NCBI RefSeq assembly: GCF_038235435.1
Contig: NZ_CP151275.1
Span: forward strand, 3,658,001-3,722,000
From: Niveibacterium sp. SC-1
GTDB lineage: Bacteria > Pseudomonadota > Gammaproteobacteria > Burkholderiales > Rhodocyclaceae
Length of the DNA stretch: 64,000 nt
Direction of reading: 5' to 3'
Shown here: piece after piece, positions 1 to 64,000 of the stretch
How the letters are laid out: each line of letters begins with the position of its first letter
How positions within the stretch are numbered: position 1 is the first letter of the stretch
Position numbers and translations under genes: made by a program
The notes under the pieces: generated by a model
The model's database searches: none
The model's input: only the letters and a program-made list of their open reading frames with translations
What the model was told of the DNA's origin: nothing

Positions 1-721
1 CCTTCTTGAACACCGCCTTGAGCTTGGCCATGCCTTCGAGGGTCGCGTCGCGACGGAAGTGTTCGTCGGTGTCAAAGAAGGTGCTGCCCTTCTTGCTGAC
101 GATCTCGATCGGCAGGATCTGGTCCTTGAAGTAGCCGGCATCGGTCGCTGCAGCCGCACGGCGGTGCGACTCGACGGCAAAGGCATCCTGTTCCTCGCGC
201 GAGAGACCGAACTTGGCGGCGACGTTCTCGGCGGTGATGCCCATGTGAGTCTGCTCGAAGGGGTCGGTGAGCGCGCCCACCATCATGTCGACCAGCTTGG
301 CCTCACCCATGCGGGCGCCCCAGCGGGCGGCCGGCATCAGGTAGCCGCCGCGGCTCATCGATTCGACCCCGCCGGCGATCGCCACGTCGGCGTCGCCGAG
401 CTGGATCGCATTCGCGGCGGAGACCACGGCCTGGAAGCCCGAACCGCAAAGCCGGTTCACCGACATGGAGACCGTCTCCTTAGGACAGCCACCATTGATG
501 GTCGCCACGCGCGACACGTACATGTCGCGCGTCTCGGTGTGGATCACGTTGCCAAAGACCACGTGGCCGACCTGCGCCGCGTCGATGCCTGCGCGCGCAA
601 TCGCCTCGCGCAGGACGCGGGAGGCAAGTTCCACCGGTGCGAAATCCTTGAGCGTGCCGCCATAGGCACCAATTGCGGTGCGCACGCCACTGACGAAGAC
701 CACTTCACGTTTGTCCGACAT
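1..721 (-). CDS. bktB: Beta-ketothiolase (acetyl-CoA acyltransferase), BktB-like, N-terminal part
   Basis: Condenses or cleaves acyl-CoA and acetyl-CoA, acting in beta-oxidation or in supplying acetoacetyl-CoA for polyhydroxyalkanoate synthesis. About 240 residues are present; the C-terminal catalytic His and Cys lie beyond the window edge. The start ATG (719-721) follows a purine-rich AGGGGG stretch. Visible thiolase signatures are VSGVRTAIG near residue 10, the nucleophilic Cys in NRLCGSG near residue 92, and GGVESMSR just after it. The run GHVVFGNVIHTETRDMYV resembles Ralstonia BktB, from family knowledge. It lies 45 bp downstream of the CobD-like gene on the same strand. Thiolase family is certain; the exact chain-length preference is inferred. 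Confidence 0.9.
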   Translation of the reverse strand, partial: MSDKREVVFVSGVRTAIGAYGGTLKDFAPVELASRVLREAIARAGIDAAQVGHVVFGNVIHTETRDMYVSRVATINGGCPKETVSMSVNRLCGSGFQAVVSAANAIQLGDADVAIAGGVESMSRGGYLMPAARWGARMGEAKLVDMMVGALTDPFEQTHMGITAENVAAKFGLSREEQDAFAVESHRRAAAATDAGYFKDQILPIEIVSKKGSTFFDTDEHFRRDATLEGMAKLKAVFKK

Positions 722-766
722 CACATCCCCCTATCCATGTCGAAAACCCGCCTGCCGAAAAGCGTG

Positions 767-1693
767 TCAGCTCCCCGCCCAACCGGAGAGACCGAACAGC
801 AGGATGAGCAGCAAGAACAGCACCAGGGTCCGACGAATCAGACCGACCGCGCTGTACATATAGTCCATGTCCGCAAAATCGCCTGCCCCCATCTCGGGCC
901 GCGCCACCACTTCGGAACCCTGGTGCACCGGGTCACCCAAGCGCACACCCAGCGCGCCCGCGCCCGCGGCGATCAGCACGCCATCGACCGGGCGCGGCCA
1001 CAGCGACGCCTGGGTGCGCCAGCAATAGATGGCGTCCTCGAAGTCGCCCATGATCGAGAACGCCACGGCGGTGATGCGCGCCGGCAGCCAATCGATGACT
1101 TCGAAGGCCTGGCGCGCGAAACGGCCGAAGAAGGCCACCGAGGGTTCGCGGTTTTCCGGCCACTGGCGCGCGATGCGCTCGGCCAGGCGATAAAGGAGCG
1201 CACCACTGGGGCCGGGGAAGATCAGGAACATCGGGAAGAGCGCGAAGACCTGGCGGTGCCCGACGATCAGCGCGTGCTCGATCGCCAGACGCGCGACTTC
1301 GTCGGCCGACGTGTGTTCGTAGTTGCCACCGCGCCATTCCGAGAGCAGCAGGCGCGCCCGATCAAGCTCGCGGGCGCGCAGCGAGGCGTGGATACGGCCG
1401 TAGTAGTGGCTGTGCTGGCGGTAACCGAGGCACAGGTAGAGCACGACCACGTTGAAGATGAAGGCCGCCGCCGGATGCAGGGCGTAGAGCCCGGCGTAGA
1501 TGAGCGCGCTGCCGATTGCCGGCAAGAGCACGGCCAGCACCCAGGCCAGGGTCCCGCGGCCGTTCTTGCCGTCGTTGAGCTTTTCTTCCAGCGTGCGCGC
1601 AAATGCCGCGAGCGGGTTGTCGACGAAACGCCGCGTGGACAAGGGGCGGAACTGTTCGAGGAGGATGGCGGCGAGCAGCGAAAGCAGGGTCAT
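767..1693 (-). CDS. CobD/CbiB family membrane protein
   Basis: A protein of 309 residues in the CobD/CbiB family, which includes adenosylcobinamide-phosphate synthase. Hydrophobic segments are visible at the N-terminus (TLLSLLAAILLEQF), in the middle (residues about 55-95) and at the very C-terminus (TLVLFLLLILLFG), so it is an inner-membrane protein. I chose the ATG at 1691-1693 because family members begin with such a hydrophobic stretch; an upstream ATG at 1741 adds 16 atypical residues. No other cobalamin gene and no B12 riboswitch is seen nearby. Betaproteobacteria often carry this divergent member outside cobalamin operons, so its real role may not be cobalamin synthesis. Confidence 0.8.
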   Translation of the reverse strand: MTLLSLLAAILLEQFRPLSTRRFVDNPLAAFARTLEEKLNDGKNGRGTLAWVLAVLLPAIGSALIYAGLYALHPAAAFIFNVVVLYLCLGYRQHSHYYGRIHASLRARELDRARLLLSEWRGGNYEHTSADEVARLAIEHALIVGHRQVFALFPMFLIFPGPSGALLYRLAERIARQWPENREPSVAFFGRFARQAFEVIDWLPARITAVAFSIMGDFEDAIYCWRTQASLWPRPVDGVLIAAGAGALGVRLGDPVHQGSEVVARPEMGAGDFADMDYMYSAVGLIRRTLVLFLLLILLFGLSGWAGS

Positions 1694-1793
1694 GTAGGTG
1701 AGGCGGGCTGGCGCCCGGGACCACGGCGTAGTGCACTGCAAGATAACACAAGGCGCATGACGCCCGCGTCACGCCAGCCGCCCGCGGGGGGCC

Positions 1794-2378
1794 TCAGTCG
1801 GTATTGAGTCCGCGCGCCAGCATCCTGAGCATGCCGGCGGTGGCACCCCAGATGTTGTAGCCCTGCCAGGGCATGGCCCAGTAGCCGCCCTTGCGACCTT
1901 CGTAGATCACGTCGTGCCAGCTGTGATTGGCCGTGTCGGCGAGGAAGTCGAGCGGTACCTCGAAGATCTCGGCGACCTCGAAGGCGTCGGGGCGCAATTC
2001 CAGCGGTGGGCGCAGGAGGCCCACCACGGGGGTGATCCGGAAACCGGTCACCGTCACGTACTCGGGCAGGCGGCCGAGAACCTCGACCAGCGCGGCGGCG
2101 ATGCCGATCTCCTCTTCGGTCTCGCGCAGCGCGGTGGCTTCCGGGCTGGCGTCGCCCTCCTCGTGGCGGCCGCCGGGAAAACTGATCTGGCCCGGATGGT
2201 GATGCAGATGCTCGGCGCGCCGCGTGAGCAGCACGTTGAGGCCCTCACCCCGATCAACCACCGGCACCAGCACGGCGGCCCGCGTCAGCACCGTGCCGGG
2301 GGGTGGCTCGCGCTCGTGCGAGGCCGCAAGCGGCCGCGACAGGGCGCGGCGCAAGTCCTCGGGACGGATAGTCCTCAT
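1794..2378 (-). CDS. Nudix hydrolase, CoA pyrophosphatase type (NudL-like)
   Basis: Predicted to hydrolyse coenzyme A or acyl-CoA to phosphopantetheine and 3',5'-ADP. The 194-residue protein has the CoA-specific signature around LLTRRAEHLHHHPGQ followed by FPGG, then the Nudix helix ending in ALRETEEEIGI, with the catalytic glutamates of REtEEEiG intact. The start ATG (2376-2378) gives MRTIRPEDLRRAL; an in-frame ATG at 2447 would add 23 low-complexity residues and is less likely. It is transcribed divergently from the amidotransferase gene with a 71 bp gap. Confidence 0.85.
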   Translation of the reverse strand: MRTIRPEDLRRALSRPLAASHEREPPPGTVLTRAAVLVPVVDRGEGLNVLLTRRAEHLHHHPGQISFPGGRHEEGDASPEATALRETEEEIGIAAALVEVLGRLPEYVTVTGFRITPVVGLLRPPLELRPDAFEVAEIFEVPLDFLADTANHSWHDVIYEGRKGGYWAMPWQGYNIWGATAGMLRMLARGLNTD

Positions 2379-2449
2379 GGCCCTGCCCCCGTCCCTGCCG
2401 CCGCTAGAATCGAAGCCTGCATCCCGTTCATCGTCGCTGGAAACCACAC

Positions 2450-3184
2450 GTGGAACCCTTAGCGAAACCCCAAGCCAAGCCCATCGCCATCTTGCAGTTC
2501 AGCCCCACCGTGGAGCCTGGCTATTTTGCCGAGTATCTGGACGCGCATGGACATCGCCATACCGTGTTGCGGATCGATCAGGGCGAGGCGGTGCCGGCCG
2601 CCAGCACCGCCTTTGCCGGGATCGGCCTGCTGGGCGGCCCCATGAGCGCCAACGATGCCCTGCCCTGGGTCGCCCCGGTGCTGGACCTGATCCGCGACGC
2701 GCTGTCGCATGAGGTTCCGGTGATCGGCCACTGCCTGGGCGGCCAGTTGATGGCCAAGGCGCTGGGCGCGGCGGTGACGCGCAACCCCGTGCGCGAGATC
2801 GGCTGGGGCGCCTTGCGCGCAGAAGATTCGCCCGCGGCTCGCAGCTGGCTCGGCGATATCTCCGAGGTCCGCGCCTACCAGTGGCACAACGAGACCTTCG
2901 CGCTGCCGCAGGGCGCGCAGCGCGTCCTGACCGGCGACTACTGCACCAATCAGGCTTTCGTACTAGGCCCGCATCTGGGCATGCAGTGCCATGTGGAGAT
3001 CACGCCCGCGATGATCGACGCCTGGAGTGCAGACTGGTTCGCCGACGTGGCCCGGCTCGGGCCCTTGCCGCCCTCGGTGCAGACGCCGGACGCCATGCGG
3101 GCGGAGCTCGCGAGCAGTCTCGCCGAGATGCGGCAGGTCTCCGACCGCCTCTACGCCACCTGGTGCCTCGGGCTGCGCCACTGA
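2450..3184 (+). CDS. Type 1 glutamine amidotransferase (GMP-synthase-like)
   Basis: A stand-alone class I glutamine amidotransferase domain of 244 residues. The nucleophile elbow GHCLGGQ (Cys near residue 95) and the catalytic His in MQCHVEIT are both present, so the glutaminase triad looks intact. The acceptor substrate is unknown; GuaA-like single-domain proteins of this type are widespread. Translation appears to begin with GTG at 2450, because no ATG occurs before the first conserved strand (KPIAILQF). It faces the YjfB-like gene at its 3' end, 30 bp away. Confidence 0.85.
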   Translation: MEPLAKPQAKPIAILQFSPTVEPGYFAEYLDAHGHRHTVLRIDQGEAVPAASTAFAGIGLLGGPMSANDALPWVAPVLDLIRDALSHEVPVIGHCLGGQLMAKALGAAVTRNPVREIGWGALRAEDSPAARSWLGDISEVRAYQWHNETFALPQGAQRVLTGDYCTNQAFVLGPHLGMQCHVEITPAMIDAWSADWFADVARLGPLPPSVQTPDAMRAELASSLAEMRQVSDRLYATWCLGLRH

Positions 3185-3214
3185 ACGCGAGGCCGGCGGC
3201 CGCGCGCCCGGTGA

Positions 3215-3409
3215 TCAGGCGAAGGTGTTGACGACACCACCCGGCTGACCGGGGGCGACGGGCACCGGCTGGGGCAAGGCCTCGAGCAACTGCAGGGCCT
3301 GCTGTTGCTGGATATCCATCGATTTCTTGAGCACGGCCACGCTCGCCTGGCCTTGTACGGATTCGAGCTTGGCCTGCGAAGCGCTGGCCGCCAACGAACT
3401 TACATCCAT
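3215..3409 (-). CDS. Putative motility protein, YjfB-like
   Basis: A 64-residue small protein of the YjfB-like family (MDVSSLAASASQAK, then a Q-rich helix DIQQQQALQLL and a Pro/Gly-rich tail). Members are annotated as putative motility proteins from co-regulation with flagellar genes; the biochemical role is unknown. No flagellar gene lies in this window. It follows yajQ on the same strand after a 49 bp gap holding a hairpin. Confidence 0.75.
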   Translation of the reverse strand: MDVSSLAASASQAKLESVQGQASVAVLKKSMDIQQQQALQLLEALPQPVPVAPGQPGGVVNTFA

Positions 3410-3430
3410 CCTTCACTACTCCAACAAACT

Positions 3431-3450
3431 CGCCGGGCTTGCGCCCGGCG
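3431..3450 (-). terminator. Hairpin, probable weak terminator after yajQ
   Basis: A perfect 8 bp inverted repeat CGCCGGGC / GCCCGGCG with a 4 nt loop lies in the 49 bp gap after yajQ. On the minus strand it is followed by AGTTTGTTGG, a poor U-tract, so it may only partly uncouple yajQ from the YjfB-like gene. Confidence 0.5.
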
Positions 3451-3458
3451 ACGATCGT

Positions 3459-3944
3459 TCATTCCCTGAAATTGCCGAACTGCAGGGGAAAGTCATCGAT
3501 CGACTTGCGCAGCAAGGCAATGGCCTCCTGCAGGATGTCGCGCTTGGCACCCGTGACCCGCACCGACTCCCCCTGGATGCTGCCCTGAACCTTGAGCTTG
3601 CTGTCCTTGAGGATGCGGACGATCTTCTTCGCCAGCTCCGACTCGATACCATTCTTAACGGCAACGCCGCGTTTGACTTTATTGCCGCTGACCTTCTCGA
3701 TGTCGCCCGGCTCCATGCAGCGCACGTCCACGCCACGCTTGGCGAACTTGCCGGTCAGCACGTCCCAGACCTGGTCGAGTTGAAAATCCGTGTCGGCGAA
3801 GAGGGTGAGCGCCTTGTCGTTCAGTTCTACCCGCGCATCCGAACCCTTGAAGTCGAAACGGTTGGTGATTTCCTTGTTCGCCTGGTCGAGGGCATTGCGC
3901 ACCTCGACGAAATTCACTTCATTGGTGACGTCGAAAGACGGCAT
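3459..3944 (-). CDS. yajQ: YajQ family nucleotide/cyclic-di-GMP-binding protein
   Basis: A complete 161-residue YajQ protein ([20 protein letters not shown], then [18 protein letters not shown]). YajQ proteins have two ferredoxin-like folds, bind nucleotides, and in Xanthomonas the homologue is a c-di-GMP-responsive co-regulator. Length is typical of the family. It is the first gene on its strand, divergent from murB with a 77 bp gap. Whether this orthologue binds c-di-GMP is an inference. Confidence 0.95.
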
Positions 3945-4021
3945 GAGCAGCTCTCCTGATGTTCAGGCTGGCAATTATAGAAAGCCGCGTTCCATAATCC
4001 CGGCTTTTTGCTGCACCTGCC

Positions 4022-5056
4022 ATGTCCGAGCTTCCCTTGCAGCGCGATATCGCGCTCGCGCCTCTGACCACCCTGGGCGTGCCTGCCACCGCGCGCTGGT
4101 ACCTGCGCGCGCAGAGCGTGGAAATCCTGCGCGCAGGGCTGGATTGGGCGCGCCAGCAGGGGCTGCCGGTCTTCGTGCTGGGCGGCGGCAGCAACGTGGT
4201 CTTCGCCGAGGACTGGCCCGGCCTGGTACTGCAACCGGCACTGCGCGGCCGGGCGCTGGAAGCCACGAGCGACAGCCACTTCATCGTGAAGGTCGACGCG
4301 GGGGAGAACTGGCATGACACCGTCGCCTGGACCCTGGAGCAACGCTGGCCGGGCCTGGAGAACCTCGCGCTGATCCCCGGCAGCGTCGGGGCGGCCCCGG
4401 TCCAGAACATCGGCGCCTACGGGCTGGAGCTCGAAGCCCGCTTCCATTCCCTGGACGCCCTCGACAGTCGTAGCGGCACGCTTGTGACGCTGGACCACAC
4501 GGCCTGTCGCTTCGCTTACCGAGACAGCATTCTCAAGCATGAAGACGGCCGCCACCTGATCGTCACCGCAGTGCGCTTCGCCCTGCCGCGCGCCTGGACG
4601 CCCTGCCTCACTTACCGCGAACTCGCCCAGCAGTTCGCCGGTGGAGAGACACCAACGCCACGGGTGATCTTCGACGCGGTGGTCGCCATCCGCCGCCGCA
4701 AGCTCCCCGACCCCGCCGAGCTGGGCAACGTGGGCAGCTTCTTCAAGAACCCGGTGGTCGACGCCGCCACCTACGCCGGCCTGCATGCGCGCTTTCCGGA
4801 TCTTGTCGCCTACCCGCAGGCGGAAGACCGCTACAAGCTCGCCGCTGGCTGGCTGATCGACCGCGCCGGCTGGAAAGGCCGCCGGATCGGCGCCGCCGGC
4901 GTGCACGCGCAACAGGCGCTAGTGCTGGTGAACCTCGGCGGTGCGCGCGGCGCCGACATCCTGGCGCTGGCCGATGCCGTCAGGACGGACGTGGCCGAAC
5001 GCTTCGGGGTCGAACTGGAGCAGGAGCCACAGCGCCCGGGAGCCTTGCCGGCATGA
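4022..5056 (+). CDS. murB: UDP-N-acetylmuramate dehydrogenase MurB (type I)
   Basis: Reduces UDP-GlcNAc-enolpyruvate to UDP-MurNAc with NADPH and FAD, a cytosolic step of peptidoglycan synthesis. At 344 residues it matches the long E. coli-type MurB. The FAD-binding motif VLGGGSNVVF lies near residues 47-56, and the catalytic serine region ELGNVGSFFKNP near residues 235-246. The C-terminal MurB domain (DRAGWKGRRIGAAGVH) is complete. The upstream ribosome-binding site is weak. Its stop overlaps the start of the next gene by ATGA, so the two are translationally coupled. Confidence 0.97.
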   Translation: MSELPLQRDIALAPLTTLGVPATARWYLRAQSVEILRAGLDWARQQGLPVFVLGGGSNVVFAEDWPGLVLQPALRGRALEATSDSHFIVKVDAGENWHDTVAWTLEQRWPGLENLALIPGSVGAAPVQNIGAYGLELEARFHSLDALDSRSGTLVTLDHTACRFAYRDSILKHEDGRHLIVTAVRFALPRAWTPCLTYRELAQQFAGGETPTPRVIFDAVVAIRRRKLPDPAELGNVGSFFKNPVVDAATYAGLHARFPDLVAYPQAEDRYKLAAGWLIDRAGWKGRRIGAAGVHAQQALVLVNLGGARGADILALADAVRTDVAERFGVELEQEPQRPGALPA

Positions 5057-7086
5057 ACCGCCTGGCGGCAGGCATCGCGCTGTGCTTGTCCGCCCTTTGC
5101 CTGTCCACCCTGGCCCTGGCTGCCGCCACCGAAAGCGCCCTGCGGCAACAGATCAAGGCTGAGGAAACCGCCGCCGGCAATCACCCGGAGCAGGCGCTGG
5201 CCCGGCTGCGGTCGCTCGCCACCCAGGTGCCGGCGGGCGACAACGTGGATCGCAAGGCCTATCTCTCCGCCCTTGGCTACGCCCAGGCGCAGGCGGGTGA
5301 AGCCGAGGACGCGCGGCGCACCGGCACCGAGCTCGAAGCCATGGGCCAACGCACCCGCGATACAGACGCACGCGCCCAGGGCCTGCTGATCCGCGCCCAT
5401 GCGTCATTTGCCGCCGGGCAGACCGCCGCAGCTCTTGACGCCCAGCGTAGCGCGCAGGCCCTGCTACCGCCGTCGGCGCCGACGCCGCTGCGCTACTGGG
5501 CGATCAGCCTGGGCGCGATGCTGCTGCACCATGCGGGCGAGTTCGACGAGGCCCTCGCCCGCTACCAGGAAGCGCTCAGGCTCGCCGTGCAGATGGGCGA
5601 TGCGCGCCGCCAGGTGCACATGCTCAACAACATCGCCAATCTGCACCTCTCGCTCAAGCATGCCGAGGCTTCGGTAGAGACGCTCAACGAAGCCTTCCGG
5701 CTCTCAACGCAATTGCGCGATCGCGAAACCATGGCGTCGCTCAAGCTTTCCGAGGCGGCCGCGCTGGGTGAGCTCAAGCGTGGTCAGGCGCAGTTCGCTG
5801 CCTTGCAGGAGAGCCTGCGGCTGGCGCGCGACGCGAGCTCCCGCGGCCTCGAGTTCTCCGCGCTGACCAATCTCTCGGACTACTACCTGCAGGCCGGACG
5901 CTATCCGGCCGTCGCCGAGACCGTGCTCAAGGCGCGCGGGTTACGCATCGAACCCGCCGACTGGGCGGGCGAGGCCACGCTCGCGGTCAACGCGGGCCTT
6001 GCCCGGATCCTCTCCGGTGATGTCACGGGAGGACGCGAGGAAGTGGAGCGAACGCTCGCCGAATACGAGGCTCGCAATCTCCCCGCCGAGGCCGCCGCCA
6101 CCCTGCGGGAATACAGCAGCGCACTCGAACGGATCGGCGAAATCGGCCTCGCGCTCCAGATGCTCCAGCGCGAACGCACGCTCAACCAACAGCTCTTCCG
6201 CGCCGAGCGCCAGCAGGCCGTACTCGAACTCGAAGCGCGCTATGCCCTGGAAAAACAGCGCCGGGAAATCTCTCTGCTCGAGCGCGCCAACGCACTGAAC
6301 TCGGCCGAACTGGCTAATCGCACGCTGGAGCGCCGCATCGTCTGGCTGGTCGCGCTGGTGCTCGCGCTTTGCGCCGTCATCGCGGGCCTGCTCTACACCC
6401 GTCAGCGCGCCACCAACCGCAGCTTGCTCGCGCGCAACGCCCGGCTTGCCTTCGAGAGCCATCGCGATCCGCTGACCGGGCTCTACAACCGCCGTTTCTT
6501 CCAGAAGCGGATGCAGGACGAAGACGCCCGCGCCGGCCGCGACAGGCGCGCCGCCAATACCCAGGCGCTGTATCTGCTGGACATCGACCACTTCAAGCGG
6601 ATCAATGACCGCCTCGGCCATCCGGTCGGCGACGCCGTACTGGTGGAAGTGGCGCGACGCTTGCGCGAGGCGGTGGGCGAGCAATGCGTGGTCCGCTGGG
6701 GTGGAGAGGAGTTCCTGGTGCACGCCCATCTCGACTCGGCCGACGAGGCCGGCGCGATTGCGCGGCGACTGACCGGCGCGCTCTCGGACGAGCCGGTGCG
6801 CTTCGACGAGCGCGCGATCCCGGTCACCGTCTCGATCGGCTACGCAGTTTCGCCCCTGGGAGACAGCGCCACGCACCTCCCCTGGCCACAGCGGATCAAT
6901 CTGGTGGACACCGCGCTCTACCTCGCCAAGGCCCACGGCCGCAGCCGCTGCTACGGGCTGCGGCGCCTGGAGGCCGAGGACGCGGAAGCGATCGGTCGCG
7001 TGGAGCGCGATCTGGAGCACGCCTGGGAAGAAGGCCGCGTCGACCTGGAGGTCAGTGTCGGACCCGCGGCCGTACCGGTCGCCTGA
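5053..7086 (+). CDS. Exported TPR-repeat diguanylate cyclase (GGDEF)
   Basis: A 677-residue membrane-anchored diguanylate cyclase. A signal peptide (residues 1-24, ending TLALAAA) is followed by about 370 residues of TPR-like helical repeats, a coiled-coil (LERANALNSAELANRTLERR), one transmembrane helix (about 428-449) and a GGDEF domain from about 470. The domain opens with DPLTGLYNRRFF, and the active-site loop reads WGGEEF (about 549-554), compatible with c-di-GMP synthesis. No RxxD inhibitory site is seen five residues before the loop, so product inhibition may be absent. The sensor part is predicted to be periplasmic. Translationally coupled to murB; a terminator follows. Confidence 0.9.
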   Translation: MNRLAAGIALCLSALCLSTLALAAATESALRQQIKAEETAAGNHPEQALARLRSLATQVPAGDNVDRKAYLSALGYAQAQAGEAEDARRTGTELEAMGQRTRDTDARAQGLLIRAHASFAAGQTAAALDAQRSAQALLPPSAPTPLRYWAISLGAMLLHHAGEFDEALARYQEALRLAVQMGDARRQVHMLNNIANLHLSLKHAEASVETLNEAFRLSTQLRDRETMASLKLSEAAALGELKRGQAQFAALQESLRLARDASSRGLEFSALTNLSDYYLQAGRYPAVAETVLKARGLRIEPADWAGEATLAVNAGLARILSGDVTGGREEVERTLAEYEARNLPAEAAATLREYSSALERIGEIGLALQMLQRERTLNQQLFRAERQQAVLELEARYALEKQRREISLLERANALNSAELANRTLERRIVWLVALVLALCAVIAGLLYTRQRATNRSLLARNARLAFESHRDPLTGLYNRRFFQKRMQDEDARAGRDRRAANTQALYLLDIDHFKRINDRLGHPVGDAVLVEVARRLREAVGEQCVVRWGGEEFLVHAHLDSADEAGAIARRLTGALSDEPVRFDERAIPVTVSIGYAVSPLGDSATHLPWPQRINLVDTALYLAKAHGRSRCYGLRRLEAEDAEAIGRVERDLEHAWEEGRVDLEVSVGPAAVPVA

Positions 7087-7110
7087 ATCCGAGCGCATAT
7101 CCAAAGAAAC

Positions 7111-7152
7111 AAAGAAAAAGGCCGCGCGTCCCGCAGGACGGCGGCCTTTTTG
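7111..7152. terminator. Bidirectional terminator between convergent genes
   Basis: Inverted repeat AAAAAGGCCGC / GCGGCCTTTTT with an additional inner stem (CGTCC CGCA GGACG). A T-run follows on the plus strand and TTTTTCTTTGTTTC on the minus strand, so it can end both the GGDEF gene and ppnP. Confidence 0.85.
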
Positions 7153-7168
7153 CTAACGCCCGCGACGC

Positions 7169-7486
7169 TCAGCCGAAGTGGCAGACGTAGTGCAGGGTCT
7201 CCACCGTTTCGATGTCGAAGCTGCTGTTGCCCGGCACGTCGAAGGACTGCCCCGCGCTGTACTCGGCCACTGCGTCGCTGCCGGCCAGCTTCACACGGCA
7301 ACGGCCATCGAGCACTTCCATGATTTCCGGCGCGCCGGTGTTGAAGGTCAGCTTGGAGGGCAGGATCACACCCACGGACTTGCGCGTGCCGTCGGCCAGC
7401 TGGACCGTGTGGCTCACACACTTGCCGTCGAAATAGACGTTGGCCTTCTTGACCACGGAAACGTTGTCGAACTGCGCTTGCGACAT
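7169..7486 (-). CDS. ppnP: Pyrimidine/purine nucleoside phosphorylase PpnP
   Basis: A 105-residue single-domain cupin of the PpnP (YaiE, DUF1255) family, which phosphorolyses several nucleosides to base and ribose 1-phosphate. The C-terminal block with PGNSSFDIE and HYVCHFG is characteristic. I start it at the ATG 7484-7486 ([14 protein letters not shown]); an upstream in-frame ATG at 7531 would run into the preceding terminator hairpin, so it is unlikely. Single gene between two terminators. Confidence 0.9.
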
Positions 7487-7530
7487 GGAATGGCTCCGGT
7501 AAAGCGGTAGGGATTGGACAGATGAGGACA

Positions 7531-7563
7531 AAGAAAAAGGCCACGGATTATAGCCGTGGCCTT
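7531..7563 (-). terminator. Terminator after the DUF2788 gene
   Basis: Ten-base stem AAGGCCACGG / CCGTGGCCTT with a 7 nt loop; on the minus strand it is followed by TTTCTTTGTCC. It lies 19 bp beyond the stop of the DUF2788 gene and upstream of ppnP. Confidence 0.85.
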
Positions 7564-7581
7564 CTGCTGGAGCCGCCTGGC

Positions 7582-7794
7582 TCAGTCGACGCCGAGCACC
7601 TTGGCGATCACTTCCTTAGCCATGAAACCGAACATGCCCAGACCCAGCACACCGAACAGCACCGCGGTACCGAACTTGCCGGCACGTGACTCACGCGCGA
7701 GGCTCCAGATGATGAAGAACATGTAGGCAATGAGCCCGGTGAGGAAGAACTTGAGCGAGAGGTCTTCGAACTCCGCGACGGACAGGCCGAACAT
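7582..7794 (-). CDS. DUF2788 small membrane protein
   Basis: A 70-residue protein with two hydrophobic helices ([17 protein letters not shown] and [17 protein letters not shown]), matching DUF2788 in length and layout. Function unknown. I use the ATG at 7792-7794 ([12 protein letters not shown]), which is the usual family start; an in-frame ATG at 7860 would add 22 polar residues. It sits alone between two terminators, so it is probably monocistronic. Confidence 0.8.
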
Positions 7795-7963
7795 GGTGGA
7801 ACTCCGGATAGATGGTTTGTCCGGATGGCTCCCGCCGGTGGCGCGAGTGCATCGGGACAAACAACCTTGTGGGCGATTCTAGGCGGCGCCCCCGACGGCC
7901 CCGAGAAGACTTTTCGATGGCACGATCAGCCGCAGCAGCAGATCTTCCGAGCACGCCTCGGAC

Positions 7964-7991
7964 AAGAAAAAGGCCGCCCGCGGGCGGCCTT
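7964..7991 (-). terminator. Terminator after pfkA
   Basis: Perfect inverted repeat AAGGCCGCCCG / CGGGCGGCCTT with essentially no loop, followed on the minus strand by TTTCTTGTC. It lies 19 bp beyond the pfkA stop. Confidence 0.85.
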
Positions 7992-8010
7992 CGTTCCATC
8001 CCGCGCACGC

Positions 8011-8973
8011 TCAGAAGAGCTTGGCGCTGAGATTGAAAAGCGTCTGGTCGAAGGGACGCTTGAGTTTCTCGATGCATTCGATGATGTCGTGGTGCACCAG
8101 CTCATTGCGCTGCAGGCCGACGCAGCGACCGCCGTAGCCTTGCATCAGCAACTCCACCGCCAGCGCGCCCATGCGGCTCGCCAGGATACGGTCACGCGCC
8201 GTCGGGCTGCCGCCACGCTGGATGTGACCGAGGATGGTCGCGCGGGTCTCAAGGCCGGTGTGGGCCTGGATCTCGCTGGCGAGCTGATTGACGTCGGTGA
8301 TGTTCTCGCAGATCACCGCCAGGGCATGGCGCTTGCCGCGGCCGATGCCGGCGTCGATCTGGTCGAACAGGTGCTGCTTGTCGAAGGCTTGCTCCGGCAC
8401 GACGACGAATTCGGCACCGCCGGCCACCGCGGCCGACATGGCGAGGTCGCCACAATGGCGGCCCATGACCTCGACGATGGAGATCCGCTTGTGCGAGCTG
8501 GAGGTATCACGCAAACGGTCGATCGCATCGGTCACCACATTCAGCGCGGTGTCGAAGCCGATGGTGAAATCGGTGCCGGCGATGTCGTTGTCGATCGTGC
8601 CCGGCAGACCGATACAGGGGTAGCCCATCTCGGTGAGCTTCTTGGCGCCCATGTAGGAGCCGTCGCCACCGATCACAACCAGCGCATCGATGCCGTGGCG
8701 CTTGAGCACCTCGATCGATTCGACGCGCGTCTGTTCTTCCTTGAACTGCGGGAAACGGGCGGAGCCAAGAAAGGTGCCGCCGCGATTGATCACGTCCGAG
8801 ACGCTGTGGCGCTCAAGCTGGATCACGCGATCCTGATGCAGCCCCAGGTAGCCGTCGCGGATTCCGTAGACTTCCAGGCCGTTGGACAAGCCGGCACGCA
8901 CGACGGCGCGGATGGCGGCGTTCATGCCGGGGGAGTCGCCACCGCTGGTCAGGACACCGATTTTCTTGATCAT
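8011..8973 (-). CDS. pfkA: ATP-dependent 6-phosphofructokinase PfkA
   Basis: Phosphorylates fructose 6-phosphate to fructose 1,6-bisphosphate in glycolysis. The 320-residue protein begins [20 protein letters not shown], has GGDGSY near residues 103-108 (the Gly there indicates ATP rather than pyrophosphate as donor), the catalytic loop PGTIDNDI, and MGRHCGDLA. Length equals bacterial ATP-PFK. Many Betaproteobacteria lack this enzyme and use the Entner-Doudoroff pathway, so a complete pfkA tells something about sugar metabolism here. Followed by its own terminator. Confidence 0.96.
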
Positions 8974-9074
8974 GTAAAGCCTCTAGGTTCTTCGAATGGG
9001 GGAGTCAAGGCCTCGGCTTGCCGGGCGTCGGGGCTACGCCTCCTGTCGCCGCCCCGGCACCCTGTCACTGACGA

Positions 9075-10304
9075 TCAGCCGCCGCGCTTGATACGCGCAT
9101 TCTCCGCGATCCGCATACGCAGCGCATTGAGCTTGATGAAACCTCCTGCGTCCGCCTGGTTGTAGGCGCCGCCATCGTCGTCGAAGGTCGCGATGGTCTG
9201 GTCGAACAGCGTGTCCTTGGAGTCACGCGCCACGACCGATACCGAGCCCTTGTAGAGCTTCACGCGGACCCAGCCATTGACGTTCTGCTGGGTGTGGTCG
9301 ATCAGCACCTGCAGGGCACGGCGCTCGGGGCTCCACCAGTAGCCGTTGTAGATCAGGCTGGCGTAGCGCGGCATCAGATCGTCCTTGAGGTGGGCGACTT
9401 CGCGGTCCAGGGTGATCGATTCGATGCCACGGTGCGCCTTGAGCAGGATGGTGCCGCCCGGGGTTTCGTAGCAGCCGCGGCTCTTCATGCCGACGTAGCG
9501 GTTTTCCACCAGGTCGAGGCGGCCGATGCCGTGCTTGCCACCAAGCTCGTTGAGCTTGGCCAGCAGTTCGTGGGCCTTCATGCGGGTGCCGTTGATGCCG
9601 ACCAGGTCACCCTTCTCGAATTCGAGATCCAGGTATTCCGGCGCGTCCGGCGCAGCTTCCGGCGACACGGTCCAGCGCCACATCGACTCTTCGGCCTCGG
9701 CCTTGGGGTCTTCCAGGTGGCGGCCTTCGAAGCTGATGTGCAGCAGGTTGGCGTCCATGGAGTACGGCGCGCCGCCGGCCTTGTGCTTCATCTCTACCGG
9801 GATGCCGTTCGCTTCGGCGTAGGCGAGCAGCTTCTCGCGCGAGAGCAGGTCCCACTCGCGCCACGGCGCGATCACCTTGACGCCGGGCATCAGCGCGTAG
9901 GCGCCGAGCTCGAAGCGGACTTGGTCGTTGCCTTTGCCGGTGGCGCCGTGCGAGATCGCTTCGGCGCCGGTCTGGCGGGCGATCTCGATCAGGCGCTTGG
10001 CGATCAGCGGACGCGCGATCGAGGTGCCGAGCAGGTATTCGCCTTCGTAGACGGTATTGGCGCGGAACATCGGGAACACGAAGTCGCGGACAAACTCTTC
10101 ACGCACGTCGTCAATGAAGATGTTCTCGGGCTTGATGCCGAACTTGAGCGCCTTGGCGCGCGCGGGCTCGAGCTCTTCGCCCTGGCCGAGGTCGGCGGTG
10201 AAGGTCACCACCTCGCACTCGTACGTATCCTGAAGCCACTTCAGGATCACCGACGTATCCAGGCCACCGGAGTAGGCCAGGACAACTTTCTTCGCATCAC
10301 TCAT
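9075..10304 (-). CDS. argG: Argininosuccinate synthase ArgG
   Basis: Joins citrulline and aspartate with ATP to give argininosuccinate. The 409-residue protein starts [19 protein letters not shown], with the PP-loop SGGLDTS near residues 12-18. Other typical segments are [15 protein letters not shown] and the C-terminal dimerisation region. The start at 10302-10304 places the PP-loop at the usual distance from the N-terminus. Near argF and on the same strand, with a VOC gene between them, so an arginine gene group is likely. Confidence 0.97.
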
Positions 10305-10419
10305 CTCGTTCCTCGATTTTCCGACGCAGCGCCCACCAGCAGGCTCAGGGCGCAACACGCAAGCCGGGAAGGTCACCGCGCGCACTGAGCAGGCTGGATG
10401 CGCACGCGGGATCCTGCAC

Positions 10420-10444
10420 GACTCCCGCCCGGCGTTCGGGAGTC
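10420..10444 (-). repeat. Inverted repeat downstream of the VOC gene
   Basis: Eight-base stem GACTCCCG / CGGGAGTC with a 9 nt loop, 16 bp beyond the VOC stop. There is no U-run, so it may be an mRNA 3' stabiliser or a Rho-dependent end rather than an intrinsic terminator. Confidence 0.4.
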
Positions 10445-10460
10445 AGGTTTCCAATCTCGT

Positions 10461-10838
10461 TCAGGCGGCCTCGTGACAGACCGCTTCGACGTTGTTGCCA
10501 TCGGGGTCGATGACGAAGGCCCCGAAGTAATCCTTGTGGTAGTGCGGCCGCAGGCCCGGAGCCCCGTTATCGCGGCCGCCAGCGGACAGCGCGCCAGCAT
10601 GGAAGGCGGCCACCGCGGCGCGCGATTCCGCACGCCAGGCAAGATGGCAGCCCGTCGTCACGGGCGAAGCCTGTACGAACCAGGTGTCGATCTTCCCGTC
10701 ACGCCCGAACCCCACGATCCGACCGCCGCCGAAATCCTGATCCACCAGCTTGGCGTATCCCAATGGCAGGAGCGCAGCACCGTAGAAAGCGACGGACTTG
10801 TCCAGATCGGCCACGCGAAAGGTCATGTGATCCAGCAT
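10461..10838 (-). CDS. VOC family (glyoxalase/bleomycin-resistance fold) protein
   Basis: A 125-residue single VOC-fold protein: MLDHMTFRVADLDKSVAFY at the N-terminus, CHLAWRAE in the middle and the closing motif FVIDPDGNNVEAVCHE. Candidate metal ligands are His near residue 4, His in GCHLAW and Glu in NNVEAV. Small VOC proteins like this include glyoxalase I-like and dioxygenase-like enzymes; the substrate cannot be told from sequence. It lies 27 bp after argF on the same strand and is probably co-transcribed with it. Confidence 0.85.
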   Translation of the reverse strand: MLDHMTFRVADLDKSVAFYGAALLPLGYAKLVDQDFGGGRIVGFGRDGKIDTWFVQASPVTTGCHLAWRAESRAAVAAFHAGALSAGGRDNGAPGLRPHYHKDYFGAFVIDPDGNNVEAVCHEAA

Positions 10839-10865
10839 CGTCCTCGCTCCCGTCGCGGCCCGGAA

Positions 10866-11789
<924 letters not shown>

Positions 11790-12124
11790 GATGAGATTGG
11801 GCCGCCGCGTTGCAGCTGCGGGATGGCCGTGCTTTCGGCTCGCTAAAAATGGTTTCGGCGCCAACTGCGCGGGATTTGCGCCCTGCGTGCGGCACCGAAG
11901 GAGTGAACGCGCGATTTTACGGTAGCCAAGGACACCCGTCGACCTCGGCCGTTTTCCGATGTCGCGCCATACGGAACCGAACGGAACAACACACTCTATG
12001 CGGCACTGCAGCGCAGGCCTCTGCTAAACTCCGGCCCCAATATGGCAATGCGCAACGCACGCGGCGCCACACGAGAATGGACACCTTGCGGGGCCCAACT
12101 CCACACCGGGTTCCGGAGATCCCA
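11790..12124. other. Divergent intergenic region between argF and the DUF3579 gene
   Basis: 335 bp without a convincing gene. It must contain the promoters of argF (minus) and the DUF3579 gene (plus). No clear ARG-box pair or strong sigma-70 promoter was recognised by eye. Confidence 0.5.
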
Positions 12125-12442
12125 ATGCAGATCGAAAGCTTTGTCATCGTCGGCCTGACCCGCGATGGGCGCAAGTTCCGCCCCAGCGACTGGGCAGACC
12201 GCTTGAGCGGTGTCATGTCCGCCTTCGGGGCCGAAAAGAAGATGCGCTACTCGCCCTACGTGCGTCCGGGCACGACCGCGGCCGGCGACAACTGCGTGTT
12301 CGTCGACGAGGCTCTCTATCCGATCGAGCCCCTGGCGTACAACTTCCTGGTGAACTTCGCCAAGGACAACGACTTGCAGGTGCGCTACGGCGACGAAGCT
12401 GCAAGCGTCGCTGCTACCAAGCCGATTACCGCAAGCGCCTGA
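12125..12442 (+). CDS. DUF3579 domain-containing protein
   Basis: A 105-residue protein of the DUF3579 family (MQIESFVIVGLTRDGRKFRPSDWADRL, then MSAFG and FLVNFAKDNDLQV). Family members occur mainly in Betaproteobacteria and are annotated without function. The ATG at 12125 has GGAG eight bases upstream. It stands alone, divergent from argF. Confidence 0.85.
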   Translation: MQIESFVIVGLTRDGRKFRPSDWADRLSGVMSAFGAEKKMRYSPYVRPGTTAAGDNCVFVDEALYPIEPLAYNFLVNFAKDNDLQVRYGDEAASVAATKPITASA

Positions 12443-12710
12443 CTCCGGGGCGGAACTGCCAGAGCGGATCTCCCTGCTGCCGCTACCGGTTCACTTTCGA
12501 CCGGACGCTCCCGAGCTTCGGCACATGCCACAAGCCGTCGTGGGAGACATACTGCCCGGATAGGCCGGCTCGTGTTTTGCGGCACCGCAAACTACAGCGA
12601 CTGTCGATCCGACTGCAGATCCATATCCTGCCCGCACCCAGCACACACTTGCGTGAAGCCCGGCCTCGGGAATATGGCGCCGACCTATCCCAACGCCCAC
12701 GAATCCGCAA

Positions 12711-12740
12711 AACAAAAACGGCTTCCCGAGGGAAGCCGTT
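12711..12740 (-). terminator. Terminator after rpsT
   Basis: Ten-base stem AACGGCTTCC / GGAAGCCGTT with loop CGAG, followed on the minus strand by TTTTGTTTTGC. It lies 30 bp beyond the rpsT stop. The rest of the 12443-12770 gap shows no other feature. Confidence 0.9.
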
Positions 12741-12770
12741 CTGCATTCACCACAAGGCGTGATCGTGAGA

Positions 12771-13043
12771 TCAGGCAGCAGCGCCCATGGCCTTGATCGC
12801 AGCCGACAGGCGCGACTTGTGGCGGGCAGCCTTGTTCTTGTGAATGATCTGCTTGTCAGCGATCGAATCGATGATGCTGACTTGCTGTTGGAAGGCGGCT
12901 TGTGCAGCAGCCTTGTCGCCGGCATCCACGGCCTTACGCACAGCCTTGATCGCGGTGCGCAGACGGGAACGCAGGCTGGCGTTGTGAGCACGCGCAGCCA
13001 GCGCCTGGCGGGCACGCTTGCGAGCTTGTACGGTGTTGGCCAT
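12771..13043 (-). CDS. rpsT: 30S ribosomal protein S20
   Basis: A 90-residue basic protein starting [20 protein letters not shown], with the conserved C-terminal segment [14 protein letters not shown] that contacts 16S rRNA. Its start at 13041-13043 is fixed by the MANxxQARKR family start. Monocistronic, with its own terminator, and divergent from murJ as in many Betaproteobacteria. Confidence 0.97.
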
Positions 13044-13079
13044 TTCGGACGTCCAGTTGTTCGTTCGGAAAAGCCGGCG

Positions 13080-13108
13080 ATTGTAATTGCTCTTGGCAAA
13101 GAGCGCAA
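13080..13108 (-). promoter_or_regulatory. Candidate sigma-70 promoter of rpsT
   Basis: On the minus strand a -10-like TACAAT (13085-13080) is separated by 17 bp from TTGCGC (13108-13103). The predicted start of transcription would be about 30 bases upstream of the rpsT ATG. The -35 is weak, so this is a candidate only. Confidence 0.45.
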
Positions 13109-13176
13109 GGGGGCGTTTGCCCGGCCACGGCACGGGTCGCTATCATCGCGCGTTTCCACCGCAGCTTGCCTCCCCC

Positions 13177-14709
13177 GTGAATCTTCTCAAGGCGCTCGCC
13201 ACCGTCAGCGGCATGACGCTGCTGTCCCGGATCCTGGGCTTCGTGCGCGACTTCGTCATTGCCCGGGCCTTCGGCGCGGGCATCGCCACCGATGCTTTCT
13301 TCGTCGCCTTCCGGCTGCCCAACCTGCTCCGCCGCCTCTTCGCCGAAGGCGCGTTCTCCCAAGCCTTCGTCCCGATCCTTTCCGAATACAAGAACCGACG
13401 CAACCCGGAAGACGCCCGGGCACTGGTCGATCGGGTCGCGACCCTGCTGGGCGTCGCCGTCGCCGTGGTGGCGCTGCTGGGCATCATCTTCTCCCCCGCG
13501 GTGATCTGGATCTCGGCGCCAGGCTTCGCGGCCACGCCGGACCGCTTCGCGCTTACGGTGGAACTCACGCGGATCACCTTCCCGTACATCTTCTTCATGG
13601 CGCTGGTTGCGCTGGCGGGCGGCATCCTGAATTCCTGGAGCCATTTCTCCGTCCCGGCCTTCACGCCGGTACTGCTGAACCTCGCCTTCATCGTGATGGC
13701 GCTCTTCGCCGCGCCCTACTTCGATCCGCCGGTACTGGCGCTGGCCTGGGCCGTCTTCCTCGGCGGCCTGCTGCAACTGGCCTTCCAGATTCCGGCCCTC
13801 AGACGCATCGGAATGCTGCCGCGCTTCCGTTTCGACGCCTCGGATCCCGGCGTGCGGCGCGTGCTCAAGCTGATGGGGCCGGCAACCCTGGGCGTTTCGG
13901 TGGCGCAGATCAGCCTGCTGATCAACACCATCTTCGCCTCCTTCCTGCCTTCGGGCAGCGTGTCCTGGCTCTACTACGCCGACCGCCTGATGGAGTTCCC
14001 CTCCGGCATGCTGGGCGTGGCCTTGGGCACGATCCTGCTGCCCAGCCTTTCGCGCCTGCATGCGGAGAAGAAGACGGAGGAGTTTTCGTCCCTGCTCGAC
14101 TGGGGCTTGCGGCTCGCGATGCTGCTAACCCTGCCCGCGGTCGTGGGCATCGCGGTGCTGGCAGTGCCGCTGGTGAGCACGCTCTTCCTGCACGGAGCCT
14201 TTACCATCGCCGACGTGCTCCATACCCGCGATGCGCTGGTGGCCTACGCGGTCGGCCTGACCGGCATCATCCTGGTGAAGATCCTCGCGCCGGCCTTCTA
14301 TTCGCGCCAGGACATCAAGACGCCGGTGAAGATCGCGATCATCACGCTGATTGCCACCCAGGCCATGAACCTCGCCTTCATCGGCAGCCTGCGTCATGCC
14401 GGTCTCGCGCTCTCGATCGGGCTGGCCGCCAGCCTCAATGCATTCCTGCTTTACCGCGGACTGCGCGCCAAGGGAATTTTCAACCCGGCCCCCGGCTGGA
14501 CCGGTTTCTCCTGGCGTCTGCTGGTCGCCCTGCTGGTGATGGCTAGCGTACTGTGGTTCGCCGCGGGCTCGCAGGAGCACTGGCTGCATCAGCGCGGCTG
14601 GCTGCGCCCCGTGCAACTCACTGGCGTGATCGTCCTGGGTGCGGCGGCCTATTTCGCCACGCTCTTCGCCCTGGGCTTCCGGATCCGCGACTTCCGCCGC
14701 CGCGGTTAA
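13177..14709 (+). CDS. murJ: Lipid II flippase MurJ (MviN)
   Basis: Flips lipid II across the inner membrane for peptidoglycan synthesis. The 510-residue protein is almost entirely hydrophobic helices, consistent with 14 transmembrane segments of the MOP superfamily. Family signatures are [17 protein letters not shown] near residue 15, [21 protein letters not shown] near 45, and [11 protein letters not shown] in the middle. Translation most likely starts at GTG 13177 ([14 protein letters not shown]), giving normal MurJ length; no ATG is placed correctly. Confidence 0.95.
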
Positions 14710-14794
14710 TCTCGCGGCTGATCTTCCTGCAACCTTGCCCGGGCACTCCTGTCGCAGCAACAAGCTTCACAGAGCCTGGCCAAGGAGAACATGC

Positions 14795-15421
14795 ATGAAA
14801 ATCTGGAGCAGGGGTTTCGAGGACGGCGCGAGCATTCCCGGCGAGTTCGCCTTCGCCGTGCCGGCGACAAGCGGCCATGTGGCCTTGTCGAGCAACCGCA
14901 ATCCGCATCTCGCCTGGGATGGCGTGCCCGCCGGCACGCGCAGTTTCGCGCTGATCATCCACGACCCGGACGTCCCCAGCCGCGGCGACGATGTGAACCA
15001 GGAAGGCCGTGTAGTTCCGGCCGACCTGCCGCGGGTGGACTTCTTCCACCTGAGCCTCGTCGATCTTGCGCCGGAAACGCGCGAAATCGCCGCTGGGGCC
15101 CTGTCAGACGGCGTCACCGTCCACGGCAAACCCGGCCCCGCCGGCCCGCTTGCGAGCCGCACCGGCGTCAATGACTACACCGGCTGGTTCGCGGGCGACG
15201 CGCAGATGGCGGGCGACTACTACGGTTACGACGGTCCCTGTCCGCCGTGGAACGACAGCCTGGTGCATCGCTACGTCTTCACGCTCTATGCGCTTGACTG
15301 CGCGAGCGCGCCAGTGAGCGGCCGCTTCACCGGGCAGCAACTGCGCGACGCGATCGCCTCGCACGTGCTCGCGCATGCCAGCCTGATGGGCCGCTACACG
15401 CTCAACCCAGCATTGCGCTGA
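14795..15421 (+). CDS. YbhB/YbcL family (PEBP/RKIP-like) protein
   Basis: A 208-residue phosphatidylethanolamine-binding-protein fold: SNRNPHLAWDGVPAGTRS followed by ALIIHDPDVP, which form the family anion-binding site, and a C-terminal VHRYVFTLYALD strand. Bacterial members have no settled function. The ATG at 14795 has AAGGAG eight bases upstream; another ATG at 14791 is out of frame. No signal peptide is seen, so it is cytosolic. It is 85 bp after murJ on the same strand. Confidence 0.85.
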   Translation: MKIWSRGFEDGASIPGEFAFAVPATSGHVALSSNRNPHLAWDGVPAGTRSFALIIHDPDVPSRGDDVNQEGRVVPADLPRVDFFHLSLVDLAPETREIAAGALSDGVTVHGKPGPAGPLASRTGVNDYTGWFAGDAQMAGDYYGYDGPCPPWNDSLVHRYVFTLYALDCASAPVSGRFTGQQLRDAIASHVLAHASLMGRYTLNPALR

Positions 15422-15438
15422 AGACGCGGCGTCGCGCC

Positions 15439-17415
15439 TCAGGAAGCCAGCTCGGGGCGATCGGCGAAAAGCGCGAGCGCCTCCGGGTTGGCCAGTGCCT
15501 CGACATTGCGTACCGGCCTGCCCTCCACCACCTGGCGCACGGCCAGTTCCACGAGCTTGCCGCTGCGGGTGCGCGGAATATCCGTGACGGCGAGGATGCG
15601 CGCGGGCACATGACGTGGGCTCGCGCCCTCGCGGATCGCGGCGCGCAAGCGCGCCTCCAGCCCCGCATCCAGCACCGCCCCCGGCGCAAGCTTCACGAAC
15701 AGCACGACGCGCTCGTCGCCCAGCGCGCCCGGCGGCCAGGTCTGGCCGATGGCAATCGACTCCAGCACCTCGGGCAGGCGTTCGACCTGGCGATAGATTT
15801 CCGCGGTGCCGATCCGAACGCCGCCCGGGTTGAGCGTCGCGTCCGAGCGGCCGAAGATCTTCAGGCCGCCGCGCGCACTTTCCTCGCACCAGTCGCCGTG
15901 ACACCAGACGCCGGGAAAGCGCTCGAAATACGCCGCGCGATATCGCGCACCATCCGGGTCATTCCAGAAACCGATGGGCATGGAGGGCGCCGCACGTGTG
16001 CATACGAGCTCGCCCGGTTCGCCCACCACACGCTCGCCCTCGGCATTCCACACCTCCACCGCCATCCCCAGGCCCTTGCACTGGATCTCGCCGCGATGCA
16101 CGGGCAGTGCCGGATTGCCCAGCACGAAGCAGGACACAATGTCGGTGCCGCCGGAAACCGAACTCACCCGGATGCCAGGCTTGATGGCCTCGACGACGAA
16201 GTCGAAGCCCTCTGGCGCCAGTGGCGAGCCGGTGGACAGGACACAACGCAAAGCCTCCAGCGACCAGTGTTCGTGCGGGCGCAGATCGCTCTTGGCCAGA
16301 GCATCGAGATACTTGGCCGAGGTGCCGAAATGCGTGCAACGCTCGGCGGCGACGAAGTCCCACAAGGCACGCCCCTCACCCGCGAAAGGCGCGCCGTCGA
16401 AGAGCAGGAGGGTGGCGCCGGAACCAAGCGCCGACACCAGCCAGTTCCACATCATCCAGCCACAAGTGGTGAAGTAGAAGACGCGGTCACCAGGCCGCAC
16501 GCCTGAGTGCAGGCGATGCTCCTTCAGGTGCTGCAGCAGCGCGCCCCCGGCGCCATGCACGATGCACTTGGGCACGCCGGTCGTGCCTGAGGAGTACAGG
16601 ATGTAGAGCGGATGAGCGAAGGGCAGCGGCCGGTAGGCGGGCACCAAGGCGGCTCTGTGCGGCGCGAGGAATTCCGACCAGGCATGCGTCCCCGAGGGCC
16701 TGCCCTCCGGCCCGGAATCGACGACGACGCAGACGCGCAAGGAGGGCCGTTGCTTCCGGACCTGCGCGAGGCGCTCGTCGATCGGGACCCTGCGACCGTT
16801 GTAGGCGTAGCCGGTGCACGCCACGAGCACGACTGGTTCGATCTGGCCGAAGCGATCGAGGACGCCCTGCGCGCCGAAATCCGGCGAGGCCGAGGAGAAG
16901 ACGGCGCCGATGCTCGCGCAGGCGAGCAGCAACACGATCGCCTCGGGGACGTTGGGCAACCAGGCCGCAACCCGATCACCCACGCCGACACCGGCCGCTT
17001 CCAGTGCTCGGGCGCACGCGGCCACTTCGCGCCGCAGCTCGGCACGGGTCAGCCGACGGACCTCGCCTGTTTCGCTCGCGGCGACAATCGCTTCGGCCGC
17101 GTCGTCGAAGTCCGCGCGCAGGAGGTTCTCGGCGTAGTTCAGTTGCGCCAGGGGAAACCAGCGCGCCCCAGGCAGGCTGTCCTGTTCGAGCACCACATCG
17201 CCGGGCTCGCCGACCACGCGGCAGTAGTCCCACAGGGCGCGCCAGAAGTCTTCGCGCTGCGCAACAGACCAGGCGTGCAAGGCAGCGTAGTCACCCGCGG
17301 GCGCACCACGCGCGCCCGCAAAGGTCTGGAAACGGGCCATGTCGCTGGCCGCGGCGAGGGCCGGCTCCGGTGTCCACATCGGCAGACTGTCTTCCGAAGG
17401 CGCGGCCGCGTGCAT
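15439..17415 (-). CDS. Acetoacetate--CoA ligase
   Basis: Activates acetoacetate to acetoacetyl-CoA, linking ketone bodies and polyhydroxybutyrate breakdown to central metabolism. The 658-residue length and order fit the ANL superfamily AacS branch. An N-terminal FWRALWDYC segment is followed by the P-loop [10 protein letters not shown] (about residue 275), the hinge region [21 protein letters not shown] and the catalytic Lys in RTRSGKLVE (about 618). Complete and unbroken. The BktB-like thiolase at the window start could use its product. The adjoining lipoprotein gene on the same strand ends 14 bp upstream. Confidence 0.93.
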
Positions 17416-17429
17416 GTCCGTCTCAGCCC

Positions 17430-18236
17430 CTACTTCGCCGATGAATTGCCCAGCGCGCTGCCGAGCGTGTTCAGCGTGAGCGTGCCGGTCGGGAACTTCA
17501 GGTGCCCGACGTACGTGAGCGGCTGCGAGACCACCATCGAGGGCACGTCGCCCTCGCGCATATGGAGGATGTCCGCCGGGGAGATCCAGTCCGCGCGCAC
17601 GTCGATGATCGGCACGCCGGCGTCGCGATAGGCTTCGAGCACGAACTGCGAGCAGAAGAAGCGATCGTTGTCGTAGCTGCCGAGCTGGATCGTGGCGATG
17701 CCCTTGAGGCAGGCGTCGCGCACCAGGGTCGGCACGCCCGGGATCTCGCAGGCGCGGCGCTCGATCGCGAACGGTGCCTGCAAGACCACGCCCAGATAGT
17801 TGTACTGGTGCCCGATCTGCGCGGCCGAGAAGCTGCGCATGCGTTCGCCATGCGCCGGCGTCACGCCAGGATGCCGAAAGGCGACCACGACGGACTCCTC
17901 CTCGATGAGTGCCTGCAGCGTACGCGTGCGCACACCGCTACCGACGGCCTCGGCCACCACTCCTTCGCCCAGATACAGCGCCGCATGCGAAACGGGCGCC
18001 ATGGTCATCAGCCGGATGCCGGCCGAGGTGAGCGCGTCGGCGGCAGAGAGAAGAATGTCGCCGGCCTGCAGCTCAGGGGCTTCGACCAGCTTCCCGCCGT
18101 TCTCAGGCGTCAGCGCGGAACGCTGGAAGCCCACGTGGGCGGGCGCTTCGGTCGGCATCTGGACGTTCGTCGCGCAGGCTCCGAGCGTGATCAGGCACAG
18201 GAAAGGAAGGAGACGAAGAAGGCCGTGGCGCAGCAT
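17430..18236 (-). CDS. Lipoprotein with permuted NlpC/P60 (YiiX/YebB-like) hydrolase domain
   Basis: A 268-residue predicted lipoprotein: the signal peptide ends in the lipobox LGAC (Cys 21). The mature part has a YiiX/YebB-like circularly permuted papain fold, with the His in [12 protein letters not shown] (about residue 82) before the Cys in [12 protein letters not shown] (about 195). Members are thought to act as amidases or acyltransferases on cell-envelope substrates; the substrate here is unknown. The ATG 18234-18236 gives a clean signal peptide, unlike a longer reading from 18302. Just upstream of the acetoacetyl-CoA ligase gene on the same strand. Confidence 0.8.
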
Positions 18237-18327
18237 GCAGAGGATCCGGTCGGGCAAGAAGGCCCGCAGGATAAACCCGGCGCGCGGCCGGCGGCATGCC
18301 AAGCCTCACGGCCGTGCGACCAGACGA

Positions 18328-18759
18328 TCAGATCCCCCCGCTCGCGAGCGCACGCAAGTTCTCAGGCAACGGCGCCGACTTGCCGGTCGTCAGGTTGATC
18401 CATACCGCCTTGGCCTCGCCGGTGGCATAGAGGGTCCCGTCCACAACATCGCGCAGCTCGTAGCGGGTAAGAATGCTCGAGCGCCCGGGTTGATCTGCGT
18501 AGAGCTTTACGCGGACGCTTGCGGGATAATTGATGGGTTGCAGGAAGGTGCAGGACGCCTGGACAAGTACTGGCACCTCGCGCTGGTCCTGGTTGCAGAC
18601 CACAGCCTGGCGGTCCAGCCATTCCACGCGCACCTGCTCCATGAAGCGGAAGAACACGGTGTTGTTGACGTGGCCCAGTGCATCGAGGTCGCCCCAACGC
18701 ACCGGGATGTCGCATTCGTGGAGGAAGACGCCGGGGGTCGCCTGTGCCGTGTCGCTCAT
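18328..18759 (-). CDS. Acyl-CoA thioesterase (4HBT hot-dog fold, FadM/YbgC-like)
   Basis: A 143-residue single hot-dog-fold thioesterase. The catalytic signature RWGDLDALGHVNNTVFFRF contains the Asp and the GHVNN loop of the 4-hydroxybenzoyl-CoA thioesterase family. The ATG at 18757-18759 follows GGAG. Likely hydrolyses acyl-CoA esters in the cytosol; chain length cannot be told. Divergent from the ETF-quinone oxidoreductase gene, another fatty-acid-oxidation component. Confidence 0.87.
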   Translation of the reverse strand: MSDTAQATPGVFLHECDIPVRWGDLDALGHVNNTVFFRFMEQVRVEWLDRQAVVCNQDQREVPVLVQASCTFLQPINYPASVRVKLYADQPGRSSILTRYELRDVVDGTLYATGEAKAVWINLTTGKSAPLPENLRALASGGI

Positions 18760-18907
18760 GGGTGTTCTCCGCTGCAGGAAAAGCATCGCCGCAAAAGGCG
18801 GCAGGCGGGCCTCTGGAGCCCGCGATCTCGCTTAAGCTACCATACTGAACCGTATGGTCAAAATCGCAGCCGGCGTGACGGACGCACGGCGCTTCGACGG
18901 AGTTTCG

Positions 18908-20545
18908 ATGGAACGGGAATCGATGGAATTCGACGTGCTGATCGTCGGCGGCGGGCCTGCAGGCCTCGCGGCAGCGATCCGCATCAAGCAGCAGGCCGCG
19001 GCGCAGAACAAGGAGATGAGCGTCTGCCTGATCGAGAAGGGTGCGGAGATCGGCGCCCATATCCTTTCGGGCGCGGTGATGGATCCGCGCGCGCTTGACG
19101 AGCTGCTGCCCGAATGGAAGTCGCAGGGCGCCCCGGTCGAAACCGCGGTCACGCAGGACCGCATGCTCTTTCTCTCGCCCACGGCTTCGACGCAGGTCCC
19201 CAACTGGATGCTGCCAGCCTGCCTGCACAACGAAGGCAACTACATCATCAGCCTCGGCCAGCTCTGCCGCTGGCTCGCCGAGCAGGCGGAAGGCCTGGGC
19301 GTGGAGATCTACCCGGGCTTCGCCGGTGCGCAGGTGCTCTACGACGAGGCCGGTCGCGTCAAGGGCTTGATCACCGGCGACATGGGCGTGCTCAAGAACG
19401 GCGAGCCTGGCCCGGCCTACCAGCCCGGTATGGAGCTGCAGGCCAAGTACACGCTCTTCGCCGAAGGCTGCCGCGGCCATCTGGGTCGCCAGATCGAAGC
19501 GAAGTTCGACCTGCGTCGCGACGCCGATCCGCAAGTCTTCGGCATCGGCATCAAGGAACTGTGGGAAGTGCCCGCCGACAAGCATCAGAAGGGTCTGGTG
19601 CTGCACACCGCCGGCTGGCCGCTGGACGCCGCGACCTACGGCGGCAGCTTCATGTACCACTATGGCGAAAACCTGGTGGCCGTGGGCTATGTGGTCGGCC
19701 TCTCGTACTCGAACCCCTACCTCTCGCCCTTCGAGGAGTTCCAGCGCTACAAGACCCATCCGGACATCCGCAAGCACCTGGAAGGCGGCAAGCGCGTCTC
19801 CTACGGCGCTCGCGCGATCACCGCCGGCGGCCTGCAGTCGCTACCGAAGTTGAGCTTCCCCGGTGGCGTGCTGATCGGCGACGATGCAGGCTTCCTCAAC
19901 GCGGCCCGCATCAAGGGCACGCACACCGCGATCAAGAGCGGGATGCTCGCCGGCGAGGCGGCCTTCGAGGCCATCGTCGCAGGACGCGCACAAGACGAAC
20001 TCACAGCCTACCCGGAGGCTTTCAAGAAATCCTGGATGCACGACGAGTTGCATCGCGCGCGCAACTTCAAACCGTACATGGCCAAGGGCCTGTGGCTGGG
20101 CACCCTGCTCTTCGGCGTCGACCAGAAAATCTTCGGCGGCAAGGCGCCGTGGACCCTGCACAACACGGCCGACCACACCAAACTGAAGAAGGCACGCGAC
20201 TGCACGCCGATCGCTTATCCGAAGCCGGACAACGTGCTGACCTTCGACAGGCTCTCCTCGGTCTACCTCTCGGGCACCAATCACGAGGAAGACGAGCCCT
20301 GCCACCTCACGCTGACCGATCCGTCCAGGGCAATCACGCTGAACCTGGCCGAATACGATGCGCCGGAACAGCGCTATTGCCCGGCCGGCGTGTACGAGAT
20401 CGTGCGCGAGGAGAGCGGGCCGCGCCTGCAAATCAACGCGCAGAACTGCGTGCACTGCAAGACCTGCGACATCAAGGATCCGAGCCAGAACATCGTATGG
20501 GTCACGCCGCAGGGCGGCGAGGGACCGCTGTATCCGCAGATGTAG
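18908..20545 (+). CDS. Electron-transfer flavoprotein-ubiquinone oxidoreductase
   Basis: Passes electrons from reduced ETF to ubiquinone at the inner membrane, completing acyl-CoA dehydrogenase reactions. The protein (545 residues) opens with the FAD-binding GGGPAGLAAAIR. The C-terminal ferredoxin-like domain contains YCPAGVYEI and QNCVHCKTCDIKDPSQNI, giving the four Cys of a [4Fe-4S] cluster. Start ATG 18908 is preceded by GGAG at good spacing; an earlier in-frame ATG at 18854 is less well placed. Ends before a bidirectional terminator. Confidence 0.95.
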   Translation: MERESMEFDVLIVGGGPAGLAAAIRIKQQAAAQNKEMSVCLIEKGAEIGAHILSGAVMDPRALDELLPEWKSQGAPVETAVTQDRMLFLSPTASTQVPNWMLPACLHNEGNYIISLGQLCRWLAEQAEGLGVEIYPGFAGAQVLYDEAGRVKGLITGDMGVLKNGEPGPAYQPGMELQAKYTLFAEGCRGHLGRQIEAKFDLRRDADPQVFGIGIKELWEVPADKHQKGLVLHTAGWPLDAATYGGSFMYHYGENLVAVGYVVGLSYSNPYLSPFEEFQRYKTHPDIRKHLEGGKRVSYGARAITAGGLQSLPKLSFPGGVLIGDDAGFLNAARIKGTHTAIKSGMLAGEAAFEAIVAGRAQDELTAYPEAFKKSWMHDELHRARNFKPYMAKGLWLGTLLFGVDQKIFGGKAPWTLHNTADHTKLKKARDCTPIAYPKPDNVLTFDRLSSVYLSGTNHEEDEPCHLTLTDPSRAITLNLAEYDAPEQRYCPAGVYEIVREESGPRLQINAQNCVHCKTCDIKDPSQNIVWVTPQGGEGPLYPQM

Positions 20546-20605
20546 GAGCGCTGAATCGCGCCCACTCAAACGGCGGGTGCAGCGAGCGGCGAAGGCTCCA
20601 CACGA

Positions 20606-20646
20606 ACAAAAAGGGCGCGACCAAGGTCGCGCCCTTTTTGTTTTTC
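20606..20646. terminator. Bidirectional terminator between ETF-QO and GDSL genes
   Basis: Twelve-base perfect stem AAGGGCGCGACC / GGTCGCGCCCTT with a 2 nt centre, flanked by A- and T-runs on both sides (ACAAAAAGGG and CCCTTTTTGTTTTTC), between convergent genes. Confidence 0.93.
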
Positions 20647-20654
20647 TCAGCGGC

Positions 20655-21689
20655 TCACGCGCTGGCCGCGATGCGCCGCCTACGCAACACGCAAAGACCA
20701 GAAAGCCCCAGGCCGACCAGCGCGAGCGAGGCAGGCTCCGGCACCTCCGCCACGGCGTTGTAGAACTGCTGCGCCAGGAGGCCGTGGGCGTAGGTCGTGG
20801 GATGCTGGCCGTCCCAGTAGACATTGTTGATGCTGCCGTCGAGGCAGGCCGGCGTCACCAGACAGGCGTCGGTGACGTTGCCAAAACCCCAGGTCGCAGG
20901 ATCGGCCGTGACCTCGTGCTGGAACCCGAACACGTCGTACTGGACGATCACCCCCGGCGCCTGTGCGTCCAACGCGGCCAGCGCCAGCGCGAGCTGCTGG
21001 TTGAAGATGATCGACAGCGCACTGAACAGCGCAGCATCCTGGGGACCAAGCGCCGTGCTGTCGGGAATGATCCCCAGGTCTGGCAGGTTGGGAATCAGGA
21101 TGTGTTGCGCGCCATGCCCGAGCAGGGACGCTGTCAGGCTGGTGATATTCGTGACAGCCTCGACGATCATCGCCTCCGCCGCCGCGGGATCCTGGCTGCC
21201 GGAGGCGCGGAAGGTGTTGAAGTCGTTCGCTCCCCCCCACAGCATGTACAGCGCGTTGCCATCCGCCAGCGCGTTGTTGCTCCAGTAGCGCTGCAGTTGC
21301 GTGCTGATGCCGGGCAGGTCGCTGTTGGCGAAGATCGCCTCCAGCGCGGGCGGGGCAGATGGATCGTGGAAAGCGTAGTTGTCGGTACCGGTCATTGCGC
21401 CGCCGACCGCGTAGTTGTGCACCGAAGCCGGCGCGAGGCCGAGCAGGCCGCCGAGGTATTCGGCCGCCACCGGTCCGTTGCTGAAACGGTTGCCGGGATA
21501 CAGCGCCGCGGGCGGATACGCCCCGCCGGTGTTGGCGTAGAAGGTGCCAGGATCAGACAGACTGTCGCCGAAGACCACGAGCTGACTGTACGCACCGGCC
21601 GGTGACGACAGGCCCAACAGCAGCAGTCCGCCCACACAGGCGCCGCGCATGCCACGACCAAGACTCGATACTGCGGAAAGAAAGGACAT
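20655..21689 (-). CDS. Secreted SGNH/GDSL hydrolase with PEP-CTERM anchor
   Basis: A 344-residue exported esterase or lipase-like protein. A signal peptide (about residues 1-33, ending SSPAGA) precedes FGDSLSD (nucleophile Ser), the oxyanion block GGAND and the catalytic block DGQHPTTYAH (Asp, His). The C-terminus is VPEPASLALVGLGL followed by a hydrophobic stretch and RRRR: a PEP-CTERM signal processed by exosortase/EpsH systems, which are not encoded in this window. A ribosome-binding site GAGGTG precedes the ATG. A sigma-54-like promoter lies 69 bp upstream. Confidence 0.9.
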   Translation of the reverse strand: MSFLSAVSSLGRGMRGACVGGLLLLGLSSPAGAYSQLVVFGDSLSDPGTFYANTGGAYPPAALYPGNRFSNGPVAAEYLGGLLGLAPASVHNYAVGGAMTGTDNYAFHDPSAPPALEAIFANSDLPGISTQLQRYWSNNALADGNALYMLWGGANDFNTFRASGSQDPAAAEAMIVEAVTNITSLTASLLGHGAQHILIPNLPDLGIIPDSTALGPQDAALFSALSIIFNQQLALALAALDAQAPGVIVQYDVFGFQHEVTADPATWGFGNVTDACLVTPACLDGSINNVYWDGQHPTTYAHGLLAQQFYNAVAEVPEPASLALVGLGLSGLCVLRRRRIAASA

Positions 21690-21757
21690 CGATCACCTCA
21701 TGGACGCGGATGAGGTCCCGGTGCGCCCGCGCATGATGCGCCGGCTGCCGCCGTGGC

Positions 21758-21772
21758 GCATGTGACGCGCCA
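21758..21772 (-). promoter_or_regulatory. Sigma-54 (-24/-12) promoter-like element of the PEP-CTERM GDSL gene
   Basis: On the minus strand TGGCGCGTCACATGC matches the sigma-54 consensus TGGCACGNNNNTTGC with the invariant GG and GC dinucleotides exactly 10 bp apart; it differs at two positions. Predicted transcription would start near 21746, about 57 nt upstream of the ATG. PEP-CTERM genes in PrsK/PrsR organisms are known to use such promoters. Confidence 0.55.
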
Positions 21773-21802
21773 CCCCGGGTCCAATCAGTGAAGATTAATA
21801 AG

Positions 21803-21839
21803 CAAGAAGGCCCGGCGCATCCCGCACCGGGCCTTCTTG
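21803..21839 (-). terminator. Terminator after cysA
   Basis: Twelve-base perfect stem AAGAAGGCCCGG / CCGGGCCTTCTT with an 11 nt loop, followed on the minus strand by GCTTATTAATCTT. It lies 66 bp beyond the cysA stop. Confidence 0.8.
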
Positions 21840-21904
21840 TATCGCGTTGGCATGGAATGCGTCACGCCGCGCGCGCGATCGTTTCGCGCGCGTTCGGAAG
21901 ACGC

Positions 21905-22972
21905 TCAGATCACCCAGTCGGGCGTCCATCTACGCGCTTCGCTGTCCTCGCTACCGAAGACGGTCACCTGACGCGGCAGGAGCCAGACCTGCTCACCCTG
22001 CGACAGCCCAAGCTGTTGCTGGCGCTCGCGCGAGAGCTCGACTTCGATGACTTCGCTCTGATGCGTAAGTTCGACGCGCACCGCCGGGCCGATCGCCTGC
22101 ACGTGACTCACCGTAGCAGCCAGCGCGCCCTGTGCGTTCTCGCGCAGGATCTCAATGTCGTGCGGACGCACGAAGGCGGTCGCACCCGCACCGCCACCCT
22201 CCTCGCGTGCCACCTCGGCCCAGGGGCCGTGCAGGCGGTTGTGGAAGACGTTCACATTGCCGAGGAAGCGATACACGAAGGGTGTGGCCGGATTTGAATA
22301 CACCTCGTCGGGCGTGCCGACCTGTTCGATGTGACCACGATTCATCACCACCACGCGGTCAGCCACTTCCAGCGCCTCTTCCTGGTCGTGCGTCACGAAC
22401 ACCGAGGAGATGTGCATCTCGTCATGCAGGCGACGCAGCCAGCGACGCAGCTCCTTGCGCACCTGGGTATCGAGCGCACCGAAGGGCTCGTCGAGCAACA
22501 GCACCTTGGGCTCCACGGCCAGTGCGCGGGCGAGCGCGATGCGTTGACGCTGTCCACCGGAGAGCTGCGAGGGATAGCGTTCGGCCAGCCAGTCCAGCTG
22601 CACGAGCTTGAGCAGTTCCATCACGCGCTCGCGGATCTTCGCGTCGCTCGGGCGTTCGTTGCGCGGCTTCACGCGCAGGCCGAAGGCCACGTTCTCGAAC
22701 ACCGTCATGTGGCGGAAGAGCGCGTAGTGCTGGAACACGAAACCCACGTTGCGCTCGCGCGCGTGCAGGTGTGTCGCCTCCTCGCCCGAGAAGAGCACCT
22801 GGCCTTCATCGGCCACTTCCATGCCGGCGATGATCCGCAGCAGCGTGGTCTTGCCGCAGCCTGAAGGGCCCAGGAGGGCGACGAGTTCGCCGGTCGGTAT
22901 GTCCAGCGAGATGTTGTCGAGCGCGACGAAACTGCCGAAGCGCTTCGCGATGTTGCGGATTTCGATGCTCAT
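21905..22972 (-). CDS. cysA: Sulfate/thiosulfate import ATP-binding protein CysA
   Basis: ATPase subunit of the sulfate/thiosulfate ABC importer. The 355-residue protein carries Walker [10 protein letters not shown] (Lys 41), Q-loop [12 protein letters not shown] signature [15 protein letters not shown], Walker [13 protein letters not shown] and switch His in [12 protein letters not shown]-terminal regulatory domain (about residues 235-355) is typical of CysA. It is the last gene of sbp-cysT-cysW-cysA, separated from cysW by 122 bp that contains a hairpin. Confidence 0.95.
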
Positions 22973-23056
22973 GATGTCGTGTGTGTTCGCGTGGTCTGGG
23001 ATCTGGATGAGGGGTAAAAACCCGCTCCTTGCCGTGCTCCGTTGTGGTGAAAGAAA

Positions 23057-23077
23057 GCGGCACCCGTGCGGTGCCGC
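23057..23077 (-). terminator. Hairpin with T-rich tail between cysW and cysA
   Basis: Eight-base stem GCGGCACC / GGTGCCGC with a 5 nt loop, followed on the minus strand by TTTCTTTC. It sits inside the operon, so it may partly terminate transcription before cysA. Confidence 0.55.
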
Positions 23078-23094
23078 GGGTCAGAAAACAGAAC

Positions 23095-23970
23095 TCAAGT
23101 GGCCGGTCGTCCACCCTCCGGCGGCAGCGCCGCCGACAGGGTCTCGGTCTCCTGCTTCATCCGCCATTCCACGATCGTCTTGGCGATCAGGGTGACGATA
23201 GCCAGCAGGGCCAGCACGCTCGCCGCCGCAAAGGCGCCGACGGCGTTGTACTCGTTGTAGAGGATCTCCACGTGCAGAGGCAGCGTGTTGGTCTCGCCAC
23301 GGATATGGCCAGACACCACGCTCACCGCCCCGAATTCGCCCATCGCGCGCGCGTTGGCGAGGATCACGCCGTAGAGCAGGCCCCACTTGATGTTGGGCAG
23401 GGTCACACGGCGGAACATCTGGCGCCCGTTCGCGCCCAGCGAGATCGCGGCCTCTTCCTCTTCGCGCCCCTGCGACTGCATCAGCGGAATCAGTTCACGC
23501 GCCACGTAAGGCACGGTGATGAACAGCGTCGCCAACACCATGCCAGGCACGGCGAAGATGATCTTGATGTCGTGATCCGAGAGCCAGGGGCCGAGCCAAC
23601 CCTGGGCGCCGAACACCAGCAGGAACAGCATGCCGGCGACCACCGGGCTCACCGCGAAAGGCAGATCGAGCAAGGTGGTGAGCAGGCTCTTGCCCGGAAA
23701 CTCGAACTTCGCGATTGCCCAGGCCGCCGCGATGCCGAAGGCGATGTTGAAGGGCAGCACGATCAGCGCGATACCCACCGTGAGCCCGATGGCCCGCAGC
23801 GTGTCGCGTTCGACCAGCGCCGCCGCATACAGCGACCAACCCTGGCGCAAGGCTTCGGTGAATACCGCGACCAGAGGCAGGACGAGGAAAAGCCCGAGGA
23901 ACAGGAAGGCGACGAGCATCAGGCCGATGCGCGCGCCCGGGGATTCGGTGGTAGCCAGACGCGTGTTCAT
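23095..23970 (-). CDS. cysW: Sulfate ABC transporter permease CysW
   Basis: One of the two membrane subunits of the sulfate/thiosulfate importer, 291 residues with about six transmembrane helices. The EAA loop that contacts CysA is visible around [22 protein letters not shown] (about residues 175-195), and the segment [18 protein letters not shown] is conserved in CysW. The start overlaps the cysT stop by ATGA, so translation is coupled. The closing residues after [13 protein letters not shown] are polar and cytosolic. Confidence 0.94.
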
Positions 23971-24848
23971 GCTGCGGCCCCCAGCTTCTGCGCACCCGGC
24001 GCGTTCGCCTCGACCGGCTCGCGTCCGCTATGGCGATTGGCGGCCCACCACTGCAGCAGATTGATCGCCAGCAGCATCACGAAGGAAATCGCCAGCATCA
24101 CCACCGCCAGCACGGTGGCGCCGGGCACGTCGTACTGCTCCAGCTTGGAAATGATCAGGAGCGGCGTGATCTCGGACACCAGGGGCATGTTGCCGGCGAT
24201 GAAGATCACCGAGCCGTATTCGCCCACCGAACGCGCGAAAGCCAGCGCGAAGCCGGTAAGCCAGGCCGGCAGCAGCGCGGGGAAGATCACATGCCAGAGC
24301 GTCTGCAGGCGCGAGGCACCGAGCGTCGCGGCGGCCTCCTCCACTTCGGGCTCGACGTCCTCGATCACCGGCTGGATCGTGCGCACGACGAAAGGCAGGC
24401 CGATGAAGATCAGCGCCACCACGATGCCGGCCGGCGTGAAGGCCACCTTGAATCCGAGCGGCTCGATGAACTGGCCGAGCCAGCCATTGCCGGCGTAGAG
24501 CGTGGTCAGCGTGATGCCCGCCACCGCGGTGGGCAGCGCGAAAGGCAGGTCGACCAGCGCGTCGACGAAACGCTTGCCGGGGAAGGGATAGCGCACCAGC
24601 ACCCACGCCACGATGAGGCCGAACACCGCGTTGACGCTGGCCGCGATGAACGACGCACCGAAGGTCACACGGTAGGCAGCGAGCGAGCGCTCCGACAGGG
24701 CCGTCGCCCAGAACGCGTCCCAGGTGACGGTGCTGCTTTTGAGCACCAGCGCGGCGAGCGGTATCAGCACCACCAGACAGAGGTAGGTGATCGTGTAACC
24801 GAGCGCGAAGCGGAAACCCGGCAGGACGTTGTGGTGGCGAGAGGACAT
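23967..24848 (-). CDS. cysT: Sulfate ABC transporter permease CysT (CysU)
   Basis: The second permease subunit, 293 residues, with an N-terminal helix ([19 protein letters not shown]) and the EAA loop [18 protein letters not shown] near residues 180-195. [16 protein letters not shown] is a CysT hallmark. The ATG at 24846-24848 ([14 protein letters not shown]) is the normal start; a longer frame from 24923 runs through the hairpin in the sbp-cysT gap and is rejected. Overlaps cysW by four bases. Confidence 0.94.
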
Positions 24849-24906
24849 CGGGACTTCTTGGGGGAAAGACAAAGGCTTGGACTGTACACAATCCCGGCCG
24901 CCTACA

Positions 24907-24938
24907 CGCCACGGGCCGGTCAAACCCGGCCCGTGGCG
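24907..24938 (-). repeat. Strong hairpin between sbp and cysT
   Basis: Thirteen-base perfect stem CGCCACGGGCCGG / CCGGCCCGTGGCG with a 6 nt loop in the 123 bp gap after sbp. No U-run follows, so rather than a terminator it may protect the 3' end of sbp mRNA, giving more binding protein than permease. Confidence 0.6.
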
Positions 24939-24971
24939 CTATTGCTGCGTGCCTTGCGGCTTCGTTCCGGC

Positions 24972-25970
24972 TTACTTGACCGTATAGATCTGGTCGAAGG
25001 AACCGCCGTCCTTGAAGTGCGCCGGGAAAGCCTTGTCCCAGCCGCCGAAGGCTTCCTCGACGGTGAAGGTCTTGACCTTCGGGAACTGGCCGGCGTACTT
25101 CTTCAGCACTTCCGGATCGCGCGGACGGATGTAGTTCTGCGCCGCGACTTCCTGCCCTTCCTTGGACCAGAGGTATTCGAGGTAGGCCTGGGCCTGCTTG
25201 CGGGTGCCACGCTTGTCGACCACCTTGTCCACCACCGCGACCGGGAAGTCCGTCTCCAGGGTCTGGCTCGGATACACCACTTCAAACTCGCCGCGGCCAA
25301 ACTCACGCGCGATCAGCTCGGCTTCGGATTCGAAGGTCAGCAGCACGTCGCCGATGCGACGTTGCATGAAGGTCGTGGTCGCGTCGCGGCCACCCGAGGC
25401 GAAGAGCGGCGCGTTGCGCAGCACCGCCGAGACGAAACCCTTGGCGCTCGCTTCGGTGGCACCCGGCTGGCGCAGCGCCCAGCCCCAGGCCGCCAGATAG
25501 GAGTAACGGCCGTTACCCGTGTTCTTCGGATGCGGCAGGATCACCTGGATGCCGCTCTTGGCCAGATCCGGCCAGTCGCGCAGCTGCTTCGGGTTGCCCT
25601 TGCGCACGATGAACACCATGGTCGAGCTGAAAGGCGCAGCTTCGTTGGGGAATTTCTTGCGCCAGTCGGCGGCGACCAGCCCCTTGTCGGCCAGGAACTG
25701 GATATCGGTCGCCTGGTTCATCGTCACCACATCGGCCTCCAGGCCATCGGCCACGGCGCGCACCTGCTTGGTCGAACCCGCATGCGACTGCTTGAGCTCC
25801 AGCGATTCGCCGGTCTTCGCCTTCCACGCGGCCGCGAACTTCGGGTTGTAGTCCTTGTAGAAGTCGCGGGCGACGTCGTAGCTCACATTGAGCAGGGACT
25901 GATCGGCCGACGCGACGCCGGCAACGAGGCCAAGGGCCGCGGCAAACAGCAGGGAAAGTTTGCGGGTCAT
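24972..25970 (-). CDS. sbp: Periplasmic sulfate-binding protein
   Basis: Captures sulfate (or thiosulfate) in the periplasm for the CysTWA importer. The 332-residue precursor has a signal peptide cleaved after ASA (residue 22). The mature protein begins DQSLLNVSYDVARDFYKDYN and contains SHAGSTKQVRAV, PHPKNTGNGRYSYLAAWGWA and DVLLTFESEAELI, all conserved in Sbp/CysP anion-binding proteins. First gene of the operon; nothing identifies the anion choice between Sbp and CysP with certainty. Confidence 0.93.
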   Translation of the reverse strand: MTRKLSLLFAAALGLVAGVASADQSLLNVSYDVARDFYKDYNPKFAAAWKAKTGESLELKQSHAGSTKQVRAVADGLEADVVTMNQATDIQFLADKGLVAADWRKKFPNEAAPFSSTMVFIVRKGNPKQLRDWPDLAKSGIQVILPHPKNTGNGRYSYLAAWGWALRQPGATEASAKGFVSAVLRNAPLFASGGRDATTTFMQRRIGDVLLTFESEAELIAREFGRGEFEVVYPSQTLETDFPVAVVDKVVDKRGTRKQAQAYLEYLWSKEGQEVAAQNYIRPRDPEVLKKYAGQFPKVKTFTVEEAFGGWDKAFPAHFKDGGSFDQIYTVK

Positions 25971-26002
25971 CTGGGAAACCTTACAAAAACGGCGAAAGTG
26001 AC

Positions 26003-26008
26003 GTTATA
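26003..26008 (-). promoter_or_regulatory. Candidate -10 element of the sbp-cysTWA operon
   Basis: On the minus strand TATAAC lies 33 bp before the sbp ATG with no good -35, as expected for an activator-dependent promoter. An A/T-rich tract (about 26042-26085) just upstream would suit CysB or Cbl binding. The remaining bases of the 25971-26189 gap show no gene. Confidence 0.35.
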
Positions 26009-26189
26009 CCGGGCTCGTTAAGAACCGGGAATGCTCTTGGGGCTATTTCTTTATATCCAAAACCCAACAAAAAGCCTGAAGAAACAAGGCTCTTCATGCG
26101 TTTGCCATGGAGGCGGGCCAAACCGCCTCGGACAGGGACCGGCTGCACGGGCGAATTGTTCCGGCGGCACCGCGGCCGCGATGCATCCC

Positions 26190-27137
26190 TCAGTCTGGCG
26201 CCGTCTGTTCGCGCCGATACTGCCCCGGCGCAGCACCGATCAGGCGCTTGAAAGCGCGCCGGAAAGCTGCCTCCGAACGGTAACCAACGCGCTCACTGAT
26301 CTCGCCGGAGCTCAGGCGGCCTTCGCGCAACCATGTGGCAGCCTGGGCCATGCGAATCTGCGCCAGCACTTCACCGGGTGTCGCGTTGGCGATCCGGCGG
26401 AAGCCGCGCAGGAAGCTGGCTCGCGAGAGATGGCAACGCTCAGCCAGACGTTCGATGGAACAGTCTCCACCGGGTTCGGCCAGCATGGCCTCGAGGGCGG
26501 GGGCGAGCCGCCGATCCGCCAGCAGCGCCAGCAGGCCGGGCGCGAAGGTGGTCTGTTCCATCCAGGCACGCAGGAAGAGTGCAAAGAGCGCCGAGGCCAT
26601 GTGCGTGACGACGGCGGCCGAACCGGCGCGCGCGTCCCCGGTTTCCTCACGCAGCAGGCTGACGAGCGCGAGCAGGCGCGCGGCGTCCGCTCGCCCATGC
26701 GTGCGCACCAGCATCCGGTCAGGCAGGGCCTGCGCCAGCAGCTTGCGTGCAGCGCCCCGGAGTGCGAACTCTCCGCAAAGGATGTCGATGTCCGTGGCGC
26801 TTTCGCCATTGCCGACTAGCGGGACCGCAGTGTCGATCGTCTGCACCTGTGCAGGCAGCGCCCTCCCCGCCTCGCCCCCGTGGATCCTGTGTGCCTGGCC
26901 GCGTGGCAGGACGAGCATGTCCCCCGCCTCAAGGACCATTGGCGCCTCGCCTTCGACCGACAGCCAGGTCGTGCCCGCGAGCACGATGTGATACGGCGCG
27001 ACGCCGACCGCATGCGGTGAATGGTCGATCTCCCAGGCCGTCCCGAAACGACAGCGTTTGTCGAGGGTGGCATGCACGGGATGGAGGGCAAGCAGGCGGC
27101 TTAAGCTGTCCAAGACGATCCTTTTGAGCATGAACAT
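26190..27137 (-). CDS. AraC family transcriptional regulator with cupin sensor domain
   Basis: A 315-residue regulator: N-terminal cupin-type domain (AGDMLVLPRGQAHRIHGG near residues 70-90) and two C-terminal helix-turn-helix units (IERLAERCHLSRASFLRGFRR and SGEISERVGYRSEAAFRRAFKR). I chose the ATG 27135-27137 (MFMLKRIVLD) because GGGAG sits just upstream; ATGs at 27152 and 27131 are alternatives. It is divergent from the AhpD-like gene with a 93 bp gap, a layout typical of cupin_6 AraC proteins that activate a neighbouring oxidoreductase gene in response to a redox-active or aromatic ligand. Confidence 0.88.
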   Translation of the reverse strand: MFMLKRIVLDSLSRLLALHPVHATLDKRCRFGTAWEIDHSPHAVGVAPYHIVLAGTTWLSVEGEAPMVLEAGDMLVLPRGQAHRIHGGEAGRALPAQVQTIDTAVPLVGNGESATDIDILCGEFALRGAARKLLAQALPDRMLVRTHGRADAARLLALVSLLREETGDARAGSAAVVTHMASALFALFLRAWMEQTTFAPGLLALLADRRLAPALEAMLAEPGGDCSIERLAERCHLSRASFLRGFRRIANATPGEVLAQIRMAQAATWLREGRLSSGEISERVGYRSEAAFRRAFKRLIGAAPGQYRREQTAPD

Positions 27138-27230
27138 GGCACTCCCAAGCATTCATCGTCTCACCACATCGGCCTAGAGTGGAGACATCTGATCGCCGCC
27201 TGTTGCGGCCATGACACCAAGGAGCCCCTC

Positions 27231-27575
27231 ATGATGTTCGACTGGAATGCCTACAGAAAGCAGCTGGGACAGCGCATCGGCGAGATTGCGAAGCTCAGCC
27301 CCGAGACCGTTGCCGCTTACCGCGGACTGAACCAGGCCGGCAACAAGACCGATCTGCTCGGCGCCAGGACTCGCGAACTCATCGCGCTAGCGGTGGCGGT
27401 GACGCGACAGTGCGATGGCTGCATCGCGGTACACAGCGAAGCCGCACTCAAGCAGGGCGCCACCCGCGAGGAGATCGCCGAAGCGCTCGGCGTGGCGATC
27501 GCGGTCAACGCGGGCGCGGCACTCGTCTATTCGTCGCGGGTTATGGACGCAGTGTCCGACGCAGTATCCGAATAG
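27231..27575 (+). CDS. Carboxymuconolactone decarboxylase family (AhpD-like) protein
   Basis: A 114-residue CMD/AhpD-fold protein. The redox motif CDGCIAVH contains the CxxC and the following His of AhpD-type disulfide reductases, so a peroxidase or thiol-redox role is more likely than lactone decarboxylation. The segment LLGARTRELIALAVAVTRQ is typical. An AAGGAG site precedes the ATG. Divergent from the AraC gene, which is its probable regulator. Confidence 0.87.
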   Translation: MMFDWNAYRKQLGQRIGEIAKLSPETVAAYRGLNQAGNKTDLLGARTRELIALAVAVTRQCDGCIAVHSEAALKQGATREEIAEALGVAIAVNAGAALVYSSRVMDAVSDAVSE

Positions 27576-27713
27576 CAAGCGAGGCAGGCCTGGTGCGGCA
27601 CACGCGCCACGCCCCCCCATGCAGTTCGGGTAGAAGGACGTCTCGCGATCCGCGCGATCCACAAACGGCGGGGCCACGCGCCACGGCCCGCCCATCCCCC
27701 GGGAGGAAGAAGC

Positions 27714-28760
27714 ATGTCCAGCATCGTCAAGGCCGGCGCCCCTGCGCTCACGCCTCAGTCGTCACCCGCCAGCGTTGCGCCCGCAGCCCCCGGCGTGGCG
27801 GAGGGCCTTCTGCACTATCTGCCCGTCTCGCTGTTCGGCGCAGTGATGGGCCTGACTGGCCTGAGCGTGGCCTGGCGCCTGGCCGCGCAGCGCTTCGCCA
27901 CGCCCGGATGGCTCGCGGACGCCATCGCGCTGCTCGCCATCGCAAGTTTCCTGGCGCTGAGCGTGGGCTACGTGGTCAAGCTCGTGACCTCACCCAAGGC
28001 GGTACGCGCCGAATGGCAGCATCCGGTCGCCGGCAATCTTTTCGGCACCGTCTTCATCAGCCTCCTGCTCCTGCCCCTTCTGCTTGCCCCGCATGCGCTG
28101 CCGCTGGCGCGCGGGCTGTGGACCGTCGGCGCGCTGGGCATGCTTGCCTTCGGCTGGCACCGGGTCGATCGCTGGGTCTCCGCGCCCCAGCAGATCGCGC
28201 ATGCCACACCGGCCTGGGTGGTGCCGGTGGTCGGCATGCTCGACATTCCGATCGCTGCACCGGCGCTGGGCTTGCCGCAACTGCATCCGGTGATGGTGCT
28301 GGGTCTCGCCGTCGGGCTGTTCTTCGCGATCCCGGTCTTTACCCTGGTGTTCGCACGCCTGGTCTTCGAGGCCCCGATGCCGCCGGCCCTGCAGCCGAGC
28401 CTGCTGATCCTGCTCGCGCCCTTCGCGGTGGGCGGTTCTGCCTATGGGGCGGTCACCGGCAGGATCGATCTCTTCGCCGAGGCGCTCTACCTGATCACGC
28501 TCTTCCTGCTCGCAGTGCTTGGCTTGCGGCTGCGCGAGGTGCTGCGCTGCTGTCCCTTCAAGCTGGGCTGGTGGGCCGTGAGCTTTCCGCTCGCTGCCAC
28601 GGCGATCAGCGCCTTGCGCATGGCGGGCCACTACGACGGCAGGCTGGCCGACCTGCTCGCCCTGGGACTGCTGGGCCTGGCTACCGCGGCAATCGCCTGG
28701 CTCACCCTGCGTACGCTGCTGGGCGTGCTGCGCGGCGAACTCCGGGCGCTCAGCACCTGA
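27714..28760 (+). CDS. TDT/SLAC1 family transporter (TehA-like)
   Basis: A 348-residue membrane protein with about ten hydrophobic helices in the SLAC1/TDT (tellurite-resistance and dicarboxylate) fold. The first helix reads PVSLFGAVMGLTGLSVAW, with the Phe-rich pore features FGTVFISLLLLP and LFFAIPVFTLVFARLVF downstream. Substrate may be an anion such as tellurite or chloride; it cannot be decided. A strong GGAGG site precedes the ATG. It is 138 bp after the AhpD-like gene on the same strand and could belong to the same regulon. Confidence 0.85.
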   Translation: MSSIVKAGAPALTPQSSPASVAPAAPGVAEGLLHYLPVSLFGAVMGLTGLSVAWRLAAQRFATPGWLADAIALLAIASFLALSVGYVVKLVTSPKAVRAEWQHPVAGNLFGTVFISLLLLPLLLAPHALPLARGLWTVGALGMLAFGWHRVDRWVSAPQQIAHATPAWVVPVVGMLDIPIAAPALGLPQLHPVMVLGLAVGLFFAIPVFTLVFARLVFEAPMPPALQPSLLILLAPFAVGGSAYGAVTGRIDLFAEALYLITLFLLAVLGLRLREVLRCCPFKLGWWAVSFPLAATAISALRMAGHYDGRLADLLALGLLGLATAAIAWLTLRTLLGVLRGELRALST

Positions 28761-28780
28761 GCACGGACGAGCGCAGAGGC

Positions 28781-30121
28781 TCAGCGGACCGCCGTCACCC
28801 GCCAGATCGCGTTGCCCACGTCGTCCGCCACCAGGAGGCCGCCCCGGCGGTCGAGCGCCACGCCCACCGGGCGGCCCCGGGCCTCGCCTTCGGTGTTGAG
28901 GAAGCCACTCAGCACCACCTCGTGCGGGCCTTCGGGCTTGCCGTTCTCGAAGGGCACGAAGATCACCTGGTAGCCGCTGTACGGCTTGCGGTTCCAGGAG
29001 CCGTGCTGGCCGATGAACATGCCCGAGCCCAGCCGGGGGAAAGCCTTGCCGTCGGACCAGGCGAGACCCAGGGAAGCAGTGTGGGCGCCAAGGGCATAGT
29101 CGGGCGCGATTGCCCTGGCGACGAGATCCGGCCGTTGCGGTACCACGCGCTCGTCCACATGCTGGCCGTAGTAGCTGTAGGGCCAGCCGTAGAAGCCGCC
29201 CTCCTGCACCGAGGTGAGGTAGTCCGGCACGAGATCGCTGCCGAGTTCGTCGCGTTCGTTGGCGACGGTCCACAGGCGTCCGGTCTGCGGCTCCCAGGCC
29301 ATGCCGTTGGGGTTACGGATGCCGGAAGCGAAGACGCGCGCCTTGCGGGTTTCGAGGTCGATCTCCCAGATGGCGGCACGCCCAGCCTCCGCCTCCATGC
29401 CGCGCTCGCCGACATTGCTGTTGGAGCCGACGGTCGCGTAGAGCTTGCTGCCGTCGGGCGTGGCGATGATGTTCTTGGTCCAGTGGTGGTTGATGCTGCC
29501 CGCCGGCAGGGAGACCAGCCGCTCACCGTTCCCGGGAATCGCGGTGTCACCCATCGTGTAGGGGAAACGTCCGATTCCGTCGGTATTGGCGACGTAGAAG
29601 TCCTCGCCCACCAGTGCCATGCCGAAGGGCGAGCGCAGGCCGGGGAGGAAAACCGTGCGCAGGTCGGCAACGCCGTCCCCGTTGGTGTCGCGCAGCAGCG
29701 TGATGCGGTCGGCGGAGCGGCTGGCCGCGCCGGCCTGTTGCATCAGCTTTTCCGTCACCCAGCCGCGCAGCCCGGGCGTGTCGTCGGGGCGCGGCGGCGC
29801 ATTGCTCTCGGCCACCAGCACGTCGCCATTGGGTAGCACATAAAGCCAGCGCGGATGATCCAGCCCGTCGGCGAAGCGCTGCACCTTGAAGCCGGGCATG
29901 GCTTGCGGCATCGCCCCGCCCCGCCAGCCACGCACGGGCGCGATATTGACCGTCGGCAACAGGCCCGGGTCGGGCGTGACGATCCGGGGTTGCGCGCCGA
30001 AATCCGCGTTGGGCGGGAGCTTCGCGGTTTCGCCGCAGGCCGCCAGGCCGAGCGCAAGGACCCATAGCGCGCCGCAGCGCCGCAGCAAGGCCCCTGGATG
30101 TTCGTGATCGAGGTCGGCCAC
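28781..30121 (-). CDS. Secreted PQQ-dependent sugar dehydrogenase-like lipoprotein (sorbosone dehydrogenase family)
   Basis: A beta-propeller protein of about 446 residues related to soluble aldose sugar dehydrogenase and L-sorbosone dehydrogenase. The N-terminus carries a lipobox (LALGLAAC), so it is an outer- or inner-membrane lipoprotein facing the periplasm. Recognisable propeller segments are [45 protein letters not shown] and [17 protein letters not shown] favour the GTG at 30121 because AGGAGG lies six bases upstream; ATGs at 30139 and 30136 are alternatives. PQQ dependence is inferred from the family only. Confidence 0.85.
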
Positions 30122-30290
30122 GACGCCCTCCTCCATCAAGCGTAGGCCTTGAGTTTAGCGAGCCGCGAGCCGCCGCTCGTGTCGGACGGGCCGCTCTCGA
30201 TCTGTCGGCGGAGTCCTGCACGCAGCGAAAGGCCCATGCCGCGTTGGCGCGCAGACGCGCGACGGGTGTGCGGCCCAAAACCGGCACCTG

Positions 30291-30327
30291 AAAAAACGGC
30301 CCCGCCCTGCGAGGAGAACGGGGCCGT
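30291..30327 (-). terminator. Terminator after the PA14/AbfB glycosidase gene
   Basis: Nine-base stem ACGGCCCCG / CGGGGCCGT with a 14 nt loop, followed on the minus strand by TTTTTTCAGG. It is 83 bp beyond the stop of the large secreted protein. No gene is seen in the 30122-30409 gap. Confidence 0.8.
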
Positions 30328-30409
30328 CTGAAAAAGGGGCGGCACCTGGCGGCACCGCCCGGGCGCGCGATCCGCCGCGTGCCCGCTCCGAGGATGTTGC
30401 GTCCGCGGC

Positions 30410-32749
30410 TCAGTTCAGGAAGAACGTTGCATCGGACTTGTCGGTTGCCGAGGAACTCGGGCGGATCGGCTCGCTATAGAGCAGGAAGTTGCGATGCCGG
30501 ATGAAGTTGCCCGGGAAGTTGTACGACTCGAAGGACATCTGGTTGGTGTTGGCAAAGCCCACGCGCACGCGCCAGGTGGCGTCCGCCTTGAAGAGCGCGG
30601 TGCCGTCGCTGACGTCCTTCCACACTTCGCCGTTGCGATGACGCAGGTACTGGCCGGGGAAGTTCACCGACTCGAAAGACACGGCCAGCGGATCGGCGAG
30701 GCCCGGCACCATGCGCCACTGCGAATCGGCCACTGGCGTGACGTTGCCGTCGATGCGGGCACGGCTGTCGATATGGCGGATGTAGTTGCCCGGGAAGTTC
30801 GACGAGGCGAAGCGCACGTTGGCCGGTGTGAAGGCAGGCGCGATCACGGTCAGCGGCGTGCGGGCCAGGTTCGGACCCGACCAGGTGACATGCATCGAGG
30901 ACGGACCGCTGCCATGCACATACTCGACGCGTACCGGGTAGTTGGTGTTGGCGTTGAGGTTGATGGCGCCCTGCACCGTAGCGCGGCCGCCGCCCGTCTT
31001 GTTCACCAGCTGCACGTTGTTCACCCAGATGCGGGCGACGTTGTCGGCGTCGGCGTAGAAGGTGAAGCTGCCGGTGGAGGTCGGGCGGATGGTGCCGTTC
31101 CAACGGATCGAGTAGTTCACTTCGTTCACGCCGGCCGAGGCGTCGGGCGAAGCCGTGCCGCGTTCGGTGTTCAGGTCGAAGTCGATCATCGGCGTGACCG
31201 AGCTCTTCTTCAGCGTGCCGAAGTTGTCGTTGAAGTAATCGACGTTGAAGAGCGGCAGGTTGGCCGTGGCGCCATTGAGCGCGACCACGTCGTTGATCGC
31301 CCAGGGGTGGCCGTCCGGATACACCACGCCGTGGAAGGGCGTGTTGGGCTCCGCCGCGCCGTCCGGGCTGCCCCAGGGGAAGCGCGTGTTGGTACGACCG
31401 ATCCCGAACTCCCACATGATGTAGCCGGTCGCGCGGCCACCGTAGTTGGAGACGATGCCCGGCACGCTCTGGCTGCCGCGGTTCATGCTTTCCGAATTCA
31501 GCACGGTCGGGCCGTAGGGGCCGGCGTAGTCGCTGCCGTAGGGGTGGAAGGAGAAGAAGTCGGAGAAGTACCAGCCTTCCCATATCTGCACCGAAGGGGA
31601 ACCGATCGGGATCGTGGTGCCGGTGTCCTGGATCGCGATGCGCGCGTCGTTCATCAGGTGGATGGTGCGTTCGCGTTGCGCGCCGCCAGAGTTGCAGCCC
31701 GGCTCGTTGGCCTGCTCCCAGAAGAGAATGCGGCTATCCGTCTTGTGCGCGTTGACCACGTCCTGCACGTACTGGCGGACCTTGGGCTTGTAGAAGTTGA
31801 AGTAGTTGTCCTTGACGTTGTTGCCCGGCGATTGCACCCAGCGGCTGTTGTGACGGCCCGGGATCGGTGCGCCCTGATCGCCCAGGTGCGGGTTCGGATC
31901 CCAGCAGTCGTCGAAGAAAATCGGCGAGACCTTCATGCCGTGGCGCGACGCGATCTGCAGGAAGTTCTCGAACTTCGAGAGCAGGCCGGCGGCGTCGTTC
32001 TCCCACAGCAGGTAGTGCAGGTAGACCGCCACGGTGTTGAAGCCATAGACCTGCGCATAGGAGAGCTCGCGCTCGACCACGGCCGGGTCATAGCCCTGCC
32101 ACCAGTCGACGTAGTTCACCCGGTCGGTCGGCGTATAGACCGCGCCCTTCACGCTCGAGAAATCGAAGGTGCGGATCGCAACGTTGCCGTTGTTGGTGAT
32201 CGCGACGTTGTTGAAGGTCGCGTTGGTGCCCATCACGCGCAGGCCTGCCGCGCCGGAGAGATAGACGTCGTCGCCCGCGCTCACGATGCGCACGTTGTTC
32301 ACCCACACGTCGAAGCTCTTGCCCGAGGCCACGAGCTTCACGTGATAGAAGGTGTTCGGCGTCACCGTGAAGGGATACGAGATCACCGGCGTCCAGTTGT
32401 TGTTGGCGCGCCCCACGACGACCGCGTTGTTCAACGTGGAGAGGCCGACGTAGTAGCCCGAATAGGCATCGGTGCCGGTGGCGAGATTGCTCGCGCGGAA
32501 GATGAAGCCGGCGTCACCGCCTGCGCCGACCGAAATGTCGGCCTCCATGGTCGAGCTCTGGTAGTTTGAACCTGCGAGCACGGACTTGAAGCCGAGCCCG
32601 CTATTGACGCTGTGGTTCGCGCCGTTGTGCGTCCAGTTTCCGCCGTAGTTGGTCCAGCTCTGGGCAAGCGCCGGGGCGCCCGCGCACAGCAGGGCGAAGC
32701 CAATCACTACGGCGAACAGGCGCCGCAGCGTTTCCTTGGGTGAAGACAT
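30410..32749 (-). CDS. Secreted multidomain glycoside hydrolase-like protein (LamG-like, clan A, PA14, AbfB)
   Basis: A 779-residue exported protein. A signal peptide (about 1-29, ending APALA) is followed by a concanavalin-like domain (about 31-190) and a clan A glycosidase-like barrel (about 195-500). The barrel has the acid/base motif WEQANEPG near residue 349 and a possible nucleophile Glu in IMWEFGIG near 446. Then come a PA14 domain (about 503-635; FYADADNVARIWVNNVQLV) and a C-terminal AbfB/CBM42-like arabinose-binding domain with repeats FPGNYIRH, FPGQYLRH and FPGNFIRH. It may attack arabinose-containing polysaccharide. The ATG 32747-32749 follows AGGAGGA; a long upstream leader is present. 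Family number and substrate are not established. Confidence 0.83.
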   Translation of the reverse strand: MSSPKETLRRLFAVVIGFALLCAGAPALAQSWTNYGGNWTHNGANHSVNSGLGFKSVLAGSNYQSSTMEADISVGAGGDAGFIFRASNLATGTDAYSGYYVGLSTLNNAVVVGRANNNWTPVISYPFTVTPNTFYHVKLVASGKSFDVWVNNVRIVSAGDDVYLSGAAGLRVMGTNATFNNVAITNNGNVAIRTFDFSSVKGAVYTPTDRVNYVDWWQGYDPAVVERELSYAQVYGFNTVAVYLHYLLWENDAAGLLSKFENFLQIASRHGMKVSPIFFDDCWDPNPHLGDQGAPIPGRHNSRWVQSPGNNVKDNYFNFYKPKVRQYVQDVVNAHKTDSRILFWEQANEPGCNSGGAQRERTIHLMNDARIAIQDTGTTIPIGSPSVQIWEGWYFSDFFSFHPYGSDYAGPYGPTVLNSESMNRGSQSVPGIVSNYGGRATGYIMWEFGIGRTNTRFPWGSPDGAAEPNTPFHGVVYPDGHPWAINDVVALNGATANLPLFNVDYFNDNFGTLKKSSVTPMIDFDLNTERGTASPDASAGVNEVNYSIRWNGTIRPTSTGSFTFYADADNVARIWVNNVQLVNKTGGGRATVQGAINLNANTNYPVRVEYVHGSGPSSMHVTWSGPNLARTPLTVIAPAFTPANVRFASSNFPGNYIRHIDSRARIDGNVTPVADSQWRMVPGLADPLAVSFESVNFPGQYLRHRNGEVWKDVSDGTALFKADATWRVRVGFANTNQMSFESYNFPGNFIRHRNFLLYSEPIRPSSSATDKSDATFFLN

Positions 32750-33367
32750 TTCGTCCTCCTCGTTCTGGTGTTTTGTCGCCGCGCGTCTGCGCGGCCGTCT
32801 CTTGGTGCGGCGCCAGTTCTTGTCGCGGGCGCTCGCCTTACAGCCAGGTTTCTGGTGGTGCCGGGTCGGCGTTTCTCCTTGCTGCGCCAGATCGCAGACG
32901 CAGCCCTGCCCTCGCGCCTTGCGATGGAGCAAGGCGCGTCGAACGCGGGAGTCAGCGACGTGACGTCGGGAAGACGATCAATCGAACAGGGCGGCGCGAA
33001 CGGCCGCCCGCCTGGGCGCGCGGAGCATCTCCGTGGCGCGCCTGCGTGCTGGGTGTCGTGAGCACGGACTGAGTCTAGGACCCGGGAGGCATACAAAACC
33101 AATGACGAAAGCGTAGGCAGTCATACGCTTATTGGCATACGGCCTTGCGCAATAGCAGCAAGATCCGCCGGGCTGCGGTCGCGGCGCTTGCCGCGCAGCG
33201 CGCCGGCGCTGCGTCCGCGCTTGTCAGGCAGCTTCGTGCGCTGCAGCGAAGGCCAGCGCGTGGCGCGCCGGGTGGCGCACGGAAAAGGTAAATCGCAAGC
33301 CGCGTCGTGCGGCGGCTTCACGCGTATGGGCGCGAATCCGAGGCCTCAGCTGGACTCGCGCCGACGC
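32750..33367. other. 618 bp gap: leader/promoter region of the secreted glycosidase gene
   Basis: No convincing gene is visible. It contains the repeat element at 33088-33140, described separately, and the promoter or 5' leader of the glycosidase gene. The base composition is as GC-rich as the coding DNA. Confidence 0.5.
33088..33140. repeat. Nested inverted and direct repeats, possible operator
   Basis: GGCATAC occurs twice as direct repeats at the ends (33088-33094 and 33134-33140). Between them lie CCAAT / ATTGG (33099-33103, 33131-33135) and AAGCGTA / TACGCTT (33109-33115, 33124-33130) as nested inverted repeats. It is the only A/T-richer patch in the gap, about 340 bp upstream of the glycosidase ATG. 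Confidence 0.5.
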
Positions 33368-34168
33368 TCAGCCGGCGTTCACAACGCGATTGGCCACCAC
33401 TTCGCTCGCCTCGCCCAGACGCTCGCCGAGCTTGAGCACCGACTCGGCTTCCTTGCTCTCGGGTGCGGCACGCAGCGCGCCTTCGAGGAAGACAAACTGC
33501 TGCTGGGCGAGCTGCACCTGCCCGGGGAAGGTGCTGTCCTCGGTCGGGATGGCGGCCATTTCCTTCAGCCACCTGGCGTAGTCCGCGCGCAGGCCGTCGA
33601 GTTGCACCGTAGCGTCGGCAGGAGCCACCTCCCAGCGCCGAGCGAGTGCCATGCGCATCATCCGCTCGACCATCAGCGGACCTTGCGCACCGCGCTGGGC
33701 GAGGGTCGCGGCCTCGTTGTTCATGCGTTTCTGCATCGCCTCAGCGGCTTCGTTGAGCACGCGCGCGATGTCGTCGGACTGGGAGATCAGGCGTCGCGCG
33801 GCGCTCGCATCCGGCTTTGCGGCGATGCTCATGCGGTAGATCCGCCAGCGCTGCTCGACCAGCAGGGCCTTCTCCATCTGCCCCATCCCGCCGGCATGGC
33901 TGCGAAAGGACGCGAAGCCTTGCTCGAAGCTGCGCAGCGCGTTCGCCATCGTCTGCTGCGCGTGCGGCGCATCGAGATTGAGTCCGGCCTGCACCCAGCA
34001 ACGTGCGCTGCGCGTCACCAGGGTCGCGAGCTGCACGGGCTGGGCCGCCGCCGGGCCTACCGGGGCCGGCTTGGCTTTCGCCTTGGCCTTGGCGAAGACG
34101 ACAGACGGCAGTAGCGGCAGGGCCAGCAAGGTGCCCAGCCACACGAGACAGCGGCGGCGATCCATCAA
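33368..34168 (-). CDS. Exported helical protein, PilJ-type-sensor-like, next to tldD
   Basis: A 266-residue protein with an N-terminal signal peptide (MMDRRRCLVWLGTLLALP, cleavage near SVVFA). The mature part is mainly helical; the stretch TLVTRSARCWVQAGLNLD followed by FEQGFASFRSH resembles the N-terminal sensing domain of type IV pili chemotaxis transducer PilJ, but the match is distant. No transmembrane helix follows, so it is probably a soluble periplasmic protein. Its start overlaps the tldD stop by ATGA, so it is translationally coupled to tldD. Function unknown. Confidence 0.7.
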   Translation of the reverse strand: MMDRRRCLVWLGTLLALPLLPSVVFAKAKAKAKPAPVGPAAAQPVQLATLVTRSARCWVQAGLNLDAPHAQQTMANALRSFEQGFASFRSHAGGMGQMEKALLVEQRWRIYRMSIAAKPDASAARRLISQSDDIARVLNEAAEAMQKRMNNEAATLAQRGAQGPLMVERMMRMALARRWEVAPADATVQLDGLRADYARWLKEMAAIPTEDSTFPGQVQLAQQQFVFLEGALRAAPESKEAESVLKLGERLGEASEVVANRVVNAG

Positions 34169-35628
34169 GCGGTGCCGCCGACCGTCAGCCCGTCGATGCG
34201 CAGGGTCGGCTGTCCCACGCCCACCGGCACGCTCTGGCCTTCCTTGCCGCAGGTGCCCACGCCGGGGTCCAGCGACATGTCGTTGCCGATCATGGAGACG
34301 CGCGTGAGCACATCGGGGCCGTTGCCGATCAGGGTCGCGCCTTTCACCGGATAGGTGATCTTGCCGTCCTCGATCATGTAGGCCTCGGCCGCGGAAAAGA
34401 CGAACTTGCCCGAGGTGATATCCACCTGGCCACCGCCGAAGTTCACCGCGTAGAGCCCGCGCTTGACCGAGCGGATGATCTCTTCCGGATCATGGTCGCC
34501 GTTGTCCATCAGCGTGTTGGTCATGCGCGGCAGCGGCAGGTGGCTATAGCTTTCACGGCGGCCGTTGCCGGTAGGTGCGACGCCCATCAGGCGCGCATTG
34601 GTCATGTCCTGGATGTAGCCCTTGAGGATGCCGTCCTCGATCAGCACGGTGCGCTGCGTGGGGTTGCCCTCGTCATCGACCGTGAGCGAACCGCGGCGTC
34701 CCGGCAGCGTGCCGTCGTCGACGATGGTCACGCCCTTGGCGGCGACGCGATCGCCGATGCGGCCGGCGAACGCCGAGCTGCCCTTGCGGTTGAAGTCACC
34801 TTCCAGCCCGTGACCGATGGCCTCGTGCAGCAGGATGCCGGGCCAGCCGCTGCCCAGCACCACGGTCATCGCGCCGGCCGGCGCCGGACGCGCGTCGAGA
34901 TTGACGCTCGCCTGATGCACCGCGCGACGCGCGTAGTCCTGCAGCACCGCGTCGGTGAAGCCGCGATAGTCGTGACGTCCGCCGCCGCCGGCCGAGCCCT
35001 GCTCACGGCGGCCGTTGGATTCCATGATCACCGAGAGCGACACGCGGGTGAGCGGCCGGATGTCGGCGGCCATGTGGCCGTCCGAGCGCGCAACGAGGAT
35101 CGTCTGCCAGGAAGCGCCGATCGAGGCCATCACCTGCACCACGCGCGGATCGAGCGCGCGCGCCATGGCTTCCAGGCGTTCGAGCAGCTTGACCTTGTCC
35201 ACGTCGGGGATGGATGCGATCGGATCGTCGGAGGGATACAGCGGCGTGAGCCGGCCGCTGGCGCGCACCGGCACCAGCGGGCTCGCGCCGCTCGCAGCGA
35301 TCGCGCGCGTCGCCGAGGCCGCGGCTTCGAGCGCCGGCAGGCTGATGTCGTCGGAATAGGCGAAGGCGGTCTTCTCGCCGGAGACGGCGCGCACCCCCAC
35401 GCCCTGCTCGATGCTGAAGCTGCCGGACTTCACGATGCCCTCTTCCAGGCTCCAGCCCTCGGCGCGGTGGTACTGGAAGTAGAGGTCGGCGTAGTCGAGC
35501 TTGTGCGCCAGCAGTTGCGAGAAGGTCTTCTCGATCGACGCGCGGCCGAGGCGATAGGGTTCGAGCAGGAGCTGTTCGGCGCGGATCAGGGAGTCGCTGG
35601 AGGTGTGATGTTCGGCGCTCTGGGTCAT
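34165..35628 (-). CDS. tldD: Metalloprotease TldD
   Basis: Zinc metalloprotease subunit of the TldD/TldE (PmbA) heterodimer, which degrades unfolded peptides and processes modified peptides such as microcin B17 and CcdA. The 487-residue length is normal. The zinc motif HEAIGHGLEGD (HExxxH) lies near residues 262-272, with FDFAAEA-like C-terminal segments GGQVDITSGKFVFSAAEAY. The ATG 35626-35628 starts MTQSAEHHTSSDSL. No tldE is in the window. Placed between the nitrilase-family and exported-protein genes on the same strand. Confidence 0.95.
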   Translation of the reverse strand: MTQSAEHHTSSDSLIRAEQLLLEPYRLGRASIEKTFSQLLAHKLDYADLYFQYHRAEGWSLEEGIVKSGSFSIEQGVGVRAVSGEKTAFAYSDDISLPALEAAASATRAIAASGASPLVPVRASGRLTPLYPSDDPIASIPDVDKVKLLERLEAMARALDPRVVQVMASIGASWQTILVARSDGHMAADIRPLTRVSLSVIMESNGRREQGSAGGGGRHDYRGFTDAVLQDYARRAVHQASVNLDARPAPAGAMTVVLGSGWPGILLHEAIGHGLEGDFNRKGSSAFAGRIGDRVAAKGVTIVDDGTLPGRRGSLTVDDEGNPTQRTVLIEDGILKGYIQDMTNARLMGVAPTGNGRRESYSHLPLPRMTNTLMDNGDHDPEEIIRSVKRGLYAVNFGGGQVDITSGKFVFSAAEAYMIEDGKITYPVKGATLIGNGPDVLTRVSMIGNDMSLDPGVGTCGKEGQSVPVGVGQPTLRIDGLTVGGTA

Positions 35629-35740
35629 TGCTGTTCTCGACGGAGTATCCCGATGAAGGAGCGGGCGGGTCCTGGGTCCCGGCGGCGCGCAGCAGCGGCC
35701 CGGTTCCGGCGACCCAAACCCGTAGGTTACCGCGACCGGC

Positions 35741-36580
<840 letters not shown>

Positions 36581-36584
36581 TGGA

Positions 36585-39500
36585 TCAGTTTCCTTCCCTG
36601 GCGGTGGCACGCGCGGCGTCGCGCTTGCGCACGACCGGATCGGCCCAGCTTCCTTCGACCGAGTATTCGAGGGCGAAGATCCGTTCGACCGGATCGGAGA
36701 GCACTTTCTGCGCGAGATAGGCCGCCACGCCCACCAGCGGATTGAGCGTGCCGATGGCCGGCGCAATCGCCGCGCCCACCGCCACGGTCTCGGACAGCGT
36801 GGGCTGGACTCGCACCTCCAGGCTCTGGGTCTCGGCCGCGAGATTGGCCGTGCCGCGCATGCTCACCTGGGCCGCCGGGCCCTGGATCAGGAAGTCTTCG
36901 GTGCGCAGGATGCCGCCGTCGAGCTTCATGCTGCCCGAGATCTTGTCGAAGGCGAACCCTTCGGCAAAGACATCCTGGAAGTCGAGGTTCATGCGTCGTC
37001 GCAGTGATTGCAGGCTGAGCACCCCGAGCAGGCGGCCGCCCACGCCCGGATTCACCTTGGGGAAGAGGCCCGCGCTCGCGTCCAGGCGCACATCGCCGGA
37101 GAGGCCGGGATAGTCGAAGTCGCGCAGACCGCCGCGCCAATCGAGCGCGCCGCTGAGCTGGGCCTTGCCCTGGCGGATCAATCCCGGATAGCCGACACGG
37201 GTGATCAACTGCCCGGCATCACTGGTATCCAGGGTGAAGCGCAGCTCGGATTGCAGCGGCTGGCCGAACTGGCGCCCCCAGGCTTCCAGCTCGCCATCCG
37301 GATTGGCCAGCGCCAGACGCTTGAGCACCCAGCCTTCGGCGCTGGGCATGCCGCGCACCTGCAGGCTGCCCAGGGCGCGTGGTCCCAGGTGGAGATCGGT
37401 GATCGCAAGATCCAGGTCCGGCAGGGGCGTCGTTGCGGCCGACGCCGCGCGCGCGGGCCGCGGCGAATCGGCTCGCGTCTTCTCGCCTGCCAGCGGCCGC
37501 AGGGCGAGTTGCGACAGGCGCGCGCGCAGGAAGCCTGCGCCGGCCGGACTCCAGGAAAGACTGCCCTCGGCGTCGGGGCCGGCGAGCTGCACGTCCCAAC
37601 GTTCGTCCTTGCGCTGGGCGACCAGGCGCTGCTGGTCGAAGACGTAGCCGCGCGCCACCAGGCTGCCCAGTTTGAGCTCCAGGGTGTCGAGCGGCGGCAG
37701 GCTGCCCGCCGTGCCCTCGCTCGCGCGGGTCCGCGACCAGGCGTCCAGATCCAGGCGCGGCAGGTCCGCGCGCAGACGCAGGCCCTGCTCGGGCACTGCC
37801 AGCGGTGCGGCGCCCAGGGACACGGCACCGCGCCTGAGCACGGGCTGTCCATCCACACCAGCGTCGAACTGCAACTCCGCCCGGGCGGTGTCGGCATAGC
37901 GTGCGCCCACGCTCTGGCGCAGCGCGCCGTCCTTGCCGCTTTGCCAGCGCCACTCCAGGCGCAGGGGCTGGGTCGTACTGGCCACCTTGTTGAAGGGGTC
38001 GGGCAAGCTGGAAGCAATGCCGAGCAGGCTGGAATCCAGCGAGGCCAGTACCTCGCTCTCGCGCACGGCCACCCGCAGGCTGATCGGCGTCTCGCCGGTG
38101 AACTGGGCCCACAGGGGCGAAGGCATCCACTCGGCGAGCTGGCGCACGCCCAGGCTGCCGCGCGCGTCGATCACCATGGCCCCGTCACTGCGGGTGTCAC
38201 CGCTGATGGCGAGCGGCGTCCCGAGGAAACGCGCATTGCCTTCCTGCACGCCCAGGGATTTCTCGGTGAAGACCAGGCGCGCCCCGGCCTCCTCCAGTTC
38301 CGGCAGCTCCTCGCGCAGCTTGAGCCGGTTGGCGGCGAAGCGGTATTCGCCGCGCACCCGCGTCGCCTCCGCGTTCTCCAGCGGCACTTCCAGATGCAGT
38401 TGCAGGCGGCCGTCGCCGCGCGCCTGCACGCTGCGGGTGAAGTAGCCCACGCTGTGGGCGATCGGGCTGCTGTTCACGAAACGCAGGAATTCCTGCGTCG
38501 GCCCGCTCGCCTCGCCCTCTACCACCAGCTGCGGCGCCTCCAGGTCGGCCACCGTGGCCGCGACCTTGCCGAGCTCGGTGCCGAAGATCCGGCCGCCCTC
38601 GGTGCGGATGCTCATGCGGGCCGCTTCGAATTCCAGGCTGCCGTTGAGCGCCTCGATCGCCGGCCAGTCGGGCGCATAGGCCATGAGGATCTGGCGGGCC
38701 TGGGCATGGATCAGGAACTCGCCCTCGCCGTGGCGGAAGGGAAACTTGTCCAGCGGCCCCTTGAGTCGCATGGAGGCGTTCTCCGCATGGCCGGCGAGCA
38801 GGCTGTCGCGCAACCAGTGGTTCAGGTCGGCGGAAAGGCTGCGCGGGATGTAGCGATGCACCGCCGTCGCCTCGGCGCGTTCGATCCTCGCCTGCATGTC
38901 GGCGTAGCCGCTGCTCCCCGCCTGGGTGCGGTAGAGGCCGTTGAGCGAGCCCTGGGCGTCGGCATTGCGGAAGTCGCCCCGCGTCAGGTGAAGCTCGGTC
39001 TCACCGCCGGCGTGCAGCCAATTGCCCTCGAAACGCGCCTGGGTCAGCGGCACGGAAGCCGGCTCGAAGATCTCGGGCAGGTCGAGCCCGCCATTGCGCA
39101 CGTCGAGCGTGAAGTCGCCGCCGTTCTGGTCGGCGCGGATATTCCCCGACCAGCCGGACCCGCCCGGCCAGCCCTCGTGCGCGCGGGCATCCAGCCCGGT
39201 GAAGCGGCTTTCCAGATGCCACAAGGCAGGCACGCCCGCCTCGCCCTGCCAGGCGAGCGAAAGTTGGTCGAGCCTGCCGTGGGGGGCCAGTTCCGCCATC
39301 CGCTGGCGCCACAACGGCGGCAGCGGCAGATGCTCGGCCAGCCCGGCGAGCGCGCCGATCTCCACGCCGCGCGCCTCCAGTTTGCCGCCGGCGGGCGTGG
39401 CCCCTTCCGCGGCCGAACGCTGCAGGCGGAAGTCCATCGCGGGCAGCGGTGTGCCGCCTTGCTCCGCCAGGCTCAGCTGCTCGGCGGCCACATGTACCGT

Positions 39501-40529
39501 GCCGCCCTTGCGCGCCAGATGAAGCACCCCGCCCAGGTGGGCCAGATCCAGGCGCGGCAGGTTTTCAGCCAGCCGGATGTCCACATCCCGCAGTGCCAGC
39601 CGCGCGTCGAGGGATTCCTCGCGCTGCGCGTTGCGCGAGAGCCAGAGCTGCAACGCGCCGCGGCCGCCGGAGACCGCCAGCGGGTAATCCACCCAGCGCT
39701 GCCAGACCTGCAGGTCTGCCTCCGGTACGTCCAGCCACAGGCGGCCGTGCCAGGCGTCCAGCGGTTCGCCGGACGCACCGTTCAGGTCACCCCGTACCTC
39801 CAGCCGCCCCGCCCATTGCGCGGGCGGCGAGCCGCTCAGGCCGAAACGGTGCCGCTCGCCGTGGTTGTCCAGGCGGAACTGCACCGCCGTGAGGCTCAGG
39901 GCCGGCGCGTCACGGCTAGCGTCGGTCCAGACCAGGCGGGCGTTGTGCACGACCACGCTGCGCTGGGCCAGGAGCCACGAGGCGAAGGGGCTGTCGGCGA
40001 ATCCGCCGCTACGCTCACCCTGCCCGACCGCGATACCCGCCACGCTGAGCCGTCCCTGCGCATCGCGCCGGATGTCCAGCGCGGGGCCGTCGAGTTCCAG
40101 CCGATGCAGCACGACGCGCGAACGCAGCAGGCTGCTCCAGCCCAGGGCCGCGCGCACTTCCTTGAGCGCCAGCGCGGGCGCGCCGCTCGCGTCGAGCATG
40201 CTGAAACCCTGCAGCCGCAGCTGCGGACGCAGGCCGTCCCAGTCCGCCGATACGGCACGGATCTGCACCGGCAGGCCCAGGGCTGCGCTGGCGCGCGCCT
40301 CGATCTGTGGCCGCCATTGGGGCACCTGGGGCAGTACGAAATAGCGCACCGCAAGGAAGCTGAAGCCCATCACGAAGTAAGCCGCCAGGAGCAGGCCCAG
40401 CATGGCCCGGATCCAGGGCGTACGGATTCCCGCCGGCGCGAAACGGCGCAAGGCATGGCGGAAATAGGAGGGCAACATCAATTGGGGATCTGCCTGCAGG
40501 TGCGGGGTGGACGCGATCTCGGCGCGCAT
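36585..40529 (-). CDS. yhdP: YhdP family AsmA-like envelope protein
   Basis: A very large (1314 residue) inner-membrane-anchored protein with one N-terminal transmembrane helix (about residues 43-66, LGLLLAAYFVMGFSFLAVRYF) and a long beta-rich periplasmic part ending in AsmA-type repeats. In E. coli YhdP helps move phospholipids to the outer membrane together with TamB and YdbH, presumably as a lipid bridge. Typical parts are the DUF3971 region in the centre and the C-terminal GSMKLDGGILRTEDFLIQGPAAQV. An ATG at 40478 (MLPSYFRHALRRF) is an equally possible start. Divergent from glnE by 114 bp. Confidence 0.92.
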   Translation of the reverse strand: MRAEIASTPHLQADPQLMLPSYFRHALRRFAPAGIRTPWIRAMLGLLLAAYFVMGFSFLAVRYFVLPQVPQWRPQIEARASAALGLPVQIRAVSADWDGLRPQLRLQGFSMLDASGAPALALKEVRAALGWSSLLRSRVVLHRLELDGPALDIRRDAQGRLSVAGIAVGQGERSGGFADSPFASWLLAQRSVVVHNARLVWTDASRDAPALSLTAVQFRLDNHGERHRFGLSGSPPAQWAGRLEVRGDLNGASGEPLDAWHGRLWLDVPEADLQVWQRWVDYPLAVSGGRGALQLWLSRNAQREESLDARLALRDVDIRLAENLPRLDLAHLGGVLHLARKGGTVHVAAEQLSLAEQGGTPLPAMDFRLQRSAAEGATPAGGKLEARGVEIGALAGLAEHLPLPPLWRQRMAELAPHGRLDQLSLAWQGEAGVPALWHLESRFTGLDARAHEGWPGGSGWSGNIRADQNGGDFTLDVRNGGLDLPEIFEPASVPLTQARFEGNWLHAGGETELHLTRGDFRNADAQGSLNGLYRTQAGSSGYADMQARIERAEATAVHRYIPRSLSADLNHWLRDSLLAGHAENASMRLKGPLDKFPFRHGEGEFLIHAQARQILMAYAPDWPAIEALNGSLEFEAARMSIRTEGGRIFGTELGKVAATVADLEAPQLVVEGEASGPTQEFLRFVNSSPIAHSVGYFTRSVQARGDGRLQLHLEVPLENAEATRVRGEYRFAANRLKLREELPELEEAGARLVFTEKSLGVQEGNARFLGTPLAISGDTRSDGAMVIDARGSLGVRQLAEWMPSPLWAQFTGETPISLRVAVRESEVLASLDSSLLGIASSLPDPFNKVASTTQPLRLEWRWQSGKDGALRQSVGARYADTARAELQFDAGVDGQPVLRRGAVSLGAAPLAVPEQGLRLRADLPRLDLDAWSRTRASEGTAGSLPPLDTLELKLGSLVARGYVFDQQRLVAQRKDERWDVQLAGPDAEGSLSWSPAGAGFLRARLSQLALRPLAGEKTRADSPRPARAASAATTPLPDLDLAITDLHLGPRALGSLQVRGMPSAEGWVLKRLALANPDGELEAWGRQFGQPLQSELRFTLDTSDAGQLITRVGYPGLIRQGKAQLSGALDWRGGLRDFDYPGLSGDVRLDASAGLFPKVNPGVGGRLLGVLSLQSLRRRMNLDFQDVFAEGFAFDKISGSMKLDGGILRTEDFLIQGPAAQVSMRGTANLAAETQSLEVRVQPTLSETVAVGAAIAPAIGTLNPLVGVAAYLAQKVLSDPVERIFALEYSVEGSWADPVVRKRDAARATAREGN

Positions 40530-40643
40530 TCAGGGCGTGGCGGCCGGCGCGTCCCGGAAAAGGAAGTCCGGAGACCCGGACTACAATCCGGCGGTCTGGA
40601 ACGCAAGGCTGCGTATTTTATTGGAAACGAGGCCCTCTCCCCG

Positions 40644-43364
40644 ATGACGACGCCCATCGAAACAATTGCATCCGCCGAGGACGCCGCCCGCGCCGCGCTG
40701 GAAGCCCGCCTGGCGCCCGTCCTGCCGGCGAGCCGCTACCTGCAGCGCGAGCTGCGCGCCCGCGCCTTCCTGCCGCCGCTGCTGGCGCAGACCCTGGACG
40801 CGCCGATCGAAGTCGCCGAGATGCAGGCCTTCCTGCAGCGCGAGGCGCCGGACGAGGCCAGCCTCAAGCGCGGCCTGCGGCGGCTGCGGACCTGGGTGGT
40901 CTGCCATGTCGCGGCGCGCGACCTGCTGGGCCTCGCGCCCCTGGAAGAGGTGATGGAAGCGGTGACCCGGCTGGCCGAGGTCACGCTCAACCATGCGCAC
41001 GACCTGCTCCATGCCCAACTGGTCGAACGTTACGGCGAGCCGCGCAATGCCGACGGCACGCCGATGCGCCTGATCGTGGTCGGCATGGGCAAGTTGGGCG
41101 GGCGCGAGCTGAACGTCAGCTCGGACATCGACCTGATCTTCACCTACCCGGAAGAAGGCGAGACCGTCGGCAAGCGCACGCTCTCGCACTTCGACTTCTT
41201 CACCCGCCTGGGCCGCCAGCTCATCGGCGCCCTCGCCGACATCACCGAGGACGGTTTCGTCTTCCGGGTGGACATGCGCCTGCGTCCGAACGGCGACTCC
41301 GGCCCCCTGGTCTCCAGCTTCGACGCGCTGGAGCAGTACTTCATCAGCCAGGGCCGCGAGTGGGAGCGCTTCGCCTGGATCAAGGGCCGGCCGCTCACCG
41401 GCTCGGACCACAAGACGCTGGCGCAGATCGTGCGGCCCTTCGTGTTCCGCAAGTACCTGGACTTCGGCGCGATCAACGCGCTGCGGGCCCTGCATGCGCA
41501 GATCCGCAGCCAGGTCGCACGCAAGGAGATGGCCGAGAACATCAAGCTCGGCCCCGGCGGCATCCGCGAGATCGAGTTCACCGCCCAGGTATTCCAGACC
41601 ATCCGCGGCGGCCGTGAGCCGGCGCTGCAGATCCGCCCCACGGTGCCGGTGCTGCGCCAGCTCGCGCGCATGGGCGTACTGCCCGGCGAAACCGTGGAGG
41701 AACTGGCACAGGCCTACACCTGGTTGCGCCGGCTGGAGCACCGCCTGCAGTACCTCGACGACGCGCAGACGCACGATCTCCCGCGCCAGCCCGCGGATCG
41801 CCAGCTGATCGCCCAAGCCATGGGGTACGCCGACGAAGCCGGCCTGCAGGCCGAACTTGCGCGCCACCGCGCCGCGGTGAGCGAGCACTTCCAGGCGGCC
41901 TGCGGCGACCCGAACGAAGGTGGCCACGACCTGGACACCTTGTGGAGCGAAAACGAAGGCGACGACGCCACACTCGAACGCCTGGTCGAGCTGGGCTACC
42001 GCCAGCCGACCGAATCGGCCCAGCGCCTCGCCCAGTTGCGCGGCAGCACGCGCTACACCCAGTTGCCCGAAGGCATCCGCGCGCGCTTCGACGCCCTGAT
42101 CCCGCGCATCCTCGAACAGAGTGGCGCGCAGCCCAACCCGGACCAGACACTGCGGCGCACGCTCAACCTGCTCGAAGCCATCACCCGCCGTGCAGCCTAT
42201 CTGGCCCTGCTGCAACAGTACCCGCAAGCCCTCGCCCGCGTGGTGGCGCTGTGTTCGGCCTCGCAGTGGGCGGCCGACTATCTCGCCACCCATCCGCTGC
42301 TACTCGACGAGCTGCTCGATGCGCGCCAGCTGGAGGAAGACTCCGACTGGCCGGCCTTTGCCTTCCGGCTCGAACAACTGCTGCAGGCCGCCGAGCCCGA
42401 CACCGAACGGCAGATGGACCTGATGCGCGAGCAGCACCACACCCAGGTCTTCCGCATCCTGCACCAGGACCTCGCGGGCCAGCTCGAAGTGGAGCAGATC
42501 GGCGACCTGCTCTCCGCGCTCGCGGACGTCGTGCTCGCGCAGACGCTCAAGCAGTGCTGGAGCAAGCTGCGCAACCGCCATCGCGACACGCCCGCGCTCG
42601 CGGTGATCGGCTACGGCAAGCTCGGCGGCAAGGAGCTGGGCTACGCCTCGGACCTCGACATCGTCTTCATCTACGACGACGAATCGCAGGATGCGAGCGA
42701 ACTCTATGCGCGGCTCACCCAGCGCACCCTGACCTGGCTCTCCAGCCGGACCTCGGCGGGCATCCTCTTCGAGACGGACACCCGCCTGCGCCCGAACGGC
42801 GAGTCCGGCCTCTTGGTGAGTTCCGTCGAAGGCTTCGCCAAGTACCAGCAGGAATCCGCCTGGGTCTGGGAACACCAGGCGATCACCCGTGCCCGCTTCG
42901 TCGCCGGCGACCCACGCGTGGGCGCGGCCTTCGAGCGCGTGCGCACGGACGTCCTGCGCAAGAAGCGCGACCGCGCAAAGCTGGCCGAAGAGGTGATCGC
43001 GATGCGTCGCAAGATGCTCGACAACCACCGCTCCGAGGAAGGGATGTTCGCGGTCAAGGACGATCCGGGCGGTCTCATCGACCTGGAGTTCATCATCCAG
43101 TACCTGGTGCTGGGCCATGCGCACGAGCATCCGGAACTGGTGGCCAACCTCGGCAACATCGCGCTCTCACGCATCGCCGGCGAACTGGGCCTGATCGATG
43201 CCGGCCGCGCCCGCGCCGCCGCCGACGGCTATCGGGCGCTACGCCGGATGCAGCACCGGCTGCGCCTCAACGGCGAGCCGGCGCGCGTGCCGGATGACAT
43301 CGCGGTGGATGAACGCGCGGCGATCATCGCGTTGTGGAAAGAGGTCTTCGGGCGGGCGGCTTGA
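40644..43364 (+). CDS. glnE: Bifunctional glutamine synthetase adenylyltransferase/adenylyl-removing enzyme GlnE
   Basis: Adenylylates and deadenylylates glutamine synthetase in response to PII protein, controlling nitrogen assimilation. The 906-residue protein has two nucleotidyltransferase domains. The N-terminal one (removing activity) carries GGRELNVSSDIDLIF near residues 152-166, and the C-terminal one carries GGKELGYASDLDIVF near 660-674. Both keep the DxD pair. The ATG at 40644 has GAGG nine bases upstream; the open frame continues far upstream only because the yhdP antisense strand lacks stops. Downstream is a Nudix gene. Confidence 0.95.
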   Translation: MTTPIETIASAEDAARAALEARLAPVLPASRYLQRELRARAFLPPLLAQTLDAPIEVAEMQAFLQREAPDEASLKRGLRRLRTWVVCHVAARDLLGLAPLEEVMEAVTRLAEVTLNHAHDLLHAQLVERYGEPRNADGTPMRLIVVGMGKLGGRELNVSSDIDLIFTYPEEGETVGKRTLSHFDFFTRLGRQLIGALADITEDGFVFRVDMRLRPNGDSGPLVSSFDALEQYFISQGREWERFAWIKGRPLTGSDHKTLAQIVRPFVFRKYLDFGAINALRALHAQIRSQVARKEMAENIKLGPGGIREIEFTAQVFQTIRGGREPALQIRPTVPVLRQLARMGVLPGETVEELAQAYTWLRRLEHRLQYLDDAQTHDLPRQPADRQLIAQAMGYADEAGLQAELARHRAAVSEHFQAACGDPNEGGHDLDTLWSENEGDDATLERLVELGYRQPTESAQRLAQLRGSTRYTQLPEGIRARFDALIPRILEQSGAQPNPDQTLRRTLNLLEAITRRAAYLALLQQYPQALARVVALCSASQWAADYLATHPLLLDELLDARQLEEDSDWPAFAFRLEQLLQAAEPDTERQMDLMREQHHTQVFRILHQDLAGQLEVEQIGDLLSALADVVLAQTLKQCWSKLRNRHRDTPALAVIGYGKLGGKELGYASDLDIVFIYDDESQDASELYARLTQRTLTWLSSRTSAGILFETDTRLRPNGESGLLVSSVEGFAKYQQESAWVWEHQAITRARFVAGDPRVGAAFERVRTDVLRKKRDRAKLAEEVIAMRRKMLDNHRSEEGMFAVKDDPGGLIDLEFIIQYLVLGHAHEHPELVANLGNIALSRIAGELGLIDAGRARAAADGYRALRRMQHRLRLNGEPARVPDDIAVDERAAIIALWKEVFGRAA

Positions 43365-43464
43365 GCGGCGGCGGGGCTCGCCATCCGCAGTCCGGGCGAT
43401 TTGCAGTTTCAAGGCGGATCATCCATGTTGCATGACCCTGGCCCGAACGGAACGGAGTCGCCCC

Positions 43465-43953
43465 ATGAAGCTCCCCTTCACCGACGAGCGCGGCAATGTA
43501 CTACTCGAGATCCTCGACGTGCCCGAGGCCGAAGCCGGCCTGCACACACCCCTGCCGCTCGCCCTGATGGTGGCGCGGCATGAAGGCCGCTACCTGCTCG
43601 TCTTCAACACCTGGAAGAAGCGCTGGGAACTGCCCGGTGGCTTGATCGAGGCCGACGAGACGCCGCGCGAGGCGGCGCAGCGCGAACTTGCGGAAGAGGC
43701 GAACCAGACGGTGCCCGATCCGCACTGGGTCGGCCTCGCGAAGTTCGACCTCGCCCCGGACCGCAGCCACCCGGATCGCCGCATCGAATACGGCGCAATC
43801 TTCGGCGGCGAGATCGTGTTGCTCCAACCCTTCGCGGAGAACGAGGAGAGCGAAGGCATCCGCCTGTGGCAGTCGGCGGAAACGCTGGAGGATCTGCAGG
43901 CGATCGACGCGCTGCTGATCGTGCACGCCGACGCGCACTGGCCGCCGGGCTGA
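43465..43953 (+). CDS. Nudix hydrolase
   Basis: A 162-residue Nudix protein with a full box: GGLIEADETPREAAQREL followed by AEEANQ, matching Gx5Ex7REUxEExGU apart from the last residues. Substrate unknown. The ATG 43465 is chosen because the upstream frame overlaps glnE. It lies 100 bp after glnE on the same strand. Confidence 0.83.
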   Translation: MKLPFTDERGNVLLEILDVPEAEAGLHTPLPLALMVARHEGRYLLVFNTWKKRWELPGGLIEADETPREAAQRELAEEANQTVPDPHWVGLAKFDLAPDRSHPDRRIEYGAIFGGEIVLLQPFAENEESEGIRLWQSAETLEDLQAIDALLIVHADAHWPPG

Positions 43954-44036
43954 GATCACCCGCCGAGAGCGGCGCGAAGCTGGATGGCTTTTCCCGCTAC
44001 GCCAGCCACTCACAGCAGAGCCCCATCTCCGACGGG

Positions 44037-46745
44037 CTATTCCGCGGCTTGCTGATCCCGATACCACGCGGAAGCCTGACCTCGGCTGCCGAGGTCGAGC
44101 TTGGTCAGGATGTTGCCGACGTGCCGCTTGACCGTGAAAGGACTGAGGTCGAGGTACCGGGCAATGTGCTTGTTGGACTCGCCCTTGGCGATCCGGACCA
44201 GCACTTCGAGTTCCCGCTTGGACAGACCTGCGGCAAGCACCGCGGGCCTCCTCGAGTCGTTCTCGGGCTTGGCTCCGCCAGGCGAAGGCGTCGGGCTGGG
44301 CGCGCTCGATGTTTGGTCTTGCTCCGTTGAACTGAAACGACGCGCGAACGGCTCCAACTGGTCGTGCACCGCTGCGCTCCAGGTGTGTTCGAAGATCCGC
44401 GCCAGCACCGGCTGGGGTGCGAGGAGCATCAGCGCGGGTTCATCGTCCTGCCTGCAGCGGAGCAGAACCGGGGAGACGAGCGCCTCGGCATACGGCCCAT
44501 CTGCCCGCTCAAGGGCTAGCGCGGCCGCGTTCAGACGCGCCTCGGCGCTCTGGCCGAACAGGTCTGTCGACGTCTCAAGGGCCACCTGCGCCTGCCAGTG
44601 CGTGAAGGCCATTCGCGAATCGCCCTCGGCCCCGGCGCAGATGGCGCGGATGCCGTGCAGCGCTTCAAGGTGTATCCAGCCGACGTACTGAACCGCGTTT
44701 TTCAACAGCTCGCGCCCCAGCTGCAGCGCGAGTGTCCGCTCGCCCGCCTGGTGAGCCGCCCGGCAACCCAGGTACAGCGCCAGCCCACGCGCTGCGCGGC
44801 GATGTCGCGACCGGTCGGCGCGGTCCGCGGAGACCAGCATCTGCGTGAGGTGGGCAGCAAGATCCGAACTTCGGCGGTCGGCCGCCAGCAGCTGGGCTTT
44901 CAGCAGGTCGAGCTGAAAGCTCAGGGCCGCAGGATCGTGCAGCCATGCACATTCGCCCCTGGCATCGTCGTAGACCGTCCAGGCTCCATCACGGTCGCCC
45001 GCCCTGAAGGCCAGCCAGCTCCGGATCACCAGCGCCATGCCGTGTAGCGGCGACGGTTCGCTGTCCGTCCGCCTCAGCGCGCCCTGGATCCAGCGCAGCA
45101 AGGGAGCTTTCGTTCCAGGCAGGCCGATGAAGGCCGGCAGGGGCTGGGCCAGCTTCCACAAAAAGGCCGGCGCGTCATGCGATTCCAGCGTGCCAACCGT
45201 CAGGCCCAGCGGTTCATGCACACGGCCCAGCTCGCCTTCTGCCAGATGAAGCCAGCTGCGCGCGAGCGCCAGGCGGATCTGGCGAGCGGCGGAGTCGGGC
45301 GCGTCGTCATTGTCGGTCTCCGCGAGCCGGGCTCGCGCGGCGGGGACATCGCCGAGCCCGGCCAGCGCGACGGCGATATACGAATCTGCATCTGCCGCGC
45401 GCTCCGAATCACCTTCAGCGCGCCATGCGAGGGACGCCTTCTTCATCAGGGGCGCAATCGCGGCCCAGTCCCATCGTTCCAGCGCGAGCAGCGCTGCCAC
45501 GAACTGCAGCGCGGGCAAGGTTTCACGCACGGGGACGGGAAAGCGGCTGAGCAGCTGCTGCGCCTGGTCCGCCTGGCCACGACTCAGGGCCTCGGGCGCG
45601 AAGGCGGCCAGCGCGGCTGCGGCCTCGGGCCAGGCATGCGCCTCCAGCCAATGGGCGATGCGCCGCTGCGCATCCTGCTCCAGCTCGGCCGCGCGCCGCA
45701 GCAGCGCGCGGCGATCCAGGCCGGGCTCGGTCATCAGGCGCCGATTCAAGGATTCCCGGAAGAGCTCGTGAAACTTCAGCACCCGCTCGGCCCCGCCCAC
45801 GTCGGCGACAAACAGTGCTTGCCGCTCGATCTGGTCCAGCAGCTGCGGCGCATTGGGGTTCTCGGTCAGAGCCTCAGCAAGCCAGGGCGAGACTTCCGGC
45901 AAGACGGCCAGCTGGAGCAGAAAGCGCCGAAGTTCCTCGGGCAGGGTGTCGATGACCTCAGCGATGAGGAACTCGAAGATCGCGCTGCCGACCATGCCCG
46001 CCAGCAACGGCTTCGCACTGCCCGCCCCCGCATTCATCGCCAGGCGGATACCCGCCGGCCAGCCGCCCGCGAGCGTCCATATCGCACCCGCTGTCTCGGC
46101 GGGAAGGTCTCGGCAGAGCTGACGTGCTTCGTCAGCCGAGAAACTCAGCTCGGGCTCGCGGAATACCTCCATCTCGCCACTGGCCGCCACGCGGGCCAGG
46201 CTGAACGGTGGCTTGGTCCGGCTGCAGAAGACGAGCGTCCAGCGCTCGGTCAGCTGCTCCACAAGCAGTTCCATGAAGTGGAACACGGCCGGGTCTGCGA
46301 CACGATGCAAGTCATCAAAGACCAGCACCACACGAGAGGCATCCAGCGCCGCGAGTGCGTTCATGAACGTGGCGGCGTGGCTGCGCAGGCTGCGGCCATC
46401 GGGCGGCGCCAGCTGGGCCGGCCAGCTGGCGGGATCGTTGCGCCAGGGCACATCAGAGGGCTCCAGGGCGAGCACCAGGCATTCGACGACGCTGCTGACG
46501 GTGTCCGCCTCGTCCAGGCTGATCCAGAGCTTGACGGTGGCGCCCGGCAGTTCGTCCAGCGCCCGCGAGACGCTGCAGCTCTTGCCATAGCCCGCAAGCG
46601 CCTGCACGAGCACCACGCGCCGGTGCAGCAGGGCATGGCCCAGGCGCTGCATCAGCGCGAACCGATCGACCGTGCTCTCCGTCCGCAAATAGGGTTGCCG
46701 AATCTTGGCGCGGGATGCCTCTGCCACGAAACCGACGCCACTCAT
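44037..46745 (-). CDS. MalT-like STAND-type LuxR family transcriptional regulator
   Basis: A 902-residue regulator of the MalT/LAL class, the same size as MalT. An N-terminal NTPase has Walker A ALAGYGKS (about residues 49-56) and Walker B VVLVFDDLH. A long helical repeat region (about 350-800) and a C-terminal LuxR helix-turn-helix follow (about 840-895; LSKRELEVLVRIAKGES, then KHIARYLDLSPFTVKRHV). Proteins of this class are activated by a small ligand plus ATP; the inducer here is unknown. It is divergent from a cupin gene, and the 233 bp between them carries paired repeats likely to be its operators. Confidence 0.9.
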   Translation of the reverse strand: MSGVGFVAEASRAKIRQPYLRTESTVDRFALMQRLGHALLHRRVVLVQALAGYGKSCSVSRALDELPGATVKLWISLDEADTVSSVVECLVLALEPSDVPWRNDPASWPAQLAPPDGRSLRSHAATFMNALAALDASRVVLVFDDLHRVADPAVFHFMELLVEQLTERWTLVFCSRTKPPFSLARVAASGEMEVFREPELSFSADEARQLCRDLPAETAGAIWTLAGGWPAGIRLAMNAGAGSAKPLLAGMVGSAIFEFLIAEVIDTLPEELRRFLLQLAVLPEVSPWLAEALTENPNAPQLLDQIERQALFVADVGGAERVLKFHELFRESLNRRLMTEPGLDRRALLRRAAELEQDAQRRIAHWLEAHAWPEAAAALAAFAPEALSRGQADQAQQLLSRFPVPVRETLPALQFVAALLALERWDWAAIAPLMKKASLAWRAEGDSERAADADSYIAVALAGLGDVPAARARLAETDNDDAPDSAARQIRLALARSWLHLAEGELGRVHEPLGLTVGTLESHDAPAFLWKLAQPLPAFIGLPGTKAPLLRWIQGALRRTDSEPSPLHGMALVIRSWLAFRAGDRDGAWTVYDDARGECAWLHDPAALSFQLDLLKAQLLAADRRSSDLAAHLTQMLVSADRADRSRHRRAARGLALYLGCRAAHQAGERTLALQLGRELLKNAVQYVGWIHLEALHGIRAICAGAEGDSRMAFTHWQAQVALETSTDLFGQSAEARLNAAALALERADGPYAEALVSPVLLRCRQDDEPALMLLAPQPVLARIFEHTWSAAVHDQLEPFARRFSSTEQDQTSSAPSPTPSPGGAKPENDSRRPAVLAAGLSKRELEVLVRIAKGESNKHIARYLDLSPFTVKRHVGNILTKLDLGSRGQASAWYRDQQAAE

Positions 46746-46819
46746 CTGCCCTCCCCCGGCTCGCTGATTTGTCGAAGACCCTTGAATTTAGCGAGCTGTC
46801 TTGACGCTGTCAGCCCGGC

Positions 46820-46905
46820 GGCGCCCGAGTGGTTCCTTTGGACCACGGAATTTGCACCGCCGTGCAAGGACCGGGCGCCGCCTGGCGCCCGAGTGGTCCG
46901 CTTGG
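46820..46905. promoter_or_regulatory. Direct-repeat and palindrome cluster, probable operators
   Basis: Two 22 bp direct repeats (46820-46841 and 46884-46905) share GGCGCCCGAGTGGT and the ending TTGG, 19 of 22 bases identical, start to start 64 bp apart. Midway lies a palindrome TTGCAC CGCC GTGCAA (46852-46867). They sit between the MalT-like regulator gene and the cupin gene, 74 bp upstream of the cupin ATG. Confidence 0.65.
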
Positions 46906-46978
46906 GCGATGTTGCCTTGCAGGCGGCTCCGTAATCTTTCCTCACCTCATCACAGAAGCCGTCCAGAAAGGAAACACC

Positions 46979-47413
46979 ATGAACATCATCCGCAAGGCAG
47001 AAGGCCACGAAGTCGTCGTCCTGCGCGACCGCGTCAACATCAAGGTTGCCTCCGAGCAGTCGCCCTTCGGCATGTCCATCGTCGTCGTGGACGTACCGCC
47101 CAACAGCGGCACGCCCTGCGTCGCGCACGCCAAGGAAGAGGAGGTGTACTTCATCCTCTCTGGCGAGTTGTTCATGCACACGCCGACCGAGCGCCACACG
47201 CTACGGGCTGGCGACATGGTCCACCTGCCGCCCGGCACGCCGCACGGCTACCGGAATCCAGGCGACCACGACGCCCAGTTCCTGGCCTGGACCGTCGGCG
47301 GTCCGATGGACAAGTTCTTCACCAACATGGCCGAGCGTGTCCGCGCGCTGCCGGATGACCTTCCCCAGATGGTTGCCGTGCTCGAGGAGTTCGGCGTCAC
47401 GCGGGTCGCCTGA
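46979..47413 (+). CDS. Cupin domain-containing protein
   Basis: A 144-residue single cupin. Motif 1 reads HAKEEEVYFILSGELFMH and motif 2 PPGTPHGYRNPG; the His and Glu ligands needed for a metal are mostly present, although the usual HxH is HxK. An AAGGAA site precedes the ATG. Substrate is unknown. It is the divergent neighbour and probable target of the MalT-like regulator. Confidence 0.83.
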   Translation: MNIIRKAEGHEVVVLRDRVNIKVASEQSPFGMSIVVVDVPPNSGTPCVAHAKEEEVYFILSGELFMHTPTERHTLRAGDMVHLPPGTPHGYRNPGDHDAQFLAWTVGGPMDKFFTNMAERVRALPDDLPQMVAVLEEFGVTRVA

Positions 47414-47890
47414 GTCCTTCCTCACCTCGCGTCAGCGGATCATGAAACACGCCGCCCCGCGGCGGCGGCTCTACTCAGCCGCCGCGGTGGTTATGGCCAA
47501 ACTCGGGCATTCAGGCGATAGGTGACCGCGACCGCCAGATCGCGGCCCGGCCGTGTGCGGCCTGCTTCCGTGCTTTGTCTAGTCGGCGCGCGCAGCTTCT
47601 CCAGTGCCCGCGGAGCCTCGGCGGACGTGCCCACAGCGGAAACGGACGGTGGCCATGGCGTGCAGGTGTCGGAACTGATCGATCCGGCACTTGCCACCCT
47701 CCCCCGGCATTGCTGATTCGTCGCGGCGATGGCCGGCGCTCGCCGACGACCCGCCGCCACGTCGGCGCCGAATCTCGGGGCCTTGCCGAGTCTTGCAGAG
47801 GGCATTCGCGTGTCCTATCGTCAGGTTAGACCGCAGAAGCCGGTAGCGTCGGTGCCTTCCGGTGTGGTGCAGACGTCCCTTGCGAACTGA
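47414..47890. other. Intergenic region without recognisable gene
   Basis: About 480 bp between the cupin and PEP-CTERM genes. A GC hairpin (GCCGCC / GGCGGC near 47461) is visible early in it and may end the cupin transcript, but no U-run follows. No coding sequence is supported. Confidence 0.4.
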
Positions 47891-47914
47891 CTACCTTTCG
47901 CAAGGGAAAGGTAG
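47891..47914 (+). promoter_or_regulatory. Hairpin directly before the PEP-CTERM gene ribosome-binding site
   Basis: Perfect nine-base stem CTACCTTTC / GAAAGGTAG with a 6 nt loop. It ends one base before the Shine-Dalgarno sequence GGAGG (47916-47920) of the PEP-CTERM gene, so folding could hinder ribosome access. Confidence 0.55.
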
Positions 47915-47927
47915 TGGAGGTGCTGTA

Positions 47928-48551
47928 ATGAGCTCTCGCTGGCTGTTGCGCTTGATCGTGCTATCCGCGCTCCTCGTGCTTCCCCTTCGAGCAACAGCCG
48001 CGCCGGTCGTCATCGACTTCGAGTCGTTCTCCGATCTGGATGCCATCGGCTCGATCTCGGGCGCGACGTTCTCGAACGCGACGGCACTGCGATCGGGGGC
48101 AGCCGGCGGCTCGCTCAACCAGTTCGAGCTTCCTCCCTACTCGGGATTGACCGTCGCCATCGATGCCGCCGACTTTGCTGGCGGCATCGGCGGGCCGATG
48201 CGCATCGCGTTCACGACGCCTGTCATCAGCTTCAACGGCCGCTTCACGTACTTGACCCAGCTCACGCTGACGGCGTTCGACGACACGCAGAACGTGCTCG
48301 CCACCACTCAGTCTCTTGCGGGCAGCAATTCAGGTGTGACCGGCACAGGCCTGGTCAACGAGCTGCTCGGGTTCACCATGCAGGGCATCCGCTCGGTCGA
48401 AATCGCCGGCGGCCCCTTAGGCTTCTCGTTCGCGGTCGACAACATTGCGTTCGAGCCGCAGGCGAGCGTGCCGGAACCGACAACGTTGCTGCTCGTAGGC
48501 ACTGCCGTCGCAGTGGCGCTGCGTCAGCGCTCGACACGGCGGCGGGTGTGA
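47928..48551 (+). CDS. PEP-CTERM sorting domain-containing secreted protein
   Basis: A 207-residue exported protein of unknown function. A signal peptide (MSSRWLLRLIVLSALLVLP, cleavage near ATAAP) precedes a beta-rich body (IDFESFSDLDAIGSISGATFSN) like other PEP-CTERM secreted proteins. The C-terminus VPEPTTLLLVGTAVAVAL then RQRSTRRR is the exosortase sorting signal. Start ATG 47928 with GGAGG upstream; preceded by a hairpin. Together with the GDSL hydrolase it is one of two exosortase substrates here; the sorting machinery is elsewhere. Confidence 0.85.
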   Translation: MSSRWLLRLIVLSALLVLPLRATAAPVVIDFESFSDLDAIGSISGATFSNATALRSGAAGGSLNQFELPPYSGLTVAIDAADFAGGIGGPMRIAFTTPVISFNGRFTYLTQLTLTAFDDTQNVLATTQSLAGSNSGVTGTGLVNELLGFTMQGIRSVEIAGGPLGFSFAVDNIAFEPQASVPEPTTLLLVGTAVAVALRQRSTRRRV

Positions 48552-48748
48552 TCGCGGTCGGGCTGCGGCTTGACGCCAAGGCCTGCCGCCAACGGAGGAT
48601 GTGCTCCGGCCATGCGCAAGGTCTGGCTAGAAGAAGACCCGATGTGAGCAGGAACCGACTAGCCGGCGTCCGCCTTGCGGCATCAATTCTGACGACTTGA
48701 CCCTGCGCATACAGATCGACCGGCCGACGGTCGCCGATGAGCCCCTTC

Positions 48749-49909
48749 TCAGTTCCCGTAAGCCGCGGCGAAAACTTCGCGTCCGGCAAGCCAGGTGCTT
48801 ACCACGACGGGCTGCGTCGCGCCTTCCGGCCCGATCTGGCGCACGGCCAGGAGGTCGGCGCGCAGGCCTTCGGCAATCTGACCACGATCGTCCAGCCCCG
48901 CGGCCCGCGCGGGATTCAGGCTCACCAGGCGCACTGCCTCGTGCAGGGGCAGTCCGTCGCGCTCGGCCAGTAGCGTGACCGCGGCAAGCATGGTCGCCGG
49001 CGCGTAGTCGGCGCAGAGGCAATCGGCCACGCCGGCGCGGATCGCGTCGAGCGCGCGCATGTTGCCGGACTGGCTGCCGCCCCGCATCACATTGGGCGCG
49101 CCGAAGATGGTCGCCAGGCCCTGCTCGTGCGCGACCCGCGCGGTCTCCAGGTTGATCGGGAACTCGCTCATACGCGCGCCCAACGCCTTCATGGTCGCGA
49201 CCCGCAGGGGATCGTCATCGTCATGGCTCGCGGTTGGTACGCCGCGGGCACGTGCGCGCTCCATCACGGCGAGCACGCGTGCATCGGCCGTCTCGCGGGA
49301 ACGGATTTTGTCCTCCGCGACCTTCTCCGCGGCTTCGCGGCTGCTGCCGTGGTTGCCCATCACGTAGGCCACATAGGACTCCAGATGGCGGAACTGACCC
49401 TGGCCGGGCGTGTGGTCCATCACCGAGAGCAGGTCCACGCAACCCTCGTCGAGCAAGGCGAGGATGTAGGGCATCGCGGTCTCGTCGGTGATTTCGTAAC
49501 GGATATGGATGCGGTTGTCGACCAGTGCGTCGGCCTGCATGCGCTTGAGCGTACGGACCAGTTCCGAGGCCACGTCGTTGTTGCGCACGCCCCATTCCGC
49601 ATGCGCAAAGGAGAGCGCGTGGTAGGGCGTGGTGATGCCGGCGGCGGCGTTGCGACGGTCGATGTTCATGCACGCGAAGGCATGCGGGAAGAGCACCTTG
49701 GCGCGCGGCTCGACTTCCTTTTCGATCGCGTCGCAGTGCAGGTCCACCATGCCGGGCAGCAGGCTATGGCCGCGCAGGTCTCGCTCCTGCGCGCCGCTTG
49801 CGCCATCGGGCGAGATCGCGCGGATGCGCCCGTCCTCGATCAGCACGGCGGCATCTTCGAGCACTGCGTCGGCCAGCACGACGCGCGCATGGGTCAGGTA
49901 GGTCTTCAT
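48749..49909 (-). CDS. phnM: Alpha-D-ribose 1-methylphosphonate 5-triphosphate diphosphatase PhnM
   Basis: Removes pyrophosphate from ribose 1-alkylphosphonate 5-triphosphate to make the C-P lyase substrate. The 386-residue amidohydrolase has the metal-binding HxD in GMVDLHCDAIEKEVEPR (about residue 57), the conserved SVMDHTPGQGQFR block, TASHDDDD and the C-terminal SLNPARAAGLDDRGQIAEGLRADL. It ends the phnGHIJKLM operon, 55 bp after phnL. A second PhnM-like protein is coded at 55789-56988. No clear terminator follows in the 197 bp to the PEP-CTERM gene. Confidence 0.95.
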   Translation of the reverse strand: MKTYLTHARVVLADAVLEDAAVLIEDGRIRAISPDGASGAQERDLRGHSLLPGMVDLHCDAIEKEVEPRAKVLFPHAFACMNIDRRNAAAGITTPYHALSFAHAEWGVRNNDVASELVRTLKRMQADALVDNRIHIRYEITDETAMPYILALLDEGCVDLLSVMDHTPGQGQFRHLESYVAYVMGNHGSSREAAEKVAEDKIRSRETADARVLAVMERARARGVPTASHDDDDPLRVATMKALGARMSEFPINLETARVAHEQGLATIFGAPNVMRGGSQSGNMRALDAIRAGVADCLCADYAPATMLAAVTLLAERDGLPLHEAVRLVSLNPARAAGLDDRGQIAEGLRADLLAVRQIGPEGATQPVVVSTWLAGREVFAAAYGN

Positions 49910-49964
49910 GGTCCGGGTTTCCGTGTCGGCAATCTGATTGCGGATGTCTTCTGCATGCGGCGGT

Positions 49965-50669
49965 TCAGGCGGCCATCGGCAGTACCGGCAGCCGGCGCGT
50001 GGCCACGGCTTCGCGTACTTCGGCGTCATGGAAGATTCCCACGATCGCCGCGCCGCGCAGGCGGGCCTCGTTGATGAGCTCGACGATCACCGCACGGTTG
50101 CGCGCATCCACCGAGGCGGTGGGTTCGTCCAGCAACAGGATCGGCTTGGGCGCGATGAAGCCCCGCGCGATGTTCACCCGCTGCTGCTCGCCGCCTGAAA
50201 AAGTGGCGGGCGGCAGATGCCAGAGCCGTTCGGGCAAGTTGAGGCGGGCGAGCAAGGCCGCGGCGCTCGCGCGCGCGCTGCCGGCCTCCTCGCCGAGTTC
50301 GCGCAGCGGCCCGGCCACGATGTCCAGCGCGCTCACCCGGGGGATCACCCGCAGGAACTGGCTCACGTAGGAAAGCGTGGTGCGGCGCAGCTCGATCAGC
50401 GTCTGCGGCGACGCCTGCACCAGGTCGTGAAGCTCGCCCGAACCTGCTTCGCACACCTGGATGCTGCCGGCGGCCGCGAGGTAGTTGCCGAAAAGACAGC
50501 GCAGCAAAGTGCTCTTGCCTGCGCCCGAGGGGCCGTCCAGCACCAGGCATTCCCCGTCGTCCAGCGCGAAGGAGACGGTGTCCAGCACCGGGATGCGCAC
50601 GCCGCCCTGGGTGTGCAGGATGAAGTGCTTGGAGAGGCCGTCGACCGCGATCCGTTGTGGCAGGGACAT
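49965..50669 (-). CDS. phnL: C-P lyase ABC-type protein PhnL
   Basis: ABC ATPase of the phosphonate operon, 234 residues, required for phosphonate use but not a transporter subunit; it binds the C-P lyase core. Walker [14 protein letters not shown], the signature [15 protein letters not shown] and Walker [17 protein letters not shown] are all present, with [12 protein letters not shown] at the switch region. I start it at 50667-50669 ([10 protein letters not shown]), which has GGAG six bases upstream; ATG at 50681 is possible. It is 116 bp after phnK. Confidence 0.94.
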
Positions 50670-50785
50670 GGGAAGCTCCATTCTTACGGCTTTGCATTCG
50701 AAGTGAGAACGAGGCGGGAGCCGCAGACAGTGCTGTAGCACGGCGAGGCGACCAACGAAGTTATCGCTTTGAAGGCGAAGCCGTA

Positions 50786-51565
50786 TCAGGCTGCGAGTGC
50801 GGAGGACACCAGCAATTGGGTGTAGGGATGCTGCGGATCGTCCAGCAACTGGTCGGTGAGGCCGGTCTCGACGATGTGGCCGCGCTTCATCACGATCAGC
50901 CGATGCGCGAGCAGGCGCGCGACCGCCAGATCGTGCGTCACCAGGATCACCGCGAGGCGCAGCTCCTGCACGAGGCCGCGCAAGAGGTCGAGGAAGCGCG
51001 CCTGTACCGAGGCATCGAGGCCCGCAGTCGGCTCGTCCATGAACACCAGGCGCGGATGCGTCACCAGGTTGCGGGCGATCTGCAGGCGCTGCTGCATGCC
51101 GCCGGAGAAGGCGCTCGGTGCGTCGTCCAGGCGCGTGGCGTCGATCTCGACGCGGCCCAGCCAGTCCTGCGCGGTGTCGCGGATCGCGCCGTAGTGGCGG
51201 GACCCGACCGCCATCAGGCGCTCGCCGATATTGGCGCCGGCCGAGACGTTCATGCGCAGGCCGTCGCGCGGGTTCTGCCGCACGAAGCCCCAGTCGGTGC
51301 GCCAGAGTTCGCGCAAGGCCGCGTCGGGCAGGCTGCCCAGATCCGTCGGCCCCTTTCCCTTCATGTCGTAGACGACGCTGCCCGCGTCTGGACGCAGCTC
51401 GAAGGCGAGCGTGTTGAGCAGGGTGGACTTGCCCGAGCCCGACTCGCCGGCGATGCACAGCACCTCGCCGGGATAGAGGTCGAAACTCACTTCCTCGCAG
51501 CCCACGCGGCGGCCGTAGTGCTTGGCCAGGCCGCGGACCTGCAGCAGCGGAGACGGCATCTTCAT
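50786..51565 (-). CDS. phnK: C-P lyase ABC-type protein PhnK
   Basis: The second ABC protein of C-P lyase (259 residues), which docks on the PhnGHIJ core and resembles peptide-transporter ATPases. Walker [14 protein letters not shown], signature [14 protein letters not shown], Walker [13 protein letters not shown] and the switch [12 protein letters not shown] are intact. The start overlaps the phnJ stop by ATGA. The C-terminal [13 protein letters not shown] is typical of the family. Confidence 0.95.
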
Positions 51566-52467
51566 GCGGCTTCCTTTCCGCGATGCCCCTGCTCGCGCCG
51601 GGTGCCGCAGTATTCGGTATCGGAGCAGACGAACATGCGACCGCCCTGGTCGTCGAGGATGATCTCGTCGAGGTAGGCGTCGGTCGCACCGCAAAGCGCG
51701 CAGGGATCCTCCCAGCGTTCGACGGTGAAGGGGTGGTCCTCGAAGTCGAGCGAGCGCACGTCGGCGTAAGGCGGCACGGCGTAGACCCGCTTCTCGCGCC
51801 CGGCGCCGAAGAGCTGCAAGGCAGGATTGCGGTGCATTTTCGGATTGTCGAACTTCGGGATCGGCGAGGGCCGCATCAGGTAGTGGCCGTTGACGATCAC
51901 CGGATAGTCGTAGGTGGTCGCGATGCGGCCGTGGCGCACGATGTCCTCGTAGAGCTTCACATGCATCACGCCGTATTCGGAGAGCGCGTGCATGGTGCGG
52001 GTCTCGGTCTCGCGCGGCTCCAGCCAGCGCAGCGGCTCGGGAATCGGCACCTGGTACACGATCACCTGCCCGGCACGCAGCGGTGTTTCCGGGATGCGGT
52101 GGCGGGTCTGGATCAGCGTCGCTTCGCTCGTCTTCTCGGTGGTCGCGACGCCGGTGACCTTGCGGAAGAAGCTGCGGATGTTCACTGCGTTCGTGGTGTC
52201 GTCCGCCCCCTGGTCGATGACCTTGAGCACGTCGGCGGCGCCGATCACCGCCGCGGTGACCTGGATGCCGCCCGTGCCCCAGCCGTAGGGCAGCGGCATC
52301 TCGCGGCTGCCAAAGGGCACCTGGTAGCCGGGGATCGCCACGGCCTTGAGCAGGGCGCGGCGGATCATCCGCTTGGTGTGCTCGTCGAGATAGGCGAAGT
52401 TGTAGCCAGGCTGCATGGCCGCGGCGGTCGGCCCGGTGGTGGTGTCCGTGCGGGAGATCGTGCTCAT
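51562..52467 (-). CDS. phnJ: Radical SAM C-P lyase catalytic subunit PhnJ
   Basis: Cleaves the carbon-phosphorus bond using S-adenosylmethionine and a [4Fe-4S] cluster, releasing the alkane and ribose 1,2-cyclic phosphate 5-phosphate. The 301-residue protein shows the unusual cysteine set CALC, VC and EYC in [10 protein letters not shown] and [13 protein letters not shown] (about residues 256-290): three for the cluster, and one for the substrate thiyl radical. Start and stop overlap neighbours by four bases on each side, so phnIJK are tightly coupled. Confidence 0.97.
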
Positions 52468-53600
52468 TCCTCACCCTCCTCTTCCGGCTGCTGGCTCATG
52501 ATCCGTGCCGCGTCCTCGCCGCCCGCTTCCCAGTCCGCGCGCAAGCGACGGAGCATTTCCAGGTTGGTCTGGAAGTCCACGTAGTGCGGCAGCTTCAGGT
52601 GCTGCACGAAGCCGGAGGCCTCCACGTTGTCGCTGTGCGAGAGCACGAATTCCTCGTCGTTGGCGGGCAGCTCGGTGGACTCGCCAAATTCCGCCGCGCG
52701 CAGCGAGCGGTCCACCAGGGCCATCGCCATCGCCTTGCGCTCCGCATGGCCGAAGGCCAGCCCGTAGCCGCGGGTGAATTGCGGCGGCGCCTCGGCGCTG
52801 CCGTGGAAATCGTTGATCAGCTGGCATTCAGTGAGCAGCACCTCGCCCACTTCGACCGCGAAGCCGAGCTCCTCCACGAAGACCTCGACCGGCACCGCGC
52901 CGTAGCGGATCTCTGCGGCGAAGGGATGGGTGGTCGAGTAACCGCGCTGGGTCGAATAGCCGAGCGCGAGCAGGAAGCCCTCGTCCGCCCGCGCCAGGTT
53001 CTGCAGGCGCGTCGCGCGATCTGCCGGGAAGAGCAAAGGCTCCCGTGTGAGATCGACCGGCGCCCGCTCGTCGACACACGCGGCGGCGGCCTCGATCAGT
53101 CCCTCGCCCGCAAGCAGGTCGGTCACTCGCGGCGCTTCCAGCGGCGCTGCGGGCGCTGGCATCGTGGTCCCAGCGCCCGCAGCCGGTACGCCCTCGGCCA
53201 GGAGGGAGAAATCCAGAAGGCGCTGGGTGTAGTCGTAGGTCGGCCCCAGCACCTGGCCGCCGGGCAGATCCTTGAAGGCGGAGGAAATCCGCCGCTCGAT
53301 CCGCATCCGCCCGGTGTCCAGCGGCAGGCTCTCGGCCAGCCGCGGCAGCGTGGTGCGATAGGCGCGCAGCAGGAAGATCGCCTCCACCAGATCGCCGGCC
53401 GCCTGCTTGATCGCGAGTGCCGCGAGGTCCTCGTCGTAGAGCGAGCCTTCGGTCATGACCCGCGCCACGGCAAGCCGCAGCTGCTGGCGGATCTGCGCGA
53501 CCGAGAGTTCGGCCAGCGCGGGATCACCCCTGCGCGCATCGGCCACCAGCACATGGGACTGCGCGATCGCGCGTTCGCCCCCTTTGACGGCAACGTACAT
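52464..53600 (-). CDS. phnI: C-P lyase core subunit PhnI (purine ribonucleoside hydrolase-like)
   Basis: Core subunit that, with PhnG, PhnH and PhnL, displaces adenine from ATP by phosphonate to form ribose 1-phosphonate 5-triphosphate. The 378 residues begin MYVAVKGGERAIAQSH, a hallmark of PhnI, and continue with RRGDPAL, GGQVLGPTYDYTQRLLDF and the C-terminal FVQHLKLPHYVDFQTNLE. It starts one base after the phnH stop and overlaps phnJ. Confidence 0.96.
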   Translation of the reverse strand: MYVAVKGGERAIAQSHVLVADARRGDPALAELSVAQIRQQLRLAVARVMTEGSLYDEDLAALAIKQAAGDLVEAIFLLRAYRTTLPRLAESLPLDTGRMRIERRISSAFKDLPGGQVLGPTYDYTQRLLDFSLLAEGVPAAGAGTTMPAPAAPLEAPRVTDLLAGEGLIEAAAACVDERAPVDLTREPLLFPADRATRLQNLARADEGFLLALGYSTQRGYSTTHPFAAEIRYGAVPVEVFVEELGFAVEVGEVLLTECQLINDFHGSAEAPPQFTRGYGLAFGHAERKAMAMALVDRSLRAAEFGESTELPANDEEFVLSHSDNVEASGFVQHLKLPHYVDFQTNLEMLRRLRADWEAGGEDAARIMSQQPEEEGEE

Positions 53601-53601
53601 C

Positions 53602-54237
53602 TCAGGCCTCCACGACGACGGTGCGCGGCAGGCCCATCAGGCGATCGCCGCAGGTGAGCAGGAGATCCACGCCGAGCGGGAAGCGCGCCCGGTTGGCCTG
53701 CATGAAGCGGGTGGTCGCGCCGGTCCAGCCGCCCACGCTGATCGAACGGCTGTGCTCGATGCCGGGGCCGCTGAGCCGGATCGGGCCGCCTTCGGCGAGC
53801 TCCGGCACTTCGACCAGCAGCGTGGCGGAGCGGTCCGGATAGCTCGCGCTACCCAGCTGCAACGCTTCGGCGGCGGGCAGCTGCGCGAGGCCATCGAGCA
53901 CCAGAAAGTGCGCCTCATCCGTCGTTTCGACCAGGGTGCAGCCGCTGTGGAAACGCAGCCAGGCTGCGGCTTCGCCCTCACGCAGCGTGGCCGCCAGATG
54001 CACCGGGGTGTCGTAGTCGGACAAGGCGAGTAGCACCGCCGCGCGCGCCACGCCCAAGCCGAAGGGCGCCGACAGTTTCACCGGCAGTTCCGCGATGCGG
54101 CCCGGCTCGGCCAGCGCATGCAGCACGCTGCGAAAGCTCGCCTGCGCGTCATGCACCGGATCGGCAAAACCCGGAAGCAGCCGCGACAGATCCATCGGCC
54201 CGCGTTCGGTGATCGTGTGTTCGTTGCTCACGTTCAT
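53602..54237 (-). CDS. phnH: C-P lyase core subunit PhnH
   Basis: Dimeric core subunit of the phosphonate C-P lyase, 211 residues. The segment PGFADPVHDAQASFRSVLHA and the block EPGRIAELP match PhnH; the C-terminal end GVDLLLTCGDRLMGLPRT is also conserved. The ATG 54235-54237 overlaps the phnG stop (ATGA). No active site of its own is assigned in the family. Confidence 0.95.
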   Translation of the reverse strand: MNVSNEHTITERGPMDLSRLLPGFADPVHDAQASFRSVLHALAEPGRIAELPVKLSAPFGLGVARAAVLLALSDYDTPVHLAATLREGEAAAWLRFHSGCTLVETTDEAHFLVLDGLAQLPAAEALQLGSASYPDRSATLLVEVPELAEGGPIRLSGPGIEHSRSISVGGWTGATTRFMQANRARFPLGVDLLLTCGDRLMGLPRTVVVEA

Positions 54238-54761
54238 GCGTCCCCCCGCACCAGGGTGAAGAAGTCCACCTTGCTCGCCGCAACCTCCGCGGCACGATTG
54301 GCTTGCTGCTCGGCTTCGTACTCGGCCAGCGGCCGCAGGACCAGGTCCTTCACGCGTCCGGCCGATTCCGGGCCTTGCAGGAGCGCGTCGCAGAGCGCGA
54401 CCAGCTCCGCATGGCGCTTGCTGCAACCTCGCACGAGGCCCACGCCGACTGCGCCGTCTTCGGTGCGAAGGGTGCAGCGGGTCAGGCTGGTCTCTCCCAG
54501 ATTGAAGGGCGCGCCATCGCCAGCGATGCGTCCGCGCAACATCACGGTGCCGGTTTCGGGGCGACGCAACCAGACGAAAGGCGGCGCCTCGCCGAAAACC
54601 TGCATGCAGGCCTCGACCCGTTCGGCGCTGGCGCGCGCCAGCACCCCCAGAGCATGGCGGCGCGCCTCGGCGGCCTGGTTGTGTACCGCCCCGGACGCCA
54701 GTCCGGAGGCTGATTCGGGCGCCGTTTCGGACGGTGCTGCGCTGATGTCGGAACGACTCAT
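54234..54761 (-). CDS. phnG: C-P lyase core subunit PhnG
   Basis: First gene of the phnGHIJKLM operon. The 175-residue protein carries the PhnG block RRPETGTVMLRGRIAGDG and the region NLGETSLTRCTLR. The ATG 54759-54761 (MSRSDISAAP) has AGGGGA six bases upstream; an ATG two codons earlier is also possible. The promoter, with PhnF-type sites, lies 29 bp upstream. Confidence 0.94.
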   Translation of the reverse strand: MSRSDISAAPSETAPESASGLASGAVHNQAAEARRHALGVLARASAERVEACMQVFGEAPPFVWLRRPETGTVMLRGRIAGDGAPFNLGETSLTRCTLRTEDGAVGVGLVRGCSKRHAELVALCDALLQGPESAGRVKDLVLRPLAEYEAEQQANRAAEVAASKVDFFTLVRGDA

Positions 54762-54789
54762 GGACATTCCCCTGGTAGCGATCAATTCA

Positions 54790-54824
54790 TTTATACGTCT
54801 ATACGACTTTGGAGTCTAGACGAC
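54790..54824 (-). promoter_or_regulatory. phnG promoter overlapped by two PhnF operator-like sites
   Basis: On the minus strand -35 TAGACT (54818-54813) and -10 TATAAA (54795-54790) are 17 bp apart. Operator-like sites with core GTCTAnACGAC lie at 54797-54807 and 54814-54824 (plus strand reading); the first is in the spacer and the second covers the -35. Both match the HutC-family pattern GTnTAnAC. Repressor binding would block the promoter. Confidence 0.65.
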
Positions 54825-54953
54825 CGCACGAATCGTGAAGCCCTACGACAAGGCCGCGATTGTTGGGCAAAGACATGAAAGTTTCGTTAACCAGCGATAT
54901 CCTCGCGCAGGACAGGCGCCCGACAGACAGCGGCGGCGCGGGAGAAGAGATCG

Positions 54954-55682
54954 ATGACGGTGGAGCGGGGACAGGGCGTCGCGGTGTGGCGCCAGATCGA
55001 GGCGGCCTTGACGGAGGACATCCGCCAGCAGCATTTCGCGCCGGGCGAACGCCTGCCCAACGAGAGCGAACTGGCCGAACGCTTCGGCGTGAATCGCCAC
55101 ACGGTACGCCGCGCGCTCGGGGTGCTGGAGCGCGGCGGCCTCATCCGCGTCGAACAGGGACGCGGCACCTTCGTGCAGGACTACGCGATCGACTACACGA
55201 TCGCGCGCCGCACCCGTTTCTCGCAGAACCTGGAGAACGTCGGCCTCTCCTCCAGCATCGAGGTACAGCGTACCAGCGAGCTGCCGGCCAGCGCCGAGAT
55301 CGCAAAGGCCCTGGGTCTGCGCCGCGGCGCCAAGGTCGTGCAGGTGGTCACCCTGGGCCGCGCCGAGGGTCGGCCGATCAATACCGCGGAGAGCTTCTTT
55401 GCCGCAGCCCGTTTCGCGGGCATCGGCGAACGGATCCGCGCGCTCGGCTCGATCACCCAGGCGCTGCGCGAGTACGAGGTCGCCGACTACACCCGCGGCA
55501 CCACGCGTGTGACGGCCCGCTTGCCCGACGATGAGACCGCGCGCCTGCTCGCCCAACCGAAGTCGCGCCCGGTGCTGCATGTGGAATCGATCAACCTCGA
55601 CGCCGAGGGCGCGCCTTTGCAGTACTCGATCGCCAACTTCTCGGGCGACTGGGTGCAGTTCGTGTTCGATCCGAGCCAGTAG
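54954..55682 (+). CDS. phnF: Phosphonate regulator PhnF (GntR/HutC family)
   Basis: A 242-residue regulator: N-terminal winged helix (GERLPNESELAERFGVNRHTVRRALG) and a UTRA ligand domain (about 95-235). It is divergent from phnG by 192 bp and precedes the second phnM on the plus strand. The putative operators in the divergent region and upstream of phnM2 suggest it controls both operons, and possibly itself. HutC-family proteins usually act as repressors released by a ligand; the ligand here is not known. Confidence 0.93.
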   Translation: MTVERGQGVAVWRQIEAALTEDIRQQHFAPGERLPNESELAERFGVNRHTVRRALGVLERGGLIRVEQGRGTFVQDYAIDYTIARRTRFSQNLENVGLSSSIEVQRTSELPASAEIAKALGLRRGAKVVQVVTLGRAEGRPINTAESFFAAARFAGIGERIRALGSITQALREYEVADYTRGTTRVTARLPDDETARLLAQPKSRPVLHVESINLDAEGAPLQYSIANFSGDWVQFVFDPSQ

Positions 55683-55722
55683 GGTTCTCGCCGCGGAAGT
55701 GTCGACGTCCATGACTCAAGTC

Positions 55723-55733
55723 GTCTACACGAA
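55723..55733 (+). promoter_or_regulatory. Third PhnF operator-like site before the second phnM
   Basis: GTCTACACGAA shares GTCTAnACGA with the two sites at 54797 and 54814. A -10-like TGTAAT (55736-55741) follows at once, so a repressor here could overlap a promoter for the second phnM, whose ATG is 56 bp downstream. Confidence 0.55.
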
Positions 55734-55788
55734 TCTGTAATTGGCTGGCCCTACCCTGTGCGCATTCACGGCCGTCGGAGGACATGAC

Positions 55789-56988
55789 ATGCAACTTGCA
55801 ACGCAGGCCGCGCATCCCGCAGTCGCTCCTGCCCCGGCGGTCAGCACCTCTTCGCTGGCAGGGTTGCTTGGCGGCCGCGTGCTACGTGCAGAGGGCCAGT
55901 GGGACGAGGCGCCACTCTTCATCGAGGAAGGCCGTATCAGCGACCGGCCGCAACCGGGCCGCTGGCTGGACGCACGCGACTGCCTGGTGCTGCCCGGCAT
56001 CGTCGACTTCCACGGCGACGCCTTCGAGCGCCAGATCATGCCGCGGCCGGGCGTGCGCTTTCCGCTCGATCTCGCCCTGCTCGATACCGACCGCCAGCTC
56101 GCCGCCAACGGCATCACCACGGCGCTGCACGGTGTCACCTATTCCTGGGAGGGCGGGCTGCGCGGCAAGGAGACGGCCGAGGGCCTGTTCGACGCACTCG
56201 ACCGCCTGGCGCCGCGCCTGCAGGTACAGCACAAGGTGCATCTGCGCTTCGAATGCCACAACGTCGCCGGCGAGGCTGACGCGCAGCGCTGGTTGCGGGC
56301 GGGCCAGGTGAGTCTGCTCGCCTTCAACGAGCATCTGCCCGGCATGCGCCGCAAGCCGCACAAGCTGCAGGAGTACGCCGACCGCGCGGGCACCGACGTC
56401 GCGGGCTTCATGGCCCTGATCGACGCGGCGGTGGAGCGCACCGACGAGGTCTCCCTGGTGGTCGAGCGACTGGCGCTGCAGGCGCGCCGCCGTGGCATCC
56501 CCATGGCCTCGCATGACGACCCCAGCACTGCGGTGCGCGACCACTACCAGACCATGGGCTGCCACGTCTCCGAATTCCCGCTCACGCGCGAAGTGGCCCG
56601 CCATGCACAGGCCACCGATTCGCCGGTGGTCTGCGGCGCGCCCAATGTGCTGCGCGGCGGCAGCCACGTCGGCGCGCCGGCGGCCGAGGAACTCGCGCGC
56701 GAAGGCCAGTGCAGCATCCTCGCCTCCGACTACTACTATCCGGCGCCGCTGCATGCGGCGCTCAAGCTCGCCGACGTAGGCGCCCTGCCGCTCGCAGCGG
56801 CCTGGAACCTGATCTCGCACAATCCCGCGCAGGCGTTGGGCATGACCGATCGAGGACGCCTTGCCGCCGGCCTGCGCGCCGATGCCCTGGTGCTCGATGC
56901 GCGCGACCCGCGCGCGCCGCGGCTGGTGGCCACCGTGGCAGGCGGCCGCCTCGCCTACCTCGCCGACGGAGACCGCCTGCATGCATGA
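55789..56988 (+). CDS. Second PhnM-like amidohydrolase
   Basis: A 399-residue protein of the PhnM family (alpha-D-ribose 1-methylphosphonate 5-triphosphate diphosphatase). The metal motif GIVDFHGDAFERQ has the HxD (His near residue 75), ASHDDPSTAVRD matches the catalytic His-Asp region, and SHNPAQALGMTDRGRLAAG the C-terminal block. It differs clearly from the other PhnM in this locus, including a lengthened N-terminus and YPAPLHAALK. The ATG 55789 follows GGAGG. It overlaps the next gene by 8 bases, so it is coupled with DUF1045 and phnN. Confidence 0.9.
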   Translation: MQLATQAAHPAVAPAPAVSTSSLAGLLGGRVLRAEGQWDEAPLFIEEGRISDRPQPGRWLDARDCLVLPGIVDFHGDAFERQIMPRPGVRFPLDLALLDTDRQLAANGITTALHGVTYSWEGGLRGKETAEGLFDALDRLAPRLQVQHKVHLRFECHNVAGEADAQRWLRAGQVSLLAFNEHLPGMRRKPHKLQEYADRAGTDVAGFMALIDAAVERTDEVSLVVERLALQARRRGIPMASHDDPSTAVRDHYQTMGCHVSEFPLTREVARHAQATDSPVVCGAPNVLRGGSHVGAPAAEELAREGQCSILASDYYYPAPLHAALKLADVGALPLAAAWNLISHNPAQALGMTDRGRLAAGLRADALVLDARDPRAPRLVATVAGGRLAYLADGDRLHA

Positions 56989-57715
56989 CCTGCAGCGCTT
57001 CGATCCCGCCACCGCGCGCTTCGCCCTCTACTACACGCCGCCGGCCGGCTCGCCCCATGACGCTTTCGGCAGCGTCTGGCTCGGGCGCGATGCGCGCAGC
57101 GGCGCCACGATCACCCAACCCGTGGTGCCCGGCCTGGACGCCGCGCGTCTCGCCGCACTGACCGCCTCGCCGCGCCTCTACGGCCTGCATGCCACGCTCA
57201 AGCCGCCTTTCCGCCTGCGCGAGGGCGCATCGCCCGAGGACATCGACACGCGGCTGCGTGCCGTCGTACCGGCACTGACGCCGTTCTCCTTCCGTGTCGT
57301 CGCCGCGCCGCTGGACGGATTTCTTGCGTGGCAACCGCGCGACCGTCGCGACGCGATCGCCGTCGTCGCCGAAACCTGCGTCACGCGCCTCGACGAACTG
57401 CGTGCACCGCCCTCGGAAGCCGAACTCGCCCGCCGCCGCGCCGCGCGCCTGAGCGACCGGCAGGAAACGCTGCTCGCGCGCTGGGGCTATCCGTATGTGC
57501 TGGACCAGTTCCGCTTCCACATCAGCCTGAGCGAGCGGGTTTCGGCGGCGGAGGCGGACCTGTTGCTCAGTGCGCTGGCCGCGCAGACCGAAGGGCTCGA
57601 GCGCGAGCCCTTGCGCTTTGACGCGATCAGCCTCTTCGTCCAGCCCGACGCCGGCGAGGATTTCCGCCATGTCGCGCGCTACGGCTTCGACGGCAAGGTG
57701 GAGGCGATCGGCTGA
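56981..57715 (+). CDS. DUF1045 protein, 2H-phosphoesterase-like, candidate PhnP replacement
   Basis: A 244-residue phosphonate-locus protein (DUF1045). Two HxT/S motifs are visible: HATL at residue 70 and HISL at residue 180, the arrangement of the 2H phosphoesterase superfamily, which act on cyclic phosphodiesters. Since phnP, the usual enzyme hydrolysing 5-phosphoribosyl 1,2-cyclic phosphate, is not in this window, the protein is a likely functional substitute; this is inference. It overlaps phnM2 by 8 bases and shares one base with the start of phnN, so it is tightly coupled between the steps before and after the predicted reaction. Confidence 0.85.
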   Translation: MHDLQRFDPATARFALYYTPPAGSPHDAFGSVWLGRDARSGATITQPVVPGLDAARLAALTASPRLYGLHATLKPPFRLREGASPEDIDTRLRAVVPALTPFSFRVVAAPLDGFLAWQPRDRRDAIAVVAETCVTRLDELRAPPSEAELARRRAARLSDRQETLLARWGYPYVLDQFRFHISLSERVSAAEADLLLSALAAQTEGLEREPLRFDAISLFVQPDAGEDFRHVARYGFDGKVEAIG

Positions 57716-58269
57716 TGGGCGCACGCCTGGTGTACGTGGTCGGAGCCTCCGGCGTCGGCAAGGACAGTGTGCTCGCCGCGCTGCGTGCCTCGCTGCAGGC
57801 CGGGGAGCGCATCGCGGTGGCCCATCGCTACATCACCCGGCCGGTGGCCGCCGAAGGCGAGAACCATGTGGCACTGAGCGAGGCGGAGTTCCACCTGCGG
57901 CGCGAGGCCGGCTGCTTCGCCCTGTGCTGGGAGAGCCACGGCCTGCACTACGGCGTGGGGCGCGAGATCGAGCACTGGCTGGCGCAAGACCTCACGGTGC
58001 TGGTCAACGGCTCGCGCGCCTACTGGCCGGAAGCCCGCAGGCGCTTCGGCGCGGCCCGCCTGGTGGAGATCACCGCCAGCGCCGAGACCTTGCGTGCCCG
58101 CCTCGCCCGGCGCGGGCGCGAGAGTGCCCCCGAACAGGCGCTACGCCTGGCGCGCACGCAGCAGCTAGCGCGCGAACCCTGGCAGGTGGATCACAGCATC
58201 CGCAACGAGAGCACCATCAGCGATGCCGCCTGGGCGCTCAAGGCCTGGCTGGGCGGTCTCGAGCCCTGA
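57715..58269 (+). CDS. phnN: Ribose 1,5-bisphosphate phosphokinase PhnN
   Basis: Phosphorylates ribose 1,5-bisphosphate with ATP to PRPP, the last step of C-P lyase degradation of phosphonates. The 184-residue guanylate-kinase-like protein has the P-loop GASGVGKDSVL (residues 10-20), and the RYITRPVAAEGENHVALSEAEF block conserved in PhnN. The ATG overlaps the DUF1045 stop (TGATG). Last gene of the plus-strand operon; its stop lies within a tandem repeat. Confidence 0.95.
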   Translation: MGARLVYVVGASGVGKDSVLAALRASLQAGERIAVAHRYITRPVAAEGENHVALSEAEFHLRREAGCFALCWESHGLHYGVGREIEHWLAQDLTVLVNGSRAYWPEARRRFGAARLVEITASAETLRARLARRGRESAPEQALRLARTQQLAREPWQVDHSIRNESTISDAAWALKAWLGGLEP

Positions 58270-58291
58270 GTCCTTGGCCCTGAGTCCTTGG
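58264..58291. repeat. Tandem 14 bp repeat across the phnN stop codon
   Basis: CCCTGAGTCCTTGG occurs twice in direct succession (58264-58277, 58278-58291), followed by a degenerate third unit. The first copy contains the phnN stop TGA. It probably arose by slippage in non-coding sequence. Confidence 0.75.
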
Positions 58292-58323
58292 CCCTTTGTC
58301 CTCAGCCCCGAGCCGCGCGGATT

Positions 58324-59301
58324 TCAGTCGTGGGCCGAGCGGCGCCAGTCCGAGGGCGAGTGGCCGGTCCAGCGCATGAAGGCCCGGGAAAAGGCGCTCG
58401 GCGTCGCGAAGCCGACACGGAAGGCGACTTCGGTCACCGAATTGGCGGTGTCTTCCAGGTAGGCCGTGGCCAGCTCACGGCGGGTTTCGTCGACCAGCTC
58501 ATGGAAGCTCGTCTGGCGCTGCGCCAGGCGCCGCTGCAGCGTGCGCTCGCTCACATTCAGGCGGCGCGCGATCTCGCCGGCTTCCGGCATTCCGTCGGCA
58601 AGCGATTCGAGTAGCACCGTCTTGCTGCGGGCGACGAAATCGCTCTGGTCCAGATCCGCCAGCTGGCGCGTCAGCAACTCGTCCAGCGTGCTCGCGATCT
58701 CGCGATTGGCGGTCGGCAGCTCGGCATCGACGATCGCCTCCGGGAGGAGCATGGCGTTGCGTCCTGCATCGAATTCAACACGGCAGCCGAAAAATTCATC
58801 GTAGGGCGCGCGCGCGGGCGGTTCAGCGGAAGCAAACAAGACCCGTGACGGCGCGATCGCCTCGCCACAATTGCGCCGGCATAGCGAGAGCACCACCGAG
58901 AGGATGATCTCGCTGCCCACGCGGTCGAGCGCGGGGTCGCCGCGTCGGTGCGCGTAGTCCAGCCAGGCGCCATCGGCACGCGTGTCCTCCAGCGCCAGCG
59001 TACCGCGGTCACCGAGCAGGCGACTGAAACGCACCAGACGGAGTAACGCGGTACGCAGGGTCGTGGCCGCGAACCAGGCGTAGCCCAGGGCCCCGAAGTC
59101 CGAGGGATGCCAGAGTTCCCCGGCACGCAGGCCGAAGGATGGTTCCCGCGCACGCGCCGCCAGTTCGGCGCAGGCGCGGTCGTACAGCTCGGTCGGCAAG
59201 CGCGCACTGGCCCGTAGCTGCACCGGCGTGGCGAGTTCCAGGCCGTGGGCCCGGGCAAGGCGTTCGAGCAGCGGCAGCGAATTCGACAGGAATGTCTGCA
59301 T
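58324..59301 (-). CDS. AraC family transcriptional regulator (arabinose-binding-type N-terminus)
   Basis: A 325-residue regulator of the OruR/ArgR-like AraC group: N-terminal Arabinose_bd domain (about 20-205; GLRAGELWHPSDFGALGYAW) and two C-terminal helix-turn-helix units (AGEIARRLNVSERTLQRRLAQ and EVAFRVGFATPSAFSRAFMRW). The ATG 59299-59301 has GGAG upstream. It is convergent with phnN and divergent from the degenerate-Hpt gene by 177 bp. The effector is not identifiable; metabolic control of amino-acid or alkane-type pathways is usual for the group. Confidence 0.88.
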   Translation of the reverse strand: MQTFLSNSLPLLERLARAHGLELATPVQLRASARLPTELYDRACAELAARAREPSFGLRAGELWHPSDFGALGYAWFAATTLRTALLRLVRFSRLLGDRGTLALEDTRADGAWLDYAHRRGDPALDRVGSEIILSVVLSLCRRNCGEAIAPSRVLFASAEPPARAPYDEFFGCRVEFDAGRNAMLLPEAIVDAELPTANREIASTLDELLTRQLADLDQSDFVARSKTVLLESLADGMPEAGEIARRLNVSERTLQRRLAQRQTSFHELVDETRRELATAYLEDTANSVTEVAFRVGFATPSAFSRAFMRWTGHSPSDWRRSAHD

Positions 59302-59478
59302 GCATCTCTCCACGATGGCGCGCTCGGCGCAGCAGATGGCGTTGGATGGACTGCGCTTGATCGTGCTTCGCCCGAAACTGCGCGGCATCGGCACCATGGT
59401 TCGGGCGGGACAAGTATCACGTCGCCCGGATACGACTTCAACAGCGTGCCACGAGACAAGGCCCTGGAGAAATCGTAG

Positions 59479-60210
59479 ATGAACGCAAGCTGTACCTCTG
59501 ACACACCCGCCCCCAACGCACGCGAGGGCCAGTCCCTCAGCCTGAAGCTGGGTCTGGTGCTTACCACGGCCGTCCTGGCACTTGGAATCACGGCGACCCT
59601 GCCGAGCGCGCGGGTGGATTTCGCGACCACTCAAGCCGTAGAGGTTCAGGCCGTGCAGCGCGGCGATGACATGTTGCCGTCCCGGGGGCACACGCCATAT
59701 GCGCCCGCGTACAGCCAGGACGAGGCCATCGACATTGCGCCGAAAGCACCGCAGGTGATCGATTCGCAACACGCCCAGCAAGACCTCTTGCTGGCCTGCG
59801 CCTTTGCCGCTTTGCTGCTGCTCGTCGCCACCGGTCTCGCCTATTCGGCCCTGCGACCGCACGGGCTTCGACACGACCGCGTCGCCGCAAGGCGCGCCGA
59901 CGCGCCGCATGACGAAGCACTGCGCGAATTCGCCGCGGCGCAAGAGAGCACCGCCAACGCAATGCGGGACGCGCTGGATGCGCGCGACATGGGCGCGGCC
60001 GCGCAACTGGCGACCACCCTCGCGCTCCAGGCCCAGGCCATCGGCGCCCACGAACTCGCCGCCCTCGGCCGCACCATGGAGCGCGCCCTGCTGGCACGCG
60101 ACCTCACCGCTGCACGTCGCACGGCCGCGAGCATCGCCGCCCCGCTGCAACGCCTGCTGGAAGAGGTCTCGATGCGCCTCGCGAGACCGGCCTTTCCTTC
60201 CGCGCACTGA
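59479..60210 (+). CDS. Membrane protein with degenerate Hpt domain lacking the phospho-acceptor His
   Basis: A 243-residue protein with two predicted transmembrane helices (about 22-42 and 103-125, with a 60-residue periplasmic loop) and a cytoplasmic helical C-terminus. Residues about 148-230 align with the Hpt domain of the sensor kinase coded next: EFAAAQESTANAMRDALDAR against [20 protein letters not shown], and later QAQAIGAHELA against [11 protein letters not shown]. The phospho-accepting AHTLKG of the kinase is ATTLAL here (His replaced by Thr 179). It cannot be phosphorylated in the normal way. Function may be to bind or compete in the phosphorelay. No published family was recognised. 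Confidence 0.75.
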   Translation: MNASCTSDTPAPNAREGQSLSLKLGLVLTTAVLALGITATLPSARVDFATTQAVEVQAVQRGDDMLPSRGHTPYAPAYSQDEAIDIAPKAPQVIDSQHAQQDLLLACAFAALLLLVATGLAYSALRPHGLRHDRVAARRADAPHDEALREFAAAQESTANAMRDALDARDMGAAAQLATTLALQAQAIGAHELAALGRTMERALLARDLTAARRTAASIAAPLQRLLEEVSMRLARPAFPSAH

Positions 60211-60220
60211 TTTCAACACG

Positions 60221-60242
60221 CAGGCGCCCAAGTCGGCGCCTG
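60221..60242. repeat. Inverted repeat between degenerate-Hpt and kinase genes
   Basis: Eight-base stem CAGGCGCC / GGCGCCTG with a 6 nt loop, 11 bp after the degenerate-Hpt stop. No U-run, so it may be a weak or Rho-assisted terminator, or an RNA processing site. Confidence 0.4.
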
Positions 60243-60408
60243 TCGCGCAGGGGTAAATGACTGGCGTGGCAGGGAAAGCGGCGCCGCGCCGTCCTGACGA
60301 CACTGGCCCATTCCGGATCGCGACTGCGTTTTGCCCTGTCGCGACCGACTTCACCCTTGAATGGGCTGCTCTCATGCGGCCCCGACCGCCCCCTCGGCGG
60401 GAGCCGAT

Positions 60409-63400
60409 ATGACTGGTTTTGAATTCCATGACGAATGGCGGGGCAGGCCGATGCTCTGGCGCAAGCTGGTGCTGCTGCTGGCCGCTTGCGTCCTTTCCAT
60501 GGTCGCCCTGGGCACGCTGGCCGTGGTGCAGCTCAATCGTTTGTCCGAGCAGCAGAACGTCCTCGCCAGGAACCTGCTCCCGAGCTATTCCCTGCTCAAT
60601 AACATCCGCACGGAATACTCGAATCTTGTCGGCCGGACGGGGGAGTTCATCCATCGCCCGGATTCGGCGCAGGACGCGTCCACGGCGGTAGAGCTCGCCG
60701 ATATCGACCGCGCGCTGCAGGCGCAACTGCTCCTCTACCAGAGCAACTACGTGCTCGACGCCCGGGATGGCGCCTTGCTGAGCGACGTGCGCGCAGCCAT
60801 CGGCGCCGCAACGATGACGCTCAACCGCGCCCTGGATCTGGTGCGCGACGGGCGCCACGCCGACGCCGAACGGCTCATGCACGAGCAGTCCTCGCAGCTG
60901 TTCACGGTGTTGCCCACGCTGGATCGACACCTGCACTTCAATCACCAGCTGCTCGAGCAAAGCGTGGCGGACGTGCAGTCCCTCAAGCAGAAGCTGGTGC
61001 TGCGCGGCGCGCTGGCGGCCGCCTGCCTGATCGCGGCGCTCTGCCTCATGGCCCTGATGTTCTCCCGTTCGGTGCTGCAACCGATCGAGCGCATGCGCCG
61101 CAGGGTGATCACGCTGGGCCAGGGCGACTACGCTACCCCGATCCCGGGCACCGGTCGCCAGGATGAGATCGGCCAGATCGCGCGGGCCCTGGAAGCCTTG
61201 CGCATCGCCGTAGAAATCAGCGAGGCGCGGGAACACAACAAGGACACTCTTGCCGCCATCGTCGAACGCGTGCAGGGCAAGCAGGACTTCCACACCTTCG
61301 GGCATGAACTCCTGCAGGCGCTGTGCGAAGCCACCGACTGCGACTACGCCGCATTCCATCTGGCGAATGGCCGCCAGAACAGCCTCCTGCGCATCACCAG
61401 CGTCGGCGCCACGCCCGCGGACGAACAGCGCCGGCAGCCCTGGGGGCACGGTCTGGTCGGTATGGCCGCCCAGCGCGGCGTCACCCTGCGTCGCCATCTG
61501 CCGGTCGAAGAAGCTCCTGCGCTGCCCACCGGTGTGCGGACCACGCCGGTGCGCCACGCCTGCGCGGTGCCTATCCTGCTCCGCGGCGAGGTCGCCCTGG
61601 TGCTGGAGCTCGCGTTCATCGAAGTGCCAACTCCGCGCACCGCCGCCCTGCTGGACCTGCTCAACGACCCGCTGTCCCTGCTGACGGAGCTGCTGGAACA
61701 GAACGTCGAGACCCACCAGATGCTTAGCCTCAGCATGGAGCACGCCGAGGTCCTGCAGGAAAACCGGCGCCAGCTGGAGGAGCGTCAGGCCGAACTGGTG
61801 GACCTCAACAGCAGCCTGCTCGACAAGGGCGTGCAGCTGAGCCAGGCGCGCGACGCGGCCGAGTCCGCGGCCCGCGCCAAAGCCGACTTTCTCGCCAACA
61901 TGAGCCACGAGATCCGCACGCCGATGAATGCGGTGATCGGCATGGCCCACCTTGCGCTGAGCACGCAGGACGACGAAGAGCGGCGCGAGCATGTGGCGAA
62001 GATCCTGCGTGCGGGCCGCCATCTGCTGGGCGTGCTCAACGGCATCCTCGACTTCTCCAAGCTGGATGCCGGCGCGCTCAAGCTGGAGGCGGCCGACTTC
62101 CGCCCGCGCGACGTGGTGCGCGATGTGCACGACATGTTCGCCACTCAGTGCGCCGAGAAGGGACTCAACCTGCAGTTCGAAGTGGCCCCCGAAGTGCCGG
62201 AACGCCTGCGCGGCGACGCCGTGCGCCTGGGACAGGTCCTGATCAATTACGTCGGCAACGCAGTGAAGTTCACCGAACAAGGCGGCATCTGGGTCCGTGT
62301 GGTCCCCGAAGCCACGGATCCGCTTCGCTTGCGCTTCGAGGTCACCGACACCGGCATCGGCCTCTCGCCCGAGGCACAGGCACGGCTCTTCCAGTCCTTC
62401 GAACAGGCCGACACCTCGACCACGCGCCGCTTCGGTGGCACCGGCCTGGGGCTTGCCATCAGCAAGCGTCTGGCCGTGCTGATGGGCGGTGACGCGGGCG
62501 TGGAAAGCGCACCGCGTCGCGGCAGCACCTTCTGGTTCACCGCCGGCTTTGCCGCCGCGAGCACCGTGGCCCTGGCGGCCGTGGAGCAGATCCCCGCCAT
62601 CCAGTTCTCGCCGCTCCTGAAGGGACGCCGCGTGCTGCTGGTGGAAGACAGTCCGCTCAACCAGATGGTCGCGCGAGGTCTCCTCGAAGCCCGCGGCATG
62701 ATCGTCGAGGTGGTCGCCGATGGCGCCGAAGCGCTCAAGCTCGCACAGACCCTGGGCGCGGGCCACGGCTTCGACATGGTCCTGATGGACATGCAGATGC
62801 CCGTCATGAACGGCCCGGAAGCCACCCGCGCGATGCGTCTTCTACCCGGTTGGCATGCGACGCCGATCCTTGCCATGACGGCCAACACCGGCGCGCGCGA
62901 GCGCGACCTCTGCGCCGCCTCCGGGATGAACGGCTTCATCGCCAAACCGGTGGAGCCGGAGCTGCTCTACGAGGCCGTCGCCGAGGCGCTGGACACCCCC
63001 GCGACGGAGGATCCCCTGCGCCAGATCGATGGCCTGGACGTCAGCCTGGGGCTCTCGCGCATGCTGGATCACCGGCAGACCTACGAGGAGGTGCTGCGCA
63101 ACTTCGCCAGCGGGCAGGCCAGCGCGGTGCAGGCCATGCATGACGCGCTCGAAGCCGGCGACCAGGAAACGACCGAGCGCCTGGCGCACACCCTCAAGGG
63201 GCTGGCCGCCACCATCGGCGCCCGCAAGCTGGCCGCGCAGTGCCGCTCTATCGAAATCGCGCTGCGCGACGGCGATGTCGCCGCGGCCCGTCGTCGCATC
63301 GGTCGCGTCGCCGAACCCCTGGGCAAACTCGTCCTGGCCCTGCAACACGCCCTGCCCAGCCCCGAGGAAAGCCCGACCCTGGCGGCCGACCTGCCGACGG

Positions 63401-63594
63401 CTCGCGCAAGGCTTCATGAACTCGACCGCATGCTCGCCGGCGGCGAGGCCGAAGCCAGGGCCTTCGCCACCGAGCACGCCGGCCTCTTTTCGGCCAGCTA
63501 CGGCGAACCGGGCACCCGGCTGGTCCGCCTGGTGAAGTCCTTCCGCTTCGACGAGGCGAGCAAGGTGCTGCAGTCGCTGACGACGCTGCACTGA
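60409..63594 (+). CDS. Hybrid sensor histidine kinase (HAMP-GAF-HisKA-HATPase-REC-Hpt)
   Basis: A 1061-residue membrane sensor kinase. Two transmembrane helices (about 18-40 and 198-220) bracket a periplasmic sensor rich in helices. HAMP (about 216-268), a GAF-like domain (about 290-430) and a coiled coil follow. HisKA has His 500 in [17 protein letters not shown], the ATPase has [15 protein letters not shown] and [10 protein letters not shown], the receiver (about 740-855) has Asp 794 in [11 protein letters not shown], and the C-terminal Hpt has His 927 in [13 protein letters not shown]. All phosphorelay residues are intact. The ATG 60409 follows GGGAG. The response regulator gene follows after 116 bp. 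Confidence 0.92.
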
Positions 63595-63710
63595 GCACAA
63601 GAGCCCCGCCAATGCGACACCCCGACACTGCTCCCGGTCCCGCTACGGCACCGGTCCGCCCGATCCTTCCCGAACCGCAATCCGCGCGCCCCGCGGAGCC
63701 GAGGTCTGCC

Positions 63711-64000
63711 ATGCCCAGCGTCGCTGAAAACGCGAATGCACGCCCGACGATCCTGGTCGTCGACGATATCCCCGAGAACCTGGAGGTGATGCATCACATC
63801 CTGGGTTCCACCTACCGCGTCCGCATGGCGAGTTCGGGCCGGCGCGCACTCGACCTGGCCGAATGCGAGCCGCCCGACCTGCTGTTGCTCGACGTTTCGA
63901 TGCCCGATCTGGATGGCTACGCCGTCTGCCGCGCCTTCAAGGCGCAGGTGCACCTGGCCGACATCCCGGTGATCTTCGTCACCGCCAACGCGACCGACAA
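63711..64000 (+). CDS. Response regulator, receiver domain (cut by window edge)
   Basis: The first 96 residues of a response regulator: ILVVDDIPENLEVMHHIL gives the acidic pair, and the phosphoryl Asp is in LLLLDVSMPDLDGY, with the switch Thr in VIFVTANATD. The output domain lies beyond the window. An in-frame ATG at 63612 is a possible earlier start; I prefer 63711 because GAGG sits upstream. It is the likely partner of the hybrid kinase, 116 bp upstream. Confidence 0.9.
   Translation, partial: MPSVAENANARPTILVVDDIPENLEVMHHILGSTYRVRMASSGRRALDLAECEPPDLLLLDVSMPDLDGYAVCRAFKAQVHLADIPVIFVTANATD

Follow-up and report, generated by a model that had tools for sequence, protein, structure and literature searches.

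The phn cluster examined here raises the question of which enzyme opens the cyclic product of its C-P lyase. PhnJ is expected to release 5-phosphoribosyl 1,2-cyclic phosphate (PRcP), the opening of which is essential for the use of phosphonate phosphorus in E. coli (PMC3463581). The window (the whole 64-kb stretch of DNA that was analysed) contained no match to an E. coli PhnP query, and the absence of phnP from the locus noted in the first-pass annotation was thereby upheld. That annotation had proposed a DUF1045 protein as the replacement. We consider it very probable that the window's DUF1045 gene encodes a 2H cyclic phosphodiesterase which works without metal and substitutes for PhnP in the breakdown of phosphonates by C-P lyase, a reading supported by the family, fold and motifs of the protein, the lack of a PhnP over cut-off, the gene order, fusions to PhnN and the condition of PhnP in Thioalbus. 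For the window gene the case is strong with respect to context and fold, and the chemistry is putative.

The DUF1045 gene lies third in a plus-strand series, phnF, phnM2, DUF1045 and phnN, that diverges from phnGHIJKLM1 on the minus strand (Table 1). Coupling by overlaps to phnM2 (8 bases) and phnN (one base) had been described beforehand and is borne out by the coordinates. The start of phnM2 is probably the ATG at 55789, which stands behind GGAGGA, the alternative TTG at 55741 being less likely. The cluster thus carries two PhnM-type hydrolases, of which phnM2 belongs to a different subfamily (NF011987) and retains the conserved His/Asp set with one exception, the D of E. coli position 164 being replaced by E. 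The presence of a second phnM has already been reported (PMC3840354). Genes of the phnM2 type were seen in 10 of 80 PhnJ loci (the best 80 of at least 594) and adjoined DUF1045 in seven of the ten. The cluster seems to have no phosphonate transporter next to it, judging from PhnC and PhnD queries of the 64-kb window: E. coli PhnD found no match there, and apart from the cluster itself the window encodes a single PhnC-like ABC protein, at 21908-23080 (111 bits).

Table 1. Coordinates of the phn genes and DUF1045 motifs of the window, and of the PhnP homologue of Thioalbus (positions in its own loci).
Feature	Position	Strand	Basis
phnM1	48749..49909	-	NF011989 573.3 bits, cut-off 565
phnL	49965..50669	-	phmmer 268 bits with E. 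coli PhnL
phnK	50786..51565	-	phmmer 339 bits with E. coli PhnK
phnJ, C-P lyase subunit	51562..52467	-	PF06007 497.4 bits; no NCBIfam match at E 0.001
phnI	52464..53600	-	phmmer 452 bits with E. coli PhnI; no NCBIfam match at E 0.001
phnH	53602..54195	-	TIGR03292 185.2 bits
phnG	54234..54761	-	TIGR03293 153.8 bits
phnF, GntR-type regulator, heads the plus-strand genes	54954..55682	+	TIGR02325 274.4 bits, cut-off 156.8
phnM2, second PhnM-type hydrolase	55789..56988	+	NF011987 455.8 bits, cut-off 253; overlaps DUF1045 by 8 bases
DUF1045 gene	56981..57715	+	PF06299 168.3 bits; TIGR03223 244.4 bits; model pLDDT 96.8; 2H fold matches
First HxT motif, HATL, residues 70-73	57188..57199	+	no variation at H70 or T72 in 117 aligned rows
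Second HxS motif, HISL, residues 180-183	57518..57529	+	H180 unchanged in all 117 rows; position 182 conserved in at least 90%
phnN, ribose 1,5-bisphosphokinase	57715..58269	+	TIGR02322 189.1 bits, cut-off 156; start overlaps DUF1045 stop by one base
Thioalbus PhnP homologue without metal site	L002 4202-5005; L007 4876-5679	-	operon with intact DUF1045

The DUF1045 frame is open and its product has 244 residues; translation confirmed the HATL and HISL motifs that had been read at residues 70 and 180, and the assignment to DUF1045 was confirmed by a PF06299 match that covers 159 of 159 positions and exceeds the gathering cut-off of 24.3. The protein also matches the 2'-5' RNA ligase-like family PF13563 (29.1 bits, cut-off 27). 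Its only NCBIfam match at E 0.001 is TIGR03223 (Phn_opern_protn), the phosphonate-operon branch of the family at NCBI, which it matches over the full length at a score 4.5 bits below the cut-off of 248.95; similar near misses are found for P0243, from a phn cluster (232.1 bits), and L114, from a PhnJ genome (245.6 bits). Conservation of the motif residues in the 117 aligned rows exceeds chance, position 182 being T in most rows and S in the window protein. Of 81 genome rows, 78 have all four residues (H70, T72, H180 and T/S182), and the remaining three are second DUF1045 copies in genomes that also carry an intact copy elsewhere: L119 from the genome of L051 (Agrobacterium bohemicum), L120 from that of L081 (Xaviernesmea rhizosphaerae) and L121, a split piece, from that of L038 (Mesorhizobium erdmanii). 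In the genome of the window, DUF1045 is single-copy by whole-genome search. Comparison of the DUF1045 profile with solved structures at the level of sequence gave no significant match (best E 0.077), and fold comparison alone succeeded. The structure prediction that the first-pass annotation had proposed, an AlphaFold model of high confidence (pLDDT 96.8), has the 2H fold and aligns end to end with 2H enzymes, which upholds membership of the 2H phosphoesterases. The motif histidines stand at the starts of predicted strands 71-77 and 181-186 and may share one pocket. That the window protein is itself a PhnP (TIGR03307) was excluded by its sole NCBIfam match and its 2H fold.

PhnP is a metallo-beta-lactamase, and a search of the whole genome for an enzyme of this type had also been suggested. 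The genome, a single contig of 5171880 bases rated 100% complete, yielded no PhnP over the cut-off of 272.25 bits; the best match reached 22.2 bits over positions 46-190 of 249, and the protein concerned is matched better by RNase Z models (68.5 bits, likewise below their cut-off) and went undetected by the E. coli PhnP query. As a control, the same search in 14 known genomes gave matches in 11 and a score over cut-off only in E. coli. The Lactamase_B_2 family occupies ten places in the window's genome, five of them over its cut-off, and E. coli PhnP detected none of the ten at E 10. PHP domains occur in three frames. Two are long, with open frames of 1175 and 1076 residues, whereas the third gives a protein of 278 residues that matches 3',5'-nucleoside bisphosphate phosphatase (423.6 bits, cut-off 400) and reaches 65.7 bits with the model of the PHP-type PRcP enzyme (NF041661, cut-off 500). 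A PhnP elsewhere in the genome was rejected on the whole-genome PhnP search and the E. coli PhnP query, and a PHP-type PRcP enzyme on the model scores of the small PHP protein; the PhnP, Lactamase_B_2 and PHP family searches together returned no candidate near a known PRcP enzyme.

The distribution of the two enzymes was followed from PhnJ. A scan found at least 594 relatives, of which the best 80 were kept, and the sample therefore leans to PhnJs like that of the window, mostly from alpha- and betaproteobacteria. DUF1045 was present in the flanks of phnJ in 45 of the 80 (95-177 bits with the window protein by phmmer); the other 35 genomes were searched whole, and 24 contained DUF1045 at 206 bits or more, one a 21-bit scrap and ten none. 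PhnP over cut-off was found in eight, all without DUF1045. Among these best 80 of at least 594, then, 69 genomes have DUF1045 alone, eight PhnP alone, three neither and none both. The three with neither are a cyanobacterium (L070), a Desulfovibrio (L078) and a metagenome-assembled genome (L085) that carries little weight as such a case, its contig being 4.3 kb long. The Desulfovibrio phn cluster has phnN, no PhnP over cut-off, and DUF1045 only as the 21-bit scrap. On a PhnJ tree of 91 rows, with long branches for L008, L070, L005, L088, L033 and L074, the PhnP label requires a single change, so the exclusion between PhnP and DUF1045 is strong as a rule and not as many independent events. An even draw of 369 genomes from the window's class gave PhnJ in ten, full-length DUF1045 in ten and both in seven (Fisher p 8e-11), four weak PF06299 matches of 25.8-39.6 bits in genomes without PhnJ (G041, G263, G293 and G320) being excluded from the full-length count. 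In each of the three PhnJ genomes of this draw without DUF1045 (G136, G138 and G143), PhnP exceeds its cut-off.

DUF1045 is usually close to phnM or phnN: in 40 of 51 labelled cases one of them is found on the same strand less than 400 bases away. Three of the ten class genomes with full-length DUF1045 have no PhnJ, and their copies retain the motif: in G154 and G258 the surroundings are not phn genes, DUF1045 standing beside copper-assembly genes in the former and aminotransferase-type genes in the latter, and in G354 it is found on contig ends, one of them with phnM. Intact DUF1045 genes outside phosphonate clusters are exemplified by L193 9739-10443 (-) and L194 9931-10638 (-), one of which adjoins SCO1/PCuAC copper-assembly genes and one a class IV aminotransferase gene and a kynureninase-like gene. 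Such locations suggest that the family may have other substrates too, possibly other cyclic phosphates.

Proteins resembling PhnP at scores below its cut-off were met repeatedly. In 18 of the 69 DUF1045 genomes, a metallo-beta-lactamase matched nearly the whole PhnP model at 47.9-87.5 bits, and weaker matches at the E 0.001 level are common (42 of 49 and 30 of 31 genomes); the window's genome, by contrast, has only the 22-bit partial match. The 18 nearly full-length proteins could perform the PRcP step in their genomes. Klebsiella grimontii (G398), however, has such a protein (80.7 bits) alongside a true PhnP, and in five that were checked (L126, L127, L129, L156 and L157) the metal-site residues are kept and two of the three PhnP cysteines are absent. 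For both reasons these proteins look like a separate family rather than PhnPs that were overlooked.

Fusions of DUF1045 to PhnN are common, and they bear on the position of DUF1045 in the pathway. Three of 120 relatives listed were longer than the rest and carried a kinase domain, and one of these fusions, used as a query, gave 4552 matches; the best 120 of them were examined, 121 proteins being taken together. Among these listed matches, all 121 have a DUF1045 part and a PhnN part, and in 120 the residues H70, T72, H180 and T/S182 and the PhnN P-loop are intact, the exception (P0163, 255 residues) being fragment-like. Two loci that were fetched place the fusion inside a phn cluster: in Noviherbaspirillum sp. 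Root189 (L014) it follows phnM2, as DUF1045 does in the window, and in a Rhodocyclaceae metagenome-assembled genome (L036) it adjoins phnF. NCBIfam recognises both halves in each, with PhnN over cut-off in both and TIGR03223 over cut-off in the former and below it in the latter, and neither genome has a PhnP over cut-off. A domain joined to the enzyme that acts next gives a good indication of its own position in the pathway. No earlier report of DUF1045-PhnN fusions was found in a limited literature search, though one may exist in print.

Within the class draw, two genomes of one genus (G084 and G208) carry phnM, DUF1045, phnN and a PhnP homologue as consecutive genes, the protein of G084 being identical to one named Thioalbus denitrificans; this is the only genus found with DUF1045 and a PhnP homologue in one operon, and the order of G084 contains just the two genomes. 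The homologues score 141.9 and 117.3 bits against the PhnP cut-off of 272.25. We take the metal-site positions of E. coli PhnP to be H76, H78, D80, H81, H143, D164 and H222, to which three cysteine positions are added; all are conserved in seven genome PhnPs that were aligned. In the Thioalbus proteins six of the seven metal-site positions are lost, the HYHMDH of E. coli being aligned with DWRPGR in G084 and H143 and D164 likewise replaced, and H222 and the three cysteines are kept in both genomes. The DUF1045 protein beside them has the full motif. When the two genomes are compared, phnP has a corrected dN of 0.119 and dS of 0.244, DUF1045 has 0.081 and 0.231, and phnN has 0.116 and 0.266; phnP thus shows no free drift, and the remnant may still have some use. 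Its decay, in this one lineage, fits a takeover of the step by DUF1045. A search for further PhnPs without a metal site gave three proteins only, the third with its ligand motif intact, and a limited literature search found no report of a C-P lyase PhnP pseudoenzyme, which may nevertheless exist in print.

With these observations in mind, a reaction can be proposed for the window protein, for which we infer both PRcP as the substrate and independence from metal. H70 and H180 would serve as general acid and base, T72 and S182 would hold the phosphate, and the conserved arginines R13, R141 and R152 may help to bind the 5-phosphate. Water would attack and the bond to O2 would presumably be the one to break, in which case the phosphate remains on C1 and the product is ribose 1,5-bisphosphate, to be converted by PhnN to PRPP. 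A broader claim, held with less assurance and still judged likely, is that alpha- and betaproteobacteria with a C-P lyase pathway open PRcP mainly by DUF1045, often as a bifunctional enzyme fused to PhnN that would lead from PRcP to PRPP, and that PhnP of Thioalbus lost its metal site because DUF1045 had taken over.

Other roles for DUF1045 have to be weighed against this. It might be a 2H enzyme of the pathway that deals with a side product or another cyclic phosphate, such as dephosphorylated ribose 1,2-cyclic phosphate or 2',3'-cyclic nucleotides, and leave PRcP to a different hydrolase. Ribosyl 1,2-cyclic phosphate does arise in E. coli phnP strains (PMC3463581), and both the DUF1045 genes outside phn clusters and the nearly full-length PhnP-like metallo-beta-lactamases of 18 DUF1045 genomes would suit such a division of labour. 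The window's genome, however, offers for the vacant step just its partial 22-bit match and a small PHP protein that is far closer to the nucleoside bisphosphate phosphatase than to the PRcP enzyme, and fusion to PhnN indicates the step directly ahead of PhnN; we regard this alternative as unlikely.

Far less probable is a non-catalytic DUF1045 whose role beside PhnM or PhnN is structural or regulatory. Its usual place close to phnM or phnN and the second copies that lack the full motif in three genomes could be accommodated, but not readily the intact motif in nearly all genome rows, where the exceptions accompany intact copies, and in all but one of the fusions among the matches listed. It would be equally surprising if DUF1045 were redundant and a PhnP-like or PHP-type enzyme that escaped detection performed the step from elsewhere in the genome. 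phnP can indeed be away from the cluster, phnP and phnJ being on different contigs in G138, yet the whole-genome searches described above came upon no candidate near a known PRcP enzyme, including among the ten Lactamase_B_2 places.

Replacement of PhnP by a DUF1045 protein is not a new idea. In PMC3840354 (Martinez et al.), a DUF1045 gene named rcsF in a Rhodobacteraceae fosmid without phnP was proposed to replace it, and the fosmid enabled growth on methylphosphonate of E. coli lacking phnHIJKLMNOP. Since E. coli phnP strains cannot convert phosphonate to a usable phosphorus compound (PMC3463581), we infer that the fosmid must supply the PRcP step, an argument weakened by the other genes that the fosmid also has. 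A 2023 review, drawing on earlier work, states that 27 of 54 operons had PhnP and that rcsF was present in 16 operons without phnP (PMC10574752). DUF1045 has been named a putative phosphoribosyl cyclic phosphodiesterase (PMC8235418), and where PMC10132767 deals with the phosphorus-stress response, a table counts a DUF1045 protein with those of C-P lyase. No enzyme assay of a DUF1045 protein with PRcP was found in the literature searched. What is added here to the papers cited are the fusions to PhnN, the distribution of PhnP and DUF1045 and the Thioalbus PhnP without a metal site. Textbook PhnP over cut-off is absent from 72 of the 80 C-P lyase genomes (the best 80 of at least 594, leaning to the window's kin); if the replacement of PhnP by DUF1045 is true, the pathway becomes complete for many bacteria of soils, plants and the sea that feed on phosphonates, one of which, methylphosphonate, is a source of methane, and a 'domain of unknown function' becomes an assignable reaction.

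The window gene is closest to the RcsF/DUF1045 systems of C-P lyase clusters, with which it shares the family, a position beside phnM and phnN and a cluster without phnP, and from which it differs in its narrow miss of the TIGR03223 cut-off and in a phnF-phnM2-DUF1045-phnN arm divergent from phnGHIJKLM1. With PhnP of E. coli it would share the conversion of PRcP to ribose 1,5-bisphosphate ahead of PhnN, although the folds are unrelated, metallo-beta-lactamase in the one and 2H in the other. The Arabidopsis CPDase (1fsi, 1jh6, 1jh7) is shorter, at about 180 residues against 244, and only 9-12% identical to the window protein. The PHP-type phosphoribosyl 1,2-cyclic phosphate 1,2-diphosphodiesterase (NF041661) is likewise a solution to PRcP other than PhnP; an enzyme of this type from Eggerthella lenta (PhnPP) was reportedly described by Ghodge and Raushel in 2013 as acting on PRcP. 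The PHP-type enzyme releases both ester bonds and has the PHP fold, unlike the 2H protein of the window.
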